DNA of 64,000 nt, from assembly GCA_016235445.1 (NCBI GenBank), contig JACRLB010000003.1:124001-188000 (forward strand), in the 5' to 3' direction. The stretch comes from Chloroflexota bacterium (GTDB lineage Bacteria; Chloroflexota; Anaerolineae; Anaerolineales; Villigracilaceae). The first letter of the stretch is position 1; each line of letters starts with the position of its first letter. Shown here in pieces: positions 1 to 64,000 of this stretch. The notes under the pieces were generated by a model, which searched no databases, was not told where the DNA came from, and saw nothing but the letters and a program-made list of their open reading frames with translations. The position numbers were made by a program, and so were the translations under genes.

Positions 1-2
1 TG

Positions 3-575
3 AAAGTGATGGAAGGCGACATCCGCGACCGCGCCCTGCTCGAAAAACTGCAAGTCACAGAGTATGACCATGTCATCGTGCTGGCATACAGCCACCTCGA
101 AGTGCAGGAAGCGGATGCGATCACTTTGGTCACGCTACTGCACCTGCGCGACATCGCCGAAAAAGATGAGACCCCGTTCTCCATCATCAGCGAAATGCTC
201 GACCTGCGCAACCGCGAACTCGCCGAAGCCGCCAAGGTGGATGACTTCATCGTCAGCGAACATCTCATCAGCCTGATGCTCGCGCAACTTTCCGAGAACG
301 CCGAACTCATGGGCGTCTTCACCGACATCTTCGACCCCGAAGGCGCGGAAGTCTATCTCAAGCCGATTGGTGATTACGTCGCTACGGGTCAGCCTGTCAA
401 CTTCTACACCGTCACCGAGGCCGCCCGCCGCCGCGGTGAAACCGCCATTGGCTATCGCTTGATGAGCGAAAGCCGCGATGCCGAAAAAGCCTACGGCGTA
501 AAAACCAACCCGAACAAAGCCGAGAAGGTTACGTTTGCGCCAGAAGATAAATTGGTTGTAATTTCGGAAGGTTAA
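3..575 (+). CDS. CASTOR/POLLUX-like ion channel protein, C-terminal part
   Basis: The reading frame is open from the left edge, so the gene begins outside the window and only about 190 C-terminal residues are seen. The visible part alternates hydrophobic beta-type strands (HVIVLAYS, FSIISEM) with helices. It ends in a segment typical of the regulatory NAD-binding/RCK-like half of CASTOR/POLLUX-related channels. No membrane segment is visible, because in this family the pore lies nearer the N-terminus. Such proteins conduct cations and are gated by their cytoplasmic domains. A strong hairpin terminator follows the stop by 6 bases. The family call comes from general resemblance and is moderately sure; a TrkA-N type protein is the alternative. 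Confidence 0.6.
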   Translation, partial: KVMEGDIRDRALLEKLQVTEYDHVIVLAYSHLEVQEADAITLVTLLHLRDIAEKDETPFSIISEMLDLRNRELAEAAKVDDFIVSEHLISLMLAQLSENAELMGVFTDIFDPEGAEVYLKPIGDYVATGQPVNFYTVTEAARRRGETAIGYRLMSESRDAEKAYGVKTNPNKAEKVTFAPEDKLVVISEG

Positions 576-581
576 GAATTC

Positions 582-617
582 AAGTGACAGTCACCTTAAA
601 GGTGACTGTCACTTTTT
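582..617. terminator. Bidirectional intrinsic terminator built from a repeated palindrome
   Basis: Two perfect 14-base arms (582-595 and 601-614) enclose a 5-base loop and are followed by a run of T on the + strand. The hairpin separates two convergent genes and can end both transcripts. The same 14-base arms occur again at 23498-23530, so this is also a member of a repeat family. Confidence 0.85.
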
Positions 618-1340
618 TAATCCCACAACTTCAATTCCATTTTTCATCAACGTCTCGCGCAACAACTTTGCATTCTCTGCCGCGCGCGGGTTATCGCCAT
701 GCAGGCACAACGTCTCCACCCGCACACTTCTCCCCCCAAACGAAATCCCATCTTTAATTAACCGAAGCGCATTCGACGCTACCTCTTCAGGCGATTTAAT
801 CACCGCGCCCATTTTACTGCGTGACATTAATGTGCCATCGGGATTGTACGCCCTGTCTGGGAATCCCTCGCCTGCCGCTTGAATCCCCGCCCCGACTCCC
901 GCCTCACACAACCCTGAGCCTGCCAGCCCAACCAAAGTTAATCCCACGCTGATTCTTTTCATCGCCCGCGCAATGGCATCTGCCAGCGCACGGTCTTTCG
1001 CCGCCTGGTTGTACAACGCCCCATGCGGCTTGACGTGAGTCAACGCAACGTCTTCGTCTTTTGCGATCTCTGCCAGCGCATTAATTTGCTCAAAGACAAT
1101 CGCTTCCGTTTCCTTCGCTGAGACATTCATTTCCAACCTGCCGAAGTTTTCACGATCCTTCCAGCCTGGGTGCGCGCCGATATTCACGCCGTATTTTTTT
1201 GCCAGCCTGATAGTAGCCCGCATCACATTCGCATTCCCCGCATGAAATCCACACGCAATATTCGCGGATGTGATATATGGCATGATGGCTTCGTCATTGC
1301 CAGCTTCTTCGCCCAAGTCACAATTCAAGTCTATTTTCAT
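609..1340 (-). CDS. pxpA: 5-oxoprolinase subunit A (LamB/YcsF family)
   Basis: This 243-residue protein matches the usual length of PxpA. With PxpB and PxpC it forms the bacterial ATP-dependent 5-oxoprolinase, which opens pyroglutamate to glutamate in the cytoplasm. Family signatures are clear: DLNCDLGE near the N-terminus, SANIACGFHAG, GAHPGW, VKPHGALYN and the late CLHGD motif. It is the last gene of the leftward run rlmD-pxpB-pxpC-pxpA. A 101-base gap separates it from pxpC and holds a palindromic repeat (1368-1427). It ends at the bidirectional terminator 582-617. The call is sure because all three subunits are adjacent. Confidence 0.94.
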   Translation of the reverse strand: MKIDLNCDLGEEAGNDEAIMPYITSANIACGFHAGNANVMRATIRLAKKYGVNIGAHPGWKDRENFGRLEMNVSAKETEAIVFEQINALAEIAKDEDVALTHVKPHGALYNQAAKDRALADAIARAMKRISVGLTLVGLAGSGLCEAGVGAGIQAAGEGFPDRAYNPDGTLMSRSKMGAVIKSPEEVASNALRLIKDGISFGGRSVRVETLCLHGDNPRAAENAKLLRETLMKNGIEVVGLKK

Positions 1341-1367
1341 AATTCACCAATCCCGAAGGGATGATAG

Positions 1368-1427
1368 CTCTGGACTCCATCAGCTTGCTGATGGAAATTT
1401 CGGGCAGCAAGCTGCCCGACTCCAGAG
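1368..1427. repeat. GACTCCAGAG-type palindromic repeat, double hairpin
   Basis: The element starts with CTCTGGACTC and ends with GACTCCAGAG, which pair with one mismatch. Between them are two self-complementary units, 1377-1394 with core CAGCTTGCTG and 1401-1418 with core CAGCAAGCTG. Related copies lie at 2401-2426, 47557-47631 and 55090-55118. The bases next to the core differ between copies but stay complementary. Confidence 0.8.
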
Positions 1428-1441
1428 TCGTAATAATCGTT

Positions 1442-2395
1442 TCACCCCTTCGGGGTTTTGAATGCTTTGTTCAGTTTTTGAAAATTCTCTTGCGCTTCTT
1501 CAAGCATAATTTCCCGAAATTGGATTTTACTGACCCCAGCTTCGCATTGCGCCAGCAGGGGCAGATCTGCACGGATGACATTTGCAATTTTGGGATAGCC
1601 TCCAGTGGCGGGTGAGTCTGCCATCATCACAATGGGCTGTCCATTGTCAGGGACTTGGATACTGCCCAGTGTCATGCCTTCGGAGAGCAAGTCCGCGCTG
1701 GTGGCTTGTGCAATTCCCTTCGCCGAGGACGGCGAAGGGAGCAGTTCCAGCCGATAGCCCATGCGGTCGAAGGATTTGCTCAAAGTGTATTCGCTTCCAT
1801 AAAACGTTTGAACGCCCTCTTCGGTAAATCGATCTTGCTGTGGGCCAGCGATCACTTCGATTACAGGAGATTGGCTGTAGTTCATAAATTTTTCAACGGG
1901 GAAATTTCGCGCTGTGAGTTTGGCTAATTCTCTGGCTGGTTTTCCCGCTTCCAAAATATCCCCTGCGCGAATGGCAGAACCCAGCCCCCCGCGCAGATAA
2001 GTTGACTTTGAACCCAGCATGGATTGCGCCTCAAACCCGCCCGCAACCCCAAGGTACGCCCAGTTTCCGCCGCTGATTTTCTTCACCTGCACCCGCCAGC
2101 CTGCGCGGACGTAGAACGAAGTCCAGAGCGGGAAGGTCCAGATGTAGTTGACAACTTCAAAGCCTGTGCCAGTGACAGCGAGAACGCAATCACGTTTGGC
2201 ACGAAACATGGCTTCACCCAAACCAATTTCGATGACAACTGCATCGGTTGAATTGTTGAGCATGGAATTTGCGGCGCGATGTGCGAACCAGTCCATGGGG
2301 CCGGAGAGGGGTACGCCGTAACTTTGCCATCCGCGCCTGCCGGAGTCTTGGAAGGTGACGAGGCCTGAAACATCCAGAACTTCAAGCATGGTCAT
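1442..2395 (-). CDS. pxpC: 5-oxoprolinase subunit C (biotin-dependent carboxyltransferase/KipA family)
   Basis: A 317-residue KipA/PxpC-type protein. It forms the catalytic PxpBC complex that acts with PxpA on 5-oxoproline. Recognisable segments are SGLVTFQDSGRRGWQ at the N-terminus, GPMDWFAHRAAN, and SEGMTLGSIQVPDNGQPIVMM followed by ATGGYPKIA near the C-terminus. The start codon overlaps the pxpB stop by four bases (ATGA), which indicates translational coupling. A near-perfect palindrome at 1716-1739 is read in frame and encodes the PSPSSAKG stretch, a probable repeat insertion between conserved blocks. No residues of the flanking blocks appear to be lost. Confidence 0.93.
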   Translation of the reverse strand: MTMLEVLDVSGLVTFQDSGRRGWQSYGVPLSGPMDWFAHRAANSMLNNSTDAVVIEIGLGEAMFRAKRDCVLAVTGTGFEVVNYIWTFPLWTSFYVRAGWRVQVKKISGGNWAYLGVAGGFEAQSMLGSKSTYLRGGLGSAIRAGDILEAGKPARELAKLTARNFPVEKFMNYSQSPVIEVIAGPQQDRFTEEGVQTFYGSEYTLSKSFDRMGYRLELLPSPSSAKGIAQATSADLLSEGMTLGSIQVPDNGQPIVMMADSPATGGYPKIANVIRADLPLLAQCEAGVSKIQFREIMLEEAQENFQKLNKAFKTPKG

Positions 2396-3063
2396 TGGTC
2401 AAACAGCAAGCTGTTTGACTCCAGAGATTCCAGAGGGATAAATTTCACCACATCGCCTGGCGAAAATAGAAATGGAGTTTCACTGGTTGGGTCGAATAGC
2501 TTGAGCGGAGTCCAGCCGATGAGATGCCAGCCGCCAGGGGAATCGAGCGGGTAGATTCCCGTCTGCGAAGCGGCGATGGCGACTGTGCCAGCTTTTACGA
2601 GAGTGCGCGGCGTGGCGATGCGCGGCATGATGAGGCGTTCATCGAGCGTGCCCATGTATGGAAAGCCCGGCGTGAAGCCCATCATGTAGACGGTGTATTC
2701 ACGTTCGCTGTGGATGCGGATCACGTCAGCGGGGGAGATGCCTTTCGAGACTGCGACAGTTTCCAGGTCAGGCCCTGAGGCGTTGCCGTATCGTACCGGG
2801 ACCTCGAGCCTGCGCGGCGTCCGATGAAAGGAATCATCCAACTGAGTCATTTTGTCCCGCACCCAGTGAGCCGCTTGATCGAACGTCAGCGTGAGGGGGT
2901 CGTAGTGAATTAATAAAGTTGAATAGGCGGGGACGGTTTCGAGAATGCCGTGGATGGGGTTTTGCAAAAGCGCGTTGAGCGCATGGACACGCTGGTTGAG
3001 CGCGGGGTTGATTTCGTCACCAAGTTGGACGAGCAAAGCAGAGTCGCCAAGCGGCTTGAGCAT
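2392..3063 (-). CDS. pxpB: 5-oxoprolinase subunit B (KipI family)
   Basis: A 223-residue KipI/PxpB-type protein and partner of PxpC in ATP-dependent pyroglutamate hydrolysis. The family blocks LKPLGDSALLVQLGD at the N-terminus, YMMGFTPGFPYMG and DSPGGWHLIGWTP are intact. It starts two bases after the rlmD stop and its stop overlaps the pxpC start, so it belongs to one transcript with both. Its last eight codons or so are formed by a palindromic repeat (2401-2426). The tail LESNSLLFDQ is therefore repeat-derived and probably differs from relatives. Confidence 0.93.
   Translation of the reverse strand: MLKPLGDSALLVQLGDEINPALNQRVHALNALLQNPIHGILETVPAYSTLLIHYDPLTLTFDQAAHWVRDKMTQLDDSFHRTPRRLEVPVRYGNASGPDLETVAVSKGISPADVIRIHSEREYTVYMMGFTPGFPYMGTLDERLIMPRIATPRTLVKAGTVAIAASQTGIYPLDSPGGWHLIGWTPLKLFDPTSETPFLFSPGDVVKFIPLESLESNSLLFDQ
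2401..2426. repeat. GACTCCAGAG-type palindromic repeat inside the pxpB 3' end
   Basis: The sequence AAACAGCAAGCTGTTT (2401-2416) is a perfect palindrome and is followed directly by GACTCCAGAG (2417-2426). It is a half-length copy of the family seen at 1368-1427, 47557-47631 and 55090-55118. It is read through in frame as the end of pxpB. Confidence 0.75.
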
Positions 3064-3065
3064 GG

Positions 3066-4355
3066 TTACATGAGTTCGAAAATTGAAATGGATTCGATGT
3101 GATAGGTTTGGGGGAAGAGGTCGAAGGGGGTGACTTCTTGCAAACGATAGCCGCCGTTGATGAGTTTTGATGCATCGCGCGCGAGTGTGGACGGGTCACA
3201 CGAGATGTAGGCGATGATCTGTGGTTTGATTTTTAGAATGGCATCGAGGGCGTGTTTTTCGATGCCTGCGCGCGGCGGGTCGACGATCATGTGGGACAAA
3301 TTGCCAATTTGTCCTACGAAGGCATGTAATATTTCTTCGGCTGTGCCTTCGTATAATTCCACGTTGTCGAATTCGTCGAGGTTGAAGGCGAAGTCTTCGC
3401 AGGCGGATGGGGATGATTCGATGCCGATCACCTTCGCGTATTTTGGCGCGAGGAATTTACTGAACAAGCCCGCGCCGCAGTAGATGTCGAGGAGGGTAAT
3501 TGGGTGATTAGTAATTGGTAATTGAGCAAGGAGGTGCTCCACCATTTTCTCTGCCATCTTTGTGTTGACCTGGAAGAAGGAAGAGGCGGAGATGCGAAAA
3601 TCTTTACCGAGGACGTTGATGAAGAAATGATCCTGCCCTGCGATGATGACGGAGTGGTCTTCGTATATATGCACCACGGAAATATCGGCTTCGATTTCGA
3701 TTTCGGGCGTTTCTTCGGTTTCGGATTCAAGCACGAGCATTAATTCATCGTTTTGGCCGGAGCGCAGGGAGACCCGTTCCAGATTCATTCTTGATTCAAA
3801 TTGCAGTTCGTGCCAGAAGTTGTTGATGTTTGACTCAGGCAAATGGCATTCTTCGATGGCCCTCACCCTGCCCTCTCCCGAGGGGAGAGGGAAAATATAG
3901 CCGAGCTTTCCATCTTCGGTGAGGTGGAATTGAATGTGGTTGCGGTAGTTCCATTCGAGCGGGGATGCTACGGCTGGCTGGACGGGTGGGTTTTCGATCT
4001 TGCCGATACGCTGAAACTGGTCACGCAGGATTTCTGTTTTTGCTGTCAGTTGCTTTTCGTAGGGGAGATGCTGGTAGTGGCATCCACCGCACGCCCTCAC
4101 CCCTGGCCCCTCTCCCAAAGAGAGAGGGGAAAAGAAGTGTTTGCATTTTGGCTGGATTCGTTCTGGCGATTTGTTTAATATCTCGATCAATTCGCCGCGG
4201 GCAAAATTTTGTTTTTGCTGGGTCAATCGAATGCGGACAAGTTCGCCGGGCAAGCCGAAGGGAACAAAGACGGCGCGGCCATCGGGGAGGCGTCCCATGG
4301 CTTCGCCGCCGTAGGTGAATTTTTCGAGGGTGATTTCGTATTCAGATTCAGTCAT
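3066..4355 (-). CDS. rlmD: 23S rRNA (uracil-5-)-methyltransferase, RlmD/TrmA family
   Basis: A class I methyltransferase of the RlmD/RumA/TrmA family, which transfers a methyl group from SAM to C5 of uracil in 23S rRNA. The order is an N-terminal TRAM domain (TYGGEAMGRLPDGRAVFVPF), an ACGGCHYQHLPY block matching the iron-sulfur cysteine region, SAM motif I (LLDIYCGAGLFS), the MIVDPPRAGI motif and the catalytic ISCDPSTLARD. The start at 4355 (MTESEYEI) is preferred because the TRAM domain follows at once; a GTG at 4391 would add 12 residues. At least three repeat-derived peptides lie in frame between conserved blocks (DNA 3291-3317, 3860-3892, 4093-4132). The pxp genes follow within two bases. 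Confidence 0.88.
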   Translation of the reverse strand: MTESEYEITLEKFTYGGEAMGRLPDGRAVFVPFGLPGELVRIRLTQQKQNFARGELIEILNKSPERIQPKCKHFFSPLSLGEGPGVRACGGCHYQHLPYEKQLTAKTEILRDQFQRIGKIENPPVQPAVASPLEWNYRNHIQFHLTEDGKLGYIFPLPSGEGRVRAIEECHLPESNINNFWHELQFESRMNLERVSLRSGQNDELMLVLESETEETPEIEIEADISVVHIYEDHSVIIAGQDHFFINVLGKDFRISASSFFQVNTKMAEKMVEHLLAQLPITNHPITLLDIYCGAGLFSKFLAPKYAKVIGIESSPSACEDFAFNLDEFDNVELYEGTAEEILHAFVGQIGNLSHMIVDPPRAGIEKHALDAILKIKPQIIAYISCDPSTLARDASKLINGGYRLQEVTPFDLFPQTYHIESISIFELM

Positions 4356-4403
4356 GAGGGGTTGAAAAGGTTTTACCACGAAGTAACACAAAGGAGAAAC
4401 AGG

Positions 4404-4589
4404 TCAGTGTACTTGTTCGTATACATCGTGAAAACCAAAAAAGTAATCATCAGAAAATTCTTCACCATCCAACGCGTTGAATTCCATTGCATTCACGTAG
4501 TCTTGACGCAACAATACGGCCGCCATCCACATTTGAAAGCGGAGGATGAACTTTTGTAATGCGGGGAAGAGAATTGGATTTGGTTTCAT
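4404..4589 (-). CDS. Small hypothetical protein, 61 residues
   Basis: No family is recognised. The frame runs from ATG at 4589 and encodes an acidic, aromatic-rich tail (DGEEFSDDYFFGFHD). A TATAAT box at 4596-4601 lies six bases upstream of the ATG, an arrangement seen before several leaderless genes in this window. The same box may be the promoter of the rlmD-pxp operon, in which case this frame could be no more than its leader. Coding status is doubtful. Confidence 0.35.
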   Translation of the reverse strand: MKPNPILFPALQKFILRFQMWMAAVLLRQDYVNAMEFNALDGEEFSDDYFFGFHDVYEQVH

Positions 4590-4665
4590 GTTTGTATTAT
4601 AACGACAAAAGAGGAAAGACCGTTGACCAGTCCTTCCTCTTTCCTCTTTCGCGTGGATTATCTTC

Positions 4666-4784
4666 AGGACTTACGCAAAACCTTGATAGAGTCCACTACT
4701 CTCCACGAATGTACGCTAATCCTTTTAAAAATTCGCGTGGATTGGCGTAGATTAGCGGACAAAAAAGCATTCTGCGTAAGTCCT
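4666..4784. mobile_element. MITE-like element with AGGACTTACGCA terminal inverted repeats
   Basis: A 119-base element is bounded by 15-base inverted repeats (4666-4680 and 4770-4784) that match at 14 positions. Its centre holds a second imperfect inverted repeat around CCACGAAT and ATTCGCGTGG. It carries no reading frame of note, so any movement would need a transposase supplied in trans. It ends five bases from the stop of the small membrane-protein gene. No clear target duplication is seen. Confidence 0.65.
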
Positions 4785-4788
4785 AATC

Positions 4789-4962
4789 TTATTTCAAAAA
4801 GAACGAAAGCGCCACGAGCGCCACGATGAAAAAGCCTGCGAGCGAGCCGATGCGCGCAAGGTCTTTGCGAACCATGCTGTAATCGGGGTTGAACTCGAAC
4901 TTCTGCGGGGGTATGTTCGCCGCCGATACTGACGGAGTGGGTCGTTTATTTTTCTTAGCCAT
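4789..4962 (-). CDS. Small membrane protein, 57 residues
   Basis: A short frame with a good ribosome binding site (AGGAG, seven bases before the ATG at 4962) encodes 57 residues. The N-terminus is basic (MAKKNKRPTPS). The middle reads KFEFNPDYSMVRKDLARIG, and a single C-terminal membrane helix (SLAGFFIVALVALSFFL) ends in lysine. The layout suggests a tail-anchored protein with a cytoplasmic N-terminus. No family name can be given. The sortase gene lies just upstream on the same strand, separated only by an inserted element. Removing that element would bring the sortase stop onto this gene's ribosome binding site. Confidence 0.72.
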   Translation of the reverse strand: MAKKNKRPTPSVSAANIPPQKFEFNPDYSMVRKDLARIGSLAGFFIVALVALSFFLK

Positions 4963-4977
4963 TTTTTCTCCTAATTT

Positions 4978-5205
4978 TGTAACTGCTCAGGCAAGCGCCT
5001 GCGCGTTCCCTGCCCGCCTGGACGTAAACGTCCAGGCTATCTTTACAAAGCCGCCTAAAGGCGACTTCCCCATACAGGGACGATGAGTCCGCTTTGCGAA
5101 GCGCCCTGTGGGTCACCCTGTGGGTCACCCTGTGGGTTAGCGGACTTTGTAAAGATAGCCCGTAGGCTTTCGCCTACGGCGGAGCAAAGCGCCTGAGTAG
5201 TTACA
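4978..5205. mobile_element. MITE-like element with TGTAACTGCTCAGGC ends and target duplication
   Basis: A 228-base element has 15-base inverted ends (4978-4992 and 5191-5205, one mismatch). It is flanked by the direct repeat CTAATTT (4971-4977 and 5206-5212; the match extends to nine bases). Inside are a second inverted pair around GGCTATCTTTACAAAG, hairpins such as CCTGGACGTAAACGTCCAGG, and three tandem 12-base units of CCCTGTGGGTCA (about 5104-5139). There is no gene inside. The duplication falls on the sortase stop codon. Confidence 0.75.
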
Positions 5206-6117
5206 CTAATTTTGCAATCGCGCAAAGACAACAATGCGCTGATCGTTGACAAGATATGGATAACACGAGATAAGCGTTACCGTGGGCGAACCCGTGGATG
5301 CCATCACTTCCACGGCGGTGGGTTCGACCAGAACGGTGCGGTCTACCACATACACAAATTGCCGCTGTTGGGTGTAAACGACGATCTGGTCGCCGGGCAC
5401 GAGCCTGTCTAAATAGCGGAAGATTTCGCCGTAGACATCGTTGTGCGCCGAGAGCACCACGTTTCCATCGCGGCCAGGTTCAGGGGAGCCAACATATTGG
5501 CCGACTCCCTTTTTGAGCTGTTCCCAGCCATCACCCTGGACAACAGGCGCATCCACGTTGAGCGCGGGAATTTGGATGCGTACTGCCTGATCTGGCGCAG
5601 AGGTGGGCACGGGGACATTCGCCAGCGATTGCACCATCGGCAGAAGATGAGATGGAATCTCCGCTTCGTTGGGGCGGGTGTTGCCTTGCGCATCGGGCGG
5701 GGTGTGGCCCGAAGGCAACACCACTGCCATCACCAGCGGAGTCGGAGTGACGGTTTCGGGATTAAGCGCGGCAACTACTTCGTTGTTAAGAGTGCGGAGC
5801 AAGCCAAGCCCATTGAGCAGGACAACGACGAGGCCAAGCACAGCAAGCGCTTCCACGCCGAGGAGAACGCGGTCCATGATTCTGCGGCGGGGGTTGGCAG
5901 GAAGAAGCTCGGGCGTGGATTCTGTCGCTTCGGCGGTATCCACTATCGGCGCGGACTGAGGCGTTGTGTCAAAATCAAAATCAGGCGCAACGGAGACAAC
6001 ACGTCCCGTGCGGCGATAATGTTCCAGCCGATCCTTGCGCGCGCCGCGGCGCTTCTCCACCAGCAGGCGGCGGAGTTCTTCCACAGACAAATCTTCGGGC
6101 GCTTTTTTGCGGGCCAT
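5206..6117 (-). CDS. Sortase family protein
   Basis: A 303-residue membrane-anchored transpeptidase-like protein. After a charged N-terminal region there is one membrane helix (VLLGVEALAVLGLVVVLLNGLGLL), a linker rich in Thr and Pro, and a C-terminal sortase domain. That domain starts at IQIPALNVDAPVVQGD and contains the catalytic His in VVLSAHND, the Cys in TLISCYP and the Arg in DQRIVVFAR. Most sortases have GH where this protein has AH. Sortases attach surface proteins or pilins outside the membrane. The ATG at 6117 is chosen because a TATAAT box (6127-6132) lies nine bases upstream, which fits a leaderless transcript. Confidence 0.88.
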   Translation of the reverse strand: MARKKAPEDLSVEELRRLLVEKRRGARKDRLEHYRRTGRVVSVAPDFDFDTTPQSAPIVDTAEATESTPELLPANPRRRIMDRVLLGVEALAVLGLVVVLLNGLGLLRTLNNEVVAALNPETVTPTPLVMAVVLPSGHTPPDAQGNTRPNEAEIPSHLLPMVQSLANVPVPTSAPDQAVRIQIPALNVDAPVVQGDGWEQLKKGVGQYVGSPEPGRDGNVVLSAHNDVYGEIFRYLDRLVPGDQIVVYTQQRQFVYVVDRTVLVEPTAVEVMASTGSPTVTLISCYPYLVNDQRIVVFARLQN

Positions 6118-6139
6118 AGCGAAGGCATTATACAAGGGA

Positions 6140-6168
6140 TTGTCAATTTGTGGGACACTCGGTATAAT
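6140..6168 (+). promoter_or_regulatory. Sigma-70-type promoter of tRNA-Val
   Basis: TTGTCA (6140-6145) and TATAAT (6163-6168) are separated by 17 bases and lie ten bases before the tRNA. The promoter overlaps the divergent sortase promoter region. It may also serve the thrS T-box leader, which begins about 15 bases after the tRNA. Confidence 0.75.
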
Positions 6169-6178
6169 GCAGACCTTC

Positions 6179-6252
6179 GGACGGGTAGCTCAGTTGGTTA
6201 GAGCACATCGTTGACATCGATGAGGTCGTAGGTTCGAGCCCTATTCCGTCCA
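6179..6252 (+). tRNA. tRNA-Val (anticodon GAC)
   Basis: The 74-base sequence folds into a full cloverleaf. The acceptor arms GGACGGG and TCCGTCC pair with one G-U, the D arm is GCTC/GAGC, and the anticodon arm is CATCG/CGATG with loop TTGACAT. The T arm carries the TTCGAGC loop. The anticodon GAC reads GUC and GUU valine codons. The discriminator base is A and CCA is not encoded. Confidence 0.95.
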
Positions 6253-6264
6253 CTGGATATAAAA

Positions 6265-6558
6265 ACCGCTTCGACCGGGACGAGTAACTGGACCAGTTTT
6301 CTGACAGAGAGTCCAAGCTGATAGTTGAGAGCTTGGACCAGAAACAGCCAGTGAAAACCACCCGCGAGCGTGAAGCAGAACAGTGATCAGTGTTTAGTGA
6401 ACCGTGATCAGTTAGTAAGTGAAACGGGTGGCTCCGTTAGCGGCTTAAGAGATATGTCTGAGACCTTAAAGGTCTCAAAGGCCTTTAGGGTCTGGATGTA
6501 AATCGGGTGGAACCGCGTGAGATCAAACTCTCGTCCCGTTGTGGATGAGAGTTTTTTG
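6265..6558 (+). promoter_or_regulatory. T-box riboswitch of thrS
   Basis: The leader shows a T-box Stem I (about 6268-6376) with GACGAGTAA near its 5' side and ACAGAGAG further on. The conserved T-box GGGTGGAACCGCG lies at 6505-6517. A terminator follows (about 6525-6558) with stem ACTCTC/GAGAGT and a T run. ACC triplets at 6357-6362, on the 3' side of Stem I, are candidate threonine specifiers. Uncharged tRNA-Thr should stabilise the antiterminator and allow thrS expression. Confidence 0.9.
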
Positions 6559-6622
6559 TTTATCCCCTCCGCCGCTAACACGGCACTTCCCCAAATCCTT
6601 CGGATTTAGGGGAGGAAGGGAA

Positions 6623-8446
6623 ATGAGAAAGGAAGCGAAAATGTTACAACAGGAAAAATATCAGGATACGTATTTGTACAAGATCCGTCACTCGGCGGCG
6701 CATGTGATGGCGCAGGCTGTGATGGAAATGTTCCCCGATGGAAAGCCCACCATTGGGCCGCCCGTCGAAAACGGTTTTTATTACGACTTCGACCTGCCAC
6801 GCAACCTTACGCCCGAAGATTTGGAACAGATCGAGAAACGCATGAGACAGATCGTGCAGGGCAAACACGAGTTCAAGAAGACGGTCATCTCTGCGGAGGA
6901 GGCGAAGAAAATCTTTGCCGACCAGCCGTATAAGTTGGAGTTGATCGAAGGACTCGAAAAAGGCGGCACAGACGAGTACGGCAATCCGCTGGATGGGCCG
7001 CCTGATATTTCGATCTATCAGCAGGATACATTCACAGACTTGTGCCGCGGGCCGCACGTGCAGACGACGAAAGAGATCAAGCAGGATGCCTTCAAGTTGA
7101 TGTCGATTGCGGGCGCGTATTGGCGCGGCGACGAGAACAACAAAATGCTGCAACGCATTTACGGCACGGCCTGGGAGAGCAAGGATCAACTCAAAGAATA
7201 CCTGAACCAGCTCGAAGAAGCGAAGAAGCGCGACCATCGCAAGCTGGGCAAGGAATTGGAAATCTTCATCTTCGATGATGAAGTTGGTCCCGGCCTGCCG
7301 CTCTGGCTGCCCAACGGCGGAATCATCATCGAAGAGTTGGAATCGCTCGCCAAAGAAATGGAAGAGAAGGCAGGCTATTCCCGCGTGCGTACGCCAAACA
7401 TCACGAAGGAAGACCTATTCATCCGTTCCGGTCATCTTCCGTATTATGCCGAGAGCATGTACCCGCCCATGGAATTGGAAGGCGTGAAGTATTACATCAA
7501 ACCAATGAACTGCCCGATGCACCATAAGATTTTCGGATCGAAGGGACGCTCGTATCGTGACTTGCCCGTGCGCCTCGCCGAATATGGAACCTGCTACCGT
7601 TACGAGAAGTCTGGTGAACTCTTTGGGCTGATGCGCGTCCGCTCGATGCAGATGAACGATGCTCACATCTACTGCGGTGAAGATCAATTCGAGCAGGAGT
7701 TCATGGGCGTGATTGCCTTGTATCACAAATACTTTGAGTTGTTCGGCATCGACAAGTACGTGATGCGCCTGTCTTTGCATGGCAAGCAGGGACTCGGCAA
7801 AAAATATGTGGACAACGAACGCCTGTGGCTCAAAACGGAAGACATGGTACGCCGCGCAATGACGAATGGCGGAGTGCCTTATGTGGAAGTTACGGATGAA
7901 GCGGCTTTCTACGGCCCAAAAATCGACGTGCAAATCTGGTCTGCCATTGGGCGCGAGTTCTCGCTCGCCACGAACCAGGTGGACTTTGCCGTACCCGAAC
8001 GCTTTGACTTGAAGTTCACGAACAAGGAAGGCGCGGACGAAATCCCGCTGTGCATTCACCGCGCGCCACTGTCCACGCATGAGCGCATGGTGGGATTCCT
8101 GCTCGAACATTACGCAGGCAACTTCCCGGTCTGGCTCTCACCCGAACAGGTGCGCGTCATCTCGATTACGGATGCGCAGAACGAGTATGCCGAAAAAATC
8201 GCGAAGCAATTGCGCGAGAACGGAATCCGCGCCCATGCAGATTTGAGCGCCTCGCGCATGAATGCCAAAATCCGCCAGGCACAGTTGATGAAAGTGCCGT
8301 ACATGATCGTGGTCGGTGATAATGAAATGCAGGCAGAGCAGGTGTCTCTGCGCGTGCGGGACGGGAGCCAGCAGAATAATATTCCGCTGGGCGAGTTCGT
8401 TGCGCGGGCGAAGGATAGGATTGGGAGAAGGGCAAGTGAGTTGTAG
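6623..8446 (+). CDS. thrS: Threonyl-tRNA synthetase lacking the N-terminal TGS domain
   Basis: A class II synthetase that charges tRNA-Thr. The protein starts directly at the second editing domain (HSAAHVMAQAV, then FTDLCRGPHV), so the usual TGS domain is missing. The catalytic core follows with the zinc Cys in MNCPMHH, motif 2 around RYEKSGELFGLMRVRSM and the DAHIYC segment. The C-terminal anticodon-binding domain starts near VRVISITDAQ. The start at 6623 follows a strong GGGGAGGAAG site; an ATG at 6641 is possible. The 607-residue length fits a ThrRS without TGS. Expression is set by the T-box upstream and ends at terminator 8480-8513. Confidence 0.95.
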   Translation: MRKEAKMLQQEKYQDTYLYKIRHSAAHVMAQAVMEMFPDGKPTIGPPVENGFYYDFDLPRNLTPEDLEQIEKRMRQIVQGKHEFKKTVISAEEAKKIFADQPYKLELIEGLEKGGTDEYGNPLDGPPDISIYQQDTFTDLCRGPHVQTTKEIKQDAFKLMSIAGAYWRGDENNKMLQRIYGTAWESKDQLKEYLNQLEEAKKRDHRKLGKELEIFIFDDEVGPGLPLWLPNGGIIIEELESLAKEMEEKAGYSRVRTPNITKEDLFIRSGHLPYYAESMYPPMELEGVKYYIKPMNCPMHHKIFGSKGRSYRDLPVRLAEYGTCYRYEKSGELFGLMRVRSMQMNDAHIYCGEDQFEQEFMGVIALYHKYFELFGIDKYVMRLSLHGKQGLGKKYVDNERLWLKTEDMVRRAMTNGGVPYVEVTDEAAFYGPKIDVQIWSAIGREFSLATNQVDFAVPERFDLKFTNKEGADEIPLCIHRAPLSTHERMVGFLLEHYAGNFPVWLSPEQVRVISITDAQNEYAEKIAKQLRENGIRAHADLSASRMNAKIRQAQLMKVPYMIVVGDNEMQAEQVSLRVRDGSQQNNIPLGEFVARAKDRIGRRASEL

Positions 8447-8479
8447 GAGACTGGAGATTGGAGATTTTGAGGATTAGAG

Positions 8480-8513
8480 AATTGGCGGAGATAAAAATCT
8501 CCGCCAATTTTTC
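8480..8513. terminator. Bidirectional intrinsic terminator
   Basis: Arms AATTGGCGGAGAT and ATCTCCGCCAATT enclose an AAAA loop and are followed by T residues. The hairpin sits between the convergent ends of thrS and the WD40-repeat gene. Confidence 0.85.
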
Positions 8514-8514
8514 G

Positions 8515-10605
8515 TTATTTTCCAGGAATATCTTCGTCTGCTCCATGAAATTCAGCAATGACACTCCCTGTAGTTATATCAAAAATACGAATGGCAGGTG
8601 GCGCACCATCTATATCCCCCGACACCAATGATATGAGCGTATCGGGAGACAACCATTCCAATTGAAGATAGAGAGCCTCGGTTTGACCAAAAGCGGAAAC
8701 TTGTATCCCTGTCTGTGTATCCCAAATGCGAATCGCTCCTGCGGCAGTGGCAAGTTGATTTCCATCTGCAGACCATGCCAGGCTTGACGCCCAACTGATA
8801 TGCGCTTGAATGAACCCATCACAGATATTTGTTCCCACTGTCCAAAAGCAGACCACGCCATTCTCATGTGTCGAGGCGATTCGCATACCGTTGGGCGACC
8901 ATGCGATATCAGTTGCAGCATTTACCCGTTGATCGTACAAACGGACAAATTCATCGGTGTCTGCGCGCCAGCGGCGAAAACCGTAGCCCAGATCACCGGT
9001 CGCAACCAGCCTCGAACTATCGGGCGACCATGCAATACGGTATGGATTAACGACAAACCCCGTTTGCTGGGAAACAACCTCTTCTGTTAGTACATTCAGT
9101 ACAACAATTCCACGCTCATAGGCAGCGGTGGCAAGCAATGAGCTGTCAGGCGACCAGACAAGCGCATCATACTGAAAAACGAATTCTTCCGTATTTATTT
9201 CGGGTTCGGAGATAACTTTCCATGTAGATGTATTCCAAATGGCTAAATGCGTTTTTCCACTTTCGCCAAAAGTAGAGTCTACGCCGCCAACAGCCAGTTT
9301 TGTTCCGTCAGGTGCCCAGGCGACACTGGAAACATTCTGTGGCTGGCTTAATATCCCAATACGTTTATAAGCAGCCAGGTCGTATAAATAGGTCCCTTGC
9401 GATGTTGCAATTGCAATAAACTTTTTATCCGGGCTAATGTCAAATGAACGGACAATCCCCGGAAGGAATGCGGCAATGTGCGGCTCTTCCGCAGAAAGCG
9501 AAACAGGCACAGCCATGCCATAAGTAGAGGTCGAAAATAACGGCGCAGAATTTCCCTGCGGGTTCAATTGGAAATTAAACTGCCACTGACCATTGTAAAT
9601 ATATCCCAATGCTCCGATGAATTTTCGATAAGCTTCCTGTTCGCTCATGCCTGTGGGAAGTTTTTTCCATTCGGGGTACGCGCCATGGTCCACGATATGC
9701 CATTCCATGTCAATATCTTCCCAATTTTTGAGCGCTTTACGCGCTTCGGCAATTTGATTGGCAGGGATAGATTCGGGCATAGATTGTTCGAGTGAGGGAA
9801 TGGTCAGTGTAAGGGATTGCGGATTCGTGGCGCCGATGGGAAAGCCGATCTTGACGCATCGTCCCGTTTCTACAGGCGGCTTCCAATCCACCTCGCCGCC
9901 TTTGCCCATATCTCCAAGCGCGGAATCAAATAACAGGCTGTATGAATTCAGGCTGGCTTGTTGATTCCCAACCTTCAAAGTTGTATCGCTGCCGATCATC
10001 CAATCCGCATCACTTGGTTTGGTGTAACATAAATAAGCCTGTGTGTACGCGGGTGTAATGACCACACGATCCAAAAGGATTTTCATGCCATTGATGGATA
10101 AGAAGCTTTGTTTTGGATCGAATGTCAACGCAGGGTGAACGGGGATATCGAAATTAAACTGAAACTCCGCAGATAAATTCTCGTCTCCCGGAGAAAAGGC
10201 CGTGAAAGATAAACTGCCTTTGAGCTGTTCCTCTTCCAAAGGAGTTTCCGTCGAAAAATCAATCAGGAATACAGACGGGGAGGCAGAGGAAATCAACCCG
10301 CCAGCATTGATACTTTGATTCGGGTTCTTGTTGATGGAAACCTGATCCAAATAATACTCTTCGCCTGCACCCTCTACCCGTACCGTAAAAATCAGACGCG
10401 AAGCGTCGGCATAATAGGATTCAACCGTTGCGGTAATGCCATCCATTGTTTGGGGCGGCAGGTCCAGGCGGGAAAGGGGCGGCATCAAGCTATTTGCAGA
10501 CGTTGTATTCCTCAAAGGCTGTTCAAAATAGTACAGCGCTCCAAGCAAAACAAATACGATTGCAAATAGGAGAAACAAGGATTTTAGAAACTGGTTTGAT
10601 TTCAT
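8515..10605 (-). CDS. Membrane-anchored WD40-repeat protein
   Basis: A 696-residue protein with one N-terminal membrane anchor (FLKSLFLLFAIVFVLLGALYYF). A large extracytoplasmic region of unknown fold comes next. The C-terminal 300 residues form repeated WD40/beta-propeller blades, seen as recurring SSVAWAPDGTKLAVGG, ALVWSPDSSLLATAA, RIAWSPDSSRLVATG, DIAWSPNGMRIAST and SLAWSADGNQLATAA. Such propellers usually serve as binding platforms; no catalytic residue is apparent and the function is unknown. The start at 10605 is chosen for its AGGAGG site. The gene stands alone between divergent and convergent neighbours. Confidence 0.85.
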   Translation of the reverse strand: MKSNQFLKSLFLLFAIVFVLLGALYYFEQPLRNTTSANSLMPPLSRLDLPPQTMDGITATVESYYADASRLIFTVRVEGAGEEYYLDQVSINKNPNQSINAGGLISSASPSVFLIDFSTETPLEEEQLKGSLSFTAFSPGDENLSAEFQFNFDIPVHPALTFDPKQSFLSINGMKILLDRVVITPAYTQAYLCYTKPSDADWMIGSDTTLKVGNQQASLNSYSLLFDSALGDMGKGGEVDWKPPVETGRCVKIGFPIGATNPQSLTLTIPSLEQSMPESIPANQIAEARKALKNWEDIDMEWHIVDHGAYPEWKKLPTGMSEQEAYRKFIGALGYIYNGQWQFNFQLNPQGNSAPLFSTSTYGMAVPVSLSAEEPHIAAFLPGIVRSFDISPDKKFIAIATSQGTYLYDLAAYKRIGILSQPQNVSSVAWAPDGTKLAVGGVDSTFGESGKTHLAIWNTSTWKVISEPEINTEEFVFQYDALVWSPDSSLLATAAYERGIVVLNVLTEEVVSQQTGFVVNPYRIAWSPDSSRLVATGDLGYGFRRWRADTDEFVRLYDQRVNAATDIAWSPNGMRIASTHENGVVCFWTVGTNICDGFIQAHISWASSLAWSADGNQLATAAGAIRIWDTQTGIQVSAFGQTEALYLQLEWLSPDTLISLVSGDIDGAPPAIRIFDITTGSVIAEFHGADEDIPGK

Positions 10606-10773
10606 GTAAAACCTCCTGATTTCCCATATCATACCTGTAAAAACGAAATCGGAACCTGACGATAATCAGGCGATCTTCCAACGATTTCCCCATGCGGTCT
10701 TTTTTACTTATGAAATTTCCTCAAAATCAACAGCGATACTCCCTGAATTATCAAGCGCGGCTCGCAATGCCTA

Positions 10774-11697
10774 TTAACTAATTTCCGTGATGATCGTCCG
10801 TGTTGCGCCGGCGGAGATTAATGCATTCGCCACAGACTCCGCTGTGGCCTGCTCGGCCAACGCGAACATGTTGCCACCCCGTCCGCCGCCGCTGAGTTTG
10901 GCGCCGAGCGCGCCGGCATTTTTTGCGGCAGTGACGAGCCTGTCCAACTCAGGCGAGGAGACGGTCATTTCCTGCAAAAGCGCGTGGTTTTGGTCCATGA
11001 GTTCGCCGAGCAGTTCGGGTTTGCCGCTTTCAATGGAGCGGCGCGCGATCAATGAAATTTGCGCGATCTCGTTGAAGATGTTTTCAAAATAGGTTGTGTT
11101 TCTCAGCCATAACAGGCGCACGTCGCCGACGGACTCCTTCGTCAGCGCGGGGATGCCCGTGTCGCCGATGACGATGGTGAAGGGTTTGCCTGTTTTGAAG
11201 GTTTCCACAGGCTGGCCTTTGATGAAATACACGGGCATGTTGTAGGTGATGACGGTGTTGTCTATCCCTGAGGGCGTGCCGTGGTGGAGTTTTTCGATCT
11301 CATAAACCAGTGGATTAATTTCATCGTCTGAAAGAGGATGAAAGAGGAAAGAGGAAAGAGAACGAATCAAAGCGACAGAGACCGCCGCGCCGGAACCCAG
11401 GCCCGATGCGACGGGGATAGTGGATGAAATATTAATTTCGAGATCGGGTGTTTGGGAAATGCCAAAGAGTTGAATCAGCTTGAGAATAACCGAAGCAATT
11501 GGATGGTCGGAGGGAAGCGAGGCGAGTTCGGCGTGCAGGTCAATGACGGGGGCGTGAATCCAAATTCCGGGGCGGGATGAATCCAACACTTCAACATCCA
11601 CATGAACTTGTGTGACGGGAACGGCGAGCGCGGGGCGGCTGTACACCACCGCATGTTCGCCGAAGAGGATGATCTTGCCGGGCGCGGATGCTTTCAC
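10774..11697 (-). CDS. mvk: Mevalonate kinase (GHMP family)
   Basis: A 307-residue GHMP kinase that phosphorylates mevalonate to 5-phosphomevalonate in isoprenoid synthesis. The N-terminal SAPGKIILFGEHAVVYSRPA is the mevalonate kinase signature. The ATP loop is IPVASGLGSGAAVSVAL, and the C-terminal GHMP motif is AKLSGGGRGGNMFAL. The GTG start at 11697 overlaps the stop of the UbiA-type gene (GTGA), so the two are translationally coupled. A short stretch SSFLFHPL is encoded by a CTTTCCTC-type repeat also found in tlyA and at 4608-4652, a mild sign of repeat insertion. Confidence 0.92.
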   Translation of the reverse strand: MKASAPGKIILFGEHAVVYSRPALAVPVTQVHVDVEVLDSSRPGIWIHAPVIDLHAELASLPSDHPIASVILKLIQLFGISQTPDLEINISSTIPVASGLGSGAAVSVALIRSLSSFLFHPLSDDEINPLVYEIEKLHHGTPSGIDNTVITYNMPVYFIKGQPVETFKTGKPFTIVIGDTGIPALTKESVGDVRLLWLRNTTYFENIFNEIAQISLIARRSIESGKPELLGELMDQNHALLQEMTVSSPELDRLVTAAKNAGALGAKLSGGGRGGNMFALAEQATAESVANALISAGATRTIITEIS

Positions 11698-12563
11698 GAG
11701 AAGTAGAAGATCGCCAGAACGGCCGCCCCCCAAAGGATCATTGCAATTTGAAACGGGCGGTCGGTGAGTAAAATTTCTTCGGGTGCGCCGCCTGTGTTCT
11801 TCACTTGAATAAGGTAGAGATAACGAAAGATGGTGTAGACCACGAAGGGGATGGTGAGCATCATGCTGTGGTTTTCGGGCACGTTGGGCGCGGAGAATGT
11901 GTACAGCGAATACGCCACAATGGTGGTGGCTGAAACAATCATGATGTATTGGTCGAGCAGGGGCAGGGTGTAGCCATCCAGCACTTTGCGGTGCGAGCCT
12001 GCTTCATGTGTGAGCAGTGCGATCTCGGCGCGGCGTTTTCCAAAACCGAGGAAGAGCGAGAGCAGGGTCATGACAACATACAGCCAGGGGGAGAATCGTT
12101 CCACGTCGATCAACGTCACACCTGCGTGTACGCGTAATACAAAACCAGATGCAATGATGAGCACATCCACAATGGGAATGTGTTTCAACCATTTTGAATA
12201 AGCCATGTTGATGAGGAAGTAAAGCACGACCACAAATTCAAAACCGGGCGCAAGAAAATATGCAAGGATAAAAGTTACCAGCACCAGCACAATGCCCGCT
12301 CCCCACGCGGCGCTGACGGGAAGTTTGCCTGAGGCAATCGGGCGGTTTTTCTTTTCGGGGTGCTGGCGGTCTGCCGCCACATCGGCGAGGTCGTTGAAGA
12401 TGTATACGCTGGAGGAGATCAGGCAGAATAACGCGAAGCCCGCCAGGGTGCGCAAAAAGGAATCGGTGTTAAAAAGTTGTTTATCGAAAACAAGCGCGGC
12501 AAAAAGAAAAATGTTTTTTGTCCATTGGCGCGGGCGCATGGTTTTTATCAGTGCAGTTAACAT
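11694..12563 (-). CDS. UbiA-family prenyltransferase, decaprenyl-phosphate phosphoribosyltransferase-like
   Basis: A 289-residue polytopic membrane protein with about nine hydrophobic helices. It opens with MRPRQWTKNIFLFAALVF, which is characteristic of decaprenyl-phosphate phosphoribosyltransferases rather than quinone-type UbiA proteins. The first Asp-rich motif is NDLADVAADRQHPEKKNRP and the second region includes FGKRRAEI. The inferred reaction joins phosphoribosyl pyrophosphate to polyprenyl phosphate to make a pentose donor for cell-surface glycans. Coupling to mevalonate kinase supports a role in polyprenyl metabolism. A homogentisate- or quinone-type substrate is not excluded. Confidence 0.85.
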   Translation of the reverse strand: MLTALIKTMRPRQWTKNIFLFAALVFDKQLFNTDSFLRTLAGFALFCLISSSVYIFNDLADVAADRQHPEKKNRPIASGKLPVSAAWGAGIVLVLVTFILAYFLAPGFEFVVVLYFLINMAYSKWLKHIPIVDVLIIASGFVLRVHAGVTLIDVERFSPWLYVVMTLLSLFLGFGKRRAEIALLTHEAGSHRKVLDGYTLPLLDQYIMIVSATTIVAYSLYTFSAPNVPENHSMMLTIPFVVYTIFRYLYLIQVKNTGGAPEEILLTDRPFQIAMILWGAAVLAIFYFS

Positions 12564-12592
12564 GCGCCTATTTTACCTGATACAATATTTTC

Positions 12593-13420
12593 ATGCCCAA
12601 AATTCGTTTGGATGTTTTGCTGGTGGAACGTGGACTGGCTGACTCGCGCGCCAAAGCGCAAGCCTTAATCATGGCGGGACAAGTGCGAGTGAACGATCAA
12701 GTCGCGCTCAAGCCTGCCACTGGCGCTGATCCAAAGGCCACGCTGAAAGTTGACTCCGGCCCACGCTTCGTCTCTCGCGGCGGAGAAAAGCTGGAAGGCG
12801 CGCTGGACACATTCGCCATAAATGTAAAAGGCTTTGTCTGTGCGGATGTTGGCTCCTCTACGGGAGGATTCACAGATTGCATGTTACAGCGCGGCGCGGC
12901 GAAAGTCTATGCCATTGATGTGGGCAAGGGCATTCTGCACTGGAAACTGCGCAACGACAAGCGTGTCGTCGTGATGGAAGAGACGAATGCGCGGTTCGTT
13001 GAATCATTGCCTGAGAAGATCGATCTTGTCACAGTGGATGCTTCGTTTATTTCACTCAAGATTTTGTTGCCAGTCATTAAGAAGTGGCTCCTTCCTCTTT
13101 CCTCTTTCGTGAACGAAGGAAAGACGAAAGAGGAAAGAAGTGTCATTGCCCTCATCAAACCTCAATTCGAGGCGGGCAAGAAGGATGTCTCTCGTGGGGA
13201 CGGCGTCATCCGCAACCCTGAGATTCACAAACAAGTCTTGCTGGATGTTTTAAGTTATGCAAAGAACGAAGGCTTTGGCTTGCGCGGGCTGGTCAAATCA
13301 TCGTTGCTGGGGCCAAAGGGCAATGTGGAGTTTTTGCTTTGGATGGATTTGGAACCAAATGAAAATTCTGTGGAAGAAATGGTAAATCACGTAATGGCGG
13401 AGGAGGTTGCTTCGGGCTAG
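12593..13420 (+). CDS. tlyA: TlyA family rRNA 2'-O-methyltransferase
   Basis: A 275-residue protein with an N-terminal S4 RNA-binding domain (IRLDVLLVERGLADSRAKAQ) and a C-terminal FtsJ/Rossmann methyltransferase domain. SAM motif I is CADVGSSTGGFTDCML, and VTVDASFISLK and ALIKPQFEAG are also present. TlyA proteins methylate ribose in 16S and sometimes 23S rRNA. A palindrome of TTCCTCTTTC type (13091-13140) is read in frame just before ALIKPQFEAG and replaces the short loop normally present. A TACAAT box (12581-12586) six bases before the ATG suggests a leaderless transcript. Confidence 0.9.
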   Translation: MPKIRLDVLLVERGLADSRAKAQALIMAGQVRVNDQVALKPATGADPKATLKVDSGPRFVSRGGEKLEGALDTFAINVKGFVCADVGSSTGGFTDCMLQRGAAKVYAIDVGKGILHWKLRNDKRVVVMEETNARFVESLPEKIDLVTVDASFISLKILLPVIKKWLLPLSSFVNEGKTKEERSVIALIKPQFEAGKKDVSRGDGVIRNPEIHKQVLLDVLSYAKNEGFGLRGLVKSSLLGPKGNVEFLLWMDLEPNENSVEEMVNHVMAEEVASG

Positions 13421-13442
13421 TACCCTCGCAACGACATACAAC

Positions 13443-13865
13443 ATGAACTGTCCCAAGTGCAATTCTGATCTGGTGAAAAAATATTACAAAGGCATGATCG
13501 AGGTGGAATCCTGCCCCAACTGCCGCGGTATGTGGCTGGATTCGCTCGAGTTGGATCAACTCGAAGATACGGCTTTTGACAACGATTCGCACAAAGGCTC
13601 GCTGGTGCATTTTCAGTCCAAAACGCATTATCCCTGTCCGCACTGCGGAGATGGGTTGGATGAATTCCAATACCGCCTGTATGACTTGAAGCTGGATTAT
13701 TGCTCTGGGAATGGACATGGCTTTTGGCTGGACGCTGGCGAGGATGAGCGGGTGATGGAGATCATGCGTCAGCGCGCGGGAGAGATTCAAAGAAAATTCA
13801 ACGCCGAAGCGGAATGGAAACAGACGCTAAAGAACATGCACTCATTTCTTGCAAAGAAAAAATAA
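13443..13865 (+). CDS. TFIIB-type zinc-ribbon protein
   Basis: A 140-residue cytoplasmic protein. The N-terminal zinc ribbon has paired CPKC and CPNC motifs followed by RGMWLDSLELDQL, the usual zf-TFIIB pattern. A second, less complete ribbon holds CPHCG and a later Cys in LDYCSGNGHGFWLDAGE. The C-terminus is helical and basic. No enzyme activity can be assigned; such proteins may bind nucleic acid or act as adaptors. It starts 22 bases after tlyA and may share its transcript. A MITE-like element lies 43 bases downstream. Confidence 0.85.
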   Translation: MNCPKCNSDLVKKYYKGMIEVESCPNCRGMWLDSLELDQLEDTAFDNDSHKGSLVHFQSKTHYPCPHCGDGLDEFQYRLYDLKLDYCSGNGHGFWLDAGEDERVMEIMRQRAGEIQRKFNAEAEWKQTLKNMHSFLAKKK

Positions 13866-13908
13866 ATGGGGAATGCCGACAACCTTTGTGCTACACTCAA
13901 AAACGACA

Positions 13909-14051
13909 GGGAGTGGCTAAAAAGGTGGGCTGAAAGACCTCTCACCACGGAGATCACAGAGTACACAGAGATTTTTTAAGAGGTTTTCTCCGTGATCTCC
14001 GTGTGCTCTGTGGTTAAATCTTTTGGCAAGCCTACTGCATTAGCCACTCCC
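13909..14051. mobile_element. MITE-like element with GGGAGTGGCTAA ends, copy 1
   Basis: A 143-base element has perfect 12-base inverted ends GGGAGTGGCTAA and TTAGCCACTCCC. The direct repeat AAAAACGACA flanks it (13899-13908 and 14052-14061) and looks like a target duplication. The interior is a long imperfect hairpin whose arms carry a roughly nine-base rhythm of CACNGAGNN. A second copy lies at 54075-54241. No protein is encoded. Confidence 0.78.
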
Positions 14052-14135
14052 AAAAACGACAGCCAGTAGCGATTTGAAGGTGGAGAGGGTAAAATAGGCG
14101 CTTGTGACAAAAAATTTCTTAGGTAGGAGTTTTTC

Positions 14136-14519
14136 ATGGGCTTGAAAAGGAACGTTAGCCTATCCACGGCTCTGCGCTACAAGGGGCAGGGACCGTATTT
14201 GACGTTTATCCTGCATCGCATTGGCGGGCTGGGGATGGCAATTTTCATTACCCTTCATATTCTGGCTTCGTTTATGGAGGGCAGGGGCTGGAAGATCGGC
14301 GACGTGATCAATGATGTTTACATGAATCCGATCTTTCAATTGTTCATTTTCTTCTGCGTATTATTTCACGCCATCAATGGATTACGCATCACGATCCTCG
14401 ATCTGTTCCCAAAGTTGATTCCGTACCACCGTCAGGCCATTACCATCGAATGGGCGGCCTTCATCGCGCTGTACGGATTTTCCTTCTTCGTGATCGTTCG
14501 CACGGCTTTGGGAGGTTAA
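14136..14519 (+). CDS. sdhC: Succinate dehydrogenase cytochrome b subunit
   Basis: A 127-residue integral membrane subunit with three hydrophobic helices. The first block, YLTFILHRIGGLGMAIFITLHI, has the His of the SdhC heme-ligand region, and LFHAINGLRITILD matches the second family signature. With SdhD it anchors the dehydrogenase to the membrane and passes electrons to quinone. It begins the sdhCDAB order after a good site (TAGGAG). sdhD follows after one base. Confidence 0.9.
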   Translation: MGLKRNVSLSTALRYKGQGPYLTFILHRIGGLGMAIFITLHILASFMEGRGWKIGDVINDVYMNPIFQLFIFFCVLFHAINGLRITILDLFPKLIPYHRQAITIEWAAFIALYGFSFFVIVRTALGG

Positions 14520-14520
14520 C

Positions 14521-14958
14521 ATGAGCGCGGAAAAATCAAGAAACCTGTCCATCCAACAACGCGGATTGATGAGCTTCGAGACGGTCATGTGGGTCTTCAC
14601 CCGCCTCTCTGCCCTCGCCATGTATGCTTTCATCATCTTTGGGCTGATCGGCGCCCTGGTGATGGGCGCGCGCAACAACATGAACTTTGCAGAGGTCATG
14701 CGCTGGGGCTTCATGCCCAACGTCACCCATGTGGAGAGCACAGACATTCCCGATACGGCCCCCTGGTCTACCCCCTTCTGGAAGCTGGTCGCCAGCGGAC
14801 TCCTCATCATCGCCGTTGGGCATGGCGTGCATGGCCTCGTCGTCATCGCGGACGATTACATCGTCACCGCGAAGGGCCGCCAGATCGTCCGCATCTTCAG
14901 CGGTGTGATGATCCTCTCGATGATCGTCCTCGGTTTGTATCTCATTTGGACTTCGTAA
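14521..14958 (+). CDS. sdhD: Succinate dehydrogenase membrane anchor subunit
   Basis: A 145-residue membrane protein with three predicted helices (VMWVFTRLSALAMYAFIIFG, then LVASGLLIIAVGHGVHGLVV, then IFSGVMILSMIVLGLYLI). The GHGVHGL segment in the second helix offers histidines for heme. Sequence identity in this subunit family is always weak, so the call leans on position between sdhC and sdhA and on topology. It follows sdhC after one base. The next sdh gene is 719 bases away because a GxxExxY gene and repeats lie between. Confidence 0.86.
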   Translation: MSAEKSRNLSIQQRGLMSFETVMWVFTRLSALAMYAFIIFGLIGALVMGARNNMNFAEVMRWGFMPNVTHVESTDIPDTAPWSTPFWKLVASGLLIIAVGHGVHGLVVIADDYIVTAKGRQIVRIFSGVMILSMIVLGLYLIWTS

Positions 14959-14960
14959 AC

Positions 14961-14992
14961 CTTAAACACAAAGGACACAAAGGGCACGAAGG
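14961..14992 (+). repeat. AAACACAAAGGACAC repeat, left of the GxxExxY gene
   Basis: A 32-base repeat with a nine-base rhythm (CACAAAGGA, CACAAAGGG, CACGAAGG) starts just after the sdhD stop. A near-identical copy in the same orientation lies at 15481-15512, and an inverted copy at 15621-15651. Others occur at 17468-17543 and near 43050. Confidence 0.75.
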
Positions 14993-15066
14993 TTTGTGTC
15001 GTGTAAGGGTTGAGGAATTGATTTGGATTTTGCTTGAGGATAAGTTGATCGGAAAGTAATATTTCA

Positions 15067-15477
15067 ATGCCAAATTTACAGAAGAAATTTTATCCGCCTG
15101 TTCCTGCTGAAACCGAGAGAATTGGAAAACTTGTTCTTGATGCGGCTTACAAAGTTCATACCGTGTTGGGGCCTGGCTTGCTTGAATCGGTTTATCAAAT
15201 CGCTATGAAGCATGTACTAGAGACAGGTGGAACTCTCGCCGAGACAGAAGTGAAACTCCCTATTCTTTTTGAAGGAGTGAGCCTTGAGTCTGCTTTGCGG
15301 ATTGATATGTTGGTTGAAAAATGTGTGATTGCAGAACTTAAGTCTGTCGAGAAAATGAATCCAGTGTATGAAGCGCAGTTGATAACGTATCTTCGTTTGA
15401 GCAAAATCCGTCTAGGTTTTCTCATCAACTTCAATGTGCCTCATCTGAAAGACGGCATCAAACGCGTCGTTGTGTAA
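15067..15477 (+). CDS. GxxExxY protein
   Basis: A 136-residue protein of the GxxExxY family. The defining motif is GPGLLESVYQ. The N-terminal helix ERIGKLVLDAAYKVHTVLGPG and the central LRIDMLVEKCVIAELKSVE are also typical and resemble a small nuclease-like fold. The biochemical role of the family is not established. It interrupts the sdhCDAB operon and lies between two direct copies of the AAACACAAAGGACAC repeat (14961-14992 and 15481-15512). Its arrival as part of a repeat-bounded unit is therefore likely. It reads with the operon and need not block downstream expression. Confidence 0.88.
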   Translation: MPNLQKKFYPPVPAETERIGKLVLDAAYKVHTVLGPGLLESVYQIAMKHVLETGGTLAETEVKLPILFEGVSLESALRIDMLVEKCVIAELKSVEKMNPVYEAQLITYLRLSKIRLGFLINFNVPHLKDGIKRVVV

Positions 15478-15480
15478 ATT

Positions 15481-15651
15481 CTTAAACACAAAGGACACGA
15501 AGGTCACAAAGGAAGTTCAAAGGTGTTTTTTAGTGGTGCAACAACTTTTTTGCAATAGACTCATCAATTACATAAGACAGACACAAAGCAAAAATCATTA
15601 CCCTCTTGCTCCCTTCTCCCCCTTCGTGTACTTTGTGTCCTTTGTGTTTAA
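15481..15651 (+). repeat. AAACACAAAGGACAC repeats, right of the GxxExxY gene
   Basis: The first unit (15481-15512) repeats the sequence found after sdhD. The second (15621-15651) is in inverse orientation and ends just before the sdhA ribosome binding site. The 108 bases between hold no recognisable gene. The pair can fold into a long hairpin. Confidence 0.7.
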
Positions 15652-15677
15652 ATCTTTTATTTTTTCAGGAGTAATTC

Positions 15678-17471
15678 ATGGCAAATGTTCATCAATTTGA
15701 TGTAGTCGTCATCGGCGCGGGGGGTGCGGGGTTAATGGCAGGGCTGTATGCCTCGCGCAACGCAAAGACCGCTGTCATCAGCAAACTGTATCCCACGCGC
15801 TCGCACACGGGCGCGGCGCAGGGCGGCATCTCTGCCGCGCTGGGCAACTACGAAGAAGACAAACCCGAATGGCACATGTACGACACCGTCAAAGGTTCGG
15901 ATTACCTCGGCGACCAGGATGCCATCGAATTCATGACGAATGAAGCGATTGACGCCGTTCTCGAACTCGAACACATGGGGCTTCCCTTCGACCGCACGCC
16001 CGAAGGACGCATCTCCCAGCGGCCGTTTGGCGGGCACACCAACAACGAAACTGGCAAACCCGTCAGAAGAGCCGCGCACGCCGCAGACCGCACAGGGCAC
16101 ATGATTTTGCAAACGCTCTATCAGCAGTGCTTGAAAAACAAGGTCAACTTCTTTGATGAATACCAGGCGCTTGATCTCATCATGGTCAACGGCAGGGCGG
16201 CGGGTGTGGTGGCTGTGGAACTTGCCACGGGCGAACTTCACACCATCCATGCCAAGTCTGTTGTCTTCGCCACAGGCGGGCACGGACGTATCTTCGATGT
16301 CACCTCCAATGCCTACGCCTACACGGGCGATGGCGCGGCAATTCTTTTGCGGCACGGCATCCCATTGGAAGATATGGAATTTTTCCAATTTCACCCCACG
16401 GGCATTTACAAACTCGGCATTCTCATCACCGAAGGCGTGCGCGGCGAAGGCGGCGTGCTCATCAACGGCAATGGCGAACGCTTCATGCCGAAGTACGCGC
16501 CGGGCGTAAAAGATTTGGCTTCGCGTGACGTCGTCTCCCGCGCAATTTATACCGAAATCAAAGAAGGCCGCGGCGTGGATGGAAAGAATTACGTCTATCT
16601 GGATATTCGCCCTGAGACGGTGAACAGATTCGCCGCGCAGGATGGACGCACAAACCCGGACGGTTCACCCTACAATCTGACGGCTGATGCTGTTCTAAAG
16701 AAGATTCCCGACATTGTAGATTTTTGTCGGGTCTATCTGGGAGTTGATCCTGTCACCCAACTGATGCCCATCCAACCGACGGCGCATTATACGATGGGCG
16801 GCATTCCCACCAACAAATACGGTGAAGTGATTGTGGACGATAAAGACACAACCGTCCCTGGGTTGTTTGCGGCGGGTGAGTGCGCGTGTGTGTCTGTGCA
16901 TGGCGCGAACCGTTTGGGGACAAACTCATTGCTCGATATTGTTGTCTTTGGCAAACATGCAGGCCTCAAAGCGGCAGAGTACGCGAAGTCTGCTGGGTTT
17001 GAGACTCTGCCCGGGGACGCAGAATCAGGCGCAAAGTCCACGCTGGAGGCGCTGCGCAAGGGATCAGGCACGGAAAACGCATTCGACATTTCCAATGAAA
17101 TGAAGCAGGTCATGTTTGCGGATGTCGGTATTTATCGAAATGAAAAAGATATGCAATCCGCTTTGGACAAGGTGCGCGAGTTGAAGGAACGCTTCAAGAA
17201 TGTGGGCGTGATCGATACGGGCAAAATTTTCAACACCGAGTTGTTGAACGCCTGGGAACTCGGCAACCTGCTCGACATTGCAGAAGTGGTTGCCGTGAGC
17301 GCGATCAACCGCAAGGAATCACGCGGCGGACATTCGCGCGAAGATTACCCCGACCGCGACGATGCAAACTGGCTGAAGCATACGTTGATCGCCAGGAAGA
17401 ACGGAAAACTTGAGATCAATTACAAACCCGTTGTGATTACGAAACACCAACCCAAGGCGAGAGTCTATTAA
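15678..17471 (+). CDS. sdhA: Succinate dehydrogenase flavoprotein subunit
   Basis: A 597-residue FAD-containing catalytic subunit that oxidises succinate to fumarate. The N-terminal dinucleotide motif is [19 protein letters not shown], and the FAD-linking region [16 protein letters not shown] carries the histidine for covalent FAD. The active-site block [13 protein letters not shown] and the C-terminal [16 protein letters not shown] are complete. The C-terminus has [19 protein letters not shown], a conserved sdhA/frdA signature. The start is fixed by CAGGAG upstream. The stop codon lies inside the left arm of an inverted repeat that separates it from sdhB. Confidence 0.96.
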
Positions 17472-17543
17472 ACACAAAGGACACGAAGTACACAAAGTTT
17501 TTTAAAGGTCTCCCTTCGTGACCTTTGTGTCCTTCGTGTTTAA
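17468..17543. repeat. Inverted AAACACAAAGGACAC repeat between sdhA and sdhB
   Basis: Arms of 30 bases (17468-17497 and 17514-17543) are nearly complementary and carry the same CACAAAGGA rhythm as the repeats around the GxxExxY gene. The left arm supplies the sdhA stop codon. The RNA hairpin could influence the ratio of sdhA to sdhB message. Confidence 0.78.
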
Positions 17544-17567
17544 AGGTTTTTGACCCAGGAGAATTAC

Positions 17568-18290
17568 ATGGAAGTTACAGTAAAAATCTTTCGATACAAC
17601 CCCGAGAAAGACCAGCGCGGCAACTATGTGACGTATAAAATAGAAGCCGATGAAAATGACCGCGTGCTGGATGTGCTCGAGCACATCAAAGGCAAAACGG
17701 ATGGGACGCTTTCGTTCCGCCGTTCGTGCGCGCATGGCGTGTGCGGCTCGGATGCGATGCGAATCAACGGGCGCAATATGCTGGCCTGCAAAGTGTTGAT
17801 CCGCGATGTGGGCGCGAATATCACGGTGGAGCCTTTGCTCGGTTTGAAAGTTGCCAAGGATTTGATCGTGGACATGGAACCATTCTTCGAAAATTACAGG
17901 AAGGTGCTGCCATATTTCATCAACGAAAGCGCGCTCCCCGAAGACGGACGCGAACGTTTGCAAAGCCCCGAAGAGCGCGCGCGCTTCGATGAAAGCACGA
18001 AATGTATTTTGTGCGCGGCTTGCACCACCTCCTGCCCGTCGTACTGGGCGAGCGGGGAGTATTACGGTCCCGCCGCCATTGTCACCGCTCACCGCTTTAT
18101 CTTCGACAGCCGCGATGAAGCCGCCGGCGAACGCCTGCAAATCCTCGCAGAGACGGATGGCACGGTGCGCTGTCATACTGCTTACAACTGCACCGAAGCC
18201 TGCCCGCGTGAGATCAAGATTACGAAGGCCATTGGCGAGGTGAAGTTGGCAATGGTGACGGGGAAGTTGGATTTAGAGATTAGAGATTAG
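17568..18290 (+). CDS. sdhB: Succinate dehydrogenase iron-sulfur subunit
   Basis: A 240-residue electron-transfer subunit that moves electrons from FAD to quinone. The N-terminal ferredoxin-like domain has SFRRSCAHGVCGSDAMRING with the [2Fe-2S] cysteines. The C-terminal domain has CILCAACTTSCPSYW and CTEACPREIKITKAI for the [4Fe-4S] and [3Fe-4S] centres. The ATG at 17568 is chosen for the CAGGAG site. It closes the sdhCDAB cluster and is spaced from sdhA by an inverted repeat. Confidence 0.95.
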   Translation: MEVTVKIFRYNPEKDQRGNYVTYKIEADENDRVLDVLEHIKGKTDGTLSFRRSCAHGVCGSDAMRINGRNMLACKVLIRDVGANITVEPLLGLKVAKDLIVDMEPFFENYRKVLPYFINESALPEDGRERLQSPEERARFDESTKCILCAACTTSCPSYWASGEYYGPAAIVTAHRFIFDSRDEAAGERLQILAETDGTVRCHTAYNCTEACPREIKITKAIGEVKLAMVTGKLDLEIRD

Positions 18291-18606
18291 CCTGCCGTGT
18301 TTGTGAGGGGTGTGGCGTAAGTCTCCGACTTGCGAGGCAAATCAGAGATTTGTCCCACGCAGAGTGCCGAAAAAATATTCCACACCCGTTTGCGAGGATA
18401 CGGCCACAGTTTTCTTAAAGCCGGCAGTTCGTAAACGCGAACTCTTTTTTACTTTCGCTCAAATTCGCCGAATTCGCGTCGAGATTTTTAGACTTTAAGA
18501 AAGCCCTGAGGATACGGCTTGTTTTATGTAAAATGCGTGTTCATGGGTGCTATAATATTTGAATAAATTCATTCATCGAGCCGCCACCCACAAAAAGGAT
18601 GTTAAA
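18291..18606. repeat. Gene-free region with a TTTCTTAAAG-type inverted element
   Basis: The left 100 bases hold short palindromes, including CAAATCAGAGATTTG. From 18405 to 18507 there is an element with inverted ends around TTTTCTTAAAG and CTTTAAGAAAG. It is flanked by the 11-base direct repeat GAGGATACGGC (18394-18404 and 18508-18518). Related elements lie at 63549-63690 and, as a compound, at 44636-44916. No gene is seen before the TTG start at 18607. Confidence 0.65.
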
Positions 18607-18810
18607 TTGGTCAAAGTCAACTATCAATACGAAAAACGCAAAAAGGAATTGGACAAGAAACGCAAGAAAGAGCAGAAGTTAAGGGAAAAACAGCACAAAA
18701 AAGGGAATCACTCCAACGTGACTTCAAATGAATCACAGGTTGAATCTCCCATTGAAACCACGGAAGAAACAACCTCGGTTGTAGCGCCGGTTGAAGCCCC
18801 AGAGAAATAA
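18607..18810 (+). CDS. Small lysine-rich coiled-coil protein
   Basis: A 67-residue protein read from TTG at 18607, preceded by AAAGGATG. The first half, VKVNYQYEKRKKELDKKRKK, is a very basic helix; short proteins with a similar KVNYQxEKRQKELxKKKKQEEK start are widespread in bacteria and have no known function. The second half is acidic and rich in Ser, Thr and Glu. An upstream ATG (18559) would add 16 residues that do not resemble the family. The intrinsic terminator at 18836-18870 closes the gene. Confidence 0.7.
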   Translation: MVKVNYQYEKRKKELDKKRKKEQKLREKQHKKGNHSNVTSNESQVESPIETTEETTSVVAPVEAPEK

Positions 18811-18835
18811 CTCCACTGCAATGCAATACTGCAAA

Positions 18836-18873
18836 CGAGAGGCCAGTCCCATTGCGGGCTGGCCTCTCGTCTT
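18836..18873 (+). terminator. Intrinsic terminator
   Basis: CGAGAGGCCAGTCCC and GGGCTGGCCTCTCG form a strong 14-base stem with a five-base loop, followed by a short T-rich stretch. It lies 26 bases after the lysine-rich protein gene. Confidence 0.75.
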
Positions 18874-18931
18874 GTTCATGCCTATGAATTTCGAGTATAT
18901 TACTGTGACCCATCTACACAAAGGAGAAAAC

Positions 18932-19147
18932 ATGTTCAATTTCAAAAACCAAATCCGTATGACCATGGCCCTGGGCGTCTTGAGCATTCTGGCAGGGATA
19001 TTCGCCCACCTCGCATTGACCGATATCTACCACGGCGAAGCGGACTTGTCCCTCGAGTGGGGCATTCTGCAAGGGAGCGCAGTGATAATTTTCATGTTTA
19101 TCCTGACATCGTTGGTCACGCTGAAACGCGCGATCAAGACCCTCTAA
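18932..19147 (+). CDS. Small two-helix membrane protein
   Basis: A 71-residue protein with two hydrophobic helices (MTMALGVLSILAGIFAHLAL and WGILQGSAVIIFMFILTSLV) joined by a short acidic loop. The ATG at 18932 follows AAGGAG at ideal distance. The family is not recognised and the function is unknown. It lies between a terminator and the toxin-antitoxin-like pair and seems to be its own unit. Confidence 0.72.
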   Translation: MFNFKNQIRMTMALGVLSILAGIFAHLALTDIYHGEADLSLEWGILQGSAVIIFMFILTSLVTLKRAIKTL

Positions 19148-19191
19148 CCCTTCCATGATTTTCCACATTCGCGCAATGCTATAATGCCTGC

Positions 19192-19476
19192 ATGAATTCC
19201 CGCCCAATCCTCTTCCGCATCCACGCCGTCCAACGCATGTTCGAACGCAGAGTCTCCGAAGAGCATGTGCGGCAGGTTTTGCAATTTGGGGAATTGATCG
19301 AAGACTATTCGGATGAAATGCCCCGCCCCGGCGGATTGATGCTGGGCAGGCGCGGGGTTCGTCCCTTGCATGTCGTCATGGCCGAAAACACCAGGGACGA
19401 TGAGTTGATCGTCGTCACAGTTTATGAGCCGAAACCATCCCACTGGAAGCCCGGCTTCAAGGCTCGACGACTATGA
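19192..19476 (+). CDS. DUF4258 protein, putative toxin of a two-gene module
   Basis: A 94-residue protein with the DUF4258 pattern: an N-terminal helix IRIHAVQRMFERRVSEEHVRQV-like region, then ELIEDYS and a C-terminal strand VVMAENTRDDELIVVTVYEP. The family is related to RelE-like folds and often pairs with a YgiT-type antitoxin gene, as here. The two genes overlap by four bases (ATGA). A TATAAT box at 19180-19185, six bases before the ATG, implies a leaderless transcript. Toxin activity is inferred from the pairing, not seen. Confidence 0.82.
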   Translation: MNSRPILFRIHAVQRMFERRVSEEHVRQVLQFGELIEDYSDEMPRPGGLMLGRRGVRPLHVVMAENTRDDELIVVTVYEPKPSHWKPGFKARRL

Positions 19477-19700
19477 AATGCATCATCTGCGACGAAGCAG
19501 AGACGCTTCCCGGCCTGACCTCGATCCTGCTCGAACGCGAAGAGCATTCTCTCACCTTCAACAACGTCCCCGCCCAGATCTGCCCCCACTGCGGCGAAGC
19601 CTACGCGGACGAAACCGTAACCGCCAGCCTTCTGCGCGAAGCCGAGAAAATGGCAAGCGCAGGCACAAAATTGGAAGTACTCGAATACGCGCTGAATTAG
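19473..19700 (+). CDS. YgiT-type zinc finger protein, putative antitoxin
   Basis: A 75-residue protein with two zinc-binding pairs, CIICDEAE at the N-terminus and CPHCGEAYADE in the middle, as in the zinc domain of MqsA/YgiT antitoxins. The C-terminal helix is short and no full DNA-binding HTH domain is visible. It may therefore neutralise the partner without the usual regulator half. It is coupled to the DUF4258 gene by a four-base overlap. Confidence 0.84.
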   Translation: MKCIICDEAETLPGLTSILLEREEHSLTFNNVPAQICPHCGEAYADETVTASLLREAEKMASAGTKLEVLEYALN

Positions 19701-19866
19701 CCAATCCTCCCCCAAAGACAACCCCGTTAAAGTGGTGATTACCCACATCTTTTGCGCTCACCAATTGCATGAAAAAAAACAAAATCGCAGCCACGAATTT
19801 CGCGAATTGGTTTTGAAAATTCGTATAAGATGAAGCAAGTTGTATTGTTAGCAGAAACGGGGGGTG

Positions 19867-20967
19867 TTATGACTTCGTTGCTTTCTTTAAGTGCCAAATC
19901 ATAATTGCTCCACCTGTTGCGCCGCTTACTGCACTCCGGATTGCAAAATCAGATAGCCTGGCAAAATTGAAGCTGGTTACATGAACATTAATCATAGCCC
20001 AAACAACCGCCCAAATGATTAAGCCAACAACTACCAAACCAGGTGCAATTTGAGAAAACACTTGCATGTAATTAATAGTCTTTTCTCTTCGTAAAACAAA
20101 AGCAGTGAATGTTATCCCTGTTGCAACACCAACAATCAAACCAGCTACAAGAAAAATAAGCGCATACATTGCCATAACTGGACTATCTCCCACACCGTCA
20201 CCCATGGCTCTGATAAATATAAATCCAATAAACCAGACAACGAAACTACCTGCCCCTCCAATGAGCCAGCCAAGAATAATCCAAAGTGGTGAGTGCATGT
20301 GATGTAATATTTTTGCCTTCCTTAATAGCCAGGCAATGAATCCTCCAACAGCAGACCATCCAATTACTAAATTAATTAGCCAGCGGATTTCAAACGGTAT
20401 TCCCCAGCCAATTGCCAAACCTATTACCCAACCAAGAAGCACCAAAATAACAGAGCGGGTATAACTAAAAATATTTTCTTTCCACAATACCCACACCATA
20501 ATTCCACCGCCAACCAATCCGCATATCATGCCGCCAATTGCCAAACTCATTGTTCTACCAAGGGGCAAACCCATTGCGCCACCGATACCCCAGCCTAACA
20601 TAACCCAGATAAAAATTTGTTTACGTCTTAATAGATTTTCTTTCCATAATACCCAAACAAGGGTTCCTCCTCCCATTGCCCCGCCAATTAAACCGCCAAT
20701 TGTCAAACCAATTAAAGAAAATCTAAAGAAATTAGATGGTGATGGATCAATTGAAATTTCAAAAACAGCCTCAATTGCATTTCTAATTACCCTGTCAAGT
20801 TCTAAACCTAATTCCCATCCAATTGCCCAACTGATTGCCCAGCCTATTGTTAGCCACAACAATCCTTTCCATCGTATTGCAAGTGCTTGGTTTAGACGGC
20901 GTTCCTCTTGAAGGCTATCTGAATTAAGAAATTCATCAGACTGGTGATTGTCAGGTGTCTGTTTCAT
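19867..20967 (-). CDS. Polytopic membrane protein with internal glycine-rich repeats
   Basis: A 366-residue protein made almost wholly of membrane helices in five or six repeated units. Each unit has a pattern like LGWxIGxAxGxPxG, then a glycine-rich helix, then a basic end such as VWVLWKENLL, VWVLWKENIF, AWLLRKAKIL or FVLRREKTI. The gene is visibly richer in A and T than its neighbours. No family name or function can be given. The internal repeats point to growth by duplication of a two-helix module, and the base composition hints at transfer. Confidence 0.75.
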   Translation of the reverse strand: MKQTPDNHQSDEFLNSDSLQEERRLNQALAIRWKGLLWLTIGWAISWAIGWELGLELDRVIRNAIEAVFEISIDPSPSNFFRFSLIGLTIGGLIGGAMGGGTLVWVLWKENLLRRKQIFIWVMLGWGIGGAMGLPLGRTMSLAIGGMICGLVGGGIMVWVLWKENIFSYTRSVILVLLGWVIGLAIGWGIPFEIRWLINLVIGWSAVGGFIAWLLRKAKILHHMHSPLWIILGWLIGGAGSFVVWFIGFIFIRAMGDGVGDSPVMAMYALIFLVAGLIVGVATGITFTAFVLRREKTINYMQVFSQIAPGLVVVGLIIWAVVWAMINVHVTSFNFARLSDFAIRSAVSGATGGAIMIWHLKKATKS

Positions 20968-21008
20968 AAATTTCCTTGTTTCAAATTGAGCCAGTGAATT
21001 GATTTTTT

Positions 21009-21269
21009 TTACACCTGTTCGTAATGCTGAACAGGCACAACAAAAATAGTGGCGCGTTTCTGGCCGGCTTTAGGCGGCAGGGAATTGCGGACCGTCTGCA
21101 AAACCCCATCCACCTGCTCCTCCTCCACGCCCAACAGCATGGTCACAACCCCACTGCGTAAAAACCCGCCCGTCGAAGCCACCCGCGTCACGCGAAAACT
21201 CCCAGCCGTAAACGCCTGTGTAAGAATATCGGCGTCGTTATCTTTTACAATGACAATGATCATTTTCAT
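21009..21269 (-). CDS. Cyclic-di-AMP receptor, DarA-like (PII-like fold), copy 1
   Basis: An 86-residue PII-like protein. The pattern IIVIVKDNDADIL, then RVTRVASTGGFLRSGVVTMLLGV and the C-terminal RATIFVVPVQHYEQV match DarA/PstA c-di-AMP receptors, although the loop between the strands is shorter than in the 109-residue Bacillus protein. DarA proteins bind the nucleotide as trimers and signal osmotic or potassium status. A paralogue lies just upstream and a cation/proton antiporter beyond it. Control of ion transport is therefore a reasonable inference. Confidence 0.85.
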   Translation of the reverse strand: MKMIIVIVKDNDADILTQAFTAGSFRVTRVASTGGFLRSGVVTMLLGVEEEQVDGVLQTVRNSLPPKAGQKRATIFVVPVQHYEQV

Positions 21270-21344
21270 GGCGAATCTCTCCTGACGCTCCCAGCGCCGT
21301 CCTCGGCGCTGTTTGCCGCCGAGGACGGCGGCAAGAGCTATAAT

Positions 21345-21680
21345 TTAAATCTGTTCAAACCGTTCCACCGGCAAAGCAAATACCGTTGCGCCCCCCACCG
21401 TCACTGGCACCGGCGCAGGCATCGGCATCGGCGAGCCTTCCAGCGGCAAAGTCATATACTCGATCCGCTGGCGGCAGACCTGTTGTAAAGCCGTCAGCGC
21501 TTCGCCTTCCTTTTCAGCAGGCAGGCCGATCAACAACGTGGCATTGCGCCTGCCAAGAAAACCACCCGCGCTCGAAAGATACGTCAGCGACGCGCCGATG
21601 GTTTGCAAGGCATGAGTGGCGGCATCCAGGTCCTGTTCCTGCACCACAGCCACAAGCAATAAATGGATTGGATTTTCCAT
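21345..21680 (-). CDS. Cyclic-di-AMP receptor, DarA-like (PII-like fold), copy 2
   Basis: A 111-residue paralogue of the neighbouring receptor. It shows the same order: HLLLVAVVQEQDLDAATHAL, LTYLSSAGGFLGRRNATLLIGL and VFALPVERFEQI at the end. The central loop is longer and holds a proline-methionine run (PMPMPAPVP). The start at 21680 is chosen because AGGAGA lies six bases before it. The two receptors may form mixed trimers. The gap between them (21270-21344) holds a GCCGAGGACGGCG palindrome. Confidence 0.84.
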   Translation of the reverse strand: MENPIHLLLVAVVQEQDLDAATHALQTIGASLTYLSSAGGFLGRRNATLLIGLPAEKEGEALTALQQVCRQRIEYMTLPLEGSPMPMPAPVPVTVGGATVFALPVERFEQI

Positions 21681-21793
21681 CTTCATTCTCCTTTGGATAA
21701 AGAACCGCATCGCGCTTAACGGCGGCCTGTTGACTCTTCCAACAGGCAGTTCCCAACTTTGATATTATCAGATGTCAGGGGATGCTTCAACCT

Positions 21794-23347
21794 TTATTCA
21801 ACCAGGCGTGTAAATGGTTTTTTATCCATCAAGGCCTCGTCCACTTCACCGACAAGCTGGGAATACGTATCCTCCGCAATCACTCCGTCGCGCAGGAGGC
21901 CGGTCAATGCCGTGCGTTGCGCGCGCAACGCCTCGCGATAGGCCGTGTCGAGCTCCTCCGCTTCCACATCCGGTTCCGAACTCATCACCAGTTTTAGTTC
22001 ATACATCAAGGCATCGTTTTGTTCTTTCATCAATAGCGAGAGCTTTTGCCACGCATGTTCCGAGATCATCCCCTCCTGGCTTTTCCTGCGCAAATAATCA
22101 TACCCCGCGCGGTTGGCGACAAAACGCGCGTGACGGCTTTCATATTCCACCTGCGCCGGTGAGCGGACGATCAGTTTCAACCGCTTTAAAAACCAATCCA
22201 TCGAAAATCCCTGCACCAGTAAAGTGAAAAGCGCCACGCCAAACGCCATCGCCTGCAAACGTCCGCGCTCGGCGATGAAGATGCCTTCTTCGGGCAGGCT
22301 TAATGCCAGCGCAAGGGTGATCGCTCCGCGCAGGCCGCCCCAGAAAAGAACATGCTTCCACTTTGGGGGAATTTCGCGCGCAAACAGGGAAAAAGCATAC
22401 GTGCTGACAAACCGCGCCGCCAATACGGCAAGGATGGCCCAGCCAATGGCGCGCCAGTTTTCAAAGAGGAGATTCAGATCAATCGTCAGGCCGATCAGCA
22501 AAAAGACAAAGGAGTTCGATACAAAGGCCGCGTATTCCCAAAAGTTATACACAACCAGGCGCGTCGAGGCAGACATGTATCGCTGGCTGGTATTCCCGCT
22601 GACAATGCCCGCCGTCACCACGGCCAGCACGCCGCTAACGTGAAACGTCTCTGCCAGTAAATAGGAACCAAATGCCAGCGCGGTGGTGAGCGTGGTTTCG
22701 ACGAGCGGTTCATCGATCCGCTTGATGAATTGGGAAATGCTCATCCCGAACACCAATCCCACAATCACGCCGCCGCCCGAGACGGTGATGAATTGCGAAA
22801 TGCTTTGCCTCAAATCGAAACTGCCTTGCAGTGCGGCGGCGATCATGAGGCCGAACATCACAATGGCGGTGCCATCATTCAAAAGACTTTCTGATTCAAG
22901 CAAAACCTGCAAACGGCGCGGCGCACCCAGCCTGCGAAATAACGCGACAACTGCCACAGGGTCTGTGGCGGCGATGAGCGCGCCAAAGACCAGCGCGGCT
23001 TGCGAGGCCAGCCCCGTGCCCCACGAGACGAGCCAGCCAACCAACAGGGTCGTCAAAATCACACCGGGCACGGCCAGCAAAAGGATCAGCCAAAAATCGC
23101 GGCGCAGATCATCAAGGCGGATGTGGAACGCGGCCTCGAACACCAGCGGCGGCACGAGCAATAACATGATGATTTGCGGAGCGAATTCCACCTTCTGCGG
23201 GTTCAGCAGGGTAATGAACAATCCGATGATGACCAGCCCCACCGTGTACGGCACGCGCAGGCGGCGCGCAGTAACAGCCACCGCCGACGCGATCAGGAGC
23301 AGGACGACAATTATTTCTTCGATGAAGATGATGTTTTCAGTGGTCAT
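21794..23347 (-). CDS. CPA1-type Na+(K+)/H+ antiporter
   Basis: A 517-residue membrane protein with about twelve helices in the first 400 residues and a soluble C-terminal tail. Family signatures are VPPLVFEAAFHI, GALIAATDPVAVVALFRRLG with the ion-binding Asp, ESLLNDGTAIVMF and WGGLRGAITLALALSLP. Such carriers exchange Na+ or K+ for protons across the membrane. The tail ends in helical segments that may be regulatory. Two DarA-like c-di-AMP receptors lie directly downstream on the same strand, suggesting a shared function in ion balance. Confidence 0.92.
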   Translation of the reverse strand: MTTENIIFIEEIIVVLLLIASAVAVTARRLRVPYTVGLVIIGLFITLLNPQKVEFAPQIIMLLLVPPLVFEAAFHIRLDDLRRDFWLILLLAVPGVILTTLLVGWLVSWGTGLASQAALVFGALIAATDPVAVVALFRRLGAPRRLQVLLESESLLNDGTAIVMFGLMIAAALQGSFDLRQSISQFITVSGGGVIVGLVFGMSISQFIKRIDEPLVETTLTTALAFGSYLLAETFHVSGVLAVVTAGIVSGNTSQRYMSASTRLVVYNFWEYAAFVSNSFVFLLIGLTIDLNLLFENWRAIGWAILAVLAARFVSTYAFSLFAREIPPKWKHVLFWGGLRGAITLALALSLPEEGIFIAERGRLQAMAFGVALFTLLVQGFSMDWFLKRLKLIVRSPAQVEYESRHARFVANRAGYDYLRRKSQEGMISEHAWQKLSLLMKEQNDALMYELKLVMSSEPDVEAEELDTAYREALRAQRTALTGLLRDGVIAEDTYSQLVGEVDEALMDKKPFTRLVE

Positions 23348-23416
23348 GTTTCAACGTTTCCTGAAAATTTTATACCATGACTTTTCCCCCGTGTGATTAA
23401 TTCCATTTGATATTGA

Positions 23417-23478
23417 AACGTCCCGAAGGTTGCCGCCCAATACTCAAGTTGCGCGAACCAAACCTTCGGGACGTTTGG
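23417..23478. repeat. CGTCCCGAAGGTT inverted repeat, copy 1
   Basis: AAACGTCCCGAAGGTT and AACCTTCGGGACGTTT form complementary arms around a 28-base spacer. Further copies lie at 44753-44801 and inside the element 55305-55415. The repeat sits between divergently read transcription units. Confidence 0.7.
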
Positions 23479-23497
23479 CCTTGTGATCAATTTCAAA

Positions 23498-23530
23498 AAG
23501 TGACAGTCACCTCACAGGTGACTGTCACTT
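23498..23530. repeat. AAGTGACAGTCACC palindrome, copy 2
   Basis: The arms 23498-23511 and 23517-23530 are identical to those of the terminator at 582-617, but the loop differs and no T run follows on the + strand. It lies 85 bases past the stop of the P-type ATPase gene and could act as its terminator. Confidence 0.7.
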
Positions 23531-23615
23531 GGCTTTCACTTCTTCCTTCTTTTCGGCTTCCCATCCATCGCCATATTCAGCGGGAACAGTCAATTCATAA
23601 TTGGCGAAGCTGTTA

Positions 23616-26546
23616 TTACCGAACCTTTTCTTCTTTTCTGCGCAGGAAGAACTTGGTGATCTCCTCTGCAACCGCGGGCATCAACGCCAGGCCGAGCACC
23701 AATCCCCATTCGCGCCCGCTGAGGAAATGCGTATTGAAAATGGGTTGCAGGAACGGCACGGCGCACACCAGCAACAGCAATGCAATGGAAACTCCCACCG
23801 CGTATTGCATGTATTTATTCGAGAAGATGCCAATCGTAAATATCGAGGCGCGTTCCGAACGAACGGTGTAGGCGCGGAACAATTCGGCAAGCGACAACGT
23901 GACGAAGGCCATCGTCTCCGCGGTTTGGACATCCACCCCGCGCCAGTCATGATTCAACACGAATGACAAAACGTTCGCGCCAGACGGGATGGCTGATCCT
24001 GCTTGTCCCGTCAACGGGGCTTCGAGGTGCCATGCCAACCCTGCCACAAATGCACCGAGCACCGCGCCCGTTTGAGCAAAGGTCTGCACAATGATGCCGA
24101 TGCCCATCGAGCGGTTGACAATGGGTTCGCTCTTGGCACGCGGTTTCTGATCCATGATATCGGGGTCGCCTTTTTCCATGGCGAGGGCGAGAGCGGGCGC
24201 GCCGTCTGTGATGAGGTTGAGCCACAGCAATTGAATGGCGGTCAGCGGCGCGGGCAAACCTGCCAGCGTGGCGAGGAAGATGATCATGATTTCCGCCACA
24301 TTGGACGAGAGCAGGAAGAACACGAATTTGCGGATGTTGCTGTAGATAACGCGCCCCTGTTCCACCGCCGAGACGATGCTGGCGTAGTTATCGTCTGTGA
24401 GAACCATGTCGGCGGTTTCCTTGGCTACGTCTGTGCCTGTGATGCCCATCGATACGCCGATGTCTGCGCGTTTGATGGCGGGCGCGTCGTTCACGCCATC
24501 GCCTGTCATTGCCACGATCTCATCGTTTGCTTGCAATGCGTCTACGATGCGCATTTTGTGTTCGGGGGAAACGCGGGCAAACACATCGGTATCTTCGATG
24601 ATGTTCTTGAGTTGGGTGTCGTCGATCTTGTCCAACTCGGCGCCTGTCATCACTCGTTTGCCGGGCCGTAGGAGACCAATCGACTCTGCGATGGCTCTGG
24701 CGGTGTTGGGGAAATCGCCTGTGATCATCACCGTGCGAATGCCCGCGTGACGAGCCTTTTCGAGCGCGGGTTTTACTTCGGCGCGCGGCGGGTCGATCAT
24801 GCCCAACAAACCGACAAAGACCAAATCCTTTTCAAGCTCATCGGCTTTGAGGCGCTCCGGGTTGTCAGGGACATCTTTTTCCACGCGATAGGCAAAGCCA
24901 AGCACGCGCAGGGCGTCTTTGGTCATGGCATCGTTGGCGGCGAGGATGCGTTCCTTCGCTTCCTTTGTCATTTCACGCGGCTGGTCGTCCATGCCCTGAT
25001 ATTGGGTGCAAAGTTCCAGCACAATATCGGGCGCGCCTTTGACGGCGATCACGTTCCAGTTTTTGTGTTTTTCATCATGGAAAGGAGATAGGTCGTGCGG
25101 CTTTGGGTCGCGCACATCGTGGATGGTGATCATGCGTTTGCGTTCCGAGTCGAAGGGCACTTCGTTCTCGCGCGGATAGGCTTCATTGATGGCGACGTGA
25201 ATCGCTCCAGCTTTGGCGGCGGCCACTAGCAGAGAGCCCTCTGTCGGGTCGCCAATGATGCGATAGGTCTTGGATGAATCATTCTCGCCAGTGGATTCAA
25301 TCATCGAATCATTGTTCAATAAACCGAGCCAGAGGGTCGAAAGGATGGCGGGATATTCATCCACATTTATTTTTTTGCCCTCCACCTGAAACTCACCGTT
25401 GGGCGCATATCCTGTGCCTGTCACGTGAATGAATTGATTGTCGGCCCATACGCGGGTGACGGTCATTTCGTTCTGGGTTAATGTGCCGGTTTTGTCGGAG
25501 CAAATTGTGGTGGCCGAGCCAAGCGTCTCCACCGAAGACAGTTTGCGGATGAGCGCGTGGCGCTGTACCATTTCCCGCATTCCGAGCGCGAGGGAGATGG
25601 TGACCACTGCGGGGAGGCCTTCGGGTACGGCGGCAATCGCCAGGCTGATGGCAATGATGAAGACTTCGGTGATTTCTGCGGCAAACTCTTTGAAGTAATC
25701 CAAAGGTGTGGAGAACAGGCCGCCGATTTCGGTGTAGTTGATGAGCGCAACAATGAACACCACCGCAACGAGGATCAGTGAGCCGATGCTCAATGACTTG
25801 CCAAGTTGGTCGAGCCTTCTTTGCAATGGAGTTTCTTCTGTTTCGACATTTTGAAGCATGGTGGCGATGAGACCCAGTTGGGTGTGCATTCCCGTGCTGG
25901 TGACTACGCCGCGCCCGCGTCCGTAGTTGACGACGGTGCCCATAAAGACGGTGTTTTTTCTGTCGCCAAGCGGCACGTTTTTCTCGAGCACGGTGACTGC
26001 GTTCTTTTGCACAGGCAGTGATTCGCCCGTGAGCGAGGCTTCTTCGACGCGCAGGTTTACAGCTTCGAGCAGGCGCAGGTCTGCGGGAATAAAATTCCCC
26101 GATTCCAAAAAGACGATATCGCCAGGCACAAGGTTGTAGGATGGCACAGAGCGGCGCACTCCATCGCGGATCACTTGCGCATCTGGCGCGGCAAGTTTTT
26201 TCAGAGCGGCCAGCGCCTGTTCGGCGCGTTGTTCTTGCACGATGCCAAGCACGGCGTTCAATACCACGATTGCCATGATGGCGGCGGCTTCCACGTAATC
26301 GCCAAGTAATGCAGAGATGACCGATGCGATGATCAAAAGGATCACCACAAAATTATTCAATTGCGCCCACAGGATGACAAGAAAGCCCGGGCGCGGCGCT
26401 TCCTTTAATTGGTTGGGGCCATAATATGCAAGGCGCTTTTCCGCTTCCGTAGTGGTCAGCCCTTCATTGTGTACTTCCAAATGGGTTAGCGCTTCATCTG
26501 CCGTAAGGGAGTGCCATTCATGTTGTTTTGTTTCTTCGTGTGCCAT
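23616..26546 (-). CDS. Cation-translocating P-type ATPase (P2A type), likely Mn2+ or Ca2+ export
   Basis: A 976-residue P-type ATPase. The N-terminal cation ATPase domain is followed by the actuator motif [10 protein letters not shown], the M4 motif [11 protein letters not shown], the phosphorylation site [19 protein letters not shown] and the hinge [17 protein letters not shown]. The C-terminal helices follow, with [26 protein letters not shown] as in SERCA/PMR1-type pumps. A yybP-ykoY riboswitch directly upstream points to Mn2+ as a physiological signal, so Mn2+ export is likely; Ca2+ transport remains possible. The start at 26546 follows TAGGAG. A protein-like 33-codon stretch follows the stop in another frame. 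Confidence 0.92.
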
Positions 26547-26587
26547 GCAAATCTCCTAAATGGATTTCGGGGGGCTGGTCTGTAAAT

Positions 26588-26719
26588 TAAAACGAGACCA
26601 CCACGCCTCCGTGATGGTCTCGCCTAACGTCTGTAACGTCCGCGCTGCCGATGGCCTTTCGACCAATGAGATGACGACAACGTGCCCTGCTTTGCATCGC
26701 AGGTGGCTACTCCCCAAAC
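26588..26719 (-). promoter_or_regulatory. yybP-ykoY (manganese) riboswitch
   Basis: Read on the minus strand, the leader contains GGGGAGTAGCC (26705-26715), GTCGTCATC (26670-26678) and GGCGAGACC (26616-26624), the conserved landmarks of the yybP-ykoY aptamer. The last segment also forms the 5' arm of an intrinsic terminator (26593-26622) ending in TTTT. Mn2+ binding should favour the aptamer over the terminator and switch the P-type ATPase on. Confidence 0.88.
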
Positions 26720-26725
26720 GCCCTG

Positions 26726-26754
26726 AGTTTATCCATATGCAAAAGGATTGTCAA
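26726..26754 (-). promoter_or_regulatory. Promoter of the riboswitch and P-type ATPase
   Basis: On the minus strand TTGACA (26749-26754) and TAAACT (26726-26731) are separated by exactly 17 bases. The expected transcript start is near 26719, just before the conserved aptamer segment. Confidence 0.75.
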
Positions 26755-26777
26755 GCGAATGTACTTAAGTTTGATCT

Positions 26778-28748
26778 CTACTCAATGGAATATAACTTGA
26801 AATATTCGTTTTCGGCTTCCAGTTCCAGAAAGGGTGAAATCGAGTTGAACTGTTCTGAGAAGTGTTCATCGGGCGGGGATGTGTAGAGGAGAATGTGGGT
26901 ATATCCTTTTGATTTCCAGTCATTCAGGATTGCGCCTGCATTTCCAAATAGATAATAGTCATGCGCAAGATTGTTGTTGATCGAGTCTGGTTGAACTTTG
27001 CGGGGCATGTTGTAACTGCGCGGCTCGAACATAAAATATATAAATGAATCAGGCGGCGTAGAGTCAACCAGCGCAAGGGCAGATGAGTACCGTGGCTGGA
27101 TCCGCTGGAAATAGGATTGGCGCGATTCCATTCCGAGGGCGTATTGCAGGGGTCTGCGGACGATCAGGCTCAGGGTATTGTCGAGCAGGGTTATCGCGAT
27201 GACGATGCCAACGATCGCAGTGTAGATAAAGCTCATTCGAAAGCGTGGCAGGTCGAAGTCGGAAAGAAGCGCGATGCCAAATCCAATGGGAATGGCGAGG
27301 GGGATGAGTCCAGGCCAGAGCAGGCGGGATTGCCAAAGATTTATCGTCTGAATGACTCCGAAAGTCCAGGTCAAATAATTTAGCAGGGCGAATGTGCCGA
27401 ATATGAAAAAGGCTTTGCGCGTGAGGCTGGGCGCGGAGCGGATTTTCCAGAGCGCCAAAATGGTGAGAGGGAGGAACAGGAGAAAGAACGCGCCGATGCG
27501 CCCGTCAAAATAATTTTGGTCGCGGTGGCCGAGTATGATGTTGAGAGGCAGAAGGATAAGTTCGATGGGATTCCAGCCGATGCCTGTACCGTTGCCTGCG
27601 TACCACTCTGCTTGAAACGAGTCCCAGTGGCGCCCGCCGAATGCAAATGGATAAAAGGGATTGCCCATGATGACCCAGTTGCGGATGTACCAGGGGGAGG
27701 CCGTCAGAATGGCAGTCAACGAAAAGGATGTTATGGATGCGATGCGCGTGTAAAAATTTTTCTTCCATAATACGATAAGGGTAACGCAGAAAACTGGCAG
27801 AATAAAACTCGTGTATTTGATTCCCATTGCCATGCCTGCAAACAGGCCGCTGACAATCATCCATTGATTTGCGTCATTCAATTTCCAGATTGCGTAAAGG
27901 GAGGCAAGGCTAAAAAAGACAAGCGCAAGGTCTGTGTATGCCCAGGAGGAAATCCAGGGCAGGGAGGGCATGGAGATCAAAACGGCCAGCGACCACCATG
28001 CAGTTTTGCTCCCTGCTACTGTGTGCGCCCATTCCCAAACCAGCCCGATTACAAGCAGTGAAAACGACCAGTGAATCAATTGCGCTGTGCGTTCACTGCC
28101 GAGGCCGAGCGCCCAGATAAAATTGCCTTCCATCAGGCCTGGAAACCAGAATTGTGGGATGTTATATGGAAGGATTTGTTTATCGGCCAGCAGTCTTTCA
28201 GGCAGGGTAAGATGATAGAACAATCCGTCAAATCCTTCGGCAGGCGGCAGGAGGGCAAAGAAGAATCCAACTGCAAGAGTTGTTGCCATGGCAGGCGGGA
28301 GCCACGCGGGAATTTCGCTTTTCCCTTCTTGAAATGAAATTACAAACGAGCGCAGGCTGTTCCATAATTCTGTGTGAAGTTTTGAAATAAAAACCCAAAT
28401 CAAAATTGTAAAAAGAATGGCAAGCAGAATCAACGGCTCTGCCAGCCCCACGGCTCCCAGCCCATAACCAAGCAAACCAAATACGCCCAGGCCAAGACCC
28501 GTCCCGAGGATCAATTGTTCATACGCATGGAGCGACAGCCGCATCTGCTTGAATAAAAAAATACCTGCCCCGGCAGAGTTGACGAGTAGGATGGCGGTCA
28601 ATGCAATCGTCCATAACGTTGCCAGAATTCCATGGGTTACTTGAAAAAATAACGGGCGCTGTGTGATGTAAAATGCAGAGAGAACGATCGCGCTCCAGAT
28701 CAAAAATGCCGCCGCGTACATGATTTTTTTGAAGGTCTCATTGTTCAT
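26778..28748 (-). CDS. GT-C type membrane glycosyltransferase-like protein (family 39-like)
   Basis: A 656-residue protein with about a dozen membrane helices and a soluble C-terminal end. The first large loop has PPAEGFDGLFYHLTLPERLL, in the position of the acidic catalytic loop of GT-C enzymes, followed by FPGLMEGNFIWALGL. Such enzymes move sugars from polyprenyl-phosphate donors to outer-face acceptors; donor and acceptor are unknown here. The ATG at 28748 is chosen because a TATAAT box (28756-28761) lies seven bases upstream. Upstream in-frame starts would cross that promoter. The gene stands alone and is divergent from the next. Confidence 0.78.
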   Translation of the reverse strand: MNNETFKKIMYAAAFLIWSAIVLSAFYITQRPLFFQVTHGILATLWTIALTAILLVNSAGAGIFLFKQMRLSLHAYEQLILGTGLGLGVFGLLGYGLGAVGLAEPLILLAILFTILIWVFISKLHTELWNSLRSFVISFQEGKSEIPAWLPPAMATTLAVGFFFALLPPAEGFDGLFYHLTLPERLLADKQILPYNIPQFWFPGLMEGNFIWALGLGSERTAQLIHWSFSLLVIGLVWEWAHTVAGSKTAWWSLAVLISMPSLPWISSWAYTDLALVFFSLASLYAIWKLNDANQWMIVSGLFAGMAMGIKYTSFILPVFCVTLIVLWKKNFYTRIASITSFSLTAILTASPWYIRNWVIMGNPFYPFAFGGRHWDSFQAEWYAGNGTGIGWNPIELILLPLNIILGHRDQNYFDGRIGAFFLLFLPLTILALWKIRSAPSLTRKAFFIFGTFALLNYLTWTFGVIQTINLWQSRLLWPGLIPLAIPIGFGIALLSDFDLPRFRMSFIYTAIVGIVIAITLLDNTLSLIVRRPLQYALGMESRQSYFQRIQPRYSSALALVDSTPPDSFIYFMFEPRSYNMPRKVQPDSINNNLAHDYYLFGNAGAILNDWKSKGYTHILLYTSPPDEHFSEQFNSISPFLELEAENEYFKLYSIE

Positions 28749-28850
28749 GATTTGGATTATAAAAGAAATGAATTGAAATCTGTTAAACCCAGGGGTAATT
28801 TTCAAGCAATCGCCAGACAAAATTGTTTGGATGCGATTACAATTCACGCC

Positions 28851-29456
28851 ATGTCCAAACTCAAATCACCGATCACAAATTTCTTAATCACGGTCATCGC
28901 AATCATATTGTTGACTCTCATCAGCCCCGAGGAAAGATCGCTGGGCGCCAACGTGCGGATCGTCTACCTGCACGGAGCCTGGGTGCTGACTGCGGAAATC
29001 GCACTCATCTTCGCGGCTCTTGCTGGACTTTTGGGCCTGATTCTGCAAAGGGACATTTTCCACACCTGGTCTGCCGCGCTGGGCCGCACGGGCATCGTCT
29101 TCTGGATAACCTACCTGCCGCTTTCGTTATTTGCCATGCAAACCAACTGGAACGGACTCTTCCTCGCCGAGCCGCGCTTCCGCCTCGCCATGATGTTTGC
29201 CGTCACAGGCGTCCTGCTCCAAATCGGCTTGTGGATATTCAACATCTCGTGGCTCACTTCACTGGGGAATATTATCTACATCGTTGTTCTGCGTGTCATC
29301 TTTTCAACCGCCCAAAATATCATGCACCCACCTCCATCGCCGATCTTCAACTCAGGGAATTACGTCATCATCGGATTCTTCGTCGGCTTGAATCTGCTGG
29401 CGTTGCTGGCGGCCTATTTTCTTGCGCGCTTTTTCATGGCCCGTCAAACAGGGTAA
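28851..29456 (+). CDS. Six-helix membrane protein, weakly CcmC-like
   Basis: A 201-residue protein with about six membrane helices. The first loop reads ANVRIVYLHGAWV and resembles the RIxYxHxPxAW region of cytochrome c biogenesis proteins CcmC/CcsA, but the tryptophan-rich heme-binding motif of that family is not seen. The product is therefore left unnamed. A TACAAT-like box just before the ATG suggests a leaderless transcript from the divergent promoter region. The MFS gene follows after 85 bases, which hold a GGGCGACCC/GGGTCGCCC inverted repeat. Confidence 0.68.
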   Translation: MSKLKSPITNFLITVIAIILLTLISPEERSLGANVRIVYLHGAWVLTAEIALIFAALAGLLGLILQRDIFHTWSAALGRTGIVFWITYLPLSLFAMQTNWNGLFLAEPRFRLAMMFAVTGVLLQIGLWIFNISWLTSLGNIIYIVVLRVIFSTAQNIMHPPPSPIFNSGNYVIIGFFVGLNLLALLAAYFLARFFMARQTG

Positions 29457-29541
29457 GGGCGACCCTTCACGATCATCAAATTACACTGCATCCGCCGGGC
29501 GGGTCGCCCCTGCGATCATCATCAAACCACTGAAAGTCACC

Positions 29542-30690
29542 TTGCGAATTAGATTCCAACTCATTATCTTCATGTTCCTTCGCACCATCCTGAATACCGC
29601 CCACAGGATGGTGTATCCATTTTTATCCGTCTTCGCCCGCGGCCTCGGCGTGGATATTTCCACCATGTCCCTGCTGATGACGGCACGCTCCCTGCTTGGC
29701 ACAACCAGCCCACTCTTCGCGCCCATCGCCGACCGCCGCGGACGAAGATTCGGAATGCTGGTCGGCATTTCTGTTTTCACACTCGGCGTTGGCCTGGTTG
29801 CAGTTTACCCATCCATCTGGACACTGGCCGCCGCCCTTTTACTTGGCATGGTCGGTAAATACATGTTCGACCCCGCCATGCAAGCCTACTTCGGAGACCG
29901 CATCCCTTATCACCAACGCGGCACAGCGTTGGCCGTCACTGAAATGGCATGGTCCATGGCGTTCATTGCGGGCGTCCCTGCTGTTGGTTTCTTGATCAAC
30001 GGCTTTGGCTGGTCTGCGCCGTTTCCGATCTTCGCCGCGCTTGGTCTGCTCATCTTCTTCATCATCTGGCGCATCATCCCGCGCGAAGACCCGCACCACG
30101 AACCCACATCCAATTCACGTGATGGCTACCGCGCCGTGTTCACCTCCATCCCAGCCCTGGCGGGAATTTCAATCGCATTGTGGGCCAGCGCGGCAAATGA
30201 AATGATCAATATTATTTTTGGCGTCTGGCTGGAGGATTCATTCGGATTGAAGATCATTGCGCTCGCAGGCGCATCGGCAGTGATCGGCATCTCCGAATTA
30301 AGCGGGGAAGGATTGGTGGCGCTCACCACTGACAGACTCGGCAAGCCGCTCGCTCTTACCATTGGGCTGGTCGGCAATGCCCTGGCTTCGATCCTACTCC
30401 CGATCATTGGTCAAACGCAAACAGGCGCGCTGGTTGGCCTGTTCCTGTTTTACATCACCTTTGAATACGTGATGGTCAGTCACATCCCGTTGATGACCGA
30501 ACTCGTCCCCTCGGCACGGGCGACGGTGTTATCCCTCAATGTGACAGGCCACGCTTTAGGACGCGCGCTCGGCGCATTCCTTGCGGCATTCATTTACCAG
30601 CAATTCGGATTCTTGTTCGTAGCGCTGACGGCGGTGTTATTCAATGCCGCCGGGCTTCTGGCTTTGCGAAGAATGCAAAAGGAAAAGTGA
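29542..30690 (+). CDS. MFS transporter
   Basis: A major facilitator with twelve predicted helices. The family motif between helices 2 and 3 is PIADRRGRRFGMLVG. Later blocks include MFDPAMQAYFGDRIPYHQRG, as in drug or metabolite exporters. The substrate cannot be told. The start is uncertain: TTG at 29542 gives 382 residues and a short cytoplasmic N-terminus, while ATG at 29572 removes ten residues. Frame further upstream runs through a repeat and does not look coding. The stop overlaps the next start (TGATG). Confidence 0.85.
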   Translation: MRIRFQLIIFMFLRTILNTAHRMVYPFLSVFARGLGVDISTMSLLMTARSLLGTTSPLFAPIADRRGRRFGMLVGISVFTLGVGLVAVYPSIWTLAAALLLGMVGKYMFDPAMQAYFGDRIPYHQRGTALAVTEMAWSMAFIAGVPAVGFLINGFGWSAPFPIFAALGLLIFFIIWRIIPREDPHHEPTSNSRDGYRAVFTSIPALAGISIALWASAANEMINIIFGVWLEDSFGLKIIALAGASAVIGISELSGEGLVALTTDRLGKPLALTIGLVGNALASILLPIIGQTQTGALVGLFLFYITFEYVMVSHIPLMTELVPSARATVLSLNVTGHALGRALGAFLAAFIYQQFGFLFVALTAVLFNAAGLLALRRMQKEK

Positions 30691-31205
30691 TGCAAATTCT
30701 TTTCGGCATCCTTGCAATATTTATCATTGTGATTGCCTTGTTTTGGATTTTGGTTCCCGCATTTTATGGCCTGCCGCCCATTTCCTCGCGCAACGAACGC
30801 ATTCGCCGCGCGCTGGAGCTGGCAAATCCGCAGGTTGGGGAAAGGCTCTACGATCTCGGCTCCGGCCACGGACGGGTTCTGGTGATGGCGGCGAAAGAGT
30901 TTGGATTAAATGCCGTGGGAATCGAAGCCGGGCCGGTGCAGTGCGCTGTCAGTTGGGTGAATGCTTTTCGTAACGGGGTCAGGTCACAGGTCCGCATTGA
31001 GGCGGGGGATTTTTACAAGTCGAATTTAATAGATGCGGATATCGTCTTCGCGTATCTCACATCCGATCATGCAAATCGTCTTCAGGAAAAATTAAGCAGG
31101 GAGTTGAAACCCGGCGCGCGGGTGCTGACAGTTTCTTTTGATCTGCCAGGGTGGGATGCAGTTTTTTTTGACCGGGAGCAGTTGATCTATCTGTATAAAA
31201 AATAA
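30690..31205 (+). CDS. Membrane-anchored class I SAM-dependent methyltransferase
   Basis: A 171-residue protein with an N-terminal membrane helix (ILFGILAIFIIVIALFWILV) and a small methyltransferase domain. Motif I is LYDLGSGHGRVLVMA, and an acidic loop GIEAG binds the ribose. The order with the membrane helix resembles small lysine methyltransferases of the FAM173/ATPSCKMT type; the true target is unknown. The ATG overlaps the MFS stop by one base, so the two are coupled. A clear intrinsic terminator overlaps the stop codon. Confidence 0.82.
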   Translation: MQILFGILAIFIIVIALFWILVPAFYGLPPISSRNERIRRALELANPQVGERLYDLGSGHGRVLVMAAKEFGLNAVGIEAGPVQCAVSWVNAFRNGVRSQVRIEAGDFYKSNLIDADIVFAYLTSDHANRLQEKLSRELKPGARVLTVSFDLPGWDAVFFDREQLIYLYKK

Positions 31206-31236
31206 AAAGCCCTGTCAAGCGACAGGGCTTTTTATT
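31205..31236 (+). terminator. Intrinsic terminator
   Basis: AAAAGCCCTGTC and GACAGGGCTTTT form a 12-base stem with loop AAGC, followed by TATTTT. It ends the MFS-methyltransferase transcript and may also end the convergent pilin gene. Confidence 0.88.
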
Positions 31237-31256
31237 TTAGTAGTGATTGGCGAAAA

Positions 31257-31412
31257 TTAGACGCCGGAGAGGCTGGAGTTGATTTCGCTGAAGACGTTGC
31301 CGATGATTGGGCCGAGAACCATCAAAGCCGCAATAACAACGATGGCAACCAAAACAAGAATCAGCGCGTATTCAACAAGACCCTGGCCTTTTTCCTTGGG
31401 TGAAAATAACAT
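31257..31412 (-). CDS. Flp family type IVb pilin, copy 1
   Basis: A 51-residue prepilin. The N-terminal leader MLFSPKEKGQGLVEYA has the processing glycine and the conserved Glu five residues later. One long hydrophobic helix follows (LILVLVAIVVIAALMVLGPI) and a short polar end. Flp pilins form tight-adherence pili after cleavage by a TadV-type peptidase; no tad genes are in the window. The second copy, 350 bases upstream, differs only at the last two residues. AAGGAG lies at good distance before the ATG. Confidence 0.88.
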   Translation of the reverse strand: MLFSPKEKGQGLVEYALILVLVAIVVIAALMVLGPIIGNVFSEINSSLSGV

Positions 31413-31553
31413 GGGAAATTTCTCCTTTCTCTTTGAATTTCACTGGAAGGCCTCCAGTGATTGACCTTATTTTACAACGACTGTGAAAAAGCGCAAGTCC
31501 GTAAATGGCGTTTTCCCTAACAGTTATGTTAGCCTTACAGGAACGAAAGTGTT

Positions 31554-31596
31554 AAAAAATATCGCGAACATAAAAATGTTCGCGATATTTTTTTTT
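31554..31596. terminator. Intrinsic terminator between the pilin genes
   Basis: AATATCGCGAACAT and ATGTTCGCGATATT form a 14-base stem with A and T runs on both outer sides. It lies nine bases after the stop of pilin copy 2 and should end that transcript on the minus strand. Confidence 0.85.
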
Positions 31597-31604
31597 AGAC
31601 CAGC

Positions 31605-31760
31605 TTAGAAGCTGGAAAGGCTGGAGTTGATTTCGCTGAAGACGTTGCCGATGATTGGGCCGAGAACCATCAAAGCCGCAATAACAACGATAGCAACCAA
31701 AACAAGAATCAGCGCGTATTCAACAAGACCCTGGCCTTTTTCCTTGGGTGAAAATAACAT
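31605..31760 (-). CDS. Flp family type IVb pilin, copy 2
   Basis: A 51-residue prepilin identical to copy 1 except for the last two residues (SF for GV). The start at 31760 is set by analogy with copy 1 and by AAGGAG upstream; an ATG ten codons earlier lies inside the conserved leader and is unlikely. The DNA of both genes and about 30 bases of leader are almost the same. Recent duplication or gene conversion is therefore likely. The separate terminator allows independent dosing of the two genes. Confidence 0.88.
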   Translation of the reverse strand: MLFSPKEKGQGLVEYALILVLVAIVVIAALMVLGPIIGNVFSEINSSLSSF

Positions 31761-32083
31761 GGGAAATTTCTCCTTTCTTTTGGATTTCACAGGAAGGCCT
31801 CCTATGATTACCTATATTGTACATTAAATGAAGGAAATGACAAAAGAATCGAGTACTCTTGTTTTGCAATAATGTTAGTTTTTCCTAATTTTTGGAGCAC
31901 GGCGGCAATTATATGGGGGTGAAAACGCAAAAGTTGGCGTTTTCACCCAACCGTAGCGCGAGATATTATCTCGCGCTACGGTAGCCAGCATTTATTCCGA
32001 CCCATTACCAAATAAAAATACCCTCATGGGCTATTTCTGTGGTTAAATAACCCTGCTGGACGATTATGAAAAATTGGTGAAAT
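31761..32083. repeat. Gene-free region with two strong palindromes
   Basis: GGGTGAAAACGC and GCGTTTTCACCC (about 31917-31948) form one hairpin. ACCGTAGCGCGAGAT and ATCTCGCGCTACGGT (31950-31982) form another directly after it. The second resembles the GTACCGCAAGAT repeat family at 36719, 44215 and 53249. The region also holds the leaders of pilin copy 2 and hutI; no gene is seen. Confidence 0.65.
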
Positions 32084-33358
32084 ATGCTCATACATTCTGC
32101 TTCCCAACTCCTTACCCTTGCAGGCGGACCCCAGCGCGGAAAAGCGCTTGGCATGCTTGGCATAATTGAAAATGGCGCTGTTGTAATTCGGGATGAAAAG
32201 ATCCTTGCAGTGGGAACGACGGCTGAATTAAAAAACGCCTATCCCGATGAGCCAACCCTGGATGCAAGCCATTGTGTGATGATGCCGGGTTTCGTGGATC
32301 CGCACACTCACCTCATTTGGGCGGGCGACCGCGCCAATGAATTCGAGATGAAGATGGGCGGCATGGCATACCTCGATATCCTCGCGGCGGGCGGCGGGAT
32401 TATTTCCACCGTCAAAGCCACGCGCACGGCCAGCATGGAAACGCTCATCGCGCAGACCCGTCCGCGCCTTCTGCGGATGTTCGCGCATGGCACAACCACC
32501 GCAGAGGCAAAGACAGGCTACGGTTTGCAAACTTCCACAGAGTTGCGCCTGCTCAAAGCCTTGCTTGCATTGGATGATGAAAGTCCGCTCGACCTTGTCA
32601 TCACGTTTCTCGGCGCACACGCCATTGCGCCCGAATTCACGGATAACCCGCAAGGCTACACCGACGAAGTGACCAACACCATGCTGCCCATGTTGAAAGA
32701 ATGGTGGGAGACTCACGCTCCGCGGCTGTCCCTGCCTTTTGTGGATGTGTTCTGCGAAACCAAAGCCTTCACCCTCGAACAGTCGCGTCAAATCTTAACC
32801 CGGGCTGGGTCGCTGGGATTCCCACTCAAAATCCACGCTGATGAATTTGACAACCTCGGCGGCGCGGCTCTCGCGGCAGAATTGGGAGCCGCCTCAGCAG
32901 ATCATCTGGTGGTCACTTCGGATGCAGATATTGCCGCCCTCGGAAAATCGGATACGGTTGCCGTGTCCCTGCCCTGCACGCCGTTCGGGCTGGCCGAACA
33001 TCATTACACGCCCGCCCGGAAATTGCTCGAAGCAAACGCCATGCTGGCCCTCGCCACAGACTGTAACCCCGGCACCACCTGGAACGAGTCGATGCAGTTT
33101 GTGATTGCGCTGGCCTGCCGCACCATGGGGTTGACCCCGGCCCAGGCCATAGCGGCGTCTACCATCAATTCAGCGCACGCAATTCGCAGGTCCGAAATGA
33201 TCGGTTCTTTGGAAGTCGGCAAACAGGCGGATATGCTCATCCTGTCTGTCTCGGATTATCGCCAGGTTGGATATCGCTATGGAACGAATCTGGTGAAACA
33301 GGTTATCAAACGCGGACAGGTCTATTCGGTGGATGTGGGGTATTATAGAACGGCTTAA
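32084..33358 (+). CDS. hutI: Imidazolonepropionase
   Basis: A 424-residue amidohydrolase that opens imidazolone-5-propionate to N-formimino-glutamate, the third step of histidine breakdown. The metal motif VDPHTHLIWAGDRANEFEM is complete. Further ligands lie in ITFLGAHAI, LKIHADEF and LATDCNPGT. The length is normal. hutH, hutU and formimino-glutamate genes are absent from the window. Downstream arginase would fit a theme of nitrogen recovery, but a diguanylate cyclase gene stands between. Confidence 0.94.
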   Translation: MLIHSASQLLTLAGGPQRGKALGMLGIIENGAVVIRDEKILAVGTTAELKNAYPDEPTLDASHCVMMPGFVDPHTHLIWAGDRANEFEMKMGGMAYLDILAAGGGIISTVKATRTASMETLIAQTRPRLLRMFAHGTTTAEAKTGYGLQTSTELRLLKALLALDDESPLDLVITFLGAHAIAPEFTDNPQGYTDEVTNTMLPMLKEWWETHAPRLSLPFVDVFCETKAFTLEQSRQILTRAGSLGFPLKIHADEFDNLGGAALAAELGAASADHLVVTSDADIAALGKSDTVAVSLPCTPFGLAEHHYTPARKLLEANAMLALATDCNPGTTWNESMQFVIALACRTMGLTPAQAIAASTINSAHAIRRSEMIGSLEVGKQADMLILSVSDYRQVGYRYGTNLVKQVIKRGQVYSVDVGYYRTA

Positions 33359-33371
33359 CCTGCCAGGATAA

Positions 33372-35042
33372 ATGTCAATGGATATCAAGTGGATCATTTT
33401 TGCAACGCTATTGATTGCCAATGCGGTCACGGCATTCACCATCGCATGGATGCTTTCGCGCAGGCCGCCCAAATCCGGCATCCACTCGATGACGCTAATG
33501 CTTTTGGGGCTGGGCATCTGGTCATTCAGTTATGCAATGATCGCGCTTTCTCCAACGCTTGAGGTAAAACACCTCTGGCTGAAGCTGGAAAATATCGGCA
33601 TCCTATCCGTGCCTGTATTGTGGTTTTTCTTTACCCTGAAATACACGCGGCTGGATAAATGGCTGACCGGCAAACCAGTGATGCTGTTATTCGGAATCAT
33701 TCCAGCCGTCTCGTTGATATTTCTCTTTTCAGACCGCTGGTTTCATCTATATTACACATCCACGCATGTTGCCATGGAGTCCGGGGGACCGTTGATCATC
33801 AGCCGCGGACCCATGTATTGGGTTGCGCTTACCCATGCCTACCTGCTGAATCTGATTGGCGTGAGCGTGCTGGTCTGGCGTTTTGTTAAATCACGGCTGG
33901 TGTACCGCAAGCAAATGCTCTATCTGATCGGGGCGGTTGTCGTCCCGTTCGCCATTAATATCATCTACCAATTAATGCCGGGCCTCCTGCCCTTCTTTTC
34001 CGTTCCCGTGGATTTGACCCCCCTTTTTTTCAACGTGACAGCCATTCTGCTTGTGGCGAGCATCTTCGGCCTGCGCCTGTTTGACCTCGTGCCGATTGCC
34101 CGCGATACGGTTTTGGAGCATATCCCGGAGATGGTCTTTGTGGTGGATGTGCATGACCGCGTGATGGACGCAAATTCGATGGCACAAAAATGGCTGGGCA
34201 AATCCATCGAGGAAATGTCCGGGCAGGACCCTGTGGAGGTTTTCCGAAGCTGGCCCCAATTGCTTAATCGTTTCTTTTTTACGGAATACTCCCGCGAAGA
34301 GATTGAAATTCCGGGCGTCCCGCCGCACACGCTTGAAGTTGTGGTCACTCCCATTTACAACCGCTTCAATACCCTCGAGGGACGTGTGATCGTGGCGCGG
34401 GATATCACCGAACGAAAGGCGCTCGAAAATAAATTAAAGGAAGTCAATGTCTCGTTACAGAATCAATTGAACGAGAACGAATCGTTACGCGCCAAACTTC
34501 AGGAACAAGCCATCCGCGACCCGTTGACCGGCGCCTTCAACCGCCGCTTTTTTTCCGAAGCATTGGACAGGGAATCCGCAAGGGCAATCCGTGAAAACTC
34601 CTCCTTCTCCATCATCATCCTCGACGTGGATCACTTCAAACAATTCAACGACACCTACGGTCACAAGTGCGGTGACATTGTTCTGCAAGCCCTGGCAAAT
34701 TTCCTCGACGAAAATACGCGCCAGGGCGATATTGTCTGCCGCTATGGCGGCGAAGAGTTCGTCCTCCTGATGACCGATGCCGCGTCTGAATCTGCGTTTA
34801 AACGCGCGGAACTTTTTAGAAAACAATTCGAAGAAACAACCATCGAATACGAAGGCAGGCGGCTTAAGTGTACTTTTTCGGCTGGCATCGCATCCTGCCC
34901 GGAACATGCCGCTTCCGGTGAAACCCTGTTAATCCTTGCAGATCAGGCGCTTTATCGATCCAAGGCCGAAGGGCGTGACCGTGCGACTGTCTATTCCCCC
35001 GAAAATTACTACCAAACTTCAGGAGACAGCTATGCAGATTGA
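33372..35042 (+). CDS. Diguanylate cyclase with 7TM sensor and PAS domain
   Basis: A 556-residue membrane sensor. Seven or eight N-terminal helices (about residues 5-230) form a histidine-kinase-type 7TM region. A PAS domain follows (VLEHIPEMVFVVDVHDRVMD), then a short coiled coil (ALENKLKEVNVSLQNQLNEN). A GGDEF domain completes it with DPLTGAFNRRFF, DVDHFKQFNDTYGH and the active CRYGGEEFVLL. It should make c-di-GMP. The signature is GGEEF, which is active in many enzymes, and no inhibitory RxxD site is obvious. The gene starts 13 bases after hutI and its end overlaps the arginase start by 11 bases. Confidence 0.92.
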   Translation: MSMDIKWIIFATLLIANAVTAFTIAWMLSRRPPKSGIHSMTLMLLGLGIWSFSYAMIALSPTLEVKHLWLKLENIGILSVPVLWFFFTLKYTRLDKWLTGKPVMLLFGIIPAVSLIFLFSDRWFHLYYTSTHVAMESGGPLIISRGPMYWVALTHAYLLNLIGVSVLVWRFVKSRLVYRKQMLYLIGAVVVPFAINIIYQLMPGLLPFFSVPVDLTPLFFNVTAILLVASIFGLRLFDLVPIARDTVLEHIPEMVFVVDVHDRVMDANSMAQKWLGKSIEEMSGQDPVEVFRSWPQLLNRFFFTEYSREEIEIPGVPPHTLEVVVTPIYNRFNTLEGRVIVARDITERKALENKLKEVNVSLQNQLNENESLRAKLQEQAIRDPLTGAFNRRFFSEALDRESARAIRENSSFSIIILDVDHFKQFNDTYGHKCGDIVLQALANFLDENTRQGDIVCRYGGEEFVLLMTDAASESAFKRAELFRKQFEETTIEYEGRRLKCTFSAGIASCPEHAASGETLLILADQALYRSKAEGRDRATVYSPENYYQTSGDSYAD

Positions 35043-35937
35043 TATTATCGGCGTACCCATAGACCTCGGCGCAGACCGCCGCGGTGTAGACATGGGCCCC
35101 AGCGCGATCCGTTACGCACACTTGCAAAAAAAACTCGAAGACCTCGGCTACACCGTGCAGGACGAAGGCAATGTGGAAGTACCCATCGCCGAAATGTGCT
35201 CCATCACCAACTCGAAATTAAAATATATCGACTGCATCATCCCCATGGCGCGGCGCGTGGCAGGAGCGGTGGCAACCTCTGTGCAGGCCGGGCGCTTCCC
35301 GCTGGTGCTGGGCGGCGACCACAGCCTTTCCATTGGCTCCGTCCGCGGCGCGGCGCGCAATAAAAAAATCGGCGTCATTTGGGTCGACGCCCACGCCGAC
35401 TTCAACACCGCCGAAACAACGCCATCCGGAAATATTCACGGCATGTCGCTTGCCATTCTCGCCGGGCTTGGCGATAAAAGCCTCGTTCAACTGTGGGACG
35501 AATCACTTCCAGTCATAGACCCGCACAAGATCGCCATCATCGGCGCGCGTGACCTCGACACGGGCGAGAAGGTCAATCTGCAAAACGCAGGCGCGATGGT
35601 CATGGGCATGGAGCAAATAGACCGCTACGGCATGGTCTCTGTGGTGGAGAAAGCCATCGAACACGTCAGCCGCGATGTCGACGGCATCTTCCTCTCCCTC
35701 GACCTCGACGCACTCGACCCGCGCCATGCCCCCGGTGTCGGAACCCCCGTCCCCGCCGGCCTGACCCAGCGCGAAGCCCACCTCGCCTGCGAGTTGATCG
35801 CCGAAACCGGCAAACTGATTGGCATGGACCTGGTCGAAGTCAACCCGATCCTCGACATTCAAAATCAAACCGCGTCCCTCGCCGTGGAATTCGCCCTCTC
35901 CGCTTTGGGGCGCCGCATCTGGAACGGACATTCATGA
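35032..35937 (+). CDS. rocF: Arginase
   Basis: A 301-residue ureohydrolase that splits arginine to ornithine and urea. Manganese-binding motifs are [24 protein letters not shown] and [19 protein letters not shown], the arginase-type order. The N-terminus [21 protein letters not shown] is typical of arginase rather than agmatinase. The ATG at 35032 follows AGGAGA and lies inside the end of the diguanylate cyclase gene. The next gene overlaps by four bases. Confidence 0.93.
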
Positions 35938-36704
35938 AACCAACGCTGACTGACTTGGAACGACTCGCCCGCGGCGCAGGAACCATTCTGCGGGATGGAT
36001 ACAACACCGAACACACGGTTCATTACAAAGGGACAATTGATCTTGTTACCGAAACAGACCACGCCTCTGAATCATTTTTGATCCGCGAGATTCAATCCCA
36101 ATTCCCAGACAGCCACATCCTCGCCGAAGAGAGCGGCGAAACCGCCGGGGAAAACGAAGGCACATGGTTCATCGACCCGCTGGATGGAACAGTCAACTAC
36201 GCCCACCACATCCCCGTCTTTTGCGTTTCGATTGCGTACGCCATCAAAGGAAACGTCATCCTCGGCGCAGTGTACGACCCCCTGCGTGATGAACTGTTCA
36301 CCGCCGAACGCGGCAAGGGCGCATTTCTCAACGGCAAAAAAATTCAAGTATCAGACACAACTGAATTACAAAAAAGCCTGCTCGTAACCGGCTTCCCCTA
36401 CGACACCTGGGACACGAAACTGGATAACTTCAAACATTTTGAACGCCTCGCCAAAAAGACCCAGGGGGTGCGCCGCCTCGGCTCCGCCGCCCTGGACGGT
36501 TGCTACGTTGCCGCAGGCCGCTTCGACGGTTTCTGGGAATTCGCCCTGCGCCCCTGGGACATTGCCGCCGCCGGCCTCATTGCCGAAGAAGCCGGCGCCC
36601 GCGTCACTACCATAAATGGCGGAGCCGATTATTTATCCACTCCGATATCCATCCTTGCGACAGCGCCAGGGATTTATGAAAAGATATTGGAACAGTTGAA
36701 GTAG
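35934..36704 (+). CDS. suhB: Inositol monophosphatase family protein
   Basis: A 256-residue Mg2+-dependent phosphatase. Metal-binding motifs are ILAEESGE, WFIDPLDGTVNYAHHIP and the late RPWDIAAAGLIAEEAGA. Family members dephosphorylate inositol-1-phosphate or related sugar phosphates, and in some bacteria also act in rRNA processing; the substrate here is not known. The start codon overlaps the arginase stop (ATGA). The three genes before it read in the same direction with tight spacing, so this is the last gene of a hutI-to-suhB operon. Confidence 0.9.
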   Translation: MKPTLTDLERLARGAGTILRDGYNTEHTVHYKGTIDLVTETDHASESFLIREIQSQFPDSHILAEESGETAGENEGTWFIDPLDGTVNYAHHIPVFCVSIAYAIKGNVILGAVYDPLRDELFTAERGKGAFLNGKKIQVSDTTELQKSLLVTGFPYDTWDTKLDNFKHFERLAKKTQGVRRLGSAALDGCYVAAGRFDGFWEFALRPWDIAAAGLIAEEAGARVTTINGGADYLSTPISILATAPGIYEKILEQLK

Positions 36705-36718
36705 CATAAGGAACTTCG

Positions 36719-36787
36719 GTACCGCAACATTCATGTTGCGCGTGTTTGAGATAAAACCGCCACTCGCAAGATAAATCTTGCGGTACG
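36719..36787. repeat. GTACCGCAANAT inverted repeat
   Basis: The outer arms GTACCGCAA and TTGCGGTAC enclose two small palindromes, GCAACATTCATGTTGC and GCAAGATAAATCTTGC. Related copies are at 44215-44286, 53249-53271, inside the pheS T-box at 44432-44450, and at 31950-31982. Confidence 0.75.
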
Positions 36788-36927
36788 ACAATCAGCCTGC
36801 CCCCAAAACTTTCAGCGGCGCGAATGATCGGGGGCACGAACCAACTGTCCGCGCGGAGTGAGGCGAGGGTAATCTAAATCCCATGAAACTAAATCGGAGC
36901 GCGAACTTCAATCCACCTGGGAAATCG

Positions 36928-37683
36928 TCACGGCAGGGGCGGGACTTTTAACAGCACCCCAACCAGATACCCCGCCATCGCGCTGATGGTTCCGATCAAC
37001 ATCATCTCGAAACCGCTGCGCAGAGGCCTGCCAATCGTCACGCGCGCCTTGTATGCGCCGATGCCAAATAACACCAGCGCCGTGACGAGCACAGACAGCC
37101 ACATGCTGGTGGCAACGGATAAAAATAGAAACGGCGCAATCGGCACAAGCGAGCCGACGATTGCAGAAAGCCCCACGATCCACGCGGCGCGGAAGGCGGT
37201 CTTTCGATCCACGGGCGCGAGCTGGTGTTCCTCGGCCATCATCACCGCCACCCATACATCTTTGTTTGCGGTAATGGTCTCCACGATATGCTCGAGCAAT
37301 TCTCCCCTGAAGCCCTTGCTTTCATAAATATCGCGGATCTCCTTTGTTTCGATATTCGGCGCTTCGTGAATGTGACGGTACTCGCGCTCGCGTTCGCTTT
37401 GGTACAAGTCTGCATCGGCGAGGGTGGTGGTGAATGCCACCGCGCCCATCGAAATGGATTCAGCGAAGGTGGTTGCAAGCCCCGCCACCAAAACCACGCG
37501 CACATCGTGGGTGGCGGCGGCAATGCCCAGCACCACGCCCAGCACGTTGACCAGCCCATCCTGCGCGCCCAAAATAAAATCCGAAAGCCCCGAGGCGCGT
37601 TTGTGCGGGTCGGTTTGGGTGTGGTGCAAAACTTCATTAATGATGGTGTCGAGTGAAGCGGGGTTCGTATTCATATCATCCAA
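36928..37683 (-). CDS. VIT1/CCC1 family metal transporter
   Basis: A 251-residue membrane protein with five helices in the VIT pattern. The first helix region is SDFILGAQDGLVNVLGVVLGI and the second has ATTFAESISMGAVAFTTTLADADLY. A central cytoplasmic helical region rich in Glu and His (SEREREYRHIHEAPNIETKE) would bind metal. VIT proteins carry Fe2+ or Mn2+ out of the cytoplasm. The gene has no partner nearby; an alternative ATG four codons in is possible. Confidence 0.9.
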   Translation of the reverse strand: MDDMNTNPASLDTIINEVLHHTQTDPHKRASGLSDFILGAQDGLVNVLGVVLGIAAATHDVRVVLVAGLATTFAESISMGAVAFTTTLADADLYQSEREREYRHIHEAPNIETKEIRDIYESKGFRGELLEHIVETITANKDVWVAVMMAEEHQLAPVDRKTAFRAAWIVGLSAIVGSLVPIAPFLFLSVATSMWLSVLVTALVLFGIGAYKARVTIGRPLRSGFEMMLIGTISAMAGYLVGVLLKVPPLP

Positions 37684-37764
37684 TTTTGTAAAAGCTGTGG
37701 GCGGGTTTGCGAAACCAATGGGTCATTGTCGTCAGAGTTCGATTGCTTATTATAAGACCATCTT

Positions 37765-38784
37765 ATGAAACCCCGCACCCGCCTCCCTGCCATCCTTGCA
37801 TTCATCCTCCTGCTTGCATGTCAAATGCCTGCCAGCCTGAACCTGTTGGTGACCACCCCCACGCCTCCCCCCACATCCACTGCAACGTTCACACCAACCT
37901 TGACGTTCACCCCCACGTTGACTTTAACTCCCACACCCACCATCACGCCGACGCCTGCGCCTCTTGCCCGCCGCGTGCTGATTCTAACCATCGACGGTTT
38001 ACGCCCCGACGCCATTCCACTTGCGCCCATGCCGAACCTGATGGCGTTGATGAACAGCGGAGCGTACACCCTCTCTGCGCAGACGATCTATCCCAGCGCC
38101 ACGCTCCCAGCCCACACCTCCATGTTGAGCGGGTTGTGCCCGAAAAAACATGGCGTAGATTGGAACGACTACCTCCCTGAAAAAGGATATGCCCAGGTCA
38201 CCGACATCTTCGACATTGCCCACGCGGCAGGCTTGCAAACTGTCATGTACGTGGGCAAGGAAAAACTGCGGCAGATCACAGAACCATCCAGCGTGGACAT
38301 CTTCGCCTACGTCAACGACCGCGACCTTGTGATCACCGAAAGACTGCTGGCAGAGTTCCCCCAGGATTTCAGGTTGATGTTCGTTCATTTCCCCCTGACA
38401 GATGGGATGGGGCACGTATATGGCTGGCTTTCGGGAGAGCAGTTGAGCGTGCTGTTTCGCGCCGACCAGGCTCTCGGCAACCTGCTCGCCGAACTGGACG
38501 CAAGAGGCCTGCGCGAAGAAACCCTCATCATCGTCACTTCAGATCACGGCGGACACAACACCACCCACGGCTCCAGCCTGCCCGAAGACATGACCATCCC
38601 CTGGGTCGCGGCAGGCGCGGGCATTCAACCCGCGCAGTTGACAACCCAGGTCCAAACTGTGGATACCGCCGCCACAATAGCCTATGCCCTGCAACTGCCG
38701 ATTCCCTCCGAATGGGACGGCGTGCCCATCTACGAAGCGTTTGGCCTGCCCGTTGAAAAGCAATCACAACCCTGCCTGAAATAA
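37765..38784 (+). CDS. Lipoprotein, type I phosphodiesterase/nucleotide pyrophosphatase-like
   Basis: A 339-residue secreted hydrolase of the alkaline phosphatase superfamily. The signal peptide ends at LLLACQ, a lipobox with Cys at residue 19. A Thr-Pro spacer of about 40 residues follows. The catalytic domain has LTIDGLRPDAI with the first metal Asp, ATLPAHTSML with the nucleophilic Thr, and VTSDHGGHNTTHG with the metal His and Asp residues. It should cleave phosphodiester bonds outside the membrane. The convergent neighbour is also a lipoprotein hydrolase. Confidence 0.88.
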   Translation: MKPRTRLPAILAFILLLACQMPASLNLLVTTPTPPPTSTATFTPTLTFTPTLTLTPTPTITPTPAPLARRVLILTIDGLRPDAIPLAPMPNLMALMNSGAYTLSAQTIYPSATLPAHTSMLSGLCPKKHGVDWNDYLPEKGYAQVTDIFDIAHAAGLQTVMYVGKEKLRQITEPSSVDIFAYVNDRDLVITERLLAEFPQDFRLMFVHFPLTDGMGHVYGWLSGEQLSVLFRADQALGNLLAELDARGLREETLIIVTSDHGGHNTTHGSSLPEDMTIPWVAAGAGIQPAQLTTQVQTVDTAATIAYALQLPIPSEWDGVPIYEAFGLPVEKQSQPCLK

Positions 38785-38789
38785 ACAAC

Positions 38790-38814
38790 ATCCCCTGCGT
38801 GGCACACAGGGGAT
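38790..38814. terminator. Hairpin between convergent genes
   Basis: ATCCCCTG and CAGGGGAT form a stem with a nine-base loop, followed by the AT-rich TAATTATTAA. The T run is weak, so termination is likely but not certain. Confidence 0.6.
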
Positions 38815-38832
38815 AATTATTAACTCACCCTG

Positions 38833-39771
38833 TTACGGAAAATAGAAATCAACCGCCAGCGGCTGATGATCCGACGCATTGCGGAGGATGTTTTTCGCCA
38901 CAAGCGGCTCATTGCTGGGCCTGGGCAATTTATAGGATGGAACATCCAGCATGGCTTGCGTCACCCAAACATGATCCACCTGGCTGACATCTGAAAAGAA
39001 CGACAACCCCACCGCCGTAAAAATAGGCGGACATGCAATCTGGCTTGCCGGAGAACCGATCAGCACCTCCGGGGGAGGCATGGTCATATCGCCCATCAGG
39101 ATCGCCGGGCCGCCCACAAAAGACTCCACGGCCTTTGCAATATTTTCGACATTCTTACAACCCACCTCATCGAAATTGGGGCGGATGTGCGTGGCAAAAA
39201 CCTGCACCGACTGTCCGCCTGCCGTAATCACCTCGGCCCGCACAAGACAATTCGCCACATTCGAATAAATTTCGGAACTTTTGATTTGCAGTTTGGAAAA
39301 TAATACCAGGTCGTATGTATTGCCATTTTTATCCACCGAGGCGTCATCGGCCTGGCAGTAAATGTATTCCATGCCCAGGTCGCTGGCCGCCTGCTTTGTG
39401 ATCGCAAAATCATCCGCGCCCCAGCCATTGGCCTCCTGAACGGCAAGCACATCGGCGTTGTATGCCTGCATAACAGATAGGACCTGCGCCAGCCTTTCCT
39501 GCCCGCCATCCTGAATGTTATAGCTCATAAAACGCACAGCCCCTTCGTGGGTTTGCAGGGCGGCGGCGGTTGCTGTCAATATAGAATCGCTGGGGATGGT
39601 TGCCGTCACGTACGGGGTTTTGGTTGGGATGTTTCTTGTGGGAGTATCTTCAATGATCCTTGCCCCCTCAGGAATTTTCGACGTACCGCAGGCCTGCATC
39701 AAGGCCATGACCAGCACAAGGAAAAAGCCTGTCTTTGTCCATCTTTTAATTTTTAAATGATTGTTGCTCAT
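38833..39771 (-). CDS. Lipoprotein of the endonuclease/exonuclease/phosphatase family
   Basis: A 312-residue protein with a lipoprotein signal (FFLVLVMALMQACGT) and a Thr-rich spacer. The EEP domain shows MSYNIQDGG, the metal-binding Glu in VLAVQEANGW, the catalytic His in VFATHIRPN, GDMTMPP in place of the usual GDFN, and SDHQPLAVDF at the end. The GDM change weakens the classic GDxN motif. Substrates could be nucleic acid, phospholipid head groups or sugar phosphates. AGGAG lies before the ATG. Confidence 0.86.
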   Translation of the reverse strand: MSNNHLKIKRWTKTGFFLVLVMALMQACGTSKIPEGARIIEDTPTRNIPTKTPYVTATIPSDSILTATAAALQTHEGAVRFMSYNIQDGGQERLAQVLSVMQAYNADVLAVQEANGWGADDFAITKQAASDLGMEYIYCQADDASVDKNGNTYDLVLFSKLQIKSSEIYSNVANCLVRAEVITAGGQSVQVFATHIRPNFDEVGCKNVENIAKAVESFVGGPAILMGDMTMPPPEVLIGSPASQIACPPIFTAVGLSFFSDVSQVDHVWVTQAMLDVPSYKLPRPSNEPLVAKNILRNASDHQPLAVDFYFP

Positions 39772-39894
39772 ACGAATCTCCTCATCTCTCTATTTGGTTT
39801 TTCGCAAACTACCTTCATCCTTTGGGATGGTACATTATAAGAGATTACCGTCATTTGCAAAGTTATTTGGAGAAGTTTCGCCGGGCAGAATTGA

Positions 39895-40047
39895 ATTTGT
39901 CGCAGTCGTACAAACCCGGCAGGGGACAGAACCATCCCTCCACATGGAGAATTAGCGCGGGTATAAAACCAGGTTCTGTCCCGTGGGCCTGACGATGATT
40001 GTGAACTGATAAAAAATCCCCCGAGTTTTGCTCGGAGGATTTTTTTC
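39895..40047. repeat. Inverted repeat GGGACAGAACC and a terminator
   Basis: GGGACAGAACC (about 39917-39928) and GGTTCTGTCCC (about 39971-39981) face each other around a 42-base spacer. From 40012 a hairpin with AAAATCC and GGATTTT arms and T runs on both sides terminates the small membrane-protein gene on the minus strand. No gene is seen from 39772 to 40049. Confidence 0.65.
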
Positions 40048-40049
40048 AT

Positions 40050-40328
40050 TTATGAAGCTGGCGGAAGCGGCTCGTTATTGGCGGACAGGGCTTCCGGCTT
40101 TTTGCGAAGGAGGAAGAAGCCTGTAATGACCGGGACGAGGATCAAAATGACGGAAACACAAAGAAGGGCATAGCCGGCTGTGGGAGGCATGGGTTGATCC
40201 GTTCCACCCAGCGAGTAGGTCCCGTTTCCGGTGACGCCGCCAAAGCCAATAATACAGGTGAACAAACTGCAACACGAACATAAGAGTGCAAGAACAACGG
40301 TAATTATCACGCTGGTATTCTTGTTCAT
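40050..40328 (-). CDS. Small two-helix membrane protein with cysteine-rich first helix
   Basis: A 92-residue protein. The first helix (SVIITVVLALLCSCCSLFTCII) contains four cysteines. A glycine-rich loop follows (GFGGVTGNGTYSLGG), then a second helix (LLCVSVILILVPVITGFFLL) and a polar end. The ATG at 40328 follows AAGGAG. No family is recognised. It lies 77 bases before the start of the convergent terminator region and just downstream of pheT, but with its own ribosome binding site and leader it is probably separate. Confidence 0.72.
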   Translation of the reverse strand: MNKNTSVIITVVLALLCSCCSLFTCIIGFGGVTGNGTYSLGGTDQPMPPTAGYALLCVSVILILVPVITGFFLLRKKPEALSANNEPLPPAS

Positions 40329-40405
40329 TTGATATCTCCTTTTATGTTTTTCAGTATACAAAAATAAAAAATGGGATGCAAGTTTCAGCCTGCATCCCAT
40401 TGGTA

Positions 40406-43033
40406 CTAACTTCTCAACTTCGCGCCGATGGTCTGTTCCAATCGTTTGACGATCTTGTTGCGGATCGCGGCGGCATCGGCATCGGTCATCGTTTTGTCTG
40501 ATTGATACGTGAGACTGTACGCCAGTGACTTTTTGCCAGCCCCGATCTGATCGCCTCGATAGACATCGAACAGGCGGACATCCGTGACGGTCTTTCCGCC
40601 CGTTTGCCTGATCAATGCTTCGACGGTATTTGCTTCCACTGAATCATCCACGATGATGGCGATGTCTTCATAGATGGGCGGGGTCTCAGGGACGGCTTTG
40701 ATTCCGTAGGTGGGGTTTAGTTTCCGCATGAGGTCGAGGTCGAATTCAGCGATGATGACAGGAGAGTCTCCGAACTCGAATTTCTCCTTTGCCAGCGGAT
40801 GCAGTTCACCGAAGACGCCCACGGCCTGTCCGCTCACTTTGACTTCGGCAGATTTGCCAGGGTGCAAATGATTCGCGCTCCCGAAAGAGCTTCGGGACGA
40901 TGTGAGCGCAGTCGAAGCGCCTGCCGCAGTGTAGGAAATGTCTGGGAGGCGCAACCCGCTCAAAAGGAGTTCGAGGCGTCCTTTCATGTCGAAGAAGTCA
41001 AAATGGGGCGAGTCTTTCGCGCTGTGCGTGTCCCACGCAGAGGCGGTGCGGGAGCCTGTCATCACGATGGCGAGTTTGCGCGGCTCGAAAGGTAAATCAC
41101 TACCGTTGGGTTCAAAGACGGAACCGACTTCAAACAGCGCAATGGATTCTGCGCGGGCATTTTTCTCCGCGATCTCGAGCACGGAGGTAAGCAGACTGCG
41201 GCGCAAAACACTGCGCTCTGGCGCGATGGGATTCGCGATGCGGACATAACTTTCGCTGGCACGCAAACGCGCTTCGCGTTCGGGAGAGGTCATACGATAG
41301 GTGACGATTTCCTGCAAGCCAACGGCCACGAGCAGATCACGCAGATGTTCCTCCCACTCGTGGACGGGGTTGCCCACCTGCGGCGGAAGCGCATCGGCCA
41401 TCGTGGTGGTGGGGATGTTGTCGTAGCCGTAACTGCGCGCCACTTCTTCAAGCACATCCGCAAGACCGATGACGCCTTCGGCGATGTCCATGCGGTGAGG
41501 AGGGGCGGTGACTTGTAACTGGTTATTGGTAATTTGACATTTGAATTCAAGACGGGTTAATAGCTCGGCGATTTGTTCAAGCGTGAGATCGATGCCAAGC
41601 AGGCGTTTGACATCCTGCGAGGTGACATCCACAACTGAATCTTTTGGCTTGAGCGGATACGCATCCACGAGGTCGGGGGCGATTGTGCCGCCAGCCCATT
41701 CAGCCATATATTGAAGTCCGCGCTTCACGCCCAGCTCCGCGAGGGATGGATGCACGCCGCGTGAAAAGCGGAAGGATGCTTCGGAGGGCAGGTTGTGCTG
41801 TTTGGCCGTGCGGCGGATGTTGATGAAGTTCCACGCCGCGCCTTCGAGCAGGATGTTCTTTGTGCTGTCGCTCACTTCGGATTCAGAGCCGCCCATCACG
41901 CCCGCGAGGGAGAGGGAGCCTTTTTCGTCACACACCAGCACGTTCGTGGAAGTGAGCTTACGTTCCACGCCATCGAGCGTGGTGAGCTTCTCGCCGTCTT
42001 TTGCGGCGCGGGTGCTGATTTTTATTTTTTTGTGGGGCAAGTTGCCAACTTGCCCCACGCGACCCGCCAGCACATCATAATCAAAAGCATGGAGCGGCTC
42101 GCCGAGTTCGAGCATGGCATAGTTGGTCGCATCCACGATGTTGTTGATGGCGCGAATGCCTGCCAGTTTGAGTCTGCGCTGAATTTGGTAGGGACTTGGC
42201 TTGATCTCCACATTGCGAATCAACCCCGCCACGAAGCGCGGATTGAGTTCGGGGTTCGTGATTTCGATTTCGACGAGGTCGGTGACTGGTTGTAAATTAG
42301 GGGTTGTGTGTTGCGTGTTGCGTGTTCCGTTGCCTGCCTGTTTACCTGTGTACGTGTCTACCTGTTTACGCACTTGCCGCCCCGTCAACGCCGCCAACTC
42401 TCTTGCAATCCCAATCACATTCGCGTTGCGTGCCATGTTCGGCAGAATGGAAATATCCAACACCGCGTCGCCGATATAATCGGCAAGCGGCATTCCCACG
42501 GGCGCATCGTCATCGAGGATGATGATGCCGTCGCTTTCGTCGGTGATGCCGAGTTCCTTTTCGGAGCAGACCATCGAGTACGAATCCACGCCGCGGATTT
42601 TGGCGCGTTTGAGGGTCATTAGCACTTGTTCGTCGGCGTGACCGTCATACAGCGTTGAGCCTTCTTTTGCATACGCCACTTTGATCGGCTTTTCGAGTTT
42701 GCCGGCACCCTTCAAGTGGAAAATGTTCGGCGCGCCTGTCAGCACGACCTGTTCCTGTTGACCGTCGAACAGGTCAAGCAGAGTCAACTTGTCTGCATTG
42801 GGGTGAGCCTTCACCTCGCGGATTTCCGCCACGACGATCTTTTCCTTGTCCCATGCGATGCCGTTGGTCTTGAACTCGTGCTTCTCGCCTTCCTTGTAGA
42901 CCGGCATGGGCAGGCCGACGTAGAGAATCTCGTCCACTTCGAGACCAGCGAGAGTTAACTTTCGGGCAATATCTTCGGGGGTGAGTCCGTTCAGGTCAAT
43001 AAAATCTTTTAGCCAAGAGAGAGGTATTTTCAT
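40406..43033 (-). CDS. pheT: Phenylalanyl-tRNA synthetase beta subunit
   Basis: The large subunit of PheRS, which positions tRNA-Phe and edits mischarged tyrosine. At 875 residues it is longer than the usual 790-800. The order is the tRNA-binding EMAP-like domain (KIVVAEIREVKAHPNADKL), the B3/B4 editing domain (RLKLAGIRAINNIVDATNYAMLELG), B5 (RLLGIDLTLEQIAELLTRLEF), the catalytic-like core and the C-terminal anticodon-binding fold (PPIYEDIAIIVDDSVEANTVE). The excess length is explained by in-frame repeat peptides at DNA 40872-40930, 42032-42058 and 42299-42385. It lies downstream of pheS and shares its T-box. Confidence 0.95.
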   Translation of the reverse strand: MKIPLSWLKDFIDLNGLTPEDIARKLTLAGLEVDEILYVGLPMPVYKEGEKHEFKTNGIAWDKEKIVVAEIREVKAHPNADKLTLLDLFDGQQEQVVLTGAPNIFHLKGAGKLEKPIKVAYAKEGSTLYDGHADEQVLMTLKRAKIRGVDSYSMVCSEKELGITDESDGIIILDDDAPVGMPLADYIGDAVLDISILPNMARNANVIGIARELAALTGRQVRKQVDTYTGKQAGNGTRNTQHTTPNLQPVTDLVEIEITNPELNPRFVAGLIRNVEIKPSPYQIQRRLKLAGIRAINNIVDATNYAMLELGEPLHAFDYDVLAGRVGQVGNLPHKKIKISTRAAKDGEKLTTLDGVERKLTSTNVLVCDEKGSLSLAGVMGGSESEVSDSTKNILLEGAAWNFINIRRTAKQHNLPSEASFRFSRGVHPSLAELGVKRGLQYMAEWAGGTIAPDLVDAYPLKPKDSVVDVTSQDVKRLLGIDLTLEQIAELLTRLEFKCQITNNQLQVTAPPHRMDIAEGVIGLADVLEEVARSYGYDNIPTTTMADALPPQVGNPVHEWEEHLRDLLVAVGLQEIVTYRMTSPEREARLRASESYVRIANPIAPERSVLRRSLLTSVLEIAEKNARAESIALFEVGSVFEPNGSDLPFEPRKLAIVMTGSRTASAWDTHSAKDSPHFDFFDMKGRLELLLSGLRLPDISYTAAGASTALTSSRSSFGSANHLHPGKSAEVKVSGQAVGVFGELHPLAKEKFEFGDSPVIIAEFDLDLMRKLNPTYGIKAVPETPPIYEDIAIIVDDSVEANTVEALIRQTGGKTVTDVRLFDVYRGDQIGAGKKSLAYSLTYQSDKTMTDADAAAIRNKIVKRLEQTIGAKLRS

Positions 43034-43134
43034 ATTTCAACCTTTTTTAAACACGAAGGACACAAAGTACACGAAGGATGTAAAGATTCTTTCTTCTTTC
43101 TTCTTCATCCTTCATAATTCATCCTTCATCCTTT

Positions 43135-44193
43135 CTAGAACTGCTCCAAAAACCGCACATCGTTACCCCAGAAGTAACGGATGTCGTTGATCTTGTTTCT
43201 CAGCATCAACTGGCGTTCGGGTCCCATGCCCCAGGCGAAACCTGAATACACTTTGGGGTCATATCCGCCGTTTTGCAAAACAACGGGGTGTACCATGCCG
43301 CAACCGAGAATTTCAAGCCAGCCAGAATTCTTGCAGACCTGGCATCCCTTGCCGCCGCAGACGAAACATTCCACGTCCACTTCGGCGGAGGGTTCCGTGA
43401 ACGGGAAGTACGAAGCGCGGAAGCGCAGTCTCGCGCCTTCGCCGAACATGCGGCGCACAAAGTCTGCAATCGTCCCCTTCAAATCCGCGAAGGTGATGTT
43501 CTTGCCAACGGCCAACCCCTCCACTTGATTGAACTGAATCTCCGAGCGGGCGGTAATTTGCTCGTAACGGAAACACATGCCGGGTAGAGCGATGCGGATC
43601 GGGGGTGGGTTCTGCGGATTCGTCGCGGCGTGTTCTCTCATCGCGCGGATCTGTCCGGGCGAGGTATGCGTCCGCATCAAAATGGGGTTATCACTGCGGC
43701 CATCCGCTTCGATGAAAAACGTATCCTGCATATCGCGTGCGGGATGATCGGGCGGGAAGTTGAGCATTTGGAAATTCATGTCATCGGTCTCAACTTCGCG
43801 CGAGGTGTAGACCTGAAAGCCCATCTCTGCCAAAATTGCCAGCACACGCCGCAACTGCTGTGTGGATGGATGCAGTCTGCCGATGTGTACCGAACGCCCG
43901 GGCAGGGTCACATCCAGTTTTTCTTCTTCGAGCGATTTCGCCAACGCGGCATTTTTCACCGCTGCGGCTTTTTCTTCCAAAGCAGATTCCAACGCCCCCT
44001 TCACACGGTTCGCCTCCGCGCCGACAACTGGCTTCTCTTCCTTTGAGAGTTTCCCAAACCCGGCAAAGACCTGCATCAGCGGCGAACTGCGCCCAACGTG
44101 TGCCACGCGCCAACTGTCCAGAGCGGCCTGATCCGTAATCGCCGCCAAAGACTCCAGCGCAGATTTTTCGATCTCTTTCAATTTATCCAACAT
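43135..44193 (-). CDS. pheS: Phenylalanyl-tRNA synthetase alpha subunit
   Basis: The 352-residue catalytic subunit, which activates phenylalanine. An N-terminal coiled coil is followed by the class II core with RTHTSPGQIRAM, motif 2 around IRIALPGMCFRYEQITARSEIQFNQVEGL and motif 3 GFAWGMGPERQLML. A CxxC pair in CFVCGGKGCQVCKNSGW is a zinc-ribbon-like insert. The ATG at 44193 follows GGAGG. Transcription begins at 44587-44615 and passes a T-box with a UUC specifier. pheT follows after a 101-base gap with an AAACACGAAGGACAC repeat. Confidence 0.95.
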   Translation of the reverse strand: MLDKLKEIEKSALESLAAITDQAALDSWRVAHVGRSSPLMQVFAGFGKLSKEEKPVVGAEANRVKGALESALEEKAAAVKNAALAKSLEEEKLDVTLPGRSVHIGRLHPSTQQLRRVLAILAEMGFQVYTSREVETDDMNFQMLNFPPDHPARDMQDTFFIEADGRSDNPILMRTHTSPGQIRAMREHAATNPQNPPPIRIALPGMCFRYEQITARSEIQFNQVEGLAVGKNITFADLKGTIADFVRRMFGEGARLRFRASYFPFTEPSAEVDVECFVCGGKGCQVCKNSGWLEILGCGMVHPVVLQNGGYDPKVYSGFAWGMGPERQLMLRNKINDIRYFWGNDVRFLEQF

Positions 44194-44212
44194 ACACGCC
44201 TCCAGTATTTTT

Positions 44213-44288
44213 CCGTACCGCAAGATTCTTGCCCTGAGTTTATCGAAGGGTATCTTGCGCGGCTCGCAACATGAATGTTGCGGTACGA
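44213..44288. repeat. GTACCGCAAGAT inverted repeat in the pheS leader
   Basis: CGTACCGCAAGAT and ATGTTGCGGTACG are the outer parts of a 76-base inverted repeat that includes TATCTTGCGCGGCTCGCAAC in the centre. It lies between the T-box terminator and the pheS ribosome binding site, so it is part of the mRNA leader. Confidence 0.72.
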
Positions 44289-44295
44289 AATTAAC

Positions 44296-44583
44296 AAAAA
44301 CCTCCCGTCCACAAATGGGACGAGAGGGAATTCTCGCGGTACCACCCAAGTTCATCGTTACCGATGCTCTTTGTGCCGACAATCATCGGCTTCCCGAATA
44401 ACGCTGGGATTGCGTCCCGCACTACTGGTGGCGCAAGATGTCATCTTGCGTTACGTTCACACGAGAGGCTCGAGAGGGAACTTCAACGGGTTTCGGTCGA
44501 GTGCAATCTCAACAACTGCCTTGCACATCTCTGGCGGCTTCTGCCAGTCTACTTTCCTCTGTCACTGCCTTTTATTTTGTTGC
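44296..44583 (-). promoter_or_regulatory. T-box riboswitch of pheST
   Basis: On the minus strand Stem I opens with GAGGAAAGTAGACTGG and CAGAGAT. A TTC specifier lies at 44478-44480 inside GAAGTTCCC and fits phenylalanine. The T-box GGGTGGTACCGCG is at 44335-44347 and the terminator at 44296-44329 has CTCTCGTCCC and GGACGGGAG arms with TTTTT. A repeat-family palindrome (44432-44450) lies between Stem I and the antiterminator. Confidence 0.92.
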
Positions 44584-44586
44584 CGT

Positions 44587-44615
44587 AATTATCTGCGGAA
44601 TCAAGCGGTTGTCAA
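44587..44615 (-). promoter_or_regulatory. Promoter of the pheST T-box transcript
   Basis: TTGACA (44610-44615) and ATAATT (44587-44592) on the minus strand are 17 bases apart. The start site would lie about 7 bases further on, just before the T-box Stem I. Confidence 0.65.
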
Positions 44616-44631
44616 GTGCGGCTGGCTTTGA

Positions 44632-45155
44632 CAATACGGCTTTCTCAAAGTCTGAAAATCTTTAACGCGAATGGCGCGAACGAAACGAATGGCGCGAATT
44701 TTTCTTTATTTTCGTATCATCTCAATAAAACGGGGTGTTTATGCACCGTCCCGAAGGTTTTGCGAAAGGCTACTCAAATTTGTAGAAACCTCCGGGACGT
44801 TTCCCCTGATTATTGAGAAGATACGTATTTTCGCGTAATTCACCCAGTTTGCGTAATTCGCGTTAAGCTTTTGCCATAAACTTGTAAAATGGTCAAGCTA
44901 CTTTGAGAAAGCCACAGCTTTGACAACAATATCTCTGAGAAAGCCACAGCGCTCACCCTGTTGCCCGTTTAGCCATCTGGTCAATTCCCCAATCTCCAAT
45001 CTCCAATTCTCCGTGTGCAAGCAAAGGTAGTCAGGGGAGGTAGATTGTTCGCTGGGCTGTGAAAACCCCTCACCCTGCCCTCTACCCTTACGGGCACACG
45101 TCCCTCAGGGAGAGGGGGGAGTCGACACGGCGAAAAGTCTTCATACTTGGGGTGA
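44632..45155. repeat. Gene-free region of nested inverted repeats upstream of comEC
   Basis: GGCTTTCTCAAAGT (from 44638) and ACTTTGAGAAAGCC (to 44914) bound a compound element. Inside, CGTATCATCTCAATAA and TTATTGAGAAGATACG enclose a CGTCCCGAAGGTT repeat (44753-44801). A second GAGAAAGCCACAG copy follows at 44939-44950. From 45066 to 45120 there is a CCCTCACCC/GGGAGAGGGG repeat of the family found in rlmD. No gene is seen. Confidence 0.65.
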
Positions 45156-45170
45156 GGGAAAAGGGGAAGG

Positions 45171-47519
45171 CTGACAACCTTTGTATCCTTCCTCGCAGGG
45201 ATCGTACTCGCCAGCCTCCTCTCCCTCCCCACCTGGGCATGGATTCTAGTTTCTGCCATCTTCTTTCTCCTCTTCCTTTTTCTTCGTAACCGCACATTGC
45301 AGGTCGTCTCCTTCCTCCTTCCTCCTTTCTCCTTCATCCTTTTAACCTCCCTCTTCCTCGGCTCCGCCTACTACCAATTCCGCCAGCCAAACATAGATGC
45401 CTTCCACATCGCCTTTTACAACGACCGCAATTACGATTTACTAATTACAGGCTCTCTGGTAGAACCTCCCGACTATCGCGACAACTACACCAACCTCAAA
45501 CTCCAAACCGAAGCCGTGGACACAGGCGATGGCAACCTGCCCGTCTCCGGATTCATCCTCGTGCGCGTGGCAAAAAACAAAATTTATGAATACGGCCAGC
45601 GCGTGCGTCTGCGCGGACAATTAAAAACCCCGCCCGAAAACGAGGACTTTTCCTACCGCGATTTTCTCGCGCGCGAAGGCATTCATTCGTACATGTCCAC
45701 TGCCGAGGTGACGGAACTGCCGGGCAACGACGGCAATATTTTCTACAGGCAGGTGTACAAACTAAAAACAACATTGCTCGAAAAAACATACCGCCTGTAC
45801 CACGACCCCGAAGCCTCATTGTTCGCGGGCATTTTATTCGGCGTGGATACGGGACTCACACGTGAATTACAAAATGCCTTCAAAAACACCGGCACGGCGC
45901 ACATCATTGCCATCTCAGGTTTTAATATTGCCATCATCGCGGGGCTTTTCTTTTCCATTTTCAAACGGCTCACCAACGAACGCCTCGGTGCAGGCATCGC
46001 GATCGTTGGCATTTTTATGTACGCCTTCCTCGTCGGCGGCGATGCGGCAGTGATGCGCGCCGCGTTGATGGGCAGTATTTCATTGCTGGCGCGTCAGCTT
46101 GGCAGGCGCAACATGGGCATGAACGCGCTCATGGTAGTTGCGCTCGTCATGGCGCTCATCAACCCGCTGGTGATTTGGGATGTGGGCTTTCAACTTTCGT
46201 TCTTCGCCACACTGGGCCTCATTTTGTACGCCGAACCCTTCTCGAATTTCACCGCCAATCTCATTGCCAAAATTTCAAAACATGATACAAGTGTGTTCAC
46301 CCGTATCGTCAATGAAAACGTCATCCTCACCCTGGCGGCTCAACTGACAACCATTCCGATCATGGCTTACCACTTCAAACGCATCTCCCTCATCTCGCTC
46401 ATCGCCAACCCCTTCATCCTGCCCGTCCAACCCGCAGTGATGATCGTCGGCGGGCTGGCAGTTTTCACCAGCCTCATCATTCAACCGCTCGGCCAATTCA
46501 TCGCGTGGATCGCCTGGCCCTTCGCCGCGTACACCATCCGCGTTGTGGAATTTTTTGACAGTATTCCAAATGGGACGATCTTCCTCGGCGACTCGTCCAT
46601 CTGGCTGGTGACTTCCTTTTACATCGCGCTTCTTGCTGTAACCTTCAACTGGTCGGCCATTAAAAGCAGGCTCCAATCCCTGGCAGGTTCGCTTCGAGCC
46701 GTTGCATTGACATTGACCCTCGCGGCCATGTTCGTTTGCATGGTTGTGTTATGGCGCTCCGCATCCACCGCAGGGGATGGGCAATTCCACATCACCTTCC
46801 TCGAAGTCGGCTCGGCAGATGCGGTGCTCATCCAAACGCCCGAAGGCAGGAATATTCTTGTCAACGGCGGCGCGAGCACATCCGAACTCTCGGATGAACT
46901 TGGCCGAAGACTCCCGTTCTTCTCCCCCAAATTAGACTGGCTCATCATCGCATCCACAGACGAAGAACAACTTTCCGCCCTGCCGCGTGTCATCGAAAGA
47001 TACCCGCCCGATAACGTTTTGTGGAGCGGAAATGTGCAGGCCTCGTTCTCCGCGCAATTGCTGGACGAATATTTCGCGGCGGAGGGAATCCCCGTCAGCC
47101 GCGCAGAAGCAGGACAAAGGCTCGAGCTGGGTGGCGGCGCATTTATCGAGGCGCTTGCCACAGGTCCGAGAGGAAGCGTGCTTCTCATCCAATATGGAAA
47201 TTTCCGCGCCCTGCTTCCCATCGGCCTCAGCGAAGGGACGCTTGAGTCGCTTGAGTTTGGGAACGCCATTGGCAAGGTGGATGCGCTCCTGCTTGCCGAT
47301 GCGGGCTACGCGCCTTCCAACCCGCCCGACATTTTCGAGAATTTGAATCCGCAATTGGTTGTGTTGAGCGTGGCCGCCGGCGACCCGAACGGCCTGCCCT
47401 CGCAGGATGTGCTGGATTCGCTGGACGGCTATTCGCTCCTGCGCACAGACCGCAGTGGCTGGATCGATCTGAGCACGGACGGCGTTGAAATGCGCGTGAC
47501 GGTGGAACGCGGCGAATGA
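45171..47519 (+). CDS. comEC: DNA internalization-related competence protein ComEC/Rec2
   Basis: A polytopic protein that forms the channel for single-stranded DNA uptake. The order is two N-terminal helices, an extracytoplasmic OB-like domain (PPDYRDNYTNLKLQTEAV, VRLRGQLKTPPE), the competence domain with AHIIAISGFNIAIIAGLFF and GGDAAVMRAALMGSISLLARQ, and a C-terminal metallo-beta-lactamase-like domain (FLEVGSADAVLIQTPEGRNILVNGG). That last domain lacks the usual HxHxD zinc motif. The protein-like frame starts before the first usual start (TTG 45297) and is open back to 45156. A CTG at 45171 is therefore proposed. A repeat lies directly upstream and may have replaced the original start. Confidence 0.88.
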   Translation: MTTFVSFLAGIVLASLLSLPTWAWILVSAIFFLLFLFLRNRTLQVVSFLLPPFSFILLTSLFLGSAYYQFRQPNIDAFHIAFYNDRNYDLLITGSLVEPPDYRDNYTNLKLQTEAVDTGDGNLPVSGFILVRVAKNKIYEYGQRVRLRGQLKTPPENEDFSYRDFLAREGIHSYMSTAEVTELPGNDGNIFYRQVYKLKTTLLEKTYRLYHDPEASLFAGILFGVDTGLTRELQNAFKNTGTAHIIAISGFNIAIIAGLFFSIFKRLTNERLGAGIAIVGIFMYAFLVGGDAAVMRAALMGSISLLARQLGRRNMGMNALMVVALVMALINPLVIWDVGFQLSFFATLGLILYAEPFSNFTANLIAKISKHDTSVFTRIVNENVILTLAAQLTTIPIMAYHFKRISLISLIANPFILPVQPAVMIVGGLAVFTSLIIQPLGQFIAWIAWPFAAYTIRVVEFFDSIPNGTIFLGDSSIWLVTSFYIALLAVTFNWSAIKSRLQSLAGSLRAVALTLTLAAMFVCMVVLWRSASTAGDGQFHITFLEVGSADAVLIQTPEGRNILVNGGASTSELSDELGRRLPFFSPKLDWLIIASTDEEQLSALPRVIERYPPDNVLWSGNVQASFSAQLLDEYFAAEGIPVSRAEAGQRLELGGGAFIEALATGPRGSVLLIQYGNFRALLPIGLSEGTLESLEFGNAIGKVDALLLADAGYAPSNPPDIFENLNPQLVVLSVAAGDPNGLPSQDVLDSLDGYSLLRTDRSGWIDLSTDGVEMRVTVERGE

Positions 47520-47556
47520 TTAATTTGTTTTCGTAAAATCAGTTTTTCACGAAAGA

Positions 47557-47631
47557 CTCTGGAGTCAGGTAGATCACTTGCCCTGTGGGGCCTGCCTGAA
47601 ATGCCGATCAGCAAGCTGATCGACTCCAGAG
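47557..47631. repeat. GACTCCAGAG-type palindromic repeat
   Basis: CTCTGGAGTC (47557-47566) and GACTCCAGAG (47622-47631) are perfectly complementary. Just inside the right arm is the palindrome CGATCAGCAAGCTGATCG (47605-47622), with the same CAGCAAGCTG core as the copies at 1401, 2401 and 55099. Confidence 0.78.
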
Positions 47632-47656
47632 ATGTTCTTCCCCTGGAGGTATGTAC

Positions 47657-48052
47657 ATGACCAGCCTGCTTAAGATCACGAAGACCGAAGGCCCTGTAAC
47701 GATTTTATATTTTGAAGGCCAACTGGATGGACAAACGGAAACCCAGGCCGTTGACCATGCGCGCGCAGTATTGGATGCTGGCGCGCGTTTTTTGTTAATC
47801 GACCTGCATGGCGTGGAGATGGTCACCAGCGCGGGCCTGCGCGCCCTGCACACCATTTACAAAATGTTCACGCCCAACGAAGAGGCGCAAGCCTGGCATG
47901 TTGACCATTCGGATGAAACGTACAAGTCGCCTTATTTTAAATTGGCGAGTCCTTCGTCGCGGGTTCATTATGTCTTGAGCATTGCCGGCTTCCTGCAAAA
48001 TATTCCCATCTACCCAACCTTGCAGGAAGGGCTGGATTCCTTCAACTCCTGA
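47657..48052 (+). CDS. STAS-domain protein (anti-sigma factor antagonist-like), copy 1
   Basis: A 131-residue single STAS domain. The strand-helix pattern and the block LLIDLHGVEMVTSAGLRALHTIYKMF match SpoIIAA-type antagonists, with Ser in TSAG at the site normally phosphorylated by an anti-sigma kinase. It ends in SIAGFLQNIPIYPTLQEGLDSF. A paralogue with the same landmarks is at 48776-49150. The partner kinase is not in the window. The ATG at 47657 has GGAGG seven bases before it. The S51 peptidase gene starts two bases after the stop. Confidence 0.84.
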   Translation: MTSLLKITKTEGPVTILYFEGQLDGQTETQAVDHARAVLDAGARFLLIDLHGVEMVTSAGLRALHTIYKMFTPNEEAQAWHVDHSDETYKSPYFKLASPSSRVHYVLSIAGFLQNIPIYPTLQEGLDSFNS

Positions 48053-48054
48053 CG

Positions 48055-48741
48055 ATGGGTTTTCTACTGCTGGCAGGCGGCGCGGAGTTTGGTGGGCAAA
48101 TGTCCGCGCCCGATTTGCGCGCCATTGAACTGGCGGGCGGTTTCGATGCGCCGATCTGCATCCTCCCCACTGCCGCCGCGCCGGACAACAACCACAAACG
48201 CGCGGGGGACAATGGTACACGCTGGTTTCAAAGCCTCGGCGCAAAAAATGTTTTCACTGCGGATGTGATCGATTCAAAATCGGCAAACGATGAAACCCTC
48301 GCCGCCTCCCTTCGGACCTCGCGCCTGATCTATTTACTGGGAGGTTTTCCCCACTTTTTAGGAGAGACTCTTGCAAACAGTATCTGCTGGCAGGCCGCGC
48401 TGGATGCGCATCAACAAGGCGCGGTCATCGCGGGGAGCAGCGCCGGGGCGATGGTCTTGTGCGAACATTATTACGACCCGTACGAAAAGAAATTACTGCG
48501 CGGGTTGAATTTGATCCCCAACGCCTGTGTCCTGCCGCATCACAATAATTTTGGAAAGGCGTGGGCAAGCCAGCTTGGACAATTGTTGCCAGGTTCGGTT
48601 TTGATCGGGATAGATGAATCCACTGGCATGGTCAATGACGGGGGCAATGAGTGGCAAATCCACGGTGCGGGGGAGGTGACGTTCTATCGGGCAGGATCAA
48701 CCGTCCGTTATGGAAGAGGCGAAAGGTTCTCATTCCCGTAA
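48055..48741 (+). CDS. Peptidase S51/cyanophycinase-like protein
   Basis: A 228-residue protein with the type 1 glutamine amidotransferase-like fold of S51 peptidases. The N-terminal GFLLLAGGAEFGG, the YLLGGFPHFL segment and the nucleophile elbow AGSSAGAMVLCE with catalytic Ser are present. IGIDESTGMV matches the C-terminal family block. Relatives are cyanophycinases, which hydrolyse the Asp-Arg polymer cyanophycin, or alpha-aspartyl dipeptidases. No cyanophycin synthetase is in the window, so the substrate is open. It is coupled to the STAS gene before it and followed by a second STAS gene. Confidence 0.86.
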   Translation: MGFLLLAGGAEFGGQMSAPDLRAIELAGGFDAPICILPTAAAPDNNHKRAGDNGTRWFQSLGAKNVFTADVIDSKSANDETLAASLRTSRLIYLLGGFPHFLGETLANSICWQAALDAHQQGAVIAGSSAGAMVLCEHYYDPYEKKLLRGLNLIPNACVLPHHNNFGKAWASQLGQLLPGSVLIGIDESTGMVNDGGNEWQIHGAGEVTFYRAGSTVRYGRGERFSFP

Positions 48742-48775
48742 ATCGGACATATAATTCGTCAAACTCGGAGGAGTC

Positions 48776-49150
48776 ATGGACACCACCCTGCACATCTCGA
48801 AAGAACAAATCCAGGGAGATATTCCCATCACGGTCCTGCATTTGCGCGGCTGGTTGAATGCCCAAAGCGAGGAGTCTTTGCTGGCGGAAGCCCGCATTGC
48901 CTACGATGAAGGCGCGCGTTTTTTACTGCTCGACCTCGCCGAAGTGGACACGCTCACCAGCGCCGGGATGCGCGCCATGCACAAAGTATACAAGTTGTTC
49001 ACCCCGCAGGAGGAGAGATTGAAGGCGCTGCGCGTGAAGATGTGCAACGCGCCCCAGCAGGTCTATGATGTGTTGGGCATCACCGGCTTTTTACATAATA
49101 TTCCAAATTACGAAACCCTGCGTGAGGCGGTGGAATCGTTTGGGGAATGA
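48776..49150 (+). CDS. STAS-domain protein (anti-sigma factor antagonist-like), copy 2
   Basis: A 124-residue STAS-domain protein. LLLDLAEVDTLTSAGMRAMHKVYKLFTPQEE and ITGFLHNIPNYETLREAVESF closely parallel the first copy, so the two are paralogues from one duplication. The phosphorylatable Ser lies in TSAG. CGGAGGAG precedes the ATG. With two antagonists, differential control by a partner kinase is possible. No sigma factor or anti-sigma gene lies close by; the two-component system downstream is a separate unit. Confidence 0.83.
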   Translation: MDTTLHISKEQIQGDIPITVLHLRGWLNAQSEESLLAEARIAYDEGARFLLLDLAEVDTLTSAGMRAMHKVYKLFTPQEERLKALRVKMCNAPQQVYDVLGITGFLHNIPNYETLREAVESFGE

Positions 49151-49161
49151 ATTGAATTTTC

Positions 49162-49188
49162 GTAGGGCAAATCTATAGATTTGCCCCA
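49162..49188. repeat. GGGCAAATNNNNATTTGCCC palindrome
   Basis: GTAGGGCAAATC and GATTTGCCCCA form a hairpin. The same kind of palindrome is found in frame inside rlmD (3291-3317) and pheT (42032-42058). Confidence 0.65.
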
Positions 49189-49258
49189 TAACAAACCGCC
49201 AACGATAGGGGTTTCGACAAGACTGTCTCATTGGGCACAGAGGCAACCCAGATCAAAT

Positions 49259-49714
49259 ATGCCAATCTATACTCTTGAGTTTCAAACACAAATAAAAGTT
49301 TCTCCGCAAATGATTTACGATCATTTGCGCGACCCGCATAGTTTTGTGGGTCTACAGCCTTTGCTCACGCACGTGGAGGCGGTCCATTTCGATCAGCGGG
49401 ATGGAAAAAGGATGGTCTCCTATGACACGGTGGAGGCCTTCCGTGGGATGGGCATCGTTCTCTATCGCAACCGCATCCATGTGCAGACGGTTTTCACGAA
49501 TCCGCCTCAGCAGTTTGACACGGTGGTGCATAGCTTCCCGAATATCACCTTGAATGTGGAATACAACTTCTCACAGCAGGATGGGGGCACGCTTGTGAAA
49601 GAGACGATGCATATCCAGATGTATGCCTGGCTGGCGAAGTTTGTAACCAATGAAGCAACGAAGGCGCAAACCGCTGTGCTTGCGAACTTGAAGAAGCGGC
49701 TGGAAGGCGTGTGA
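49259..49714 (+). CDS. SRPBCC family protein
   Basis: A 151-residue protein of the START/Bet v 1-like superfamily. The N-terminus IYTLEFQTQIKVSPQMIYDHLRDPHSFVGL and the pattern of long beta strands ending in a C-terminal helix (LAKFVTNEATKAQTAVLANLKKRL) are typical. Such proteins bind lipids or other hydrophobic ligands; the ligand is unknown. The start at 49259 fits the domain; upstream frame does not. It ends seven bases before the response regulator gene and may be co-transcribed with the sensor pair. Confidence 0.8.
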   Translation: MPIYTLEFQTQIKVSPQMIYDHLRDPHSFVGLQPLLTHVEAVHFDQRDGKRMVSYDTVEAFRGMGIVLYRNRIHVQTVFTNPPQQFDTVVHSFPNITLNVEYNFSQQDGGTLVKETMHIQMYAWLAKFVTNEATKAQTAVLANLKKRLEGV

Positions 49715-49721
49715 ATCTTCC

Positions 49722-50414
49722 ATGAGTGAAAAACGCATTCTGGTGGTGGAGGACGAGCCAAGCCTGGCCGAGGTGGTGAGTCTTTATTTAAAGCGCGCGG
49801 GCTTTCAGGTGCAGGTTGCCGCGGATGGAAAACAGGCCATGAATATCCTGGAAAAGCAGATACCGGACTTTGTGATTCTGGATTTGATGCTCCCTGAAGT
49901 GGACGGGCTTGCGCTGACCCGCTGGCTGAGAGACCGTTCGGATGTGCCGATCATCATGGTGACTGCGCGGCGCGAGGAGATTGACCGCATTGCGGGACTC
50001 GAAATGGGCGCGGATGATTACGTGGTGAAACCGTTCAGCCCGCAGGAGTTGGTGAGCCGTGTTCGGGCGGTGTTAAGGCGCATTGGACGGGAACAGCCCG
50101 GGGCGGAGTCGGAGCGGGAGTTGTCTTTTGATTCCATCACCATCAACTCACTCACCCGCATTGTGATGGTGCGAGAGTCGCAGATCGAATTGACTGCAAA
50201 GGAGTTCGATATGTTGTATCTTTTGGCGCGTCACCCCAAACAGGTGTTTACGCGCGCTCAATTGCTCGAGCGGGTGTGGGGCGGCGCGGAGTATATTGAC
50301 CCTGGAACCGTCACGGTGCATGTGCGCCGCCTGCGCGAGAAAATCGAAAGCGACCCGTCTTCGCCGAAACATTTGCTGACGGTGTGGGGCGTTGGATATA
50401 AATTCGAGCCATGA
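49722..50414 (+). CDS. OmpR-family response regulator
   Basis: A 230-residue two-domain regulator. The receiver domain has VVEDEP, the phospho-acceptor Asp in DFVILDLMLPEVDG, TARREE and VVKPFSPQELV. The C-terminal winged helix has LTAKEFDMLYLLARHPKQVFTRAQLLERVWG and VHVRRLREKIE. It should bind DNA when phosphorylated by the kinase encoded next, with which it overlaps by four bases (ATGA). Its targets are unknown; the redox genes downstream are candidates by position. Confidence 0.94.
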   Translation: MSEKRILVVEDEPSLAEVVSLYLKRAGFQVQVAADGKQAMNILEKQIPDFVILDLMLPEVDGLALTRWLRDRSDVPIIMVTARREEIDRIAGLEMGADDYVVKPFSPQELVSRVRAVLRRIGREQPGAESERELSFDSITINSLTRIVMVRESQIELTAKEFDMLYLLARHPKQVFTRAQLLERVWGGAEYIDPGTVTVHVRRLREKIESDPSSPKHLLTVWGVGYKFEP

Positions 50415-51637
50415 AAACATCCCCTGTCTTTCGTTTCATCGCAGGTATTCTGCTGATCTTTCTGATCTCGCTTGCCGTCTTCAATATGATGATGGCGCCG
50501 CCTTTATATGAACTGGGATTGATGGCGTTGTTTCTGGGCATCACTGCATTTGTTTCGGCGCTGGCTGGTTACATCGCGTATCGTTTTGGATGGCTGTCGC
50601 TTTCGCCGACCTTGCGCTGGTCTTTGCTGGGCGGGTACGCGCTATCCAGCCTGCTTACTTTTTTCAACATTTGGTTTTCAGCGCAGTTGATGTTTGCAAG
50701 CCAGCATGACCTTCTGCTTGCGATTGTTCTGCTTGTCTTCGCCAGCGGCATGGCCATGGCGCTGGGATATTTTCTCTCGAGCGCCATTACAGACCGCGTC
50801 CATGTATTGAAAGACGCGGCGGAAAAACTTGCCGAAGGCGATTTGAAAACGCGAGTCCCTGTGTATGGGCGGGATGAAATTGCCATGCTGGCGCATACCT
50901 TCAACCAGATGGCCGAACAACTCGAAGCCGTGGACAGCAAACAACGCGAGCTTGAGCAGTTGCGCGCAGATTTGATCGCCTGGGTTGGGCATGATCTTCA
51001 AACGCCGCTGGCATCCATCCGCGCGATTCTGGAAGCTATTGAAGATGATGTCGTAGAAGACCCGCAAACGATCAAACGCTATTTGAATACCGCCCAGCGC
51101 GATGTGCGCGCTCTTTCCGCGCTGATAGATGATCTCTTTCAAATGGCACAGTTGAACGCTGGCGGCATTCCCCTCGACCGCGCAAAATCGTCCCTCGCAG
51201 ACCTGATCTCCGATACCCTTGAATCGTTTTCAGAGTTGGCCGCCCGTCAGCAGGTGAAACTTGAAGGCAGTGTGGCCGCGGATGTGGACCCCGTCCGCAT
51301 GGATACCCAGCGCATCGGGCGCGTGCTCAACAACCTGATTGGCAACGCGCTTCGGCACACACCCAGTCAGGGTGAAGTAAAAGTCCACGCGCGGCGGACA
51401 GGCGCGGGCGTGGAAGTGAGCGTGTCTGATACGGGCGAGGGAATCCGCAGAGAAGACCTTCCGCATATCTTTGAAAGTTTTTATCGCGGTGAAAAATCCC
51501 GCAGTCGCAACACAGGCGGGGCGGGCCTTGGGCTTGCCATTTCACGCGGAATTGTGCAGGCGCACGGCGGCGAGCTAAACGTCGAAAGCGCACCGCCGCC
51601 ACAGAGGGGAAGTCGCTTCACGTTTAATTTACCCTAA
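50411..51637 (+). CDS. Membrane sensor histidine kinase
   Basis: A 408-residue kinase with four N-terminal membrane helices and little extracytoplasmic sequence, so it probably senses a signal in the membrane. A HAMP domain (VHVLKDAAEKLAEGDLKTRVP) follows, then the HisKA helix with the phosphorylated His in WVGHDLQTPL. The HATPase domain carries NNLIGNALRHTP, DTGEGIRREDLPHIFESFYRG and GAGLGLAISRGIV. It is coupled to the response regulator. The next gene encodes the predicted selenoprotein, 72 bases on. Confidence 0.93.
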   Translation: MKTSPVFRFIAGILLIFLISLAVFNMMMAPPLYELGLMALFLGITAFVSALAGYIAYRFGWLSLSPTLRWSLLGGYALSSLLTFFNIWFSAQLMFASQHDLLLAIVLLVFASGMAMALGYFLSSAITDRVHVLKDAAEKLAEGDLKTRVPVYGRDEIAMLAHTFNQMAEQLEAVDSKQRELEQLRADLIAWVGHDLQTPLASIRAILEAIEDDVVEDPQTIKRYLNTAQRDVRALSALIDDLFQMAQLNAGGIPLDRAKSSLADLISDTLESFSELAARQQVKLEGSVAADVDPVRMDTQRIGRVLNNLIGNALRHTPSQGEVKVHARRTGAGVEVSVSDTGEGIRREDLPHIFESFYRGEKSRSRNTGGAGLGLAISRGIVQAHGGELNVESAPPPQRGSRFTFNLP

Positions 51638-51709
51638 CAAAACTCTCACTCTCGCGTAATCTTTTTGTAAGGAAGTTTTCTTAAAATCACCCCATCATAA
51701 AGGTGATAA

Positions 51710-52258
51710 ATGAAACGATACTTACTTGGATTACTGTTTTTGCTGACCGCTTGTACTGCCGCATCCAAATCTTCCGAACCCGTCATGCCGACCATCCACG
51801 CTTCCTACCCTGACCTCGGGCCTGCTCCCGAACTGACGAATGATTCCTGGCTGAATGTGGACTCGCCCCTGCGCCTCGCAGATCTGCGCGGCAAAGTCGT
51901 CGCAATTGACATGTGGACCTTTGGCTGAATTAATTGCCAGCATGTGATTCCTTCGTTGAAGGAATGGGACGAAAAATACCGCGAACAGGGACTCGTCATC
52001 ATCGGCAACCACTACCCCGAGTTTTCCTTTGAAGCAGACCTCACCAACCTGCAAGCCGCTGTTGCGGAATATGGAATTGAATACCCCGTAACACAGGATA
52101 ACGAAGGCAAAACCTGGCAGGCCTACAATAACCGATACTGGCCCACGCTTTATCTGATCGACAAAAATGGACACATCCGCTACGTTCACATTGGCGAAGG
52201 AAATTACAACGAAACCGAAGCCGCCATACAAGCTTTGCTGGCAGAACCCCAACCTTAA
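51710..52258 (+). CDS. Predicted selenocysteine-containing thioredoxin-like lipoprotein
   Basis: A 182-residue lipoprotein with a TlpA/thioredoxin-like fold, read through an in-frame TGA at 51926-51928. The signal ends in LLFLLTAC, with the lipid-bearing Cys at residue 15. The redox site is MWTFG-U-INC: Sec at 73 and Cys at 76, where relatives read WTYTCINC. Both halves are in the same frame and the second half is intact, with LKEWDEKYREQGLVIIG, the cis-Pro in YWPTLYLID, and HIGEGNYNETE at the end. A SECIS-like hairpin follows the TGA. Most likely it is a thiol oxidoreductase outside the membrane serving MsrP or other partners. The alternative, a true nonsense mutation, is less likely because the stop lies exactly on the catalytic cysteine. 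Confidence 0.85.
51926..51965 (+). promoter_or_regulatory. Bacterial SECIS-like hairpin after the in-frame TGA
   Basis: ATTCCTTC (51947-51954) and GAAGGAAT (51958-51965) form a perfect eight-base stem with loop GTT. The loop begins 26 bases after the TGA and its first base is G. Known bacterial SECIS elements have the loop roughly 16-37 bases from the UGA and a G in the first loop positions. The hairpin is inside the reading frame, as SelB-dependent elements must be. Confidence 0.75.
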
Positions 52259-52282
52259 TTCCAGAAAGAGGATAGAGAAATT

Positions 52283-53236
52283 ATGAGCCACCCATTTAAA
52301 TCCATTCCCATTCGTTCTTCCGAGATCACCCCAAAGGATGCCTATCTCTCGCGGCGCGATTTTATGAAAGCCGCAGGTCTCACCGCAGGCGCGGCATTGT
52401 TAACCGCCTGCGGGCCGTCAGTGGCGAATGCTTCCGAAGGAACCGAATCAGCCCCAACGTCCAGCGCGACCGATGAACTTGGAAACATCGTCAACACCTT
52501 TGAAGAGATCACCAGCTATAACAACTATTACGAATTCAGCACCAACAAGGAAGCCGTGGCTCCGCTTGCAAAAGATTTCACCACCGCCCCGTGGACAGTG
52601 GAAGTTGGCGGCCTCGTCCACAAGCCGAAAACCTTTGGCGTGGAAGACCTGCTGAGCCTGTTCCCGCAAGAGGAACGCATCTACCGCCTGCGCTGTGTCG
52701 AAGCCTGGAGCATGGTCATCCCGTGGAGTGGTTTTCCGCTGGCAAGCCTGCTCAAAATGGTCGAGCCAACCTCCAATGCAAAATACGTGCGCTTTGAAAC
52801 CGTCTACCGCCCCGAAGAAATGAAAGGGCAGGGCAGTCCCTTCTATCCCTGGCCGTATCAGGAAGGCCTGCGCATTGACGAAGCCATGAACGACCTCGCA
52901 ATCCTTGCAACTGGCATGTATGGCGAAACCATGCTGGCGCAAAACGGCGCGCCCATCCGCCTGGTGGTGCCGTGGAAATATGGATTCAAGTCCATCAAAT
53001 CCATCGTCAAGATCGAATTGGTTGCCGAAAGACCGAACACTTTATGGAACAGCGTCTCAACCAGTGAATATGGTTTTTATTCCAATGTCAATCCAAATGT
53101 GGATCATCCGCGCTGGTCGCAGGCCTCCGAGCGCCGCATTGGCGAACTCAGCCGCAGACCCACTCTCCTGTTCAACGGCTACGGCGAACAGGTTGCCAGC
53201 CTCTACGAAGGCATGGACCTCAGCCTGCAATTTTAA
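52283..53236 (+). CDS. msrP: Methionine sulfoxide reductase, molybdopterin catalytic subunit
   Basis: A 317-residue MsrP/YedY protein that repairs oxidised methionine in envelope proteins. A Tat signal is present ([18 protein letters not shown], arginines at 24 and 25), so the cofactor-loaded enzyme is exported folded. The molybdenum ligand is the Cys in [15 protein letters not shown] (residue 138). [22 protein letters not shown] and [12 protein letters not shown]-like [15 protein letters not shown] are family blocks. It starts 24 bases after the selenoprotein stop and AAAGAGG precedes it. MsrQ follows after 95 bases. Confidence 0.95.
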
Positions 53237-53248
53237 TAACCGCTATTC

Positions 53249-53271
53249 CGTACCGCAACATTCATGTTGCG
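53249..53271. repeat. GTACCGCAACAT palindrome
   Basis: CGTACCGCAACATTCATGTTGCG is a half-length copy of the repeat seen at 36719-36787 and 44213-44288. It lies between msrP and msrQ. Confidence 0.65.
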
Positions 53272-53331
53272 TGTTTTGCGATATTGCGTAAAATGAGTTA
53301 ATAACCAGCGCTTCCGAAGTCTCCAAAGGCA

Positions 53332-54009
53332 ATGAAAAAATTTTCCCGCTACACCCCCCTTCAAATCGCCATCCACCTGTACGCATGGTCAGCCCTCGCA
53401 TGGATCATCTTTGAGCTGGCAACTGGCACATTCTCCATCAACCCCATTCAGGAGTTGGAACAGCGCACGGGCCGCCACGCCATCACCCTGCTTGTGCTTT
53501 CGCTGATCTGCACCCCCGTTAACACCATTTTCAAATGGACAGAGCCGCTCAAACGCCGCCGCGCGCTGGGCTTGTATGCCTTCCTCTACGCCGCCATCCA
53601 CGTCATCATATTTGTAGACCTGGATTACGGCCTCGCGTGGAGTCTCATCGGCGAAACCGTTTTGCAAAAGCCATATATCGTGGTCGGCATGACCACCTTT
53701 CTTCTGTTGATTCCCCTTGCGTTCACCTCCTTCGACATCTGGAAAAAACGCCTCGGCAAAAACTGGAAACGCCTGCACAAACTTATTTACATCATCGCCC
53801 CGCTTGCCGTCCTGCATTTTGCCTGGAGCAAAAAAGGCGATCTCTTCACCCTCTCCGGCGACATCGTCCGCCCATTGATCTATGGACTGGTCCTCGCGAT
53901 TTTCCTGACCTTCCGCATCCCCGCGATTCGAAAAGCCCTCGCCTCTTTTTCGCCCCGACGGCTGATTCAGTCTCCCAAGCAGGAGTCTCAGCCCGCGCTC
54001 CGCGAATAA
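53332..54009 (+). CDS. msrQ: MsrQ, heme-binding membrane subunit of the MsrPQ system
   Basis: A 225-residue membrane protein with six helices. Family landmarks are GRHAITLLVLSLICTPV, RRALGLYAFLYAAIHVIIFVDLDYG, NWKRLHKLIYIIAPLAVLHF and the basic end. The histidines in HVIIF, RLHKL and VLHFAW are the heme-b ligands. It passes electrons from the respiratory chain to MsrP. The typical alternation of msrP and msrQ on one strand is kept here. Confidence 0.93.
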   Translation: MKKFSRYTPLQIAIHLYAWSALAWIIFELATGTFSINPIQELEQRTGRHAITLLVLSLICTPVNTIFKWTEPLKRRRALGLYAFLYAAIHVIIFVDLDYGLAWSLIGETVLQKPYIVVGMTTFLLLIPLAFTSFDIWKKRLGKNWKRLHKLIYIIAPLAVLHFAWSKKGDLFTLSGDIVRPLIYGLVLAIFLTFRIPAIRKALASFSPRRLIQSPKQESQPALRE

Positions 54010-54074
54010 CGGAGCGCAGACTTCAGTCTGCCCAGGCAAGCGGATTGAAATACAGGCAAGCGGATTGAAATAAA

Positions 54075-54241
54075 GGGAGTGGCTAAAAGAATGGGCTAAA
54101 AAAACCTCTCACCACGGAGATCACAGAGCGCACACATCGTCCCGATGTTCTTTCGGGAGAGATTTCTAAGAGTTTTTCTCCGTGACCTCCGTGTGCTCCG
54201 TGGTTAAATCTTTTGGCAAGCCCACTACATTAGCCACTTCC
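54075..54241. mobile_element. MITE-like element with GGGAGTGGCTAA ends, copy 2
   Basis: A 167-base copy of the element at 13909-14051. Its ends are GGGAGTGGCTAA and TTAGCCACTTCC, and GAAATAAA flanks both sides (54067-54074 and 54242-54249). Its left arm has a further insertion around ACATCGTCCCGATGTTCTTT that resembles one of the in-frame insertions in pheT. It carries no gene. Confidence 0.75.
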
Positions 54242-54292
54242 GAAATAAAATGCCTCTCCCTAAATCTCACAGAAAGGCTATAATTTTGCCCC

Positions 54293-55087
54293 ATGCCTAT
54301 AAAATCTAAAAAATCCACCCCAATAATTTTTGAAGAAGAAGAAATAGAGGAAACCGCCCCAGACGCAGAAGAGTTCATCATCTTCAAGCGCAGTCACTTT
54401 TACTCTGTGCTTGTTGTGCTTGCCTTTGGCGTTGGCATTCTCGTTGGCTATGTCCTCTGGGGGCGCGGCACAACTGCCACAGCGGCAGTCCCTGCCCAGG
54501 CGGCGCAACAGCCCTCAGGTCAGGTGGCTGAGGCGCCAGCCGCACAGCCGCAATTTACCCGCTACGACATCCCCACCGAAGGATATCCAAGCCTCGGCCC
54601 GGACGATGCGAAGATCGTCATCGTAGAGTTCAGCGACTTCCAATGTCCATACTGCCGCCGCTTTCATGATGAGACCTATCAGGCTTTGCTGGATGCGTAC
54701 CCCAACCAGATTCGTTTTGTTTATCGCAACCTGCCGCTCACATCCATTCACCCCGCCGCCATGCCCTCTGCAATCGCCTCGCTCTGCGCCAACGACCAGA
54801 ACGCCTATTGGGAGTATCATGAAAAGCTCTTTAGCAGTGAAGCATTGGATGAAGCGACCTTTATTCAATATGCCGCCGATCTCAGTTTGGATGTTGAAGA
54901 ATTCACCGCCTGCCTTGTCAGCGGAAAACACGATGATTTCATTCAAACAGACATGGACTTTGCCATCAACCTCGGCGTGCAGTCTACGCCCACGTTCTTC
55001 GTCAATGGCCTGGCGCTTGTCGGCGCACAGCCTCTCTCCAGCTTCCAGCAGTTGATAGACAAGGAACTGGCTGGCGAAATTCCATAG
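54293..55087 (+). CDS. DsbA-family thiol-disulfide oxidoreductase, membrane-anchored
   Basis: A 264-residue protein with a short acidic cytoplasmic N-terminus, one membrane helix (residues about 37-57), an Ala-Pro linker and a DsbA-like domain. The active site CPYC is at 118-121 in VEFSDFQCPYCRRFHDE, and the cis-Pro loop is QSTPTFFVNGLAL. Two more cysteines (LCANDQ and TACLVSG) may form a structural disulfide. It should catalyse disulfide exchange outside the membrane. A TATAAT box (54279-54284) is eight bases before the ATG, which fits a leaderless transcript. It closes the redox gene group. Confidence 0.9.
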   Translation: MPIKSKKSTPIIFEEEEIEETAPDAEEFIIFKRSHFYSVLVVLAFGVGILVGYVLWGRGTTATAAVPAQAAQQPSGQVAEAPAAQPQFTRYDIPTEGYPSLGPDDAKIVIVEFSDFQCPYCRRFHDETYQALLDAYPNQIRFVYRNLPLTSIHPAAMPSAIASLCANDQNAYWEYHEKLFSSEALDEATFIQYAADLSLDVEEFTACLVSGKHDDFIQTDMDFAINLGVQSTPTFFVNGLALVGAQPLSSFQQLIDKELAGEIP

Positions 55088-55304
55088 AACTCTGGAGTCC
55101 ATCAGCAAGCTGATGGACTTTATGTTCGGCTTGGGCGGGTTTCATTACCCGCCCTTTTGTTTTTTTAATTCTCTACCGTACACGCAAACCCTAAAGGTCT
55201 CCTTTTCCCTCGCAGATTCCTGATTCACCGAAAAGACCTTTAGAGAGTGTTTGAGATGTGCCAAATTCAACCCCGCAGGGGTGTCATGGCTCGTAAAATC
55301 AATA
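55088..55304. repeat. Gene-free region with GACTCCAGAG repeat and terminator
   Basis: CTCTGGAGTC (55090-55099) is followed by the palindrome CCATCAGCAAGCTGATGG (55099-55116), a copy of the family at 1368 and 47557. A terminator follows at 55134-55168, with GGGCGGGT and ACCCGCCC arms and a long T run, for the DsbA-like gene. Beyond it a weak inverted repeat around AAAGGTCTCC and GACCTTT is seen, and no gene. Confidence 0.72.
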
Positions 55305-55415
55305 GGGTGTGTTTCATTTCAGTTGAAACAACCGTCCCGAAGGTTTAAAAAACGGCAAAAGTCTTCGAGAAAACCTTCGGGACGTTCCATCCTTCAACTC
55401 ATTTGAAACACACCC
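55305..55415. mobile_element. MITE-like element with GGGTGTGTTTCA ends and 9-base target duplication
   Basis: A 111-base element has perfect inverted ends GGGTGTGTTTCA and TGAAACACACCC. It is flanked by the direct repeat AAATCAATA (55296-55304 and 55416-55424). The centre carries the CGTCCCGAAGGTT inverted repeat also found at 23417 and 44753. No gene is inside. From 55416 to 55695 only short CCCTTCGGGA palindromes and the leader of the next gene are seen. Confidence 0.76.
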
Positions 55416-55695
55416 AAATCAATATCATCCCTTCGGGATTTGGAATTCTTTCACGTAATTTTCTATAATCCTGCCATCCCTTCGGGATTGAACTGCGTAA
55501 GGTGAGTTAATAAATCCGTGTTTGTCAGTGTAATCCGTCCAATCCGTGTACTTAAGAAACTGTCTCTTAGGGTTTCTTTGCGAGGAAAATGTATGGCAGC
55601 GAATTTTTTAAACGTTAATCTTAAAACTCCGCGCATATAATTTACTCGGTGGTAAGATAGAGAAAATAAAAAAATCCCCCTGTGAGAGTAGTTCC

Positions 55696-56361
55696 ATGAA
55701 AAAATTTGTAGCCATTGCGGGCAATATCGGCGTTGGAAAATCCACGCTTGTGAAAATGCTGTGCGACCAGATGAGTTGGGACCCGTTCTATGAACCCGTC
55801 ACGGAAAACCCCTACCTCGCCGATTTTTACCAGAACATGTCTGCCTGGGGGTTTCATTCCCAGGTCTTCTTTCTGACGCATCGCCTGCGCTCGCATTTCA
55901 ACCTGGCACAGCATCCCAATTCCGTGGTGCAGGACCGCAGTGTCTATGAAGACGCGGAAATCTTCGCCCATAATTTATACCAGCAGGGGAATATCAATGA
56001 CCGCGATTATCAAATGTATCGCGAGTTGTACGAGACGGCCGTGCAATTCCTCCCCCCGCCGGACCTGGTCATCTACCTGCGCGCCTCGGTGGATACGCTG
56101 ATGGACCGCATCACCTCCCGCGGACGCGACTACGAGAGTAAGATCACAGCGGAGTATCTGCAAAACCTCAACGACCTGTACGAATCATGGATCGAGAATT
56201 TCACGCTTTGCCCTGTGCTGGCCGTCCCCGCCGATGACCTGGATTACGTGGCCCACAACGGTCACCTGCGCCTGATCGTCTCCAAGATCGAAGCGAAATT
56301 GACAGGCAAGGAAGAGGTGGTCTTTGAGCCTGAGGAAATGGCAAGGGCGGCGGAGGATTAG
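55696..56361 (+). CDS. Deoxynucleoside kinase, copy 1
   Basis: A 221-residue kinase of the deoxyadenosine/deoxyguanosine/deoxycytidine type. The P loop is IAGNIGVGKSTLVKML. The catalytic Glu lies in YEPVTENPYLADFY, the DRS motif is QDRSVYEDAEIFA, and a lid region DRITSRGRDYESKI completes it. It salvages deoxynucleosides for dNTP synthesis. Another member of the family lies on the opposite strand at 59267-59902. The ATG has only a weak ribosome binding site. Confidence 0.9.
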   Translation: MKKFVAIAGNIGVGKSTLVKMLCDQMSWDPFYEPVTENPYLADFYQNMSAWGFHSQVFFLTHRLRSHFNLAQHPNSVVQDRSVYEDAEIFAHNLYQQGNINDRDYQMYRELYETAVQFLPPPDLVIYLRASVDTLMDRITSRGRDYESKITAEYLQNLNDLYESWIENFTLCPVLAVPADDLDYVAHNGHLRLIVSKIEAKLTGKEEVVFEPEEMARAAED

Positions 56362-56375
56362 GGGCAAGGTATACA

Positions 56376-56460
56376 GGTAAAAAAGAAAACAGGTATACAG
56401 GTTATAAGCCTGTGTACCTGTTTTCGTGTCTACGAGTTTACGCATTTACTTGTTTGCGTT
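56376..56460. repeat. Inverted repeat related to a segment inside pheT
   Basis: CAGGTATACAGGTTATAAGC and CTGTGTACCTG make a hairpin. The right part, with CGTGTCTACGAGTTTACGC, resembles the in-frame insertion in pheT near 42345-42385 (CGTGTCTACCTGTTTACGC). It lies between two convergent genes. Confidence 0.6.
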
Positions 56461-56468
56461 TTACGCTC

Positions 56469-57449
56469 TTACGCCTTCCCCAGCACCATCGCCAGCAGAG
56501 CCATTCTCACGTACAACCCATATTCCATCTGGCGGAAGTAGGCCGCGCGGGGGTCATCGTCGAAGTCCATGCTGATCTCGGTCACGCGGGGCAGGGGGTG
56601 CATGACGATCATTTCCTTCTTTGCGGCTTTCATGATTTCTGTGTCCACCACGAAGGAATTTTTCACCTTTTCATAATCAGCGGGGTCTTCGAATCTTTCC
56701 TTTTGCACGCGCGTCACGTACAGCACATCGGTTTCAGGCAGGACATCTTCGAGCTTGCTGAATTCCGCCTGAGGAATTCCCTTCTCCCCAACTTCATCCA
56801 TCACTTCCTTCGGCATCTTCAAAATATCAGGCGAGACGTAATTGAGTTTGATATTCGTAAAAGTGGAAAGCAAACGTGAAAGGGAATGCACGGTGCGCCC
56901 GTATTTCAGGTCGCCGAGCATGGTCACGTTCAAATTGTCGAGCCGCCCCAATTCTTCCATGATCGTGAATGTATCCAGCAAGGCCTGCGTAGGATGTTCG
57001 CCCGTGCCATCCCCCGCGTTGATGACAGGCTTGCGCGCCGCCTTCGCCGCAATTGCCGCGGAACCTGTTTCGGGGTGGCGCAGAACGATCACGTCCGCGT
57101 AGCATTCCAGCGTGCGGATGGTGTCTGGCAAACTCTCGCCTTTCGACACAGACGAATACTTCACCTCATTAATCGGGATGACCGACCCGCCAAGCCGTTC
57201 CATCGAAGCCGTGAACGATGACGACGTGCGCGTGGATGGCTCATAAAAAAGATTCGCCAGAATTTTTCCCTTTAGCAGATCGAAGGTCCCCACGCGTTCG
57301 ACCATGCCGCGCATCTCATGCGCCACGCCGAAGACGTACTCGAGGTCACTGCGGCTGAACTGCTTGACGGAAATAATGTCCTTGCCGTACCAGGGGGCGT
57401 TTTTATCTTCGCCGAACGGCAGGTAGGGGGATGAGGAACTTGAGGGCAT
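56469..57449 (-). CDS. pyrB: Aspartate carbamoyltransferase catalytic subunit
   Basis: A 326-residue enzyme that joins carbamoyl phosphate and aspartate in pyrimidine synthesis. The carbamoyl phosphate site is [12 protein letters not shown], with [10 protein letters not shown] and [14 protein letters not shown]. The aspartate side has [14 protein letters not shown] and [10 protein letters not shown]. No regulatory PyrI gene is next to it, so it may form an unregulated trimer. AGGAG precedes the ATG. No other pyrimidine genes are in the window. Confidence 0.95.
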
Positions 57450-57529
57450 AAGGTAGTCTCCTTTGGTTTGTTTACGTCATTGCGAGGGCAGAAGAACACT
57501 ACCCTTGCAATGACGTTGATTTACTTTAT

Positions 57530-57563
57530 AAAAACTTCCGAAGTCTTCAGACTTCGGAAGTTT
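57530..57563. repeat. AACTTCCGAAG palindrome, left of the nucleotidyltransferase cassette
   Basis: AAACTTCCGAAGTCT and AGACTTCGGAAGTTT are complementary. Almost the same palindrome lies at 58197-58234, on the other side of the two-gene cassette. It may also end transcription of the cassette on the minus strand. Confidence 0.75.
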
Positions 57564-57568
57564 GGAAA

Positions 57569-58015
57569 TTACTCTTCTGAAAGCAAATCTGCATCAATCA
57601 AATCCTGCGGACGTCCCGCCGCGAGTTTGGAAGCGATCAAATCTTTCTTTGAAATAAAAATCACCTTCAACCCGTCAAAATCCACTTCAATGCGCCTGTT
57701 CCAGCAGTCATCAAAATCAACTCCAGGGATTCCCATTAACACGTCCACACGAATGGGCGGCACACCCATTTGAAAGAAAAAGCCTTCTTCCGAGAAATCC
57801 TTTGGGGTTAATCCTGCAAGAGGAGCGCCGAACTCACGCAGAGCGTTATAAACTGCTTCTGCGTTCGCAACGTCTGTGCTAATCAAAACGTCAAGGTCTT
57901 TGGTGAAGCGCGGCTCGGCATATTGCACAACCGCATAACCTCCAATCACCAAATACCTAACGTTGTGGGCGTTGAAAATTTGTAACAGATCGCTGAAGTC
58001 TGAGTTGACGAACAT
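57569..58015 (-). CDS. Nucleotidyltransferase-like protein of a two-gene cassette
   Basis: A 148-residue protein of the nucleotidyltransferase superfamily (DUF6036/AbiEii-like group). YLVIGGYAVVQY has the GG motif, followed by TKDLDVLI with the paired aspartates that bind metal. The last third, KVIFISKKDLIASKLAAGRPQDLID, is also typical. Such proteins often pair with a small upstream gene and some are toxins of type II or IV modules; no activity is shown here. Its start lies inside the small partner gene. Both genes are enclosed by the same palindrome. Confidence 0.84.
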   Translation of the reverse strand: MFVNSDFSDLLQIFNAHNVRYLVIGGYAVVQYAEPRFTKDLDVLISTDVANAEAVYNALREFGAPLAGLTPKDFSEEGFFFQMGVPPIRVDVLMGIPGVDFDDCWNRRIEVDFDGLKVIFISKKDLIASKLAAGRPQDLIDADLLSEE

Positions 58016-58163
58016 CTTTTCCCTTGACTCTCATGTAATGGACAATCAATTCCCATGAGGCATCGAAGCGGGCTTTTGCAGGTTGCGCCTGCCAGAATTT
58101 CAAGTCAAATGATCTGTCCATTTGCTCAATCTTTCCGCGTCGTTCAATAAAATTTTTTCTCAT
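57957..58163 (-). CDS. Small partner protein of the nucleotidyltransferase
   Basis: A 68-residue protein. The core FDLKFWQAQPAKARFDASWELIVHYMRVKGKDVRQLRLQ is a recurring pattern of small proteins coded just before nucleotidyltransferase-like genes. The ATG at 58163 follows AGGAAGG. The stop lies 59 bases into the next gene, so translation is coupled. An antitoxin-like or adaptor role is an inference from pairing alone. Confidence 0.75.
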   Translation of the reverse strand: MRKNFIERRGKIEQMDRSFDLKFWQAQPAKARFDASWELIVHYMRVKGKDVRQLRLQRSVTNFQRPQR

Positions 58164-58196
58164 CTCATACCTTCCTGTAATTTTACACTACTTATA

Positions 58197-58234
58197 AAAA
58201 ACTTCCGAAGCCTCGAAGACTTCGGAAGTTTTTT
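58197..58234. repeat. AACTTCCGAAG palindrome, right of the nucleotidyltransferase cassette
   Basis: AAACTTCCGAAG and CTTCGGAAGTTT form the arms around CCTCGAAGA. It also serves as a terminator with T and A runs for the gene at 58233-59255, whose stop overlaps its right edge. Compare 57530-57563. Confidence 0.75.
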
Positions 58235-59255
58235 ATACTCCTGCAAATGCGTCCAAGCCGTTTTCGGTGGCGATCTCATCGAGCGTGGCTTCGATCTCGT
58301 CGATGAAGTGATCGAGTCCCTCCACGTGTTCGGTGAAGCCGTCTCCGAGCAGGCCCAACTCGGCGCAGGCATTTTCCCAGAACTTGAGGTGGTCGCCGTT
58401 TAACACAGCGGCGGACAATGTCCAGGTATGCAGAACAGGCCAGAGCGCGGAGAGAGGCGTTTCTCCATCCAGCAGGGCTTTGATGGCTTTCTCGTAATAA
58501 TTCAGGCGCGCGGCGTGGATGCGGGCATCTACATCCGCTGTTTCGCTGGCTAGTTTGAATGCGGCTTTCCAATCTGCCAGCCAGCCTTTTACTTTTTCCG
58601 CATCCACGTGATTCGCGCCAAGCAAGCCGTACGCCGCGGCGACCATGCCGGGCTTTTGCGCGGCTTCGGCGCGGGCGGGGAATTCAAGCAACAACCTGCG
58701 CTCCTGAATGGGCGAGCCGCTTAACTCGGCCACTGTGTTGATGGCATGAAAAAGCGACTTCATATATTTTTGAATTTCTTTCGGCCCTGCGGGTTTGTCA
58801 AGTTCGGTCAAGTCCATCCAGATGCCACGGCCGTGGGAGAGCATGGTGCGACAGCGTTGAAGCATGAGCGGGGGCTGTTCGAATTCAAAGCCTGCGCGCA
58901 GGCTGGCTTGCACGAAGTCGAAGAATTTTTCGCGTTCGTACAACAGCATGGGCGCGTACATTTCATAGCCAAGCCAGGGATCGCCGCGTAATTCGCGGGG
59001 TGATTTGAATTCATCCTTTGCGCGGCGGCTGATATCAAGATGAAAATCGGGGGTTAGTTTTACGAACTCGCGCGCTTTGGCGGGTGTGTTTTTATAGACA
59101 AAGACCAGGTCAATATCTGCGGTGCCGCCGAGCATGGGTTCTGCCGAAAGCAGGGAGCCTGTCAAATAGGCGGCGATGATCTCGGGGTCGTTATACACCC
59201 GTTCCTGAACGGTTTCTTTTGCAATGCGGAGGAGTGACTCTCTTGTGACGCGCAT
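58233..59255 (-). CDS. Nucleotidyltransferase-domain protein of unknown function
   Basis: A 340-residue soluble protein. Near the N-terminus, AAYLTGSLLSAEPMLGGTADIDLVFVY has the GS and DxD pattern of the Pol-beta-like nucleotidyltransferase fold. The remainder is helical, with several tryptophans, and resembles no named enzyme. It lies 11 bases after the deoxynucleoside kinase gene on the same strand, so the two form an operon. A link to nucleotide metabolism is possible but not shown. Confidence 0.78.
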   Translation of the reverse strand: MRVTRESLLRIAKETVQERVYNDPEIIAAYLTGSLLSAEPMLGGTADIDLVFVYKNTPAKAREFVKLTPDFHLDISRRAKDEFKSPRELRGDPWLGYEMYAPMLLYEREKFFDFVQASLRAGFEFEQPPLMLQRCRTMLSHGRGIWMDLTELDKPAGPKEIQKYMKSLFHAINTVAELSGSPIQERRLLLEFPARAEAAQKPGMVAAAYGLLGANHVDAEKVKGWLADWKAAFKLASETADVDARIHAARLNYYEKAIKALLDGETPLSALWPVLHTWTLSAAVLNGDHLKFWENACAELGLLGDGFTEHVEGLDHFIDEIEATLDEIATENGLDAFAGV

Positions 59256-59266
59256 GGGGTTTCTCC

Positions 59267-59902
59267 CTATTCTAACGGCAAACTTGGTTGAAACGGTGTC
59301 AGGTTCAAGGCTTCGCGGATGCGGTTCTCAATCAGCTTGAGATGCTCCGTGTTGTGGATGATGTCCATTTCATTCGAGTTGATCTTCAAGATGGGCGTAT
59401 GGTCGAAAGGTTTGGAGAAGAAATCTTCATACGCATGGTTGAGTTCGTCGATGTAGCCGCGTTCCATTTGCCTTTCATACGGCCTGTCGCGAAAGGCGAT
59501 GCGGTTCATGAGTGTGTCGGTGGTGGCTTGCAAATAAACCAGCAGATTCGGTTTGGGGATTTTCTCACCGAGAGCCTCATGCACTTTGTGATACATATCC
59601 AGCTCGTCGCCTTTGAGGTTGATGCCCGCAAAGAGCGCGTCTTTTGCAAAGGTGTAATCGGCGATCAGGTTTTTATTCTCCACAAGAATTTTCGGGACGT
59701 TGTTATTCTGCTGGTGATAACGGCTGAGTAAAAAGAAGATTTGGGTTTGAAATGCGTATCTTGCGCGGTCTGCGTAAAAATCGGAGAGGAACGGATTCTC
59801 TTCAAAAATTTCCAGCAGTACTTCCGCTTCGAATGACGGTTGCAACAGGCGGGCCAGCGTGGTCTTGCCCACGCCGATCACCCCTTCGATGGCTATGTAC
59901 AT
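59267..59902 (-). CDS. Deoxynucleoside kinase, copy 2
   Basis: A 211-residue deoxyadenosine/deoxyguanosine kinase-type protein. The P loop is IEGVIGVGKTTLARLL, the catalytic Glu lies in LEIFEENPFLSDFY, and the lid has RIAFRDRPYERQME. Where copy 1 has DRS this copy has ENKNLIADYTFAKD, a substitution in the base-recognition region, so the two enzymes may prefer different deoxynucleosides. The start at 59902 follows GGGAG; upstream frame is not protein-like. The nucleotidyltransferase-domain gene follows after 11 bases. Confidence 0.88.
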   Translation of the reverse strand: MYIAIEGVIGVGKTTLARLLQPSFEAEVLLEIFEENPFLSDFYADRARYAFQTQIFFLLSRYHQQNNNVPKILVENKNLIADYTFAKDALFAGINLKGDELDMYHKVHEALGEKIPKPNLLVYLQATTDTLMNRIAFRDRPYERQMERGYIDELNHAYEDFFSKPFDHTPILKINSNEMDIIHNTEHLKLIENRIREALNLTPFQPSLPLE

Positions 59903-59988
59903 GAAAAAATGCTCCCTGAATGGTGTGAGGCAAGGATACCATAAGTTAAGGATGAAGGATGAAGGATGAAAGATTGTATAATTGATAA

Positions 59989-61011
59989 ATGTCAAAAATT
60001 TGTATTGTTCCGCAGGTACAGGGGACTGGCGGCATGGCATCCTTCCGTTTGAAATTCGAGCAGGGATTAACCTCCCGCGGCATTGATGTGACTTATGATC
60101 TTTCTGCAAACGCAGACGCCATTCTCGTCATCGCAGGCACTCGCTTCCTGCCTGACCTGAACAGGGCGCGCCGACGGGGCATTCGCGTCGTCCAAAGATT
60201 GGACGGCGTCAACTGGGTTCAGCGCGTGAAATGGTCGGGGATGAAGTACACCGTCCGCGCCGAGTATGGGAATTTTATGCTCTCGCTCATTCGCAATCGC
60301 TTCGCAGACAGGGTCATCTATCAAAGCCAATTCATCCGCAAATGGTGGGAGGATTGGTACGGCGCGGCGAAAGCGCCAGCCACGGTCATCATCAACGGCG
60401 TGGATTTGAACGTCTATTCTCCCGAAGGCGAAAGCGAACGCCCAACGGATCGTTATCGCATGTTATTGCTCGAAGGCAGTCTCGCACGTGGACTGAACTC
60501 AGGCTTATTTCACGCAGTCTCCGTGGCGGAGAAGTTGTCTGCAAAATATCCAATGGAAGTTGTTGTGGCTGGGACCGTGGACAATGCCACTCAGCGGAAG
60601 TTGCAAAGCAAAGTGACTGTTAAATTTCTTGGAACCGTCCCACGCGCAGAGATTCCCAAACTGGCGCGTTCATCTCATTTGATGTATTGCGCCGAGGTCA
60701 ACCCACCCTGCCCGAATTCTGTCATCGAAGCGCTGGCATGTGGCCTGCCCGTCATTGGCTTTGACAGCGGCGCGCTGAAAGAACTGGTCTCAGACGATGC
60801 AGGCCGCATCGTCCCGTACGGCGCGAACCCGTGGAAGTTGGAAACGCCAGACATTTCCGCGCTGGCTGAATCAGCGGGGGAAGTGTTGGAGAAACAGAAT
60901 CAATTCTCCTCTGCGGGGACGATGCGGGCGGCGGCAAGGAGCCGCGCAGAATCCACTTTCGGTCTCGATCAGATGGTCGAGTCCTATTTGAAAGTCCTGC
61001 TGGAGGATTGA
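59989..61011 (+). CDS. Glycosyltransferase, GT4-like
   Basis: A 340-residue GT-B fold glycosyltransferase. The N-terminal domain starts IVPQVQGTGGMASFRLKFEQGL and the C-terminal donor-binding domain contains CPNSVIEALACGLPVIGFD, the GT4 signature with the EX7E pattern. The acceptor and sugar are unknown. It is the first of three co-linear genes for surface glycan synthesis; the others are a GT-C-like membrane protein and another GT4 enzyme. A TATAAT box (59977-59982) six bases before the ATG suggests a leaderless transcript. Confidence 0.86.
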   Translation: MSKICIVPQVQGTGGMASFRLKFEQGLTSRGIDVTYDLSANADAILVIAGTRFLPDLNRARRRGIRVVQRLDGVNWVQRVKWSGMKYTVRAEYGNFMLSLIRNRFADRVIYQSQFIRKWWEDWYGAAKAPATVIINGVDLNVYSPEGESERPTDRYRMLLLEGSLARGLNSGLFHAVSVAEKLSAKYPMEVVVAGTVDNATQRKLQSKVTVKFLGTVPRAEIPKLARSSHLMYCAEVNPPCPNSVIEALACGLPVIGFDSGALKELVSDDAGRIVPYGANPWKLETPDISALAESAGEVLEKQNQFSSAGTMRAAARSRAESTFGLDQMVESYLKVLLED

Positions 61012-61014
61012 GTC

Positions 61015-62445
61015 ATAAATCAAAAAAATTCCCCCCGCTCCTACGATTTTCTCTGGCTCAGCATCGCGCTCATGCCGTTGATCGGCATCTCGTTTTTGCT
61101 TGCCATTCAGCCGCAGGATTTTTGGTGGCTGATGCGCGTGGGACAGGAGACCATTCAAAGCCGCGCGATTCCTGCAACCGACACGATCAGTTGGAGTCAG
61201 GCGGGGCAACCGATTGTTTATCAGCAGTGGCTATCGGGAGTGATTCTTTACCTCGTTTATAAATCTGGCGGCGTGATGTTCACGTTGTTGTTGCGCGGTA
61301 TTTTGATCGCAATGACATACGCAGTGATCTGGTTCATGGCTCGCGAAGTTTCCACTCCGCGGCTTGCATCCGCGCTGGTATTTGTTCTCGGTGTTGCAAC
61401 CGCAAACAATTGGTCGGTGCGTTCGCAATTGTTTGCGTATCCGCTTTTTATCTTGTGCCTGTGGAGTCTACTGCGCTGGCAAAATGGCGACAAAAAACAG
61501 GTATGGATTCTGCCCGTCTCTGCCTTGCTGTGGGCGAACCTGCATGGCTCATTTATTCTGCCGTTCGTGCTGGCAGGCGCGGCGCTCGTCTTTGGGAAAG
61601 GGGAAAGAAAACCGTTAGCCATCGCGCTCGCATGGATGATCCCCGCCACACTCATCAACCCGCGCGGCATCGGCGTTTGGAATTATTTCATCTTCATGCT
61701 CAACTCGCCCTCCGACCATCTCTTCGCCTTCGAGTGGGCGCCGCCGCGCAACGAAGGCTGGCAAATGAACATCTTCTTCGCGTGGATGCTCGCCTTCGCT
61801 CCGCTGGCCGCGTTTTCGCCGCGCAAACTTTCCGCCTTTGAATGGGTCTTGTATCTCGGCTTCGGCTGGCTCGCCCTCACGGGTCTGCGTTACGTCATCT
61901 GGTTTCTTTTCATCGCCGCAATTTTCACCGCCGCGCTTCTTTCGGGTTGGCTAAGAAACTCCGCTGAACCCAAACAAATATTCCCCGCGCTCAATTTCAG
62001 CCTCGGCATTTTTCTGCTCATTATCCCTTTGATGTTTCTCCCCAACTTCCGTGAACGTTGGATGGGCAACTCCGCGCCCGTGTACGAAATGACCACCACG
62101 CCTCTCACTGCCACCGAGTGGCTGGTCGGTCATCCCCAGGCATGTTCCAACCTTTGGGCTGATTACTCCTTCGGCGGGTATCTCTCCTTTGCCATGCCCT
62201 CCTGCCACCCGTGGATGGACAGCCGCTTCAATGCCTACCCCCCCGGGCAATGGACGGAGTACCTCCAAATCAGCCGCGCTGAAAACTGGCAAGCCATGTT
62301 CGACCGTGAAGATATCAACCTGTTGATGCTTTCCAACGCGGCACAGCCAAAATTAGTGGAGGCAGTAACATCATCACCTGAAATTTGGTGCGAAGAATAT
62401 CGTGACGAAGTTGCCGTCATCTTCTCGCGCTGTGAGGCGAAATGA
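61015..62445 (+). CDS. GT-C-like polytopic membrane protein
   Basis: A 476-residue protein with ten or more membrane helices and a soluble C-terminus. The first loop after helix 1 is QPQDFWWLMRVGQETIQSR, where the acidic residue followed by aromatic residues resembles GT-C catalytic loops. LHGSFILPFVLAG and ATLINPRGIGVWNY are conserved-looking blocks. The start is unusual: a perfect GGAGG lies eight bases before ATA (61015), and the frame from there is protein-like (NQKNSPRSYDFLWLSIALM). If ATA is not used, ATG at 61072 would cut the first helix. The last codon overlaps the next start (ATGA). Confidence 0.75.
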   Translation: MNQKNSPRSYDFLWLSIALMPLIGISFLLAIQPQDFWWLMRVGQETIQSRAIPATDTISWSQAGQPIVYQQWLSGVILYLVYKSGGVMFTLLLRGILIAMTYAVIWFMAREVSTPRLASALVFVLGVATANNWSVRSQLFAYPLFILCLWSLLRWQNGDKKQVWILPVSALLWANLHGSFILPFVLAGAALVFGKGERKPLAIALAWMIPATLINPRGIGVWNYFIFMLNSPSDHLFAFEWAPPRNEGWQMNIFFAWMLAFAPLAAFSPRKLSAFEWVLYLGFGWLALTGLRYVIWFLFIAAIFTAALLSGWLRNSAEPKQIFPALNFSLGIFLLIIPLMFLPNFRERWMGNSAPVYEMTTTPLTATEWLVGHPQACSNLWADYSFGGYLSFAMPSCHPWMDSRFNAYPPGQWTEYLQISRAENWQAMFDREDINLLMLSNAAQPKLVEAVTSSPEIWCEEYRDEVAVIFSRCEAK

Positions 62446-63509
62446 ACTTCAAAGGAAAACTGGCGTTGCAACAGCGCGTCCTCCCCAGCTATCGCGTCCC
62501 CTTCTTTGACCTGCTCGCAAATCACTGTGAAGGCGGAATGAATCTCTTCGCAGGTTTACCCCGCCCCGTCGAGATGATCGCGGGCGGGAAAACCAAAGTT
62601 GCAAAACTAACACAGGCAAACAACATCCATTTATTTGGCGGCGCGTTCTATCTTTGCTATCAGCAGGGATTCGTCAACTGGCTCGAAGAAACAAACCCCA
62701 ATGCCCTGATCGTGGAAGCCAACCCGCGCTATTTGGCGACACCTGCCGCCGTCAAATGGATGCACGCCCGCGGACGAAAAGTCATCGGCTGGGGATTGGG
62801 AAGCCCCTCTCCCTCAGGGAGAGGGGTTGGGGTGAGGTCGCATTTTATCAATCAATTCGATGCCATGCTTGCGTACAGTCAACGCGGCGCGGAGGAATAC
62901 GCCGCGCTGGGTTTTCCACGCGAGAAAATTTTCGTGGCGCACAATTCGGTTTCACCAGCGCCAGAAAGACCTGACGATAGACCGCAGACCGTAGACCGTG
63001 CGACGCTCTTGTTCGTGGGCAGGTTGCAGGCTCGCAAGCGAATTGATTCTTTACTGCGTGCCTGCGCTGAGTTGCGGACGAATCCGCGATTGATTATTGT
63101 GGGCGATGGCCCCGAACGCCTGGCAATGGAAACACTTGCAAAGGAAATTTATCCATCCGCTGAGTTTATCGGCGCGAAGCATGGCACAGAGTTGAAACCA
63201 TATTTCGCGCAGGCTGATCTTTTCGTTCTGCCTGGCACTGGCGGACTCGCTGTGCAGGAAGCAATGAGTCACGGCCTGCCCGTCATCGTTGCAAAAGGCG
63301 ATGGCACGCAGGATGATCTCGTCCGCAAGGGCAATGGCTGGCAAATTCCGCCCGAAGATTATGCCGCTCTGCTTGCCGCAATGAATAACGCGCTATCGGA
63401 TATGGCGCGTTTGAGAGAGATGGGGAAAGAGTCCTTTCGCATCGTTGCAGAAGAGATCAATATCCAAACCATGGCCGATGTGTTTGTGGAGGCGTTGAAT
63501 TCGGTTTAG
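62442..63509 (+). CDS. Glycosyltransferase, GT4-like, with in-frame repeat insertion
   Basis: A 355-residue GT-B glycosyltransferase. The N-terminal half contains LPSYRVPFFDLLANHCEGGMNLFAG. The C-terminal half has TLLFVGRLQARKRIDSLLRACAEL and LPGTGGLAVQEAMSHGLPVIVAKGDGTQDDL, which fits GT4. Between them the peptide GSPSPSGRGVGVRS is encoded by a CTCTCCCTCAGGGAGAG palindrome (62804-62838) of the same family as in rlmD. It lies in the loop joining two helices and probably does no harm. The gene is coupled to the membrane protein before it. Confidence 0.86.
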   Translation: MNFKGKLALQQRVLPSYRVPFFDLLANHCEGGMNLFAGLPRPVEMIAGGKTKVAKLTQANNIHLFGGAFYLCYQQGFVNWLEETNPNALIVEANPRYLATPAAVKWMHARGRKVIGWGLGSPSPSGRGVGVRSHFINQFDAMLAYSQRGAEEYAALGFPREKIFVAHNSVSPAPERPDDRPQTVDRATLLFVGRLQARKRIDSLLRACAELRTNPRLIIVGDGPERLAMETLAKEIYPSAEFIGAKHGTELKPYFAQADLFVLPGTGGLAVQEAMSHGLPVIVAKGDGTQDDLVRKGNGWQIPPEDYAALLAAMNNALSDMARLREMGKESFRIVAEEINIQTMADVFVEALNSV

Positions 63510-63548
63510 ACAGTGCAATCTGTTTCAACTTTGCATCATCGTACACCG

Positions 63549-63690
63549 CCACGGCTTTCTTAAAGTCGGCAGTTCCTAAACGCAAATGTTGCAAAAAGAG
63601 CGAATGAACGCGAAATCTTTTTACTTTCGTGTAAATGCGCCGAATTCGCGGTTTTCGCGTTGAGATTTTTGGACTTTAAGAAGGCACTGG
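63549..63690. repeat. GGCTTTCTTAAAGTC inverted element
   Basis: GGCTTTCTTAAAGTC (about 63555) and GACTTTAAGAAGGC (to about 63687) bound an element. Its centre has CGCGAAATC and GATTTTTGG-type arms and the shared words ACTTTCG and GCCGAATTCGCG. Relatives are at 18405-18507 and 44636-44916. CTTTGCATC occurs on both sides (about 63528 and 63697), but not directly next to the ends. Confidence 0.62.
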
Positions 63691-63725
63691 GGATGCTTTG
63701 CATCTTCCAGCAATCAACCTGTTTG

Positions 63726-64000
63726 CTACTGCGCCGTGTTGCCCCCATCCACCAGCAATAAATGACCCGTCACAAAAGATGACTCATCCGAAGCCAGAAA
63801 CAAAACCGCATTCGCAATTTCTTCAGGTTTTCCAAACCGCCCCATCGGAATATAGTCGCTGGCTTCTTTCATCGCTTCTTCCACCGTCACAGGGTTGGAG
63901 CTTTCAAAATAGCCCTTCTCAATCCATCTGTCCACAAACGTATCCCCCGGGCACACGGCATTCACGCGGATATTTTCCCTTGCATAATCCAGCGCCATCG
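63726..64000 (-). CDS. SDR family oxidoreductase, C-terminal part
   Basis: About 91 C-terminal residues of a short-chain dehydrogenase/reductase; the start lies beyond the right edge. The visible part has MALDYARENIRVNAVCPGDTF, the segment after the catalytic YxxxK helix, and ends with GRFGKPEEIANAVLFLASDESS and VTGHLLLVDGGNT, both typical of FabG-like SDR enzymes. The nucleotide-binding motif and active site are outside the window, so the substrate cannot be told. Confidence 0.88.
   Translation of the reverse strand, partial: MALDYARENIRVNAVCPGDTFVDRWIEKGYFESSNPVTVEEAMKEASDYIPMGRFGKPEEIANAVLFLASDESSFVTGHLLLVDGGNTAQ

Follow-up and report, generated by a model that had tools for sequence, protein, structure and literature searches.

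Selenoproteins of the thioredoxin fold in which selenocysteine (Sec) is the first residue of a UxxC motif are a described group: PMC13188914 tabulates Prx-like thiol:disulfide oxidoreductases (PF00578), Redoxin proteins (PF08534, with HEU0032618.1 as a listed example) and thiol-disulfide isomerase-like proteins (cd02966), and gives a bSECIS element downstream of the Sec codon as the rule for them. The Rcas_1661 family of thioredoxin-like (seleno)lipoproteins (NCBIfam NF041057) is DsbG-like in the same source. For the phylum of the organism studied here, a 2006 survey listed three selenoproteins (PMC1794560). Methionine-sulfoxide repair offers further points of comparison. MsrP belongs to a non-thiol system, being fed by MsrQ from the respiratory chain without thiols (PMC8945050), and in Escherichia coli HprSR lies beside hiuH-msrPQ, induced by reactive chlorine species including HOCl (PMC9302797). 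The pneumococcal Etrx1 and Etrx2 are surface thioredoxin-family lipoproteins serving the methionine-sulfoxide reductase SpMsrAB2 (PMC3914529).

The locus described here lies in a stretch of 64,000 nucleotides from a Chloroflexota genome (hereafter the window) and resembles each of these systems in part. With the UxxC selenoproteins tabulated in PMC13188914, its thioredoxin-like protein shares the Pfam folds and the position of Sec as first residue of UxxC. It is probably of the thioredoxin-like (seleno)lipoprotein kind, as is the Rcas_1661 family, and has no match to the NF041057 model at E ≤ 0.001. The closest solved structures are the C-terminal thioredoxin domain of Mycobacterium tuberculosis DipZ (2hyx/5cyy), NHLRC2 and SOQ1. 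DipZ has Cys in place of Sec and its thioredoxin domain is fused to a CcdA-type membrane part, whereas the focal protein is a stand-alone protein of 182 aa without a Pfam match to the CcdA-type membrane domain. Like Etrx1 and Etrx2 of Streptococcus pneumoniae, it is a probable thioredoxin-family lipoprotein with a likely tie to methionine-sulfoxide repair; the Etrx proteins use Cys and serve MsrAB, whereas the focal gene adjoins the molybdenum enzyme MsrP with MsrQ. As at the E. coli locus, a two-component system stands beside msrPQ, the kinase being compared by domains and position only; the third gene codes for HiuH in E. coli and for a thioredoxin in the window cluster.

Among the open-access papers searched, none was found to describe this family or a selenoprotein tied to MsrPQ. 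The main text of PMC13188914 has no occurrence of lipoprotein, chloroflex, msrp, anaerolinea or msrq, and this thioredoxin family is absent from the passages retrieved from the deep-Sep, ISME 2016 and GOS papers. The original prediction of a selenoprotein at this locus, made from the DNA letters, had known of no named system with a Sec thioredoxin lipoprotein beside MsrP/MsrQ. This has to be amended for the protein itself, as both UxxC redoxin selenoproteins and a family of thioredoxin-like (seleno)lipoproteins have been described (the listed examples being compared here by kind only), but stands for the MsrPQ link, for which the open-access papers searched gave no report.

A thioredoxin-fold gene with an in-frame TGA

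The focal gene has the following features:

51710–52258, plus strand: predicted Sec-containing thioredoxin-fold (TlpA/DipZ-type) gene for a probable lipoprotein of 182 aa, site WTFG-U-INC
51926–51928, plus strand: predicted Sec codon TGA, residue 73, first residue of the UxxC redox motif
51743–51754, plus strand: lipobox L12-T13-A14-C15, recognized by eye, with putative lipidation at Cys15

With the TGA read as Sec, the gene forms a single frame of 182 aa that ends in TAA and is interrupted by one TGA only, in agreement with the original prediction of one gene split only by this TGA, and the flanking residues, MWTFG-U-INC, make up a thioredoxin-type active site. It had also been predicted that gene callers would break the gene in two. 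A table-11 ORF list (≥80 aa) indeed provides an example of a gene cut at its active site, except that only the downstream half (51944–52258, 104 aa) is listed. The protein is probably a membrane-anchored lipoprotein; the lipobox Cys column holds Cys in 39 of 47 aligned sequences. AhpC-TSA (E = 9.1e-14), Redoxin (E = 7.7e-12) and Thioredoxin_8 all exceed their Pfam cut-offs, and the protein has the combination of an AhpC-TSA/Redoxin fold with UxxC that characterizes the UxxC redoxin and Prx-like selenoproteins.

An AlphaFold2 model built with 47 sequences (pLDDT 90.0, pTM 0.80) predicts a thioredoxin fold that has, as in TlpA/ResA/DipZ domains, a Pro loop and an active site where helix 1 begins; residue 73 lies directly before helix 74–93 and three residues before Cys76. 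The best Foldseek match to this model is DipZ of M. tuberculosis (E = 6.8e-20, 45–46% identity), with NHLRC2, SOQ1, SPOA0173 and ResA as further matches and Etrx2 further down. The sequence profile agrees with the fold search (DipZ E = 5.9e-54, Etrx2 also among the matches), and the ResA model NF002854 is not reached (64.4 bits against a curated cut-off of 170). Residues W144-P145, at the expected site of the cis-Pro loop, G162-E163-G164 and Y166 are invariant in the 47 aligned sequences. In six pairs picked among Sec forms, with dS near saturation in the pair with L032, we obtained dN/dS values of 0.05–0.15 downstream of the TGA and 0.09–0.28 upstream of it. As judged from these ratios, the gene is under purifying selection on both sides of the TGA, including the downstream half for which this had been claimed.

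Codon 73 among homologues

The homologue set comprises 110 loci: 80 kept from a scan of genome contigs, and 30 from a scan of 100 genomes of the window's family, which gave 29 close orthologues (E ≤ 7.4e-69) and one distant paralogue. Two loci were left out of the codon count, L094, whose sequence is cut off ahead of the column, and the distant paralogue L127, which has CxxC; the 108 orthologues are made up of 79 from records titled Chloroflexi, Anaerolineae and similar and 29 from the window-family genomes. These relatives, too, most likely place the window in the Chloroflexota. Codon 73 is TGA in 64 of them and TGC or TGT in 44, with nothing else, and residue 76 is Cys in all 109 loci that reach that position. 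The original prediction had placed the TGA on the first Cys of a TlpA/DipZ-type redox site and looked to the homologues for Cys or TGA in this column, which is what the alignment holds.

The two homologue sources overlap; once duplicates are merged, 88 different proteins remain, 50 with Sec and 38 with Cys, and the distinct 105-nt stretches number 87 (49 with Sec and 38 with Cys). A maximum-likelihood tree built from all 88 proteins, in which the bootstrap is not fully settled, requires at least 14 Sec/Cys changes, at least six of them forced by the starred branches; the rows nearest to the window gene are the Sec forms L018, L019 and L021. To judge from gene order, Sec is optional and not necessary, because Cys forms sit at the same place in the same cluster. 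The known selenoproteins thus gain a subfamily rich in natural Sec/Cys pairs, one of its Cys genes even bearing the SECIS hairpin (see below). If the role proposed below holds, the reasons for keeping or dropping Sec become testable between close relatives.

A bSECIS hairpin downstream of the TGA

One further feature lies within the gene:

51947–51965, plus strand: predicted bSECIS hairpin 26 nt after the TGA, with an 8-bp stem ATTCCTTC/GAAGGAAT and the apical loop GTT (51955–51957)

The published bSECIS rule calls for a loop of 3–9 nt with G in the first two places, located 16–37 nt from the TGA, and a folding energy of at most −7.5 kcal/mol (PMC13188914); as coded here, it allows up to two stem mismatches. 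The window gene passes with loop GTT, 26 nt and −8.6 kcal/mol. Among the distinct stretches, the rule is passed by 44 of 49 Sec forms versus 3 of 38 Cys forms. Synonymous shuffles pass it in 737 of 4900 cases when all Sec stretches are pooled, and in 137 of 2000 when made from the window gene. All eight core pairs are formed in 41/49 Sec and 2/38 Cys stretches, and the loop of the lowest-energy hairpin lies 26 nt after the TGA in 44/49 Sec stretches. Taken by itself, the rule is weak: in addition to the focal gene, it is passed by 3 of the 27 readthrough TGA frames of the window, among them those at 15698 and 17319. The 66-nt fold after the TGA is no better than shuffles (z = −0.86), whereas the trimmed hairpin beats them (z = −2.40 for 31 nt and −3.33 for 25 nt).

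Covariation was assessed on 44 distinct aligned Sec stretches against 500 shuffles and six slid versions of the structure. Paired cells amount to 93.0% versus 88.0% in shuffles, cells changed on both sides to 25 versus 7.1, and covariation to 0.183 versus 0.096; for each of the three, 0/500 shuffles reach the observed value, with the caveat that relatedness of the sequences can produce such an excess over shuffles even where there is no structure. All six slid versions are lower, with at most 60.0% paired, 11 two-sided cells and a covariation of 0.118. Two other measures are not above shuffles, namely pairs changed on both sides (3 versus 2.1; 67/500 shuffles reach 3) and further pair types (7 versus 8.1; 500/500 reach 7). 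Note also that L058 and L073, neither of which forms the family hairpin, contribute 2 of the 25 two-sided cells, and that alignment columns 24/38 carry C-G instead of U-A in eight rows, accompanied by a Glu-to-Gly change in the protein.

The five Sec stretches failing the rule are L038 (loop ATT), L040 (just under the energy limit), L043 (broken stem), L058 and L073. The last two, Sec genes without the family hairpin, share another sequence after the TGA (L058:3274–3336 and L073:5232–5294); they may carry a different SECIS form or have recently lost the element. On the Cys side, L045 and L092 pass the rule via another geometry, and L039 keeps the eight pairs with loop CTT. In the Cys gene L035 (L035:5226–5290), sister (100/99) to the Sec form L106, the hairpin is complete and has loop GTT; it is a probable fossil SECIS, left after a recent Sec-to-Cys change.

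Selenocysteine machinery and reading of the TGA

The genome carrying the Sec gene (98.28% complete) contains selA (558 bits, cut-off 267.9), selB (339.5 bits, cut-off 242.25), selD (348.6 bits, cut-off 125) and tRNA-Sec (70.3 bits, cut-off 47), with ARAGORN also calling tRNA-SeC, anticodon tca. The original prediction had named the absence of SelA, SelB and tRNA-Sec as evidence against it; all three are present, along with selD. Because selD itself bears one in-frame TGA (G000:C24:68775-69710), it is likely a selenoprotein too. Among 14 known genomes taken as controls, the cut-offs are exceeded by tRNA-Sec in 5, selB in 2, selA in 1 and selD in 2. The tRNA-Sec match alone is thus weak, and the machinery call is carried by the ARAGORN SeC call and the three proteins. 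Within the family, selA was found in 58 of 60 genomes chosen out of the 100 (29 with the Sec/Cys thioredoxin gene, 31 without), regardless of the thioredoxin gene or of its Sec or Cys form, and both misses are incomplete genomes (G040, 60% complete, Sec form; G061, 78%, Cys form); its presence does not separate Sec from Cys genomes among these 60.

Overall, the TGA/Cys column, the bSECIS hairpin, the Sec machinery and the purifying selection support the selenoprotein reading, and the UGA at 51926–51928 is almost certainly decoded as selenocysteine. That it is instead read as Trp or Cys through an altered genetic code or simple readthrough, with no selenium involved, is extremely improbable, given that the genome holds the Sec machinery, that codon 73 is exchanged with Cys only, and that TGA still serves as an ordinary stop at the end of the response-regulator gene in this cluster. 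A broken gene, or a sequencing error at a TGT/TGC codon, would account for the raw in-frame stop only, and we attach a negligible probability to it: the same codon is TGA in more than half of the orthologues, a column that refutes this explanation for the family, the hairpin is kept mainly in TGA orthologues, and purifying selection extends downstream of the TGA.

Gene neighbourhood

The gene predicted to encode the selenoprotein lies in the following surroundings:

49722–50414, plus strand: response regulator (Response_reg and Trans_reg_C), upstream in relatives too
50411–51637, plus strand: histidine kinase (HAMP, HisKA, HATPase_c), 72 nt upstream of the Sec gene
52283–53236, plus strand: MsrP, molybdopterin methionine-sulfoxide reductase with Tat signal (NF003767, 460.8 bits, cut-off 207)
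53332–54009, plus strand: MsrQ, haem membrane partner of MsrP (NF003831, 177.5 bits, cut-off 130)
54293–55087, plus strand: DsbA-like (Thioredoxin_4) protein with CPYC, possible further cluster member
55133–55154: terminator-like stem after the DsbA-like gene
53254–53271: terminator-like stem between MsrP and MsrQ
53680–53696: another terminator-like stem

As a whole, the terminator scan is not above chance (10 found versus 7.2 expected) and the promoter scan is below it (2 versus 4.3). The DsbA-like protein has a CxxC site and scores 125.2 bits with NF041057, below the cut-off of 190. Sec in this neighbour was considered and rejected, its CxxC showing a TGA in 0/28 loci with a match.

MsrP was counted as directly downstream when within 500 nt on the same strand. 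In the window's family this holds for 29/29 orthologues; MsrQ follows in 27 of the 28 with enough sequence, and the kinase stands just upstream in 20/27. Over all distinct orthologues, MsrP is next in 60/88 (28/88 are without it), MsrQ follows in 58/85, and a kinase like that of the window is directly upstream in 52 of the 85 with enough flank. MsrP or the kinase adjoins the gene in 66/85, neither being found within the set distances in 19/85. The upstream kinase persists in the MsrP-less loci L053, L057, L058, L071, L073, L085 and L092, and MsrP occurs without the kinase in L028, L032 and L034. We also observed MsrQ without MsrP at L056, and another molybdopterin oxidoreductase in the place of MsrP at L085.

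At the genome level, MsrP exceeds its cut-off in 90 of the 100 family genomes. The thioredoxin gene is present in 29, all with MsrP, and 61 of the 71 genomes without it have MsrP, which therefore does without the thioredoxin protein. Among the best 30 MsrP loci, counting those whose upstream flank reaches 1.47 kb or more, the kinase precedes MsrP in 8/11 loci from genomes with the thioredoxin gene and in 0/16 from genomes without, at a threshold (E ≤ 1e-8) that a diverged kinase would miss; one of the 11, L154, is a second MsrP copy without a thioredoxin gene beside it. Just upstream of MsrP in genome G010, what seems to be a decayed relic of the thioredoxin gene was seen (L138:2510-2644; 47 residues, one internal stop). 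The genome carrying the Sec gene also codes for a CcdA-type protein (66.4 bits, cut-off 27.1) on contig C27, the window being on C49.

Proposed role

The gene accompanies an envelope repair system and a sensor, in its Sec and Cys forms alike, and from this position we infer that the protein is probably an extracytoplasmic seleno-thioredoxin acting beside MsrPQ in envelope repair, as its thiol/selenol branch. The pneumococcal Etrx lipoproteins with SpMsrAB2 are a precedent for such a role, and the HprSR and hiuH-msrPQ locus of E. coli is one for the gene arrangement. The SelA/SelB/tRNA-Sec machinery would decode the UGA as selenocysteine, steered by the hairpin, and Sec73 would be the attacking and Cys76 the resolving residue, as thioredoxin chemistry suggests. 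Within the conserved cluster of two-component system, thioredoxin-fold selenoprotein, MsrP and MsrQ, MsrPQ would reduce methionine sulfoxide with respiratory-chain electrons, and the selenoprotein would reduce oxidised cysteines (disulfides, sulfenic acids) or keep a pathway partner reduced. Its own re-reduction, across the membrane, would fall to a CcdA/DsbD-type protein coded elsewhere in the genome. Because MsrP receives its electrons from MsrQ, the Sec protein probably forms a parallel branch rather than acting as the electron donor of MsrP. If this role holds, MsrPQ gains a conserved extra partner in one bacterial group. Tentatively, Anaerolineae-type bacteria might even possess a single regulated, selenium-dependent envelope repair unit composed of the two-component sensor, the seleno-thioredoxin lipoprotein, MsrP, MsrQ and, in some, the DsbA-like protein, in which a selenol and a molybdenum enzyme would deal with Cys and Met oxidation side by side, or in which the selenoprotein would directly serve or protect MsrP.

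Two other roles have to be weighed. The selenoprotein could be an oxidant scavenger, Sec73 reducing peroxide or HOCl directly in a Prx-like manner and shielding the envelope while MsrPQ repairs the remainder. AhpC-TSA and then Redoxin are indeed its best Pfam matches, and Prx-like UxxC selenoproteins are a kind listed in PMC13188914, which also gives PxxxTxxC/U as the peroxiredoxin motif and TxxU as its form in Sec peroxiredoxins. Thr70, three residues before Sec73, yields this TxxU spacing and is Thr in 47/47 aligned sequences, a point in favour of a peroxidase role. However, the Pro of the motif is missing, its column being Leu, Ile or Val in 47/47, the model shows the UxxC site where helix 1 begins, and the solved structures closest to the protein are those of DipZ, NHLRC2, SOQ1, SPOA0173 and ResA; we consider scavenging unlikely. 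The selenoprotein could alternatively serve the neighbouring histidine kinase as an accessory or redox sensor, reporting envelope oxidation through its own oxidation state, upon which the kinase would induce the cluster. This would fit the frequency of the kinase directly upstream, also in the seven MsrP-less loci, and its absence (E ≤ 1e-8) upstream of MsrP in genomes lacking the gene, but it has to contend with the 19 distinct orthologues having neither kinase nor MsrP within the set distance and with the loci L028, L032 and L034 that have MsrP and no kinase. Adjacency, moreover, does not tell a sensor from a target gene. We regard a sensory role as quite improbable, and retain the thiol/selenol branch beside MsrPQ as the preferred reading.

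Other Sec branches and further observations

Besides the window gene, a further homologue search gave 24 matches with one TGA, and the TGA was placed in seven. L189, L190, L191, L193 and L194, from the window's phylum, are proteins of ~500 aa with the same thioredoxin domain, an in-frame TGA within WTFCUINC or WTYCUINC and, by eye, NHL-like repeats after the thioredoxin domain, resembling human NHLRC2; these NHLRC2-like proteins would constitute a second Sec-using branch. L187 and L188, which carry WTYGUINC and begin with a lipobox-like sequence, represent a further Sec branch and have no window-type MsrP, MsrQ or kinase nearby at E < 1e-15. L195 and L197 are Cys homologues apparently fused to a CcdA-type membrane part (by eye), in a DipZ-like arrangement.

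Elsewhere in the window, a second selenoprotein candidate at 35040 was rejected, a GGDEF-like frame (by eye) being followed there by a TGA beyond which the sequence looks non-coding. A T-box leader was detected at 44313–44574 on the minus strand, with 107 bits.
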